From a virus: a stretch of DNA of 26,189 nt. The translations under genes were made by a program, and so were the position numbers. The number at the start of each line of letters is the position of its first letter. Within the stretch, counting starts at the first letter, position 1. Below, one piece after another: positions 1 through 26,189 of the stretch. The DNA lies in the IMG/VR virus record IMGVR_UViG_3300021368_001851, positions 1 through 26,189 of that record; one strand, written 5' to 3'. Below the pieces are notes generated by a model. That model made no database searches. It was not told the origin of the DNA and saw only the letters and a list, made by a program, of their open reading frames with translations.

Positions 1-375
1 GCCCTGCCTTGCCTCGCCTTGCCGTGCCCGGCCTTGCCTAGCCATGCCTGCCCTGCCGTGCCGTGCCAAACCCAGCCCAGGCATGCCACGCCAAGCCTTG
101 CCATGCCTGCCGTGCCTTGCCCCGCCTAGCCGTGCCTCGCCTTGCCGCGCCAAGCCCGGCCATGCCTTGCCATGCCTGCCATGCCGTGCCGTGCCGCGCC
201 ACGCCTGGCCAAGCCATGCCTAGCCTCGCCTCGCCGCGCCTCGCCTGCCGTGCCGCGCCACGCCTGGCCAAGCCATGCCTCGCCGCGCCTCGCCTCGCCT
301 GCCTCGCCTTGCCGTGCCTAGCCTTGCCCGGCCACGCCGCGCCTGGCCTAGCCAAGCCTTGCCTTGCCTGCCATG
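1..375. repeat. Degenerate GCCNN pentanucleotide array
   Basis: About 75 head-to-tail units of GCC followed by two variable bases (TT, TC, GT, AT, TG, AA, AC, GC, TA, CG and others) run from the window edge to within about 6 bases of the stop codon of the leftmost minus-strand gene. Occasional 4-base units shift the phase, and 61-85 is the most degenerate part. A 34-base segment is repeated exactly at 188-221 and 247-280, so there is also higher-order duplication. The array is far richer in G+C than the rest of the window. Long open frames on both strands here are artefacts of the 5-base period. The left end of the array is outside the window. Function unknown. Confidence 0.9.
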
Positions 376-380
376 ATCAC

Positions 381-875
381 CTAAACACTAGCGGCCAAAT
401 TTGCTGCATTAGTGATATGTTTAGCAAGTTGCTTCACTTTCCGCTTCGTAGCGGCTGGCATTTGTTTAGCGTCGGTCAGTTCATTTACTGACTTTTGCAT
501 TCCGTTCAATTGGGATTGCAACCGTTTTAAAGAATATTCCCACATCTCGGTGTCTTGCAATACTAAATCAATAGGCATATATTGGCGCTCATCGTCTTTT
601 ATCGTTAGGACGTATTCACGGCGCTCAATTTCCGCTTCCTTAATAACTATTGACCGGGTAAGAGTTCCGGCTTGGTTTTCGCGAAACTTTTGAGCCGCCA
701 CGCTATTATCCCACTCAAAAACACTGTGTAATGGATTCGATTTACTACGGGCCTCGTCTACGATCACCGCAGGCGTTAATTTTCCCCGTTCACGCCTAAT
801 TCGATCCAGTTCTTTTTTTGCCGTTGGGGCATCAACTCCGCTAACCCGATAACCGTTAATAAATTTAATAATCAT
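381..875 (-). CDS. Conserved phage hypothetical protein, second gene of left minus operon
   Basis: Encodes 164 aa from the ATG at 875. I chose this start because it lies one base after the stop of the upstream gene (TAA-T-ATG), which suggests translational coupling; an in-frame ATG at 911 would overlap that gene. The product is charged. An N-terminal part (about 15-80) reads ELDRIRRERGKLTPAVIVDEA followed by SNPLHSVFEWDN and FRENQAG. I associate this W/D-centred pattern with widespread phage proteins of unknown function, from memory and not checked. The C-terminal third is Lys/Gln/Ala-rich and probably helical. No catalytic motif or membrane segment is visible. The gene ends right at the pentamer array. 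Its partner upstream is the 209-aa protein, and the two probably act together. Confidence 0.75.
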   Translation of the reverse strand: MIIKFINGYRVSGVDAPTAKKELDRIRRERGKLTPAVIVDEARSKSNPLHSVFEWDNSVAAQKFRENQAGTLTRSIVIKEAEIERREYVLTIKDDERQYMPIDLVLQDTEMWEYSLKRLQSQLNGMQKSVNELTDAKQMPAATKRKVKQLAKHITNAANLAASV

Positions 876-876
876 A

Positions 877-1506
877 TTACTTCGTTTTAATGGTGAAAAG
901 TCCATACCCAAGGCCGTTGCTTTTTTTGCTAAACGGGCGACCTTCCCCGATCCCGACTTGCTGCCCTGCCCTTAAAAGAAGATTATAAACATCCTCGGCG
1001 GTAAATTGGCCTTGGTCAAATCTTATTCTAAGGATTGCGCCCCATTTTCTCCACATCGGACGTACACGAATATCTGCGACTCCGGTAGCATTCCTGACGG
1101 CTAAAGATGTGGGTTCCGGCGGATTGCCTAGAATTTGTACTAAAGGCGTTCCATCTAACTCATCATATCCGTCCGCTTCAATAAAGACCGACATTCTAGC
1201 GTGAGTCATTTTAAAGCCGACCATTCGACAGGCATCAATACAGGCATTCCGAAAAGCGGCGGCGGGAATGCCGTTCCATCCATCTTCTGAAATGTGTTGA
1301 GCCTGTTTAAAGTCTTCGTCAAAATCACGCGCCTTTCTTTTCTTTTTTGAAGTTGATGTGCTCCCGGCCTCCATCTTTTCTTTCATCGCTTTCATTGCTT
1401 TCTCCGTAAATCGTAACTGCATATACGGTGCAGTCCCTTCAATTTCTACGTTTAGAATCTGAAAATTAGGAGCCTCAATAGTTACAGCTCTTTTTACTTT
1501 TGACAT
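877..1506 (-). CDS. Conserved phage protein with RAMP-like features, first gene of left minus operon
   Basis: Encodes 209 aa. The first 50 residues look like a beta-rich start (VTIEAPNFQILNVEIEG), followed by a Lys-rich linker (about 50-65). A central motif GIPAAAFRNACIDACR (about 79-94) precedes a conserved-looking VRNATGVADIRVRPMW, and the C terminus has a Gly-rich stretch GIGEGRPFSKKSNGLGYG (about 184-201). A Gly-Pro-Ala-FR helix start and a terminal Gly-rich loop resemble the layout of RAMP/Cas7-like folds, but this is a visual analogy only. I recall similar proteins in many phages without a known function. The leader upstream carries two hairpins, one of terminator type directly before the start codon, so expression may be attenuated. 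It is transcribed away from the portal gene. Confidence 0.8.
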   Translation of the reverse strand: MSKVKRAVTIEAPNFQILNVEIEGTAPYMQLRFTEKAMKAMKEKMEAGSTSTSKKKRKARDFDEDFKQAQHISEDGWNGIPAAAFRNACIDACRMVGFKMTHARMSVFIEADGYDELDGTPLVQILGNPPEPTSLAVRNATGVADIRVRPMWRKWGAILRIRFDQGQFTAEDVYNLLLRAGQQVGIGEGRPFSKKSNGLGYGLFTIKTK

Positions 1507-1510
1507 AATT

Positions 1511-1547
1511 AAAATAAAAAAAACCCACCGTGTGACGCCAGTGGGTT
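1511..1547 (-). terminator. Terminator-type hairpin directly before the left minus operon (attenuator candidate)
   Basis: On the minus strand a 7-bp stem (AACCCAC/GTGGGTT, arms 1541-1547 and 1522-1528) with a 12-base loop is followed at once by a run of eight T and more AT-rich sequence. The structure ends only about 15 bases before the ATG at 1506. Intrinsic terminators normally lie after genes. Here it sits in the leader, which suggests attenuation, or termination of antisense transcripts entering from the head genes. Confidence 0.55.
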
Positions 1548-1560
1548 AGATTAGTAAAAC

Positions 1561-1596
1561 TAGCTTTTAGGCCAGCGTCACCAACCCTAAAAGCTA
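1561..1596. promoter_or_regulatory. Second leader hairpin with loop complementary to its neighbour
   Basis: A perfect 11-bp inverted repeat (TAGCTTTTAGG at 1561-1571, CCTAAAAGCTA at 1586-1596) encloses a 14-base loop. The loop contains GCGTCAC (1575-1581), the exact reverse complement of GTGACGC (1532-1538) in the loop of the neighbouring hairpin. The two loops could therefore kiss in RNA, or the two halves could pair in an alternative fold. A short third inverted repeat (AGGTAA/TTACCT) lies at about 1640-1658. Confidence 0.6.
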
Positions 1597-1702
1597 TTTA
1601 AGACCATAAAGGTATAAAACCTATAGATAATAAGCAAACAGGTAATAAGTTCTTACCTAAACACCCCAAAAAATATTTCAACTTGCCCCAAAATCATACA
1701 AT

Positions 1703-2983
1703 TTGGGCATTTGGAGCAACATAACGCGGGTTTTTGTCAAAGAAGTAGACGAACCGACTGAAAACGTCGAAAATCGTAGCTTTTTGCAACAAATGGGCAC
1801 GTCTATAGATGACATTATCTCTTCCTTTGGTTTCAACAAATCCAACTCAGGCCAAAACGTAGACTCAAAAAGCGTTCTTGGCCTTTCTGCTGTTTGGCGG
1901 GCATTAACCATCTTATCTGATTCAATCGCTTCATTACCTATCGAAGTAGTCCAAAAGACAGCCGAAAATACAACGCTTAACGCTGTACGTCATCCGGTGA
2001 CGCGATTACTTACAATTTCGCCCTCTCCCCTATTCACGCCGTATACCTGGATTCACACAATGGTAGCACACGCGGCATTAACTGGTAATGCTTATGCGAT
2101 CATCAAACGGGAACGCGTAACAAGATACCCGAAAGAGATATTAGTGGTAGAACCTCATCGGGTAACGGCTCACATTTTAGATGGTGATAAGTTGGTTTAT
2201 AAAATTGACGGTATAAACAAGACCTACAAGGCGGATGACATTATACATTTTGGCGGCCTATCTTTTACTGGTTTGGCCGGTATCAATGTTTTGGAAACAT
2301 TAGCGGATAACTTTGGTTTGGCTCTTGCTAATCAGGAATATTTAGCGAAGTTTTTTGCTGATGGTGCGACCCTATCGGGAGTCATTAAACACCCCGGACG
2401 GTTAGATGATAACGCGATGCGAAGACTCCGCCGCTCATGGGAATCTTCCTACGGCGGTTCTAGTAATTCCGGCAAAACGGCGATACTAGAACAAGGCATG
2501 GATTATGAAGCGACCGGACTAAGCCCACAACAGGCAGCAGCCGGGGAAACCAAAAAGTTAACCATTGCGGATATATCGCGGATTTTCGGCGTACCTCAAT
2601 TCTTATTGGAAGACTTAGACCGGGCAACGTTTAACAATATTGAACACTTGTCTTTGCTCTTTATTAAGCACACCATCCGGCCTTGGTGCAAACGTATCGA
2701 AGCAGAACTCAACCGCAAACTTTTTCCCTTAGACGAACAGGGCGAATATATAGCCCGCTTTGATCTGGACGACTTGTATATGTCTGATCTGGACAGCAGA
2801 GGAAAATATATAGAAACGATGATGAAATGGGGTGTACTGAGTCGAGACGAAATACGCGCACGTGAAAAATACAATCCAATTGCAGACGGGAGTGGTGCTA
2901 AGTATTTCGTGCCGATGAACATGCAAGACCCCACCGAACCAAAACCGGAACTAGAAAAAAATATACCTGGTGAGGATCAATAA
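1703..2983 (+). CDS. HK97-family portal protein
   Basis: Encodes 426 aa, a normal length for an HK97-type portal, the dodecameric ring at the capsid vertex through which DNA enters and leaves. Typical features are LSAVWRALTILSDSIASLP (61-79), the TGNAYAIIKR segment (128-137), the ADDIIHF strand (about 177-183), and the C-terminal IFGVPQFLLED and FNNIE region. The frame is open back to a stop at 1658 but contains no ATG. The first plausible start is TTG at 1703, giving MGIWSNITRV, which resembles usual portal N termini. No clear ribosome binding site is visible. Terminase genes, which normally precede the portal, are absent; two minus-strand genes occupy that place. The prohead protease follows 18 bases downstream. 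Confidence 0.95.
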   Translation: MGIWSNITRVFVKEVDEPTENVENRSFLQQMGTSIDDIISSFGFNKSNSGQNVDSKSVLGLSAVWRALTILSDSIASLPIEVVQKTAENTTLNAVRHPVTRLLTISPSPLFTPYTWIHTMVAHAALTGNAYAIIKRERVTRYPKEILVVEPHRVTAHILDGDKLVYKIDGINKTYKADDIIHFGGLSFTGLAGINVLETLADNFGLALANQEYLAKFFADGATLSGVIKHPGRLDDNAMRRLRRSWESSYGGSSNSGKTAILEQGMDYEATGLSPQQAAAGETKKLTIADISRIFGVPQFLLEDLDRATFNNIEHLSLLFIKHTIRPWCKRIEAELNRKLFPLDEQGEYIARFDLDDLYMSDLDSRGKYIETMMKWGVLSRDEIRAREKYNPIADGSGAKYFVPMNMQDPTEPKPELEKNIPGEDQ

Positions 2984-3001
2984 AACAATAGATTTCTAGC
3001 G

Positions 3002-3592
3002 ATGAAAAATAAAGAAACAAGAACATACAATGCAGAACTACGAGCAAGCGAAGACGGTAAGACCGTCACCGGATATGCCGCAGTTTTCAATTCGATGTCT
3101 GAAGAAATGTGGGGCTTCCGGGAGCGGATCGACCCCAAAGCCTTCGACAATGCAGATATGAGCGACGTTAGAGCGCTATTCAATCACGATCCTAATATGC
3201 TTCTGGCTCGTAGCAGTTCAGGAACGTTGGCGCTAAGTGTAGACGAAAAAGGGCTTAGATATAGCTTCGAATTACCCGACACTACAGCAGGGCGCGACTT
3301 ACGCGAAATGCTGAAACGTGGCGATGTAAGCCAAAGCTCTTTCGGTTTCACGATTGAAGAAGATGCTTGGGAAGAACGCAAAAACGACGCGGGAGAAGTG
3401 GTGGAAACTACAAGGATTATTACAAAGGTACACCGCCTTTTTGATGTAAGCCCGGTTACTTATCCGGCCTATCCTGACGCGACGGTAGCAATACGAAGCC
3501 GCGATAAGTGGCAGGAGGAACACAATAAAGATTCAAAAACAGCAGTAAAAAACACGCCTTTTCGCGATCGCGCAGAGGACATGTTAATTTAA
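3002..3592 (+). CDS. HK97-family prohead protease
   Basis: Encodes 196 aa, the maturation protease that cleaves the capsid scaffold domain during assembly. The N-terminal GYAAVFN (24-30), the FNHD motif with probable catalytic His62, the SQSSFGF motif with probable nucleophile Ser113, and the LFDVSPVTYPAYPDA segment (about 146-160) are characteristic of peptidase family U35 (HK97 gp4 type). The start ATG follows a short gap after the portal. The Lys-rich C-terminal tail (about 165-196) may be removed by self-cleavage, as in HK97; that is inference. It lies between portal and capsid genes, the usual order. Confidence 0.95.
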   Translation: MKNKETRTYNAELRASEDGKTVTGYAAVFNSMSEEMWGFRERIDPKAFDNADMSDVRALFNHDPNMLLARSSSGTLALSVDEKGLRYSFELPDTTAGRDLREMLKRGDVSQSSFGFTIEEDAWEERKNDAGEVVETTRIITKVHRLFDVSPVTYPAYPDATVAIRSRDKWQEEHNKDSKTAVKNTPFRDRAEDMLI

Positions 3593-3610
3593 TAATTTAA
3601 AACACAAAAG

Positions 3611-4843
3611 ATGAAAAGTGTTGCAGATTTGAGGCACGAGTACCTCAATATACGCGAACAGATGCGCGATCTTATCAACCGCGCTAAAGGCGAAAGCCGG
3701 GATTTGTCCGATGAAGAAAACGGGCAATTTATGAAAATGCACGAGGATCAAGAAAAGCTTGACAAAGCCATTCAAGCCCGTAGCATTATTACAGGCATGG
3801 ACGCACAGGCTCAGGGGCAAAACATTCTAGAAATGAACGTTGAACCCGAAGACACACGCAGCAACGAAGAGCAATATTTTGATGCGTTTGCCGACTTCAT
3901 GAAGAACGGACAGCGGGCGAACAAACGCAGCTTGAACGTCCTTGAAAAGCGGGGTACTTCTACCATTACTACTGAAACAACAGGCGGTATTTATGGTGGC
4001 TACGCTGTACCTGAAGAACTGGACCGCGAATGGACAAAAGTTTTGAAACAATACGGCGGGATGATGTCTGCCGCGCGAGTGATCAGAACGCAAACCGGAG
4101 GAACGTGGAACCATACCTACACGGATGATACCGCGACCGCTGCCTTGCTGACAGTAGAAGCAAGTGCAACCACTTTGCAAGACTTTTCTTTCTCTCGCAT
4201 TGAGTTAGGTTCTTATACCTACCGCTCTAGCGTATTGCTTTCAATGGAAGAAATTCAGGATGAGCAGGTGGGAGTAGTTGGATACCTCAACGAAATGCTA
4301 GGTATTCGGATGGGCCGCGCATTAAATACCGCCTTCACGACTGGCGACGGTTCGAGCAAACCAACCGGACTATTGGCGGCTTCAGGTGGAGCGCCAACCG
4401 GAAAGACAGCAGCTAGCGCAACGGCTATCACATCAACCGAAATTCTCGATCTGATACACAGCGTTGACCCTGCGTACCGCATGGGGCCGAACGTGCGATT
4501 AATGTTCAATGATAGCACCCTGGCAGCAATTAAGAAGCTGCAACTAGGTAGCTCTGATTCTTCCCCGCTTTGGGTTCCTGATATGCGGAGCGGAGGAGAA
4601 GGAAATACAATTTGGGGTTACAATTACGTAATTAATCAGGACATGCCGACAATTGCGACCGGGGTTAAGTCTATCGCATTTGGTGACTTTTCCTACTACG
4701 TCATTCGCGAAGTACGAACCCCAACCTTTGTACGCCTGAACGAACTGTATATGGCCAATCTTTCGCAAGGGTTTTTAGCGTTTAGTCGCTACGACGCAAA
4801 ACTTATTCCTGTAGGAGCGATCAAGCTCTTAGTACAAGCGTAA
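3611..4843 (+). CDS. Major capsid protein, HK97 fold
   Basis: Encodes 410 aa. Residues 1-70 form a charged helical, coiled-coil region (LRHEYLNIREQMRDLINRAK) that corresponds to the delta/scaffold domain of HK97 gp5 and would be removed by the upstream protease. The mature shell domain probably begins around residue 110-120, before GGIYGGYAVPEELDREW. Internal motifs typical of phage_capsid family members include SRIELGSYTYRSSVLLSMEEIQD, the GDGSSKPTGLLAASGG loop and a C-terminal FVRLNELYMANLSQGFLAFSRYDAKLI. The stop codon overlaps the ATG of the next gene (TAATG). Confidence 0.95.
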   Translation: MKSVADLRHEYLNIREQMRDLINRAKGESRDLSDEENGQFMKMHEDQEKLDKAIQARSIITGMDAQAQGQNILEMNVEPEDTRSNEEQYFDAFADFMKNGQRANKRSLNVLEKRGTSTITTETTGGIYGGYAVPEELDREWTKVLKQYGGMMSAARVIRTQTGGTWNHTYTDDTATAALLTVEASATTLQDFSFSRIELGSYTYRSSVLLSMEEIQDEQVGVVGYLNEMLGIRMGRALNTAFTTGDGSSKPTGLLAASGGAPTGKTAASATAITSTEILDLIHSVDPAYRMGPNVRLMFNDSTLAAIKKLQLGSSDSSPLWVPDMRSGGEGNTIWGYNYVINQDMPTIATGVKSIAFGDFSYYVIREVRTPTFVRLNELYMANLSQGFLAFSRYDAKLIPVGAIKLLVQA

Positions 4844-5049
4844 TGATTGACAAGGTTAAAATACGATTATTGACTAGCGTGTCGGGTGTAGAAATGCACC
4901 CGGCAGGCTCGATCATTGAAACCACTGTAAAGGAAGCAACCGGGCTAATTTCTGCCGGGTTCGCTGAGTTGGTAGAAGAGATCGAAACCGCACAGAGCAA
5001 GCCTGCAAGAGCCAGGCAAACTACACGAAGAAGAACAAAGAAAAAATGA
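4843..5049 (+). CDS. Small basic-tailed protein after the capsid gene
   Basis: Encodes 68 aa and overlaps the capsid stop by one base. The N-terminal half (MIDKVKIRLLTSVSG, then HPAGSIIETTVKEATGLISAGFAELVEE) looks like a small beta-rich domain. Many siphoviruses encode a similar short protein between the capsid and connector genes, sometimes a DNA-binding or head accessory protein. The last 17 residues are strongly basic (ARARQTTRRRTKKK), which suggests contact with packaged DNA. That role is inference. The next gene starts inside its stop codon (ATGA), so the three genes are tightly coupled. Confidence 0.8.
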   Translation: MIDKVKIRLLTSVSGVEMHPAGSIIETTVKEATGLISAGFAELVEEIETAQSKPARARQTTRRRTKKK

Positions 5050-5603
5050 GTTGGAAAGTAACAACCGAGCCTACAAGCGAGCCACTGACGTTGACGGAGG
5101 TTAAGAACTATCTGAAGGTAGATTTCACCACCGATGACGACCTAATTACCCTGCTGATCAAGTCAGCGCGGCAATGGGTAGAACGGCATTGTAATATCGG
5201 ATTGCTACCTCAAACAGTTACCGAGCTATGCGATGATTTCCCAGATACTTTGTCCCGATCCCCGGTTCGTAGCGTGTTAAGTATTAGTTACAAGGACTCC
5301 GCAGGAGCTACCCAAACATGGGCAAGCGGTAACTACATAGTTGACACCTACGACGAACCGGCACGAATCCGAAAAGCGTACGGAGTTATTAAGCCTACAT
5401 TGTACGACGAGATAGCGAGAGTGACGGTAGTGTACACAATTGGTTGGGATGATGCAGGAGCACTACCCGCACCGATCAAACGTGCAATGCTACTAACTAT
5501 CGCAAATGCTTACGAGAATAGAGAAGATAGTATTAAGCGAATGCCAACAGCGGCAGAGTACGAACTTCAAAGCGCAGGGTATAGAATATGGCTTTTCCGA
5601 TAG
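5046..5603 (+). CDS. gp6-like head-tail connector protein
   Basis: Encodes 185 aa and resembles the HK97 gp6/YqbG connector family, the ring that sits under the portal. Diagnostic features are PLTLTEVKNYLKVDFTTDDDLITLLIKSARQWVERHCN near the N terminus (about 13-50), quoted here as its helical start PLTLTEVKNYLK plus DDDLITLLI, then a beta-rich middle (YIVDTYDEPARIRKAYG) and the C-terminal helix PIKRAMLLTIANAYENRE (about 142-159). It starts within the previous stop codon (ATGA) and overlaps the next gene by 16 bases. Confidence 0.88.
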   Translation: MSWKVTTEPTSEPLTLTEVKNYLKVDFTTDDDLITLLIKSARQWVERHCNIGLLPQTVTELCDDFPDTLSRSPVRSVLSISYKDSAGATQTWASGNYIVDTYDEPARIRKAYGVIKPTLYDEIARVTVVYTIGWDDAGALPAPIKRAMLLTIANAYENREDSIKRMPTAAEYELQSAGYRIWLFR

Positions 5604-6040
5604 GCGAACATAATAACAAAAAGGAGCGCATTGGTAGGATGCGTCACCAAGTGCGATTTGTGTCGCCGCATACCTCGATTGACGCGGTAGGTGGAGAAGT
5701 ACATACATGGGTAACAGGGGATTCGATTTGGGCGAATGTGGATTACCGAAAAGTAGATAGTGATGACCGAATGATTGCAGACCGATACACGAACGTAACA
5801 AGCGCACTGACGACGATCCGCTACAACGCAGAAATAGAGGCACAATACCGGATGATTTTTGACGGCCTGGAATGGGAAATACGATCAATCCTACCCTACT
5901 CGCATAATCGGTACATGCAGTTAGAAGTGGTGCAGTACTTAGGAGATAGCGACAGTAACGACGACGGAAGACTATTGATAGACGATAACGATTTCCCTTT
6001 GATCGACGACGACGGTACATTTTTATCGGACGATGGATGA
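5588..6040 (+). CDS. Head closure / head-tail joining protein
   Basis: Encodes 150 aa. The core IGRMRHQVRFVSPHTSIDAVGG, the WANVDYRK strand and the DGLEWEIRSILPY segment (about 91-103) fit the SPP1 gp16/HK97 gp7-like head-tail joining family, which closes the connector after packaging. The long strings are split here: IGRMRHQVRF and DGLEWEIRSI are the clearest. The C terminus (about 119-150) is an unusual acidic tail made of short repeats, LLIDDND, PLIDDDG and FLSDDG, that is not part of the core fold. It overlaps both neighbouring genes by a few bases, consistent with a coupled morphogenesis operon. Confidence 0.82.
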   Translation: MAFPIGEHNNKKERIGRMRHQVRFVSPHTSIDAVGGEVHTWVTGDSIWANVDYRKVDSDDRMIADRYTNVTSALTTIRYNAEIEAQYRMIFDGLEWEIRSILPYSHNRYMQLEVVQYLGDSDSNDDGRLLIDDNDFPLIDDDGTFLSDDG

Positions 6041-6590
6041 AGCGATTAAGATAGATAAGGTTGAGTTGCAAAAGGCGCTCAAAGAATTGGACAAAGTTGC
6101 GAATCGCTTTGCAGATGCAGAATGGCGGCGGGCTACGATGCAGAAAGCAAGTAAAACAGTAGTGATTTCAGCCAAGGGCATAGCGATGAATAAAGGACTG
6201 AAATCAAAAAAAGTACACTATTACTATCGACTTAAACAAGGGAAAATAAAGTCAGGGGATAACTTAAAAGAACGCATAGCTATTCATCCCGGCAATCTGA
6301 TTAACAGTTTGATGTACCTGAACAAAACCAAGCGGCTGAAAACACCAAATGCGGTGATAGGGCCAAAAATCAAAAGGAGGATTACATCTAAAAACATTGG
6401 CCGAAATCCGGGCAACTCTTCCGGCTACTATGCAGCGATGGCTAAGAATTACAAAAGCCGAGAAGACTTTAGGCGAGATATTATGGAACCCGCATTAGCA
6501 GCGCAAAGAAAGACGGTGCTAATTATTGTAAGCGGAGAAATAGAGAAACGAAGAAAAGCAACAACGATCCAATTAAGCTTCTGGAAATGA
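6033..6590 (+). CDS. HK97 gp10-like tail completion protein
   Basis: Encodes 185 aa, strongly basic. The N-terminal IDKVELQKALKELDKVANR helix, the RRATMQKASKTVVISAKG segment, and the late SGYYAAMAKNY followed by the terminal helix of about 30 residues match the general pattern of the HK97 gp10 family, which links head and tail. A Lys-rich insertion (about 53-70, YRLKQGKIKSG) is longer than in minimal members. It overlaps the upstream gene by 8 bases and the downstream gene by 4. Assignment rests on residue pattern and position. Confidence 0.75.
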   Translation: MDEAIKIDKVELQKALKELDKVANRFADAEWRRATMQKASKTVVISAKGIAMNKGLKSKKVHYYYRLKQGKIKSGDNLKERIAIHPGNLINSLMYLNKTKRLKTPNAVIGPKIKRRITSKNIGRNPGNSSGYYAAMAKNYKSREDFRRDIMEPALAAQRKTVLIIVSGEIEKRRKATTIQLSFWK

Positions 6591-6982
6591 GTAGAAAAAC
6601 ACACAAGGCGGTGTATAGCATTTTGGCAAACGATTCGACCGTAACGGCGGCGTTAGGCACTAGGTTGTATCCGACATTTGTTCCAGAAAATATCAAGTTT
6701 CCCGCGCTCATCTACCGAATTACAGAGAAGCAACCGCAGGACACAAAGGATGGTGTAATAGGCAGCGTGGACACGTTGTTGATTGAGTTATACGACGAAC
6801 GAGCAGAACGATTAGTAGACACAGCCGATACGATACGAACAGCGCTCGACCGCTACCGGGGAACGGTGGCAGATGTCGCAATAGATAGAACGATATACGA
6901 AGGCGCAAGCGATGAGGTGCTGATTCCCGAATTAGCACTTTTTCACTTGACGCAACAGTATAGAATAAGAGTAAAATATTAA
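6587..6982 (+). CDS. Tail terminator/completion protein (DUF3168-like)
   Basis: Encodes 131 aa. The helical start KAVYSILANDSTVTAALG, the segment FPALIYRITEKQPQDTKDG, a VDTLLIELYDE strand and the helix LVDTADTIRTALDRY form the usual layout of DUF3168/gp17-like proteins, which cap the tail tube. The closing strand FHLTQQYRIRVKY is also typical. ATGA overlap with the gp10-like gene and position just before the tail tube gene support the call. Confidence 0.85.
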   Translation: MSRKTHKAVYSILANDSTVTAALGTRLYPTFVPENIKFPALIYRITEKQPQDTKDGVIGSVDTLLIELYDERAERLVDTADTIRTALDRYRGTVADVAIDRTIYEGASDEVLIPELALFHLTQQYRIRVKY

Positions 6983-7000
6983 CAAAAAAAATAAACGAAC

Positions 7001-7432
7001 ATGGCACAGACCGCAGGGGTGCTTAATGGCACAGACTTTCGAATTTGGGTATCAGGCGAAGCGATAGGATACAGTACTTCCTGTAGCTTCTCTATGACTG
7101 CCGAAAAACGCGAAACGATACATAAGGATAATCCGGGTAGTGGCTGGACTACTTTCTCCATTGGGCAAAAGTCCGCTACGATTTCGGTGGATGCTTTCTA
7201 CAATACCGATGCGAATACAGCCTATAGCGACCGGAAAGACCCGGACGACATTGCAGCGCTATTCATTAACGAAACGCCTTTTGAGTGGCAGTTTCGCGCC
7301 GCTTCAGGGGATGATATGTATAGCGGTTCAGGCTATGTAACGGAGATGAGTATAGATTCACCTGTAGAAGACAATGCAACCTACTCGATGACAATCGATG
7401 TGAATGGGGCGGTGACGATTGGTAATTATTAA
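7001..7432 (+). CDS. Major tail tube protein
   Basis: Encodes 143 aa. It begins AQTAGVLNGTDFRIWVSGEA, has a central ISVDAFYNTDANTAYSDRK segment and ends SMTIDVNGAVTIGNY, a beta-sandwich pattern typical of phage tail tube subunits (TP901-1 major tail protein type). The LNGTDFRIW and SFSMTAEKRET segments in the first 40 residues fit the family. It lies between the tail terminator and the chaperone pair, the canonical place. It is separated from the upstream gene by an A-rich 18-base leader and is probably highly expressed. Confidence 0.85.
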   Translation: MAQTAGVLNGTDFRIWVSGEAIGYSTSCSFSMTAEKRETIHKDNPGSGWTTFSIGQKSATISVDAFYNTDANTAYSDRKDPDDIAALFINETPFEWQFRAASGDDMYSGSGYVTEMSIDSPVEDNATYSMTIDVNGAVTIGNY

Positions 7433-7448
7433 ACAAAGATGAAAAAGG

Positions 7449-7826
7449 ATGTACACGAACGTAACGATTGATGGCACAGACTACCCTGTAAGTTTCGGAA
7501 TGAACGCACTTGCAAAATTCACCCGGAACGCAGGGTTGAGCTTAAAGGAATTAGGTAATCTTGATGAACATTTAGACTTAGAAAATACACTAATCCTGGT
7601 ATGGTGTGGATTGGCTGACGGTTTCCGCAAAGCCCGAAAGGACGGAGCGGCAACCGGTCAATTCACGCTCGCCGTTGAGGACGTGGGCGATTTGCTCGAC
7701 CAAGACAGCGAAGCCCTTTCAAGAATCATGGACGTTTTCAATGTCGCAATGCCGGAGCCGGGAAACGTGAAAAAGCAAGCACCGAAGAAACGACGAACAA
7801 CAAAGAAACAAGCTGGGCAGAGCTAG
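7449..7826 (+). CDS. Tail assembly chaperone, G-type short product
   Basis: Encodes 125 aa. The DGTDYPVSFGMNALAKFTRN start and the helical SLKELGNLDEHLDLENTLIL region (about 31-50) are typical of the first tail assembly chaperone of siphoviruses, which coats the tape measure before the tube forms. The last 20 residues are Lys/Arg/Gln-rich and low in complexity, as expected where the frame is shared with a second reading phase. The -1 frame is open from 7679, so it overlaps this gene by 148 bases and continues to 8158. The pair therefore fits the lambda G/GT arrangement. Confidence 0.82.
   Translation: MYTNVTIDGTDYPVSFGMNALAKFTRNAGLSLKELGNLDEHLDLENTLILVWCGLADGFRKARKDGAATGQFTLAVEDVGDLLDQDSEALSRIMDVFNVAMPEPGNVKKQAPKKRRTTKKQAGQS
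7769..7775 (+). other. Candidate -1 ribosomal frameshift site
   Basis: The sequence G AAA AAG lies at the end of the first chaperone gene, in the zero-frame phase needed for slippage on a Lys codon pair. Slipping back one base gives a fused product of about 236 aa that runs to 8158. A second candidate, A AAG AAA, is at 7802-7808. I saw no strong stimulatory hairpin directly downstream. Confidence 0.5.
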
Positions 7827-7831
7827 AAAAG

Positions 7832-8158
7832 TTGGCGTTGGGTAGCTTGCGTATGTCGGAACAAGAGTACAACGATACGACATTGCGCAGATTGCAGTAT
7901 CGGATCGAGGGATTCTTTGAAGTGGAGAGCCGCCGCGAGCGCTACGAATGGGAGCGCGTAAGGTGGCAAAGTGCTTTAATACTGCAAATGTTTGCTAAGA
8001 AAGGACGTAAGATCAAGCCGCAAGACATCACTATTTTCCCCTGGGAGAAAGAAGCAAAAACGATACCGGCAGGGCGCAAAATGTCGCCCGAAGAGATCAA
8101 ATCTAAGTTTGCGGAAACAGACAAAAGAATGCGAGAAAAATGGCAAAAAACAGGCTGA
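7832..8158 (+). CDS. Tail assembly chaperone, T-type extension (reached by frameshift)
   Basis: The separately readable part is 108 aa from a TTG, but this start is unlikely to be used. The same frame is open upstream to 7679 and there encodes SWAELEKLALGS just before the TTG, and a W-x-E-L start is what I expect for second chaperone domains. The remainder has MSEQEYNDTTLRRLQYRIEG, a Trp/Arg-rich helix (RYEWERVRWQSALI) and IFPWEKE. I infer that it is the C-terminal half of a -1 frameshift fusion with the 7449 gene. It overlaps the tape measure gene by 19 bases. Confidence 0.75.
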   Translation: MALGSLRMSEQEYNDTTLRRLQYRIEGFFEVESRRERYEWERVRWQSALILQMFAKKGRKIKPQDITIFPWEKEAKTIPAGRKMSPEEIKSKFAETDKRMREKWQKTG

Positions 8159-10383
8159 ATATAATTCTTGGCGTTGATGTTAAGCAGTTGGAAAGGCAGC
8201 TTAATCAGGCGCAAAGGAAAATGAAACGTTTTGCATCTGGATTACAATCAACAGGGCAGACGCTTACGCAGTCGTTAACTGTTCCATTAATTGGGATCGG
8301 TGGAGGTGCTTTAGCCGCATTTGGACAGATTGAAAAATTAGAAAAAGGACTTACCGCAATATTAGGGCCGGGGGCTGATGTACGGAAAGAATTAGAGGCA
8401 CTCCGAGAAGCCGCCGAAGCGCCAGGCCTATCTTTTGAGCAAGCCGTAAAAGGTTCTATACAATTGCAATCGGTGGGGTTCTCTGCCGAGCAAGCAAGGA
8501 AAAGTATAAGCGCACTAGGTACAGCCGTAGCACTGACCGGAGGGAGTGCAATTGAATTGGCATCTGTCACTAAGCAAATAACACAAATCAACGCTAAAGG
8601 CCGTATACTACAAGAAGACCTAGGGGTCATTCAAGAGAACGCGCCCGCCATCGGCATCGCGCTAAAGGAAGCGTTTGGTACGCAAACCGCCGAAGGACTC
8701 CGAGCGCTCAATATATCAGCCGCCGAATTCACGACTAGGTTGACGGCAGCAATTGAAAACAGTGAAACATTCCAGGGCGTTACCGGAGGATTAGCAAACG
8801 CTTTTGAAAACTTCCGAAACAATGTAAAGTTTGCGGCGGCTGAATTAGGCCGGACAATAGCAGGCACTGTAAACCTGGAGGATATTATGAATAAGTTATC
8901 CTCTGCCGTTTCTCGCGGTGTAGAGTTTTTTAAATCGCTCACTCCTGAAGCGCAAAAGTTCATCGTTGTTTCCGCAGCGATAGCCGCCGCCATTGGGCCG
9001 GTGTTCATCGTCCTGGCAAAGATTGTATCTATCGGGCCGGTTGTTGTTGGAGCAATCGAAAGCATAGTGAAGGCAGTACGTAGATTAGGCGGTGTATTTG
9101 CCATCATCACCTCCCCTATTACGATTACCATAGCTGCCGTACTAGGCTTAATCTATATTCTCGCGCAATTGTACAACCGTTTTGAAAATGTGCGAAAAGT
9201 CATTAATGGAGCAATAGAGTTTTTTAAGGAGTTTGGTAACATACTTAAAGACATCAAAACTTTTGTCACCGGTGTAGCTGGTGGATTGGCGAAGTTTTTC
9301 AAAGGCGATTTTGCCGGCGCTGCTGTAGATCTGGCGGGCGCTATTGCTACAGAAATTCCAAGCGTCACAGAAGTTGGAACTCGTTTAGGCGCTGCTTTCG
9401 CCGGTGGTTTTTCTGATGGGAGCAATAGATTAGAGGGTGCAGTAGACACAATCAAAAAGAAGTTATTCAAACAGGTTGGCGATGCAAAGGATTTGCTTAG
9501 CGGCGCTGTTACACCTCCTGATATAGACACTCTACCTGGCGGCGACGGCGATAAAGACGGCGATAAAGATGCAACGCAAAAAATAACAGTCACACCCGAA
9601 ATAGAATTTTTAGACGCTGACGTGGAAGGATTGGGCGAGTTTGATTTTAGTATAGACGAAACAGCGGTGTTTACATTAGACGCATACCGCGAAGGGCTGG
9701 AAAAAGCAACCGAAGCGTCTAGGCTATTCGGTGCTACTGCTGGCGATGTATTACAGGAAAAGCTGAACTATACGAAGCAGTCTATACAGTCACTTCTGGA
9801 CGAAGGTTACACTCCGCAAAGTGAAGCGGTTCAGACACTGATGGAGCAATACAATTTACTAGGCAGTGAGTTGGATATACTTAACGAGAAGCAAGGACTT
9901 TTTGCACAACAGATACAAGCAGTTTCTGGTGTAGTTGGCAGTGTTCTTACAAGCGCTTTTGATGGGTTCTTTCAGATCATCGAACAAGGAGGAAAAAACG
10001 CTTTTGAGGGATTTGTTCAGGGTGCAAAAAAAGCGCTCGTGAACTTAGTTAAGCAACTAACGATAACATTGGCGAAAGCGGTTGCAGTGGCTGCAGTTAT
10101 GTCAATTATCTTTCCCGGTTCAACCGCAACAGCAGGAGGATTTAAGGCCATATTTGGCAGCGTTTTTTCTGGAATACCTCTCGCCACCGGCGGTATCATT
10201 CCCCCAGGATACCCCAACGACACTTTCCCGGCTCGCTTATCTTCAGGGGAGGCCGTTATTCCGCTTGACAAATTAAACAGATACACAGGTGCAGGTGGCG
10301 GTACGTTGGAGGCCCGGATCAGTGGCGAAGACTTGTTGATATTAATGAAGCAAACAGAAACCAAATATAATAGATTTTCATAG
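8140..10383 (+). CDS. Tail tape measure protein
   Basis: Encodes 747 aa, the helical ruler that sets tail length and is ejected with the DNA. The N-terminal GVDVKQLERQLNQAQRKMKR (about 11-30) and the helical body fit tape measure N-terminal domains. Two hydrophobic stretches lie at about 274-297 and 318-344, and a third near 650-670 (LAKAVAVAAVMSIIF). The C terminus has ATGGIIPPGYPNDTFPARLS followed by GEAVIPLDKL (about 682-711), a widely shared tape measure ending. An Asp/Gly-rich linker is at about 465-480. Longest gene but one of the late block; the next gene starts directly after its stop. Confidence 0.93.
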   Translation: MAKNRLNIILGVDVKQLERQLNQAQRKMKRFASGLQSTGQTLTQSLTVPLIGIGGGALAAFGQIEKLEKGLTAILGPGADVRKELEALREAAEAPGLSFEQAVKGSIQLQSVGFSAEQARKSISALGTAVALTGGSAIELASVTKQITQINAKGRILQEDLGVIQENAPAIGIALKEAFGTQTAEGLRALNISAAEFTTRLTAAIENSETFQGVTGGLANAFENFRNNVKFAAAELGRTIAGTVNLEDIMNKLSSAVSRGVEFFKSLTPEAQKFIVVSAAIAAAIGPVFIVLAKIVSIGPVVVGAIESIVKAVRRLGGVFAIITSPITITIAAVLGLIYILAQLYNRFENVRKVINGAIEFFKEFGNILKDIKTFVTGVAGGLAKFFKGDFAGAAVDLAGAIATEIPSVTEVGTRLGAAFAGGFSDGSNRLEGAVDTIKKKLFKQVGDAKDLLSGAVTPPDIDTLPGGDGDKDGDKDATQKITVTPEIEFLDADVEGLGEFDFSIDETAVFTLDAYREGLEKATEASRLFGATAGDVLQEKLNYTKQSIQSLLDEGYTPQSEAVQTLMEQYNLLGSELDILNEKQGLFAQQIQAVSGVVGSVLTSAFDGFFQIIEQGGKNAFEGFVQGAKKALVNLVKQLTITLAKAVAVAAVMSIIFPGSTATAGGFKAIFGSVFSGIPLATGGIIPPGYPNDTFPARLSSGEAVIPLDKLNRYTGAGGGTLEARISGEDLLILMKQTETKYNRFS

Positions 10384-12831
10384 ATGGCAATACGGCTTAG
10401 TTGTACGTTTTTTTCAAACGAAAATGAAACCTCTTATACAATAGAGATTCATGATGCCGCCTATTCGGGGAGTGTTATTGATTTTCGCACAGATGATAAA
10501 GGTTTTGAAATATCGTACTCAGGGGAAAAGCAACAGCTAAGAGCACCAATTCTAACATCAAAATGCGACGTAAATATTTACGTCGAGAATCAAGATATTC
10601 AAGATTTAATAGACGACCTAAACAGCGCCTACGAAGGTCAATTTAGATTACTAATTAGCACAAGCAGCGCGGAAAGATGGGTAGGAATCATTCTGCCAGA
10701 CTTGGTGAAATACGAAGATAAGCCCTTTGCAATTCTCCCGATATTCCGCGTAACCGCAACGGATGGAATTAAGCGATTACAAACTATCGCTTACAAGGAC
10801 ACATCTGGCCCCTATTCAGGAAGCAAAAGCGTAGTAGAACACCTTTCAAATATTGTCGGCAAAATTGGAACTGCTGATTTGATTACCACTAATGCATGGG
10901 CGATGGTAGTGGCTACAAATTGGAAGCCCGCCTCAATTAAGGCTGGCGACGTGATGGCAAACACTTATTTTGAACACCGCGCATTGTATCAGGTAGACGA
11001 CAAAGGAGAGTATAAGTATAGCAGCGTCTACAGAGTATTAGAGCAGATTTGCTTAGTTTTTCATTGTCAATTCAAGATGGTGAATGGCTCCTTTTTTTTC
11101 ACGCAACATAATTATCACGAAAGCTCAAGTTTTACGACTTATTTATATACCGCTGCCGGATCGCTCGTAATATCTGGATCGTTGGCGATGGATAATACAG
11201 TATCTACCCTATTCACAGAAAAATATGCAGGTGGCTTTTATTCCTTTTTTCCGGCCCTGAACTACGCCCAGGTGAACTATGTACATATGGGCTTTTCTAA
11301 TATTGCGCAGGGGTACATCTGGGATCATACCGACCAGCCAACAATACCGGAAAGCCCGACATCGTATGACGTATCAGACGGGACTGGTTTTTTAGTTAGT
11401 TCAAATTTTTACTACTCGTTGGTAGTTACCGGAAACAGACCAGCGTTCATGAAGTTCAATATTACGCTTCAGGTAGATACTAACTATCTGAAGCGAACTA
11501 CGAGTTTCACTGGCTTCGGAGCAACAACGGAGCAGGCGCAAGAAATTAGCGCCACCGTCGCAAACTACGAGCTAATTCTCCCGGTTGACGTAACAGTACC
11601 GGGTTCACCGTCTCAATTCCTTGGCAGTGGGAACATTCCAATCTCATTTCAAACTATCCCATTTTCTACTGGCGGCGACGTATCTTTTACGATTTCGTAT
11701 GTAGGCAGTTATGACACTACCGGCACAATTGTAAGCTCAGGAATTACTGGCCTTAACTGGTCGTTTTTTAATTTGCAACTTTCGCCGCTTCCCGGTGGTG
11801 AATTATCCCAATGGTCAAACACGCGAAAAGTAATAGGCATAAATGCTACGTCAGGCAACACAGAGAAAAGAGTAATTAATTCAGTTATAGGTCAGGAGTT
11901 CGGGTACGGAGTACTGAAGATCGACGACGGCAGTGTTTTTATTGATGGCGTAGATTGGGGCTTAGGTGCTACCGCTTCGCAGAGCTTGGAAGTACTGCTG
12001 ACAAAAGAGATAATAAGAACGCAGAGTGTACCGATTAAGACGCTACGCGCTACCATAAAAATGTCGATGACGAACATCCACCAAACGATGGTTCACAATT
12101 CAAACAGGTGGATACTGCACAAAGGAAAATTTACAGGAAATCTTGATCAGATGGCAGGTGAATGGTACTTACTAGACACCACGGGTACAACATCAAGCAG
12201 CGAAGAACTGGACGAGATTATAGGTGCAATAGATAACGAAGGAAACGACATCAATACACAGATTCCGGTAATAGAAGGAGGTACGCCAGTTATTAACGCG
12301 CCACCCGGACAGTCAGAAACCACTTCGGTACTAGACGCACTTTTTCCCCGGACTACCGCAGACATAGACGAAGCATCAACCGTCACCACTATTCCGATCA
12401 CAGCGCGAACAGTAGACGGAGAGTACAAGGTCGGGCAGATTGTGACGATTATTAATCAGTTCACAGGTGCGCAGCAAGATTTCACGATTACAACCGAAAG
12501 TCAAACCAGCGATACGGTTTTGAATGTAACCAGCGATACCGCCGATTTCTTTTTTACGGAGGGTTCATGGATCGTAACGAGTCAGGAGCAGACATTAAGT
12601 AGTGGAGGCTCGACAGCCTTTTATCGAGAAGAATTTACAGCACACGCAAGCACCACGATAACCGTAACGGAAAACAGCGGAAACTTACCGACCAATGCCG
12701 CAGCGATCCGGGTGTATTACGATACAGGGCAGCTTATTTCTAAAAATTATTGGAGTCATTCGGGTAGCGTGATTACGCTCACATTTACGCCGCCTGGACA
12801 GCAATCAATATGGGTAGAATTTAACGTATGA
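10384..12831 (+). CDS. Putative tail tip / hub protein
   Basis: Encodes 815 aa with no signal peptide. The first 150 residues (RAPILTSKCDVNIYV, YEGQFRLLISTSSAERWVG, PIFRVTATDGIKRL) are beta-rich and resemble distal-tail proteins. The next region (EYKYSSVYRVLEQICLVFHC, FKMVNGSFFFTQ) recalls the hub domain of tail-associated proteins. The C-terminal third is Thr/Ser/Ile-rich with repeated short strands. Position directly after the tape measure supports a distal tail/hub role, possibly a Dit-Tal fusion. I do not recognise a specific family. It overlaps the next gene by 4 bases (ATGA). Confidence 0.65.
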   Translation: MAIRLSCTFFSNENETSYTIEIHDAAYSGSVIDFRTDDKGFEISYSGEKQQLRAPILTSKCDVNIYVENQDIQDLIDDLNSAYEGQFRLLISTSSAERWVGIILPDLVKYEDKPFAILPIFRVTATDGIKRLQTIAYKDTSGPYSGSKSVVEHLSNIVGKIGTADLITTNAWAMVVATNWKPASIKAGDVMANTYFEHRALYQVDDKGEYKYSSVYRVLEQICLVFHCQFKMVNGSFFFTQHNYHESSSFTTYLYTAAGSLVISGSLAMDNTVSTLFTEKYAGGFYSFFPALNYAQVNYVHMGFSNIAQGYIWDHTDQPTIPESPTSYDVSDGTGFLVSSNFYYSLVVTGNRPAFMKFNITLQVDTNYLKRTTSFTGFGATTEQAQEISATVANYELILPVDVTVPGSPSQFLGSGNIPISFQTIPFSTGGDVSFTISYVGSYDTTGTIVSSGITGLNWSFFNLQLSPLPGGELSQWSNTRKVIGINATSGNTEKRVINSVIGQEFGYGVLKIDDGSVFIDGVDWGLGATASQSLEVLLTKEIIRTQSVPIKTLRATIKMSMTNIHQTMVHNSNRWILHKGKFTGNLDQMAGEWYLLDTTGTTSSSEELDEIIGAIDNEGNDINTQIPVIEGGTPVINAPPGQSETTSVLDALFPRTTADIDEASTVTTIPITARTVDGEYKVGQIVTIINQFTGAQQDFTITTESQTSDTVLNVTSDTADFFFTEGSWIVTSQEQTLSSGGSTAFYREEFTAHASTTITVTENSGNLPTNAAAIRVYYDTGQLISKNYWSHSGSVITLTFTPPGQQSIWVEFNV

Positions 12832-15344
12832 TGAAGAAATATTTTCGTATATCCTTTTTCTCTTTTGCAGTCAGTTGCCGATCTGATTGGCGCTGGCTGC
12901 AATTCGCATTAATAGCCACAGTGCTAACCTCCTGTACTGTGCAGATGAAAGTGAAAGAGGTTACTTCGCTTCCGGTGCCTAAGCAGCAAGTCGAACGAAC
13001 ACGCAGCGCCGCCGCACCCTGGCCCCGATTGTTTTGGGAGCAGATCGAAGCTGCCGACACGCTTGGCGCAATTGCGGTAGCGGATAACGATGGTAACGGC
13101 TATTGGTCGGACTCGCTTAGGTGGGAAAGTGGCGTATTGAAACTAGGGATTGATACCGCAGCAACACGTGCCTATGCTCGTAGTGTAAGCGCAGGAGGAG
13201 GAAGTACACAAGACTTGTTTTCGCAATTCACAGACGTATTAGGCTTCTCCCCTGCCGTAGCCGACGATCCAAACGACGTATTAACGTTCAGGAGTCCTAA
13301 TAGTACTATTTCGTTTTCGGCTTGGAATGATGATGCGACTTATGGAGATTACTTAGCTTTTGACCTTGCGAGTAATGCGGTAAGTTGGTCGAGCTTGAAA
13401 GCAGCTGTGCAGGATTCAATACAGTTAGAGCGCGGCGCTGATGGAAACGGCGTTTTTGATGTCAGCAATTCTGGATCATCTGTGCCTGATAATATGACGC
13501 TCGACGTAACAGACGAAATAATTTTTTCTACGGAAAACATTAATCAAAACCCCGTGATGGTTTTTGACTATGATGCAGGGGGTTCATATTCTACGCCGGG
13601 GTTCATTGAATTTAATTTGAATGAAACAACGGCCCCGTCTTTGGGTACGATTTCAGACCTTGTGACGCTTGATAACGCGGGAGTACAGAAGTTCTATTGG
13701 CGGTACGTTTCGACAGCCTCAGCAGAACAACTGGCGATGCAATCTGAAGTTAGTTGGTCTATTGGCAGCGGTGACGACTTTACGCTCTGGTCTGATGCCG
13801 ATTTGATTATTGGAGACGGTGGCGAAACAGATATATTAGTTAATTTCTCATCCATCCAAAACACCCCTACGATTGATAATATCCTGGTACTTAACAGCAG
13901 TACGAATGTATTAGGGTATCGGGATATTTCGACACTTGGAACAGACGACCAAACGATAGATGTCTTTTCTATTACTTCCAACACTTTGAATCTATCTTTA
14001 GAAGATGATGCAGAGGCAACTAAAACCGTTGACCTTTCGCCCTACTTAGATAATACAGATGCGCAAACGCTTTCTTTTTCTTCGCCTAACCTGACGATTA
14101 CAGGGGGTAATTCGGTTGATATTTCAGCGATTCAGGACGGAACCGGAACAGACGACCAAAATATAAGCGGTTCGGGTCTGTCTGGAACGAACCTAACAAT
14201 AGGGATTGAGGGTGGAAGTAACGAGGTGGTAGATTTGGCCACATTGCAGGACGGAACCGGAACAGACGATCAAACAATAGATGTCTTTTCTATTACTTCC
14301 AACACTTTGAATCTATCTTTAGAAAGCGACGGCGAAGCCACCAAAACCGTTAGTCTTTTACCTTACCTAGATAACACTGACACCCAACTGACAGAGGAAC
14401 AAGTAGAAGATTTTATTGGTGGCATGGTAACAGGTAATACTGAGTCCGGTATAACTGTAACTTATCAAGATACTGACGGAACATTAGATTTTTCAGCAAC
14501 GGACAACTCAACCGTCAATGAAAGTTGGTGGATACAAGGCGACACTGGAAGCGAAGCTGGTATAAAAGCCGATGACGGCGCTATAACTTTTGCAGGAGGT
14601 ACAAACGTAACGACCGCGTATAATTCGACTTCAAATACCCTAACGATTAACGCAACAGGTGGGAGTAGTTCTAATCTCTACGACGACGATGGTACATTAG
14701 CCGCAGCGCGAACGGTAGACCTGGACGGTAAGGTATTGCGTTTCGAAGATAATGCTATTACTTCCTCGTTTCAGGTTGAAACAGGAAATCAAAGCGGGTT
14801 ATTTGTAATCAAAGATCAATCAGCAGCCGATAGTCTAGCCTTTAGATACGATTACGCTTCAGGTGGCTATTCGTTGGAGTCTCTAGGATCAACGAATATT
14901 AATTTCATTGGTGGCGATGCCGGGAGTGTTGACCTTGGGGATGGTGACGCAAATTTAAGAATCTACTCGGACATTGAATACGATTCTACCGTGACACAGA
15001 TATTAATTAAAGACCCTATCACAAAATTGGTGAAATACATCGACCAATCACGCGACAGAGTTTCTGCAGAAGAAACAGGATCATTCACGGCAGTAGCGGG
15101 AGTGATCAATCTGGTGGACACCAATAGTAGCGTTGCAACCGTTACGCCTCCAAGTACACCGGAGGCCGGAACATGGTTTGCAGTTTCGGATTCGAGAGGA
15201 AACGCAAGTACAAATAATATAACCGTCGATCTAAGTACCGACAAATACCACACTGACGCGGTGGACTACACGATGAATACAGACAACGCTTTTGCCCGGT
15301 TCACCTACGTAGATTCAACGGTGGGATGGATCAGAAGTTTCTAA
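12828..15344 (+). CDS. Tail-fibre-like protein with lipoprotein signal
   Basis: Encodes 838 aa. The start overlaps the hub stop (ATGATG). Residues 1-36 include two hydrophobic stretches; the second ends LIATVLTSC, a good lipobox with the Cys at about position 36. The mature part starts CTVQMKV, close to the CTIELHV of the next gene. The body is Asp/Ser/Thr/Gly-rich and repetitive, with two copies of a block containing VFSITSNTLNLSLE (about residues 370 and 477) and SGLSGTNLTIGIEGGSNEVV, features of phage fibres. The end resembles a beta-rich receptor or display domain. A tail fibre with a lipobox is unusual: either it is exported and surface-anchored, or the leader serves another role. Confidence 0.7.
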   Translation: MMKKYFRISFFSFAVSCRSDWRWLQFALIATVLTSCTVQMKVKEVTSLPVPKQQVERTRSAAAPWPRLFWEQIEAADTLGAIAVADNDGNGYWSDSLRWESGVLKLGIDTAATRAYARSVSAGGGSTQDLFSQFTDVLGFSPAVADDPNDVLTFRSPNSTISFSAWNDDATYGDYLAFDLASNAVSWSSLKAAVQDSIQLERGADGNGVFDVSNSGSSVPDNMTLDVTDEIIFSTENINQNPVMVFDYDAGGSYSTPGFIEFNLNETTAPSLGTISDLVTLDNAGVQKFYWRYVSTASAEQLAMQSEVSWSIGSGDDFTLWSDADLIIGDGGETDILVNFSSIQNTPTIDNILVLNSSTNVLGYRDISTLGTDDQTIDVFSITSNTLNLSLEDDAEATKTVDLSPYLDNTDAQTLSFSSPNLTITGGNSVDISAIQDGTGTDDQNISGSGLSGTNLTIGIEGGSNEVVDLATLQDGTGTDDQTIDVFSITSNTLNLSLESDGEATKTVSLLPYLDNTDTQLTEEQVEDFIGGMVTGNTESGITVTYQDTDGTLDFSATDNSTVNESWWIQGDTGSEAGIKADDGAITFAGGTNVTTAYNSTSNTLTINATGGSSSNLYDDDGTLAAARTVDLDGKVLRFEDNAITSSFQVETGNQSGLFVIKDQSAADSLAFRYDYASGGYSLESLGSTNINFIGGDAGSVDLGDGDANLRIYSDIEYDSTVTQILIKDPITKLVKYIDQSRDRVSAEETGSFTAVAGVINLVDTNSSVATVTPPSTPEAGTWFAVSDSRGNASTNNITVDLSTDKYHTDAVDYTMNTDNAFARFTYVDSTVGWIRSF
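13938..14324 (+). repeat. 66-bp direct repeat inside the first fibre gene
   Basis: Copies at 13938-14003 and 14259-14324 differ at only two positions that I could see. They encode the same peptide block in the same frame (GTDDQTIDVFSITSNTLNLS). The near-identity at DNA level suggests recent duplication or gene conversion. Confidence 0.85.
14148..14275 (+). repeat. 128-bp module shared with the next fibre gene (copy 1)
   Basis: This segment recurs at 16311-16438 in the neighbouring gene with roughly ten differences, mostly synonymous. It encodes SGSGLSGTNLTIGIEGGSNE and the following GTGTDDQ. Just upstream, 14056-14156 is also related to 15892-15990 (TLSFSSPN-TITGGNS-DISAIQDG). Confidence 0.85.
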
Positions 15345-15356
15345 AAAAATAACGAG

Positions 15357-16877
15357 ATGAAAAGAATATTAATAATATTAATCCTATTTCTTGCAGGCTG
15401 TACAATCGAGCTGCACGTACCCGAACAGAAACCTAAGCCAATCGAAGCCGAACTACCCGACGTTAGCACAATTTTAGAAGATGACGCGGAACATGGCGGT
15501 ATAGGTCAAAACGACGATATACCGCAGGCGTACGGGAATACGCGAATGGATGAACTACCATACTTGACGACCATAGCTGACTCTATCGAGTTTCTGACTA
15601 TTCACGGCGAAACAGGTTCTAAAGCATGGAAACGATTTACCGCCGAAACCGTGCAGAATTATGTAGCATTGGAGGCCGGAGGTATTACCGCCGATATTCT
15701 TGCAGATTCGACAGCAGCAGTACGGGCAGACTTTCCGGCCAGTGGTGGCGCTTCGGAGCTTTCCGATCTAACCGACGTAAACACCTCTACTCCTACAAAT
15801 CGCAACGTCTTGGTAGGTGATGGCGTAGACTTCGAAAGCCGCGCATTAGTGGAGGCCGATATAAGCGATTTAAGCCATACAACAAACACCGATGCGCAAA
15901 CACTTTCTTTTTCTTCGCCTAATATTACGATCACGGGCGGCAACTCAATCGACATTTCAGCAATTCAAGACGGAACGGGAACGGATGACCAGGTAGCCGC
16001 AGAGGTAAATATCACTGATGCAGGAGCACACTACACAGGAACGACGGTAGAAACCGCACTTCAAGAGGTTGGAGATAGTATAGACGTACACCGTACCGCA
16101 ATTGACGCACTAAGCGACGCAGGGATAGCAGATGGTGACAAAGGAGATATAACCGTTTCAGGATCCGGCACGGTGTGGAATATTGACGCGGGTGTTGTAG
16201 GCGCTACGGAATTAGCAAGTACAACCGTGACCCCGGCGAGCTATACCTACTCGACAATTACAGTAGACGCAGACGGGCGATTGACGGCGGCAAGTTCAGG
16301 AACAGCGCCAACAGACGACCAGAATATAAGCGGTTCGGGTCTGTCTGGAACAAACCTAACAATAGGGATTGAAGGAGGAAGTAACGAGGTGGTAGATTTG
16401 GCGGCATTGCAAGACGGAACGGGTACGGACGATCAAACAGCCGGCGAAGTGAACATAACCGATAGCGGCGCACACTACACAGGAACGACGGTGGAGGCTG
16501 CTTTGCAGGAGGTTGGAGATAGCATAGCCGCGCACCAGAGCGAAGCGGAAAAGCACTATAGGTTACTCGCTGTAACTCCAGCTACATCAACGACTATAAG
16601 CATTAATTTGGAGAGTTACAGGGGTACAGTAGTTCAAATTGACATGGCAACAGCCAGCACTGTTAGCACCATAACACTGACCGTTACTAATCCCGTAACC
16701 GCTGGTGTTTATACTTTTCATTGGCAGAGTACTGGAAGCACCAATAGTTTGAATCTGCCAGCTACCTTTTTAGACCAAACCGGAACGGCGTTAGATGCCG
16801 GAACGACTTACGATATAGACGCAAGCGACGTATTTTTTACCTGCTATTATGACGGCACAAATTACTATTGCAAATGA
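15357..16877 (+). CDS. Second tail-fibre-like protein with lipoprotein signal
   Basis: Encodes 506 aa. It begins MKRILIILILFLAGC, a textbook lipoprotein signal with the lipidated Cys at 15, followed by a Pro/Glu-rich linker. Residues about 60-100 (SIEFLTIHGETGSKAWKRF) resemble structural domains in fibres of Bacteroidota phages. The module NITDAGAHYTGTTVETALQ occurs near residues 217-240, and a variant (NITDSGAHYTGTTVEAALQ) near 365-388, a tail-fibre repeat I associate with phages of this phylum. It shares about 128 bp with the preceding gene. The C-terminal 115 residues form a separate Thr-rich beta domain with the late Cys pair CYYDGTNYYC. The end overlaps the next gene by 10 bases. Confidence 0.72.
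   Translation: MKRILIILILFLAGCTIELHVPEQKPKPIEAELPDVSTILEDDAEHGGIGQNDDIPQAYGNTRMDELPYLTTIADSIEFLTIHGETGSKAWKRFTAETVQNYVALEAGGITADILADSTAAVRADFPASGGASELSDLTDVNTSTPTNRNVLVGDGVDFESRALVEADISDLSHTTNTDAQTLSFSSPNITITGGNSIDISAIQDGTGTDDQVAAEVNITDAGAHYTGTTVETALQEVGDSIDVHRTAIDALSDAGIADGDKGDITVSGSGTVWNIDAGVVGATELASTTVTPASYTYSTITVDADGRLTAASSGTAPTDDQNISGSGLSGTNLTIGIEGGSNEVVDLAALQDGTGTDDQTAGEVNITDSGAHYTGTTVEAALQEVGDSIAAHQSEAEKHYRLLAVTPATSTTISINLESYRGTVVQIDMATASTVSTITLTVTNPVTAGVYTFHWQSTGSTNSLNLPATFLDQTGTALDAGTTYDIDASDVFFTCYYDGTNYYCK
16009..16535 (+). repeat. Internal repeat of the NITD-HYTGTTVE module
   Basis: Segments at about 16006-16090 and 16450-16535 are related at the DNA level; both contain the 17-base block CACACTACACAGGAACG. 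They encode the repeated NITD...HYTGTTVE...ALQEVGDSI unit in the same frame. Confidence 0.8.
16311..16438 (+). repeat. 128-bp module shared with the previous fibre gene (copy 2)
   Basis: Partner of 14148-14275. The two copies sit in different proteins but in the same reading frame, so modules may be exchanged between fibre genes by recombination. Confidence 0.85.
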
Positions 16878-17824
16878 TAAGAACAATCTTAATATTACTT
16901 TTTCCGGTGTTCGCTTTGGGCCAACAAGGAATGCTGTTAGTGGGTGAAGCAGCGGCGGGTCCGGCGGGTTTGCTACTCGACACCTACACAGGAGCGGCGG
17001 CGGCATACGCAACAATGAAGCTACGTGCGGATGCTGATAGTTGCATGGTAATTCGTAGGAGCAGTGACAACGCAACGCAACTAATAGGCTTTTCAGGGGA
17101 TGATATAGACGAAAGTACGATTACTACATTTTGCAGTGCAACGGATTGCTTTGTGGTGCGGTGGTGCGACCAGACCGGGCAGGGAAGAGATGTAACGCAG
17201 ACAACCGTTGCTAATCAACCGCAGGTGGTCAGCGGGGGGACATTAATTACAGATGGAGGTATTTTGGCGGTGGATTTTGACGGGAGTAATGATTATTTGG
17301 AGTTCTTAGGAGATTTAAATTTCTCCAGTTATGCTAACGCTTTTGGGGCTGTGGTATTTGATGTAGCGAATCCAAATGATACTTGGTTTGGGCTAAGTGA
17401 TGGTGGATATTCAGCGAATAACCACTGGATTTTTACAGGTACATACAATTCAGGTGCGGCTTATATGAGTACAAAACTTAATGCAGGCGATCCAAATGGA
17501 AGGGTTCAAAACCAAGCAATTAGCAGTGTTATTCCTACAAATACAATAGTAGTTTCCATACAACACGAAACCGATGGGAGTACCATTTCGTCGGCTATAT
17601 ACATAGATGGTTCAGCAGATGGAACGGATAGCGATAGTGTAACCCCAACGCATAGTATGTCAAATATCGATTATGACCTCACAATTGGCGCGATTGTAAA
17701 TTACGGTTCTCCTATAATACACGCAAACATAAAAACACAGTGCCTTATTATCTACAACTCCGACCAATCCGCAAACCGAACAAGTATAGAAACAATTATC
17801 AATAATTATTACTCAATCTATTAG
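16868..17824 (+). CDS. Secreted tail protein with arabinofuranosidase-B-like / lectin-like domain
   Basis: Encodes 318 aa. MIRTILILLFPVFALGQ is a signal peptide with probable cleavage after ALG and Gln at the new N terminus, a common Bacteroidota pattern. Residues 40-120 carry AYATMKLRADADSCMVIRRS, SDNATQLIGFSGDDIDE and VVRWCDQTGQGRDVTQ, which match the pattern (AYS-LR, VRRSSDN, IGF, WYDQSGNGRD) of AbfB-like domains often found in phage tail proteins. The C-terminal 180 residues (FDGSNDYLEFLG, AIYIDGSADGT, LTIGAIVNYGSP) look like a LamG/concanavalin A-type fold. Probably glycan-binding; catalytic activity cannot be judged. Four Cys between 57 and 98 could form disulfides, which would fit export. 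Confidence 0.75.
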   Translation: MQMIRTILILLFPVFALGQQGMLLVGEAAAGPAGLLLDTYTGAAAAYATMKLRADADSCMVIRRSSDNATQLIGFSGDDIDESTITTFCSATDCFVVRWCDQTGQGRDVTQTTVANQPQVVSGGTLITDGGILAVDFDGSNDYLEFLGDLNFSSYANAFGAVVFDVANPNDTWFGLSDGGYSANNHWIFTGTYNSGAAYMSTKLNAGDPNGRVQNQAISSVIPTNTIVVSIQHETDGSTISSAIYIDGSADGTDSDSVTPTHSMSNIDYDLTIGAIVNYGSPIIHANIKTQCLIIYNSDQSANRTSIETIINNYYSIY

Positions 17825-17826
17825 AT

Positions 17827-18219
17827 ATGAAAAAGATACTATCAATTTTCGCGCTCGCATTATTCGCATTGAGCGCAACAGGACAAACAACAATTATCGA
17901 CTACGCCGCAGTTTGGGCCGAAAAGCAGCACCAAATTAGGTTAGAGGTAGCTATACACGCTACCGCCTCGAATATCTTAGATACTCCCGCAGACTCGATT
18001 TTCGCAGCCAAAGCGGTGGGTGTAATTCTAAGTAGTAATATGGATTCTTACAAACGCAGATACACCCGTGAAGCGATTAAGCGCAAAGTGAACCCAAATG
18101 CGCTCGGTGACACGCAATTGATAAATGGGGTTCGTTCGCTATTCATCGCCGAATATTGGGCAGAGCAATTTAGGAATGGATTAATTACCGCTACCGAATA
18201 CTACGCCGAAACACAGTAA
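17827..18219 (+). CDS. Small secreted protein of unknown function
   Basis: Encodes 130 aa, beginning 2 bases after the previous stop. MKKILSIFALALFALSATGQ is a clear signal peptide, again with Gln after the probable cleavage site. The mature part is mostly helical (YAAVWAEKQHQIRLEVAIHA, SYKRRYTREAIKRKV) without cysteines or recognisable enzyme motifs. It is the fourth consecutive gene in this tail region with an export signal. It may be a chaperone, an accessory of the preceding exported proteins, or a small virion component; I cannot decide. The C terminus AEYWAEQFRNG...TEYYAETQ is rich in aromatic residues. Confidence 0.7.
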   Translation: MKKILSIFALALFALSATGQTTIIDYAAVWAEKQHQIRLEVAIHATASNILDTPADSIFAAKAVGVILSSNMDSYKRRYTREAIKRKVNPNALGDTQLINGVRSLFIAEYWAEQFRNGLITATEYYAETQ

Positions 18220-18282
18220 TTATACATTAACTGTGATACTACTTATTAGCGACTAACAAACCCCCGTGAAAACCCTAAAAAA

Positions 18283-18885
18283 ATGGACTTGTTAATTCTG
18301 ATTTTGTTGGCGTTTGGCGGTGGCTTCGCTTCTACGCATTACGTAATCTACCGTTTGCGAAACTCCAACAAAATGAAATCGGTAATGATCATGGAGTTAA
18401 AAATTGAGAATGTATTAGAATCAATACTCAATCATACGATTATTGACCGGGCGCTACTGTGCAAAGTTCACAATGGGGGCACACCGATATTAGTGGGTTC
18501 GGAAAAGAAAATATCTATTATCGTCGAACCTGACGATAGCCTTAGACCGCATACTCAGGCGACTTATACCGCGTTTCCGATTGACAATAATTATAAACGC
18601 ATACTAATTGAAATGATGGATCGCAAAGATATGTTTGTAATACATAAAATTAGCGAGGAGCAGGACAGTGTTTTTTTTCGCAAAAGCGAAGCCGACGGTC
18701 TGGTAGAAGTAATGCATTACTATGTCGGAGAAAGTGAAACAGGGGTGTATTATTTGTTTCTTGGCACATTGACCGGGCCGGGGGAAATCTTACGACACAA
18801 CACACAGCGCAACCGGATAGAAGAGCAGTTAGTTGTAGCTAGAAAATTAGTCAAAAAAGCGATAAGAAAAAAAAGATTAAAATAA
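18283..18885 (+). CDS. Membrane-anchored hypothetical protein
   Basis: Encodes 200 aa. Residues 3-23 form one transmembrane helix (LLILILLAFGGGFASTHYVI). The rest is probably cytoplasmic because positive residues (RLRNSNKMK) follow the helix. A segment RALLCKVHNGGTPILVGSEK (about 57-76) and later strand-helix alternation recall GAF-like sensory folds, but I do not recognise the family with confidence. The last 30 residues are basic (VARKLVKKAIRKKRLK). A 63-base gap separates it from the exported tail genes. A role in lysis control or host interaction is possible but not shown. Confidence 0.65.
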   Translation: MDLLILILLAFGGGFASTHYVIYRLRNSNKMKSVMIMELKIENVLESILNHTIIDRALLCKVHNGGTPILVGSEKKISIIVEPDDSLRPHTQATYTAFPIDNNYKRILIEMMDRKDMFVIHKISEEQDSVFFRKSEADGLVEVMHYYVGESETGVYYLFLGTLTGPGEILRHNTQRNRIEEQLVVARKLVKKAIRKKRLK

Positions 18886-18901
18886 CGAAAAAACAAAAAG
18901 G

Positions 18902-19102
18902 ATGGAATTAGAAAAATTAGTAGGAAAAGATCTTAGACAGGCCGAAAAGTACGCCGAAGGAATAGACAACACGATATCTAAGGCACAGGCCGAATTGGTT
19001 GCACTCGAAAACCGACAAAAAGAATTATTGATCGAGTTGGCAGACCTGAACAAAAAAAGTGCCGCCGCGCACAATTACGTCACGCACTTAAAAAAATTAT
19101 AA
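18902..19102 (+). CDS. Short coiled-coil protein
   Basis: Encodes 66 aa, nearly all predicted coiled coil (AEKYAEGIDNTISKAQAELV, LENRQKELLIELADLNKK). It has no membrane segment. The start ATG follows AAAAAGG, one of the better purine-rich leaders in the window. The next gene begins one base after its stop (TAA-T-ATG), so it is probably translated together with the holin candidate. Small coiled-coil proteins beside holins can be lysis regulators or spanin-like, but no signal sequence is present, so spanin is unlikely. Confidence 0.65.
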   Translation: MELEKLVGKDLRQAEKYAEGIDNTISKAQAELVALENRQKELLIELADLNKKSAAAHNYVTHLKKL

Positions 19103-19103
19103 T

Positions 19104-19505
19104 ATGGAAAATGTAAAGAAATGGTATCAGTCAAGTAATTTTTGGACGGCTGTGGTTTTATTAATTGGTGGGGCTTTTGTAGGTTTCCCGGAAGAAATAG
19201 GGACGCAAGCGGTAGGTCTGATCTTTGCGCTAATCGCAGGGGGTAAGACGTTGCAAAACTTTTTCGACAACGCGAAATTTAATGCAAAACTTTGGTTGAG
19301 TGATGCAAACTTTTGGAATTACTTCGGTGCGATCATCGTCGCTTTGGTTCCTACCCTACCGACAGAAACTATTTTGCACTTAGAAACGGCTGTGACTTCG
19401 GCTATCGGTGGAAATTGGCAAGGAATGATCATCGCGCTGTTTTCACTCGGAACAATCCTGTATAAGATGCTAAAACCCGAACCCGTGCCTGTTGAGGGTG
19501 CGTAA
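19104..19505 (+). CDS. Membrane protein, holin candidate
   Basis: Encodes 133 aa with about four hydrophobic stretches in two related halves. Residues 10-52 start SSNFWTAVVLLIGGAFVGFP and 65-125 start DANFWNYFGAIIVALVPTLP; each has an (S/D)-x-NFW motif, a hydrophobic helix, a Pro-containing turn and a second hydrophobic helix. The halves look like a tandem duplication. Size, membrane content and position at the end of the late operon fit a holin, but no endolysin gene is adjacent, so this is only a candidate. The end is Pro/Glu-rich (KPEPVPVEGA). A strong terminator follows. Confidence 0.6.
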   Translation: MENVKKWYQSSNFWTAVVLLIGGAFVGFPEEIGTQAVGLIFALIAGGKTLQNFFDNAKFNAKLWLSDANFWNYFGAIIVALVPTLPTETILHLETAVTSAIGGNWQGMIIALFSLGTILYKMLKPEPVPVEGA

Positions 19506-19534
19506 ATAATTAATGAGGTTTTGTATTGTGTGCT

Positions 19535-19568
19535 GCCCGGTGCTGATTAGCACCGGGCTTTTGGTTTT
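19535..19568 (+). terminator. Late operon terminator
   Basis: A perfect 10-bp stem, GCCCGGTGCT (19535-19544) and AGCACCGGGC (19549-19558), with a GATT loop, followed by TTTTGGTTTT. It ends the plus-strand head-tail-lysis transcript. Confidence 0.92.
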
Positions 19569-19572
19569 GCAC

Positions 19573-19603
19573 AAAAAAAGCCCCTACCTAGAGAAGGTAG
19601 GAG
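19573..19603 (-). terminator. Terminator of the convergent membrane operon
   Basis: On the minus strand the stem CCTACCT/AGGTAGG (arms 19595-19601 and 19583-19589, loop 5) is extended by flanking bases and followed by GCTTTTTTTG (19581 downwards). It lies back to back with the late terminator, so transcripts from both sides stop between 19535 and 19603. Confidence 0.85.
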
Positions 19604-19630
19604 CCGCAGTATTATGGAACAAGACAACCT

Positions 19631-20887
19631 CTATATTTCTTGTAATTTCTTCTCTAGCTCCAACACTATTTTTTTCCACTTTGCAACGCCGTTTCGCAAC
19701 GTTTCAGCATTACCGTTTTTGTGGCGTTGCTTCGACTTGTAAGCGCGTAAATTGTTACGCGCTTTCTTCAACTCGCTTTCTATTAGTAACGCATCATCTG
19801 GAACCGGTGAAACGTTGTTACTAACGGACTTTGCGCTCGTTGCGCTCGTTTCGTTGCGCTGCTCTTTTTCGTTGCGTTGCGCCTCCTGTTCTGCGTTAAT
19901 TCGCAACGTTGCCGCCTGTAGTTGCTTTATTGCCCGTAACGTTGAGAAATCATCTTGTTGCGCAACTGCCGGAGCAACGTTTGGAGGTGCAATAGGTGTA
20001 GTGTTGACAGGCGAAACAACCTGCTTTTGTTCTATTGCCGTAACGTTACTTTGTCCGAGCAACGAAAGCATTAATGATATAACCACAACGACCAATGTAC
20101 ACCCCGCACCAAAGTATCCAATATAGGCCATGTTCCTATTTTTGCTTATTTCGTACTCATCCCACTTTGCGGTATTGGTTGCGGCAATATTAGAAACTGT
20201 TAATTGGGCTGTTTGAATTTCTGACTCAATTGCTTTTGTTCGGGCCGATAGGAGCGCGGTTAATTCGCTTTGCAGTTTGCTTGTTTTGTTATTTTTCATC
20301 TTGTCTAATTGCCCCGCGTACCATCCCCATTTATCAGAGCCTGACTTGATAAGATCTATATAAGTAGGGTGGAGGCGTTCCACTTCGCTTTCTTTTCGTT
20401 CAATGTCTTTTCTAAGTTTCGATACTTCGCTATCCATCGCTCGGATTTTTGCCGATCCGGTTTGGTCCACCTGCCGTTTCGTTTGGGCGATGTCTTCTAA
20501 TTCGGGGGCTTTCTGAATAGCTGCCACCGCTTCTTTTCTACCTTCCCAACTTAGTTTAATGGAAGAAAAGGCTTGAATGAAATTAAAAGAGAGTAAGAGC
20601 GCTAAGAATGCGGCGGTACGCCAATCACGAAACCATTGCCCCGATATTAGTAAGTCAAAACCAAGCGGCAGCGTTTTTCTTAATCCGTAGTCAATTACAA
20701 AGGCAACCATTAGCACAGCGCCCGCAGCGAGCGTAAAAGCCAACAGGCGCGGAAGGTATTCAGCGAAGCCTGTATAAGCCACCGTGCCTACTATTGTCAT
20801 TGAAGTAATTGCAGCCGCGATTGCAGCCGCGTTTCTTGTTGTTTTCAGAATACCAAGGGCATCGTCAAGGTTGTTTAATATTTTCAT
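19631..20887 (-). CDS. Four-helix membrane protein with long coiled coil
   Basis: Encodes 418 aa. Predicted membrane helices lie at about 20-40, 47-66, 91-110 and 254-277. Between helices 3 and 4 is a 140-residue charged coiled-coil domain (KLRKDIERKESEVERLHP, KLQSELTALLSARTKAIESE). The C-terminal 140 residues are soluble, Gln/Asn-rich, then basic and helical (ESELKKARNNLRAYKSKQRH). I do not recognise the family. Its placement in a separate minus-strand operon between late genes and the early control region is where phages often carry accessory genes, such as superinfection exclusion or defence; this is inference. The 3' third of the gene is dense in CAACG/CGTTG motifs. The start overlaps the stop of the upstream gene (ATGA). 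Confidence 0.75.
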   Translation of the reverse strand: MKILNNLDDALGILKTTRNAAAIAAAITSMTIVGTVAYTGFAEYLPRLLAFTLAAGAVLMVAFVIDYGLRKTLPLGFDLLISGQWFRDWRTAAFLALLLSFNFIQAFSSIKLSWEGRKEAVAAIQKAPELEDIAQTKRQVDQTGSAKIRAMDSEVSKLRKDIERKESEVERLHPTYIDLIKSGSDKWGWYAGQLDKMKNNKTSKLQSELTALLSARTKAIESEIQTAQLTVSNIAATNTAKWDEYEISKNRNMAYIGYFGAGCTLVVVVISLMLSLLGQSNVTAIEQKQVVSPVNTTPIAPPNVAPAVAQQDDFSTLRAIKQLQAATLRINAEQEAQRNEKEQRNETSATSAKSVSNNVSPVPDDALLIESELKKARNNLRAYKSKQRHKNGNAETLRNGVAKWKKIVLELEKKLQEI

Positions 20888-21177
20888 TGTTTTGTATTTT
20901 GTATTATGTATTCTATTTTCTTATCTACTTCGTAGCCCTCGTTTATATCCGTTTCCTCCCAATCCTTTCCCGTGTCCTGGTACCTTATATACTCACCTTC
21001 ATGGTCCGCCTCTAAGCGACCCCGTAAGCGCTTGTTTTCTAACTCCAATGCCTGAATGTATAGGCTTCGCTTTTTCTCCCTCAATAGGGTATTGAAAGCG
21101 CCCACGAAAAGGAACGCCCATAATTCAAATGTTAAGAGAAAAAACGCGATTGCTGAAAGTGCCCATCCGTATTCCAT
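20884..21177 (-). CDS. Small membrane protein with charged cytoplasmic tail
   Basis: Encodes 97 aa. One hydrophobic helix (about 8-30, AIAFFLLTFELWAFLFVGAF) is followed by a basic, helical segment (LREKKRSLYIQALELENKRL) and an acidic C terminus (TGKDWEETDINEGYEVDKK). It starts directly after the stop of the RHH gene (TAG-ATG) and overlaps the 418-aa gene by 4 bases, so the three form an operon. It may be the membrane partner of the larger protein. Family unknown. Confidence 0.72.
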   Translation of the reverse strand: MEYGWALSAIAFFLLTFELWAFLFVGAFNTLLREKKRSLYIQALELENKRLRGRLEADHEGEYIRYQDTGKDWEETDINEGYEVDKKIEYIIQNTKQ

Positions 21178-21294
21178 CTAAGTATTTAATTTTTCTTTTA
21201 CTAATTCGGTCAAGCTTTTCCCGGTTTTAGCCGATTCGATCTTTAGTTTTTTGTGGGTTTCAGGATCAACCCAAATTGCTTTTTTATCTTTCAT
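21178..21294 (-). CDS. 38-aa ribbon-helix-helix protein
   Basis: A very short gene, first of the minus-strand membrane operon. The product reads MKDKKAIWVDPETHKKLKIE, then SAKTGKSLTELVKEKLNT. The short strand AIWVD, the helix start PETHKKLKI and the G-K-S-L-T-E second helix are the ribbon-helix-helix pattern of Arc/CopG-type DNA-binding proteins, close to the minimal size. It is preceded by an AT-rich A-run leader, and the next gene begins immediately after its stop. Probably an autoregulator of this operon and of the divergent promoter region. Confidence 0.78.
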   Translation of the reverse strand: MKDKKAIWVDPETHKKLKIESAKTGKSLTELVKEKLNT

Positions 21295-21444
21295 ATTATT
21301 ATTTTTTTGTAATATAAAAATATAAAAGTTAAAATATACTATTATATCCGTTTACAAACGACTAATTTGCGTTCGGGCTTTTTTTATATGTATAATGTAT
21401 GTATATTTGTAGTATTGAAAGAGGAAATAAAAAAAATAAACATC
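21295..21444. promoter_or_regulatory. Divergent AT-rich control region
   Basis: 150 bases between the divergent operons hold no gene. TATATTTG (21402-21409) matches the Bacteroidota -7 consensus TAnnTTTG for rightward transcription, although I found no TTG at the right distance. Leftward, TATATTTT preceded 16 bases upstream by TTTG is a weaker match. CGTTT-AC-AAACG (21349-21360) is an inverted repeat that could be an operator for the RHH proteins encoded on both sides. Confidence 0.55.
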
Positions 21445-21552
21445 ATGGTAAGAACTAAGTCATTAAAACGCTATAGAGAATTAATAGCAAAAGGGATAAC
21501 AGCAGAACTAATTACTAAAAATTACTTCCACAAACATAAAAAACAAAACTAA
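21445..21552 (+). CDS. 35-aa basic protein, first early gene
   Basis: Encodes MVRTKSLKRYRELIAKGITA and then ELITKNYFHKHKKQN. I used the ATG at 21445, which follows an A-rich leader; the longer frame from 21367 would include the promoter region and is unlikely. The product is strongly basic and could bind nucleic acid, but has no recognisable fold signature. Its stop overlaps the next ATG (TAATG), so it is coupled to the RHH genes that follow. Its last codons share a 15-base sequence with the end of the next gene. Confidence 0.6.
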   Translation: MVRTKSLKRYRELIAKGITAELITKNYFHKHKKQN

Positions 21553-21689
21553 TGAAAGTGAGGAGTATAAATATATCAGACGAGGACTACCTACAAGCCG
21601 AAATACTAGGTAAGAAACAAGGATTAACGAAAGCAGACATTATAAGAAAAGCTTTAAGAGAATATATCAGAAAACATAAAAAACAATAA
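21552..21689 (+). CDS. 45-aa ribbon-helix-helix protein
   Basis: Encodes MKVRSINISDEDYLQAEILG and then KKQGLTKADIIRKALREYIR with a KHKKQ end. The strand RSINIS, first helix DEDYLQAEILGKKQG and second helix TKADIIRKALREYI are a clear CopG/Arc-type ribbon-helix-helix domain. It overlaps the preceding small gene by one base and is followed after one base by the next RHH gene. Likely early transcriptional regulator. Confidence 0.8.
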   Translation: MKVRSINISDEDYLQAEILGKKQGLTKADIIRKALREYIRKHKKQ

Positions 21690-21690
21690 A

Positions 21691-21825
21691 ATGATTAGAA
21701 AAAGTTTTTTAATTAGCCCCGCGTTATGGGAAGCAGCAAAAAAAGCGGGGGAAAGATTAGAAACCAGCGCATCCGGTTTTATTCGGATGGCGATTATTGA
21801 AAAAATAAAAAATATAAAGAAATGA
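21691..21825 (+). CDS. 44-aa ribbon-helix-helix protein
   Basis: Encodes MIRKSFLISPALWEAAKKAG and then ERLETSASGFIRMAIIEKIK with an NIKK end. The strand KSFLIS, helix PALWEAAKKAGERL and helix TSASGFIRMAIIEKI again fit the ribbon-helix-helix fold; the S-A-S-G-F-I-R second helix is typical. It is not closely similar in sequence to its neighbours, so it is not a simple recent copy. It overlaps the next gene (ATGA). Confidence 0.78.
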   Translation: MIRKSFLISPALWEAAKKAGERLETSASGFIRMAIIEKIKNIKK

Positions 21826-22103
21826 GAGTACAACAGTTAACAACACCAATTCCATGCCTACAAGCTACGTGGTGGGAAAATGATTTTTTTAATGTCGTTG
21901 AAATACCTACAGCATGGGCACTTTCAAAAGTACATCCTTTTCTCACTGACAAGCATATTGGTGATAAAGACATAATTGATGGTCTTATTGTATTGATGGA
22001 GAGCAACGCGGGCAGATGGGTTAAAATAATCAAAGGCGACGAAGAATGGAGGATTGAAAGGTTGAAAGTATCTGATTATCCCATACCTGAAATACTACAA
22101 TGA
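21822..22103 (+). CDS. Early hypothetical protein
   Basis: Encodes 93 aa. The product (MRVQQLTTPIPCLQATWWEN, ending RLKVSDYPIPEILQ) is probably a small soluble alpha/beta protein with two adjacent Trp and a Trp-rich C-terminal half (RWVKIIKGDEEWRIERL). No family recognised. It is linked by 4-base overlaps to the RHH gene upstream and the next small gene downstream, so it is part of the early operon. Confidence 0.65.
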   Translation: MRVQQLTTPIPCLQATWWENDFFNVVEIPTAWALSKVHPFLTDKHIGDKDIIDGLIVLMESNAGRWVKIIKGDEEWRIERLKVSDYPIPEILQ

Positions 22104-22354
22104 AAAATATAATCCACAACCTAGTAACGAAATCAGGGCAGGAGTACAAAGCACGGATTCTGTTCACGAAGACAGAAGACGCTCACCGTATGAACCGTAA
22201 CATGCCACAAGACTTCCTATTATATTTATTTGAAATCGAAGGAAAAAAGGTTTGGCTGAACAACTACAACGCCAAGTTAAAGTACGGAAGAAATAGGAAA
22301 TGGTACTACGAAATAAACGAACAGGCCAATACTAAAATAAAAAAGGCGCTTTGA
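22100..22354 (+). CDS. Early hypothetical protein, basic
   Basis: Encodes 84 aa. It has FTKTEDAHRMNRNMPQDFLL and a basic, aromatic C-terminal region (WLNNYNAKLKYGRNRKWYYE). No known family recognised. Its stop codon lies in the loop of a perfect 7-bp hairpin (22345-22362). It closes the first early gene string; a 41-base gap separates it from the recombination gene. Confidence 0.65.
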   Translation: MKNIIHNLVTKSGQEYKARILFTKTEDAHRMNRNMPQDFLLYLFEIEGKKVWLNNYNAKLKYGRNRKWYYEINEQANTKIKKAL

Positions 22355-22362
22355 TAAGCGCC
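22345..22362. promoter_or_regulatory. Hairpin enclosing a stop codon
   Basis: GGCGCTT (22345-22351), loop TGAT, AAGCGCC (22356-22362). The TGA stop of the 22100 gene is in the loop. A run of T follows only on the minus strand, so as a terminator it would work leftward; on the plus strand it may act as a processing or weak pausing site. Confidence 0.5.
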
Positions 22363-22395
22363 AAAGAAAACAGTTAACAACACAAATTTAAGAAA

Positions 22396-23031
22396 ATGGA
22401 AAAAGAAAAGCAAATTACATTTTCGAATTTCAATCAACCTGCTAACGTAGGGATAATTGCGAACCAGATAAGGCAGCATGTAGAGGCTCGGAAGCTCACA
22501 GTCGTAATAGGAAAAAAGAGGTATCCTAAAGTCGAGGCGTGGCAGTACGCAGGGGCATTGATAGGGTTGTTTCCTCGCGTGGTTACTTGCGAAAACGTAA
22601 GCGATGACAAGGAAATCAAGTACCGCGCAGAGGTGGAAATACTTAACAGCGCCACCAACCAAATAATAAGCAGGGCCTTTGCTTATTGTTCTAACAAAGA
22701 AGGAAGTAAACGCAGGTTTGACGAGTACGCAATAGCAAGCATGGCGCAAACCAGGGCAGTAGGAAAAGCGTTTCGCGTGTTGCTTGCGTGGATATTACAG
22801 GCTTCAGGATACGAAGCAACACCCGCCGAAGAAATGACGGAGGTATCAGATGATACAGGAGTCGTCAATGAATACAAATCAATATTTCTTTCAGCGCTTG
22901 ACTTATGCACAGACACTATCACGGTTGCAACGCTTTGTAAAGCTGCAACAGCATTCTACAAAGACCCGGACGTAATAGCAAAAGCAACCAAATTACATCA
23001 TCAATTTAAAAATAATCAAAATGGTAAATAG
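22396..23031 (+). CDS. Probable phage recombination-associated protein
   Basis: Encodes 211 aa. The central motif YAIASMAQTRAVGKAFRVLL (about 116-135), followed by ASGYEATPAEEM (about 140-151), and the earlier KRYPKVEAWQYAGALIGLFP (about 42-61) match a phage family I recall from many genomes, with SMAQTRA and GYE-TPAEEM as its signature. Its exact activity is not known to me. Position directly before, and overlapping, the SSB gene suggests a role in single-strand annealing or recombination. The last 50 residues are helical and more variable. It starts after an A-rich leader. Confidence 0.7.
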   Translation: MEKEKQITFSNFNQPANVGIIANQIRQHVEARKLTVVIGKKRYPKVEAWQYAGALIGLFPRVVTCENVSDDKEIKYRAEVEILNSATNQIISRAFAYCSNKEGSKRRFDEYAIASMAQTRAVGKAFRVLLAWILQASGYEATPAEEMTEVSDDTGVVNEYKSIFLSALDLCTDTITVATLCKAATAFYKDPDVIAKATKLHHQFKNNQNGK

Positions 23032-23377
23032 GGTAATCTTAATAGGAAATATAGGCAAAGACGCAGAAACTAAGGATGCGGCGGGAGTGGCTGTAACAAA
23101 ATTGTCATTGGCTACAAACGAAAGCTACAAAGACAATGCAGGCGATTGGCAAAGCCGAACGGAGTGGCATAATGTTATTGCGTGGCGGCAATTAGCCGAA
23201 CGCGCGGCAACTCTAAAGAAAGGCGATACAGTATATGTGGAGGGCAAACTAACAAATCGAAAATGGGAAGACAGTTACCAGGTGACGCGCTACATTACTG
23301 AGGTAGTAGTTTCTTATTTTAGAATCCTAACGAAAAAAACCCAACCGGAGGAAGGGCCGGATTGGCTGCATGAATAA
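23021..23377 (+). CDS. ssb: Single-stranded DNA-binding protein
   Basis: Encodes 118 aa. The OB-fold sequence is clear: NRVILIGNIGKDAETKDAAG, LSLATNES, QSRTEWHNVIAWRQLAERAA, LKKGDTVYVEGKLTNRKWED. It coats ssDNA during phage replication and recombination. The usual flexible linker and acidic tip (DDDIPF type) are missing; the protein ends EEGPDWLHE, so interaction with host partners may differ. It overlaps the upstream gene by 11 bases and the downstream gene by one. Confidence 0.95.
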   Translation: MVNRVILIGNIGKDAETKDAAGVAVTKLSLATNESYKDNAGDWQSRTEWHNVIAWRQLAERAATLKKGDTVYVEGKLTNRKWEDSYQVTRYITEVVVSYFRILTKKTQPEEGPDWLHE

Positions 23378-23805
23378 TGACGTACAATTTGACTATACCG
23401 GAGGAAGTAACGAAATTCAAACAGCGTACTGACTTTTTGATTTCAAAAGGAAAGAAAGTTGAATTAACAGAAAAAAGGTACAACCGAACTATAAAACAAA
23501 ACAAGTACCTGCATTTGATTTTTGGATGGTACGGGATTGAATTAGGTTATACAAGAGATGAAGTGAAGCAGGATATTTTCAAGCGTGATGTTTGTAAAAG
23601 TGTTTTTGAGAGAGTGAAAAATAGCAGGGTAGTGTATAGAAGTACATCCGATTTGAACACGATTGAAATGACAACAGCGATTGAAATGTTTAGAAACCAC
23701 GCCAGTAAGGATTTGAACATCTACCTGCCGGATCCAAACGAACAAGAACAACTCCGCAGCATGGAAGAACAATTGAGCCGCTACGGAAATCGGCAATACA
23801 TATAA
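23377..23805 (+). CDS. NinB-like recombination/replication accessory protein
   Basis: Encodes 142 aa. RYNRTIKQNKYLHLIFGWYG (about 39-58), then TRDEVKQDIFKRDVC and a STSDLNTIEMTTAIEMFRNH helix, ending LPDPNE, resemble NinB/DUF1367-type phage proteins, in which an R-x-x-x-Q-N motif and a K-x-x-F segment are typical. NinB of lambda binds ssDNA and acts in recombination; the adjacent SSB gene fits. The identification is by pattern memory and moderate. It ends the operon; a strong terminator follows. Confidence 0.6.
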   Translation: MTYNLTIPEEVTKFKQRTDFLISKGKKVELTEKRYNRTIKQNKYLHLIFGWYGIELGYTRDEVKQDIFKRDVCKSVFERVKNSRVVYRSTSDLNTIEMTTAIEMFRNHASKDLNIYLPDPNEQEQLRSMEEQLSRYGNRQYI

Positions 23806-23825
23806 GAACTGAGAACTGTCTTTTT

Positions 23826-23862
23826 GCCGGGGCAGTTAGAGATGAGGCCCCGGCGTTTTTTT
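23826..23862 (+). terminator. Terminator after the recombination genes
   Basis: An 8-bp GC stem, GCCGGGGC (23826-23833) and GCCCCGGC (23847-23854), with a 13-base loop, followed by G and seven T. It ends the operon that contains ssb. The same 8-base arms occur, in opposite order, in the long-loop structure at 25937-26002. Confidence 0.88.
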
Positions 23863-23893
23863 AATCTGACATTTAATTGAAAAACTATAAATT

Positions 23894-24661
23894 ATGAAAG
23901 ATAAACCGAGTTATTACGGGATACTCCCCGCAAATGTCAGATACGACAAAAGACTCAAACCTATGAGCCGAATAATGTATGCGGAAATAACGGCATTATC
24001 TAACAAATGGGGTTATTGTACTGCAAACAATAGATACTTTGCCGACTTATACGAAGTTTCTACCGCGACGGTTAGCCGTTGGTTTAGTCAGCTTGTTAAA
24101 CTAGGGTACGTCAAAATAGATATAGATAAGGCAAAAGGAAACGAAAGGAAAATTTACCCTTATGACCAAAACGTCAAGACCTATAAACAAAAAGATCAAA
24201 ACCCTATTGACAAAAAGATCAAAACCCCTATTGACGAAAAGATCATATATAATAATACAAGTATTAATACTACAAGATTAATAGATAGAGAGGACACCCG
24301 CGCAAAAACTACTTCATTAAATTCTTCTTCTGAAATTCAAAAAGAAAAAATTGCGGCAAAAAGAAAAAGGTTTCAACCTCCCACACTCGAAGAGGTGGAA
24401 GCTTACATGCTGCACATCGTAGACTCGACAACAGCAACTAAGCAAGCAAGCCTTTTTTACAATTACTACGAGTCAAACGGTTGGAAGGTCGGACGCAACA
24501 AAATGAAAAAATGGAAATCGTCTGCATCAGGTTGGATCGGAAGAATGAATAATTACACATCAACCAATATAAAAAATGAAAAAACAAATGATACTTATGG
24601 AGCGGCAAGAATTGACACGCTCAGAGCCGCACTTGCGGAGCTTAACGCAGGTGATTATTAA
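23894..24661 (+). CDS. Replication initiator with winged helix-turn-helix
   Basis: Encodes 255 aa. The N-terminal 85 residues (ILPANVRYDKRLKPMSRIMY, NNRYFADLYEVSTATVSRWF, LVKLGYVKI) are a winged helix-turn-helix domain of the type found in phage replication initiators (O/DnaD-like). A Lys/Asn/Thr-rich linker (about 90-155) contains the DNA iterons. The C-terminal domain starts FQPPTLEEVEAYM and has YNYYESNGWKVGRNKMKKWK, a DnaD-like ending shared by many phage replication proteins. It most likely binds the origin inside its own gene and loads helicase. The next gene starts 11 bases before its stop (GTG) or, alternatively, 86 bases before. Confidence 0.8.
   Translation: MKDKPSYYGILPANVRYDKRLKPMSRIMYAEITALSNKWGYCTANNRYFADLYEVSTATVSRWFSQLVKLGYVKIDIDKAKGNERKIYPYDQNVKTYKQKDQNPIDKKIKTPIDEKIIYNNTSINTTRLIDREDTRAKTTSLNSSSEIQKEKIAAKRKRFQPPTLEEVEAYMLHIVDSTTATKQASLFYNYYESNGWKVGRNKMKKWKSSASGWIGRMNNYTSTNIKNEKTNDTYGAARIDTLRAALAELNAGDY
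24167..24290 (+). other. Candidate replication origin: iterons plus AT-rich stretch inside the initiator gene
   Basis: Tandem repeats run head to tail: a degenerate copy at 24167-24187, CAAAAAGATCAAAACCCTAT plus TGA at 24188-24210, a 24-base copy at 24211-24234, and a partial copy from 24235. The two best copies are 23 bases apart and are therefore read in different frames (QKDQNPI versus KKIKTPI), so the repetition is at DNA level. Each of the last three copies contains GATC. A 50-base AT-rich stretch follows, with the palindrome AGTATTAATACT (24260-24271). The layout matches lambda ori in the O gene. Confidence 0.68.
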
Positions 24662-25409
24662 GTTATCTGGCGAAGTTCAGAAAGCGGAGGTACAGACAGC
24701 AATCAAAGGACACTTGGAGCAGATCAGGCATTTGCAACCGGAAACGGCTAACGCGGTGTTGTTGGCAGAAGTCACACGATTAGCAAAAGAGTATGGAGCG
24801 CGGCAGGAAATAGAGCAAAGTGTATTAGTGGAGGCTACAAGATTTATTATTGCGTCTTTTCCTTGGTTAGGTGTTCGAGAAATCCGCACCGCTTTTAGGT
24901 GGCACGCTTCCGGCAAAACAACAGATCAGGCCGGGGAGATGTATGGCGGAGTGTTCAACGTCCGGGCATTAGGTGCGATTTTGGCAGCGTACAATGAAAC
25001 GCGAAAAAAGATAGTAGCGGAGTATTTGGAATTGATAGCGAAAGAGGAAGCAGGAAGAGAGGAAGCAGAGCGGAGAGCAAAACAAAAGGTCGCATTTGAA
25101 AAGAACTTATTGGCATCTGTTAACCGCGCACGGGCTCAGAAATTACCCTGGAACAGCATTCCGGCTGATTGGCACGATTGGTTACAGAATATTGGAAAGC
25201 TGAAATACACAGATGAAGAAAAAAGGAAAGCATGGAATGATGCAGCAGTGGAGGTAGAAAACGAGAAGAACGAAGAACGAGCGGAGGCAATGGTAGGAGA
25301 CAAGATGAATAGAACGCAATTATTGAAAGCAATAGGACGGCAAGACAATAAAGCGAGACGAGTGACATTAGCGAAAAAATTATTGGTGTATAGAAAAATG
25401 ATGATATGA
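24651..25409 (+). CDS. Replication-associated helper-like protein
   Basis: From the GTG at 24651 it encodes 252 aa; an in-frame ATG at 24576 would add 25 residues but overlap the initiator gene by 86 bases. I prefer the GTG because MIIKLSGEVQKAEVQ is a cleaner start. Residues about 40-130 (EIEQSVLVEATRFIIASFPW, IRTAFRWHASGK, YGGVFNVRALGAILAAYNE) have the helical pattern of proteins found next to initiators in Bacteroidota phages. A long charged helix follows (EAGREEAERRAKQKVAFEKN), then a basic C terminus. Possible helicase loader or replisome partner; function not established. It overlaps the next gene (ATGA). Confidence 0.65.
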   Translation: MIIKLSGEVQKAEVQTAIKGHLEQIRHLQPETANAVLLAEVTRLAKEYGARQEIEQSVLVEATRFIIASFPWLGVREIRTAFRWHASGKTTDQAGEMYGGVFNVRALGAILAAYNETRKKIVAEYLELIAKEEAGREEAERRAKQKVAFEKNLLASVNRARAQKLPWNSIPADWHDWLQNIGKLKYTDEEKRKAWNDAAVEVENEKNEERAEAMVGDKMNRTQLLKAIGRQDNKARRVTLAKKLLVYRKMMI

Positions 25410-25765
25410 ATGAAATTAAAGAACAAATCCCTGAAGGGACTCGAATGGCTTCTATTATTATACAATGCGTTCAGGCGGTACAAATTGCGCACGGCGTAAG
25501 CTTTGAGGAAATTAGAACAATGAGATTAAGAACTATGGCTGTGGTTCTTGCTCGCTATTCACTTTTCACGCTGCTGATTGAAGAAACAAAACTAGGAGTT
25601 CGGGAAATTGAGAAAATGATGGGAATGAGTAAAGGCAATAGTTACCGATTCAGAAAGATTATAGGCGAAAACAATTCACCTGTTTTTGATGCAGTGCGAA
25701 AAGCCAATAGAAAAGTTTTTAATGAAATAGTTAAAATTCAATACGATGAAAAAATACCTTTTTGA
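25406..25765 (+). CDS. Small protein resembling DnaA domain IV
   Basis: Encodes 119 aa. The segment VSFEEIRTMRLRTMAVVLAR, YSLFTLLIEETKLGVREIEK, MMGMSKGNSYRFRKII (about 32-90) follows the helix order of the DnaA C-terminal DNA-binding domain: a basic helix with R-x-x-x-V-x-x-R, then a helix-turn-helix. The DnaA RDHTTV-like signature is replaced by SKGNSYRF. There is no AAA+ domain. It may bind origin or promoter DNA. Its start is inside the stop of the upstream gene, and its 3' end overlaps the following small gene by 20 bases. Confidence 0.6.
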   Translation: MNEIKEQIPEGTRMASIIIQCVQAVQIAHGVSFEEIRTMRLRTMAVVLARYSLFTLLIEETKLGVREIEKMMGMSKGNSYRFRKIIGENNSPVFDAVRKANRKVFNEIVKIQYDEKIPF

Positions 25766-25871
25766 AACAGAGGAAAGCAAGAACTTAACCAAGAAACAAC
25801 AGGAAGAGGCTAAAAAATTAGCCGACAAGATACGAGCAGCAGCAGAAGAGCTGCTAAAAGAGAGTATGTAG
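25746..25871 (+). CDS. 41-aa helical protein
   Basis: Encodes MKKYLFETEESKNLTKKQQE and then EAKKLADKIRAAAEELLKES, ending M. It is almost entirely charged helix (Lys, Glu, Ala), without a family I recognise. It overlaps the preceding gene by 20 bases in another frame, which suggests translational coupling. It ends the replication operon; two hairpins follow. Confidence 0.5.
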   Translation: MKKYLFETEESKNLTKKQQEEAKKLADKIRAAAEELLKESM

Positions 25872-25886
25872 TAGTTATTTGTTCTC

Positions 25887-25910
25887 GGTGCGGTCAAAAG
25901 AGACCGCACC
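25887..25910. promoter_or_regulatory. GC-rich hairpin after the replication genes
   Basis: A perfect 9-bp stem, GGTGCGGTC (25887-25895) and GACCGCACC (25902-25910), with loop AAAAGA. There is no immediate T run; TTTTT starts at 25922. It could stabilise the transcript end or be a weak terminator together with the next structure. Confidence 0.55.
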
Positions 25911-25936
25911 TGAATTTGGAGTTTTTCGTAATCATA

Positions 25937-26002
25937 GCCCCGGCAATTATTATCTAACAATGTTGAATGATTTTTTAACCGTACCTCGCCGGGGCATTTT
26001 TT
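25937..26002 (+). terminator. Terminator-like stem with unusually long loop
   Basis: Arms GCCCCGGC (25937-25944) and GCCGGGGC (25988-25995) enclose 43 bases and are followed by ATTTTTTAATT. The T run supports a terminator, but the loop is far longer than normal. Between the stop at 25871 and the next start at 26024 there is no gene. Confidence 0.55.
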
Positions 26003-26023
26003 AATTAACAAAACCACATCAAA

Positions 26024-26189
26024 ATGGAAAACGGGCAAAAAGTACATCACCGGACAGCGAAGGCAAATGGGATCGTTAAGCGAATAAGCAATGTAAACAG
26101 GAATATGATATATGTCGTGTTTCACTGCAACAACGATTGGGATAATTACGCTAATTACTCAGCCGCGTTAATTTCGAAGAGCAGTCTTG
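26024..26189 (+). CDS. Partial small hypothetical gene at the window end
   Basis: An open frame from ATG at 26024 runs off the window with 55 codons visible (MENGQKVHHRTAKANGIVKR, MIYVVFHCNNDWDNYANYSA). The A-rich leader resembles other starts here. The pattern G-x-V, Y-V-V-F and a Trp/Asn/Tyr stretch suggests a small beta-rich domain protein; family not recognised. Confidence 0.6.
   Translation, partial: MENGQKVHHRTAKANGIVKRISNVNRNMIYVVFHCNNDWDNYANYSAALISKSSL

Follow-up and report, generated by a model that had tools for sequence, protein, structure and literature searches.

The leader of a phage VIPR operon contains two adjacent hairpins with complementary loops, the second of which is a predicted intrinsic terminator, and this two-hairpin element appears, with a likelihood that we put just short of even, to be a 5' leader attenuator of the operon that involves a loop-loop contact. 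The stretch of DNA analyzed here (hereafter, the window) comprises 26,189 nucleotides of the virus record IMGVR_UViG_3300021368_001851. Given that a stop-signal hairpin lies right before vipr, the leader probably controls the amount of VIPR that is made.

The VIPR operon and its array

VIPR systems have been described only in a 2026 preprint (PMC13142463), which presents them as RNA-guided repressors that are carried by phages and may have been the forerunners of CRISPR. Each system consists of a single Vipr protein, an accessory gene and vrRNAs in which YNNGG is repeated 9-16 times. In VIPR systems, DNA is bound under RNA guidance according to a 1-nt skip rule. Compared with these systems as described there (Vipr RAMP protein, vap, GGY/NN vrRNAs; PMC13142463), the window operon is alike in the presence of a Vipr homolog, a second gene and an array. 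The first gene, vipr (877-1506, minus strand; phrog_4652), encodes a protein for which a profile built from 35 relatives matches PDB entry 36pp ("SUSP1 Vipr"; E=5e-6); the AlphaFold model of this protein has a mean pLDDT of 85, and the top Foldseek matches are Csm and type VII RAMP subunits (Csm/Cas7-type). The second gene (381-911, minus strand; phrog_15946) recurs beside vipr homologs, being adjacent to them in L003, Cyanophage Cy-LDV1 and phages of Gordonia and Mycobacterium, and its product is a probable vipr-accessory protein that shows no match to any named vap, PDB structure or PADLOC model. Positions 1-375 of the same strand contain a GGC/NN vrRNA array, with guides of 9-13 NN units and 4-nt GGCA units between them, that is truncated by the window end; arrays of the GGC/NN type are found beside nearly all examined loci with vipr homologs. 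In PHROGs, both operon proteins are classed as having unknown function, and PADLOC has no model for the locus. Judging from the sequence comparisons and the structural model, positions 1-1506 are a complete-looking VIPR locus in a Bacteroidota-type phage and, with a Vipr gene and a GGC/NN array behind it on the same strand, the two-hairpin element is the leader of this VIPR operon.

No good match that would point to self-targeting by the guides of the window was detected. Nearly all the guides differ between the window (1-375) and the relative L110 (6870-7330), although these phages are ~95% identical elsewhere; the last, partial guide of the window (AT TA AA CG AC AA GA AA AG) begins a guide in L110.

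Two hairpins with complementary loops

Hairpin 1 (1596-1561, minus strand) consists of an 11-bp stem, TAGCTTTTAGG / CCTAAAAGCTA, and a 14-nt loop, GTTG-GTGACGC-TGG. Hairpin 2 (1547-1516, minus strand), the predicted intrinsic terminator, combines a 9-bp stem with a U-tract and carries GCGTCAC in its loop. The core stem of hairpin 2, AACCCAC / GTGGGTT (1547-1522), comprises 7 bp, or 9 bp when the inner U.G and G-C pairs are counted; a run of eight T (1523-1516) overlaps the last two stem bases, and the gap between the hairpin and the vipr ATG (1504-1506) is 15 nt. An initial, sequence-only reading of this DNA reported a 7-bp hairpin followed by eight T, about 15 nt from the ATG at 1506, with an 11-bp hairpin just upstream, and both are indeed present at these positions on the minus strand.

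The same reading noted that the loops are complementary, and this holds as well: GTGACGC of loop 1 (1581-1575) and GCGTCAC of loop 2 (1538-1532) are exact 7-nt complements, each centered in its loop. The match is beyond chance, with a terminator-type hairpin and an upstream hairpin that share at least 7 nt of loop complementarity occurring at 0.0015 per window in 677 first-order Markov windows, and with none of 4000 dinucleotide-shuffled versions of the 196-nt leader containing a loop-matched pair. Hairpins 1 and 2 are the only pair of this kind within the window. Two additional G-U pairs, also part of the original claim, are present, yet their formation would come at the expense of the inner pairs in hairpin 2. 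The operon-strand terminator directly precedes the first gene, and no other leftward gene is located upstream. A further proposal, that the element insulates the operon from divergent transcription of the head genes, finds no support because these genes run in the opposite direction and the U-tract of hairpin 2 is found on the minus strand only. A search of Rfam identified no family for the leader, the scores for PyrR and MicC being weak and far below the threshold.

Predicted promoter and transcript

A Bacteroidota-type promoter is predicted at 1638-1607 (minus strand), with a -33 box TTTG (1638-1635), a 20-nt spacer and a -7 box TACCTTTA (1614-1607). The pattern TTTG-N19-21-TAHHTTTR occurs twice in the entire window, one of the two occurrences being at this site; no standard sigma-70 promoter was found at the leader, and the Bacteroidota promoter is the better fit. 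In the consensus for Bacteroidota, the -7 box spans positions -12 to -5 (PMC6847099, PMC9723704) and, from this placement, we infer that transcription starts at ~1602, about 6 nt before hairpin 1, so that hairpin 1 would lie at the 5' end of the transcript, which would measure ~87 nt when terminated. Consistent with the promoter type, none of the 31 genes is preceded by a Shine-Dalgarno-like motif and 20 of them have an A at -3, as is seen in Bacteroidota (PMC6847099). A comparison of the portal protein with genome contigs identified no host.

Folding of the leader

In the RNAfold minimum free energy structure, the terminator is accompanied not by hairpin 1 but by a competing 16-bp hairpin with many G-U pairs (1587-1548, minus strand) that is mutually exclusive with hairpin 1 and masks GTGACGC. 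With pseudoknots disallowed, the fold with this alternative hairpin beats the hairpin 1 fold by 2.6 kcal/mol. The computed energies are -13.1 kcal/mol for hairpin 1 (-16.2 with weak inner pairs), -17.8 for the alternative hairpin, -14.5 for the terminator and -13.2 for the loop-loop duplex, the latter with the kissing penalty left out; by these values, hairpin 1 together with the kissing contact could outcompete the alternative once loop 2 has been made. The two-hairpin region is more stable than its shuffled versions (z of -3.8 for 111 nt and -4.5 for the core).

No classical antiterminator is found in the nested folds, where the terminator forms both with hairpin 1 and with the alternative hairpin. 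Therefore, any switch must act either on timing, via the loop contact, or via a factor; besides the kissing contact, only a transient GGGUU:AACCC pairing could interfere with the terminator. The initial reading, which invoked attenuation or a kissing-loop switch, is partly supported: the sequence has a leader terminator and a loop-matched upstream hairpin, and attenuation with a putative loop-loop contact is still the interpretation that we favor.

Conservation of the leader in a relative

When viral contigs were scanned with patterns four times and genome contigs once, a single relative that possesses the leader emerged, L110 (the same record as L002 and L082), whose contig is 94.8% identical to the window, so that the covariation evidence stays thin; the remaining matches were checked and are unrelated or coding. 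The first-copy leader of L110 has both loops the same as those in the window. Its terminator stem differs from that of the window at three sites, with an A-U pair replaced by U.G and a U.G pair replaced by C-G, and all nine pairs are kept. Beyond its own array, the end of which is ~80 nt away, L110 carries the promoter region and hairpin 1 once more, as a diverged second copy. Between the two copies, 37 of 40 positions are identical in hairpin 1 with its first bases, and 13 of 14 in loop 1, against only 21 of 37 in the stretch just upstream that corresponds to the promoter. The stem of hairpin 1 in the second copy displays one compensatory double change, from A-U to C-G; the sequence of loop 1 is GUGAUGC, with the contig stopping inside loop 2, before the matching base. 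The alternative hairpin is mostly retained in the second copy: its outer pairs persist as G-U or G-C despite three changes in the spacer, although it lacks one of the A-U pairs and has a single-position deletion. Taken as sequences, the window leader and the two L110 copies support the stems, and the pattern of changes suggests that loop 1 is under constraint.

Other vipr leaders and array tails

Among the 36 vipr upstream regions that were scanned for kissing pairs, the intergenic leader of L008 (61% Vipr identity; divergent from the upstream gene) contains hairpins at 3857-3971 with the loops GUUUGGU, ACCAAAC and GUUUGGU, of which the middle one has 13 bp and the third one ends just before the start codon. 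At least two such pairs occur in 3 of 4000 shuffles of this leader, which corresponds to ~0.03 after correction for the 36 regions; because L008 was chosen out of these regions, this case is given modest weight. No kissing pairs were found in L245, a relative of L008, and most of the examined vipr leaders have none. The kissing pairs of L017, L044/L045, L057 and L060 were not counted because most of them are 97-165 nt upstream and seem to fall within the preceding genes.

The tails that follow the arrays in L004 (3891-3945), L009 (2925-2985), L015 (1954-2010) and L017 (3469-3530) form H-type pseudoknots with a covarying second helix, the loop and its downstream partner being GTGATG/CATCAC in L004, GCCGGT/ACCGGC in L009, GCGAT/ATCGC in the L015 type and GTGAG/CTCAC in L017. 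Because these pseudoknots remain matched while changing in sequence, loop-to-downstream pairing is a common RNA architecture around vipr. In L004, the array and its tail are located immediately before vipr, and the tail has GTGATGC in common with the second copy of hairpin 1 (local alignment p 0.025). The window copy was rejected as a vrRNA tail by sequence because it could not be aligned with the tail of L004 (p 0.995), and the direct sequence link between the array tails and the window leader is weak. L003 has a mini-array (GGCAC GGCAT GGCAA GGCAGGC) within a long leader hairpin directly before vipr (3875-3960), possibly a short guide for self-regulation.

A possible attenuation mechanism and its alternatives

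The sequence-level support for the attenuator consists of the elements themselves, the identity of the operon, the stem-preserving changes and the non-random loop match, and we infer promoter use, termination, the kissing contact with its direction, and any trigger. Under this scheme, the polymerase would start at ~1602 and transcribe hairpin 1 at once, followed by the terminator, with 9-10 nt between the end of its U-tract and the vipr ATG. The bulk of the transcripts would stop at ~1516, after ~87 nt, whereas readthrough would yield vipr, the accessory protein and the guides. The 7-mer of loop 1 may pair with GCGUCAC as the latter emerges, ahead of the 3' arm of the terminator; such a contact would be somewhat likelier to slow the closure of the terminator, and hence to favor readthrough, than to strengthen the terminator. 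If hairpin 1 refolded into the alternative hairpin, GUGACGC would be hidden and termination would be favored. A candidate trigger is Vipr itself. It is decidedly improbable, by our estimate, that Vipr, or its complex with a guide, recognizes the leader as a loop-paired, vrRNA-tail-like RNA and so decides on termination before vipr; if true, this feedback would amount to an autoregulatory switch of a CRISPR-like system in which the loop sequences evolved differently in each phage (the window and L008).

The leader could also be a plain one, with a stabilizing hairpin at the 5' end and then a partial terminator that acts constitutively and merely reduces the expression of VIPR; in this case, the complementarity of the loops would be accidental or no more than structural. 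That neither predicted fold opens the terminator fits this explanation, as does the recurrence of terminators without loop-matched partners before start codons (genes at 23894 and 26024; L086), but a loop match expected at 0.0015 per window does not, nor does the retention of 13 of 14 positions in loop 1 where the promoter of the second copy fell to 21 of 37; altogether, we regard a plain leader as somewhat unlikely. Another explanation invokes the VIPR RNAs, with hairpin 1 and its partner being akin to the pseudoknot of the vrRNA 3' tail and having been retained as a leader or small RNA to which Vipr binds, resulting in feedback. The covarying, downstream-pairing loops in the tails of L004, L009, the L015 type and L017, the position of the L004 array and tail right before vipr along with the GTGATGC found in the second copy, the L003 leader-hairpin mini-array that occupies the same place, and the pseudoknot reported for the vrRNA tail in the VIPR preprint (PMC13142463) are all compatible with such an origin. 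However, neither copy has a GGY/NN repeat tract directly before hairpin 1, the window copy fails to align with the L004 tail (p 0.995) and, unlike in the tails, the partner is part of the loop of a terminator, which makes a VIPR RNA element rather improbable. Finally, the inverted GTGACGC repeats or the dyad of hairpin 1 might bind a regulator at the DNA level. Hairpin 1 is a perfect dyad that is preserved by both changes in the second copy, and an operator-like inverted repeat is close by; nevertheless, the A-U to U.G change in the terminator stem preserves RNA pairing while breaking DNA symmetry, the U-tract is strand-specific and the predicted start is upstream of the dyad, so we consider a DNA operator very unlikely.

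Relationship to known RNA regulators

In pT181-type antisense attenuators, a loop-loop contact occurs near an intrinsic terminator in the leader, the partner being a separate antisense RNA; engineered relatives of these attenuators have reportedly been made. The window leader is alike in the potential for a loop-loop contact next to a terminator, but here both loops belong to one RNA. The guanidine-II (mini-ykkC) riboswitch consists of two small neighboring leader hairpins with a loop-loop contact and ACGR loops, and binds guanidine. The window leader also has two neighboring hairpins; their loops, GUUGGUGACGCUGG and GCGUCACA, lack ACGR, and there is no Rfam match. The put RNA of phage HK022, a transcript that likewise begins with two hairpins, renders the polymerase resistant to later terminators with no need for a protein; in the window leader, also with two hairpins at the predicted transcript start, hairpin 2 is the terminator itself. 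The L5-L13 kissing loop of the cobalamin riboswitch, which connects a sensor hairpin in cis with an expression hairpin, resembles the potential contact in the window leader, but the riboswitch combines a ligand aptamer with a ribosome-site hairpin whereas the leader has a terminator and no aptamer core (PMC10907184).

The main text of the VIPR preprint (PMC13142463) describes no leader attenuator before vipr, whereas the window has a candidate one, and a search of the literature found no account of the control of VIPR by phages. The leader terminator, together with the loop-matched hairpin before vipr, is a concrete candidate regulator of VIPR.

Genomic surroundings

The portal gene (1703-2983, plus strand; PF04860, E=1e-94) is divergent from the VIPR operon. 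Between the divergent genes, beside the -33 box, there is an operator-like inverted repeat, AGGTAATAAGTTCTTACCT (1640-1658), variants of which are located upstream of the portal gene in L083/L238, L084, L085, L086 and L087 and also beside the second copy in L110. In all near relatives, an inverted repeat of the AGGTAA..TTACCT or GTTACA..TGTAAC type is found ~45-60 nt upstream of the portal gene; it is a candidate operator for the head operon or for the leftward promoter. In L238 and L085, the terminator of the terminase operon is followed by the inverted repeat and the portal gene, with nothing intervening; L086 has another gene between this terminator and the portal gene, and L003 has a VIPR module at the terminase-portal site, on the opposite strand. 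Because the site differs among these relatives, VIPR occupies a variable cargo site. The window adds a VIPR locus of a Bacteroidota-type phage, with a placement between terminase and portal that varies among relatives.

Other terminator-type hairpins with U-tracts are located 15-35 nt before start codons in the window (23835-23894 and 25930-26024) and, in L086, after TerL, which hints that leaky termination or antitermination may be general among these phages. Two regions of the window, 1750-2450 (N-terminal region of the portal protein) and 4500-4700 (part of the capsid gene), have diverged strongly from L110, with flanks that are ~98-99% identical, a pattern of local recombination.
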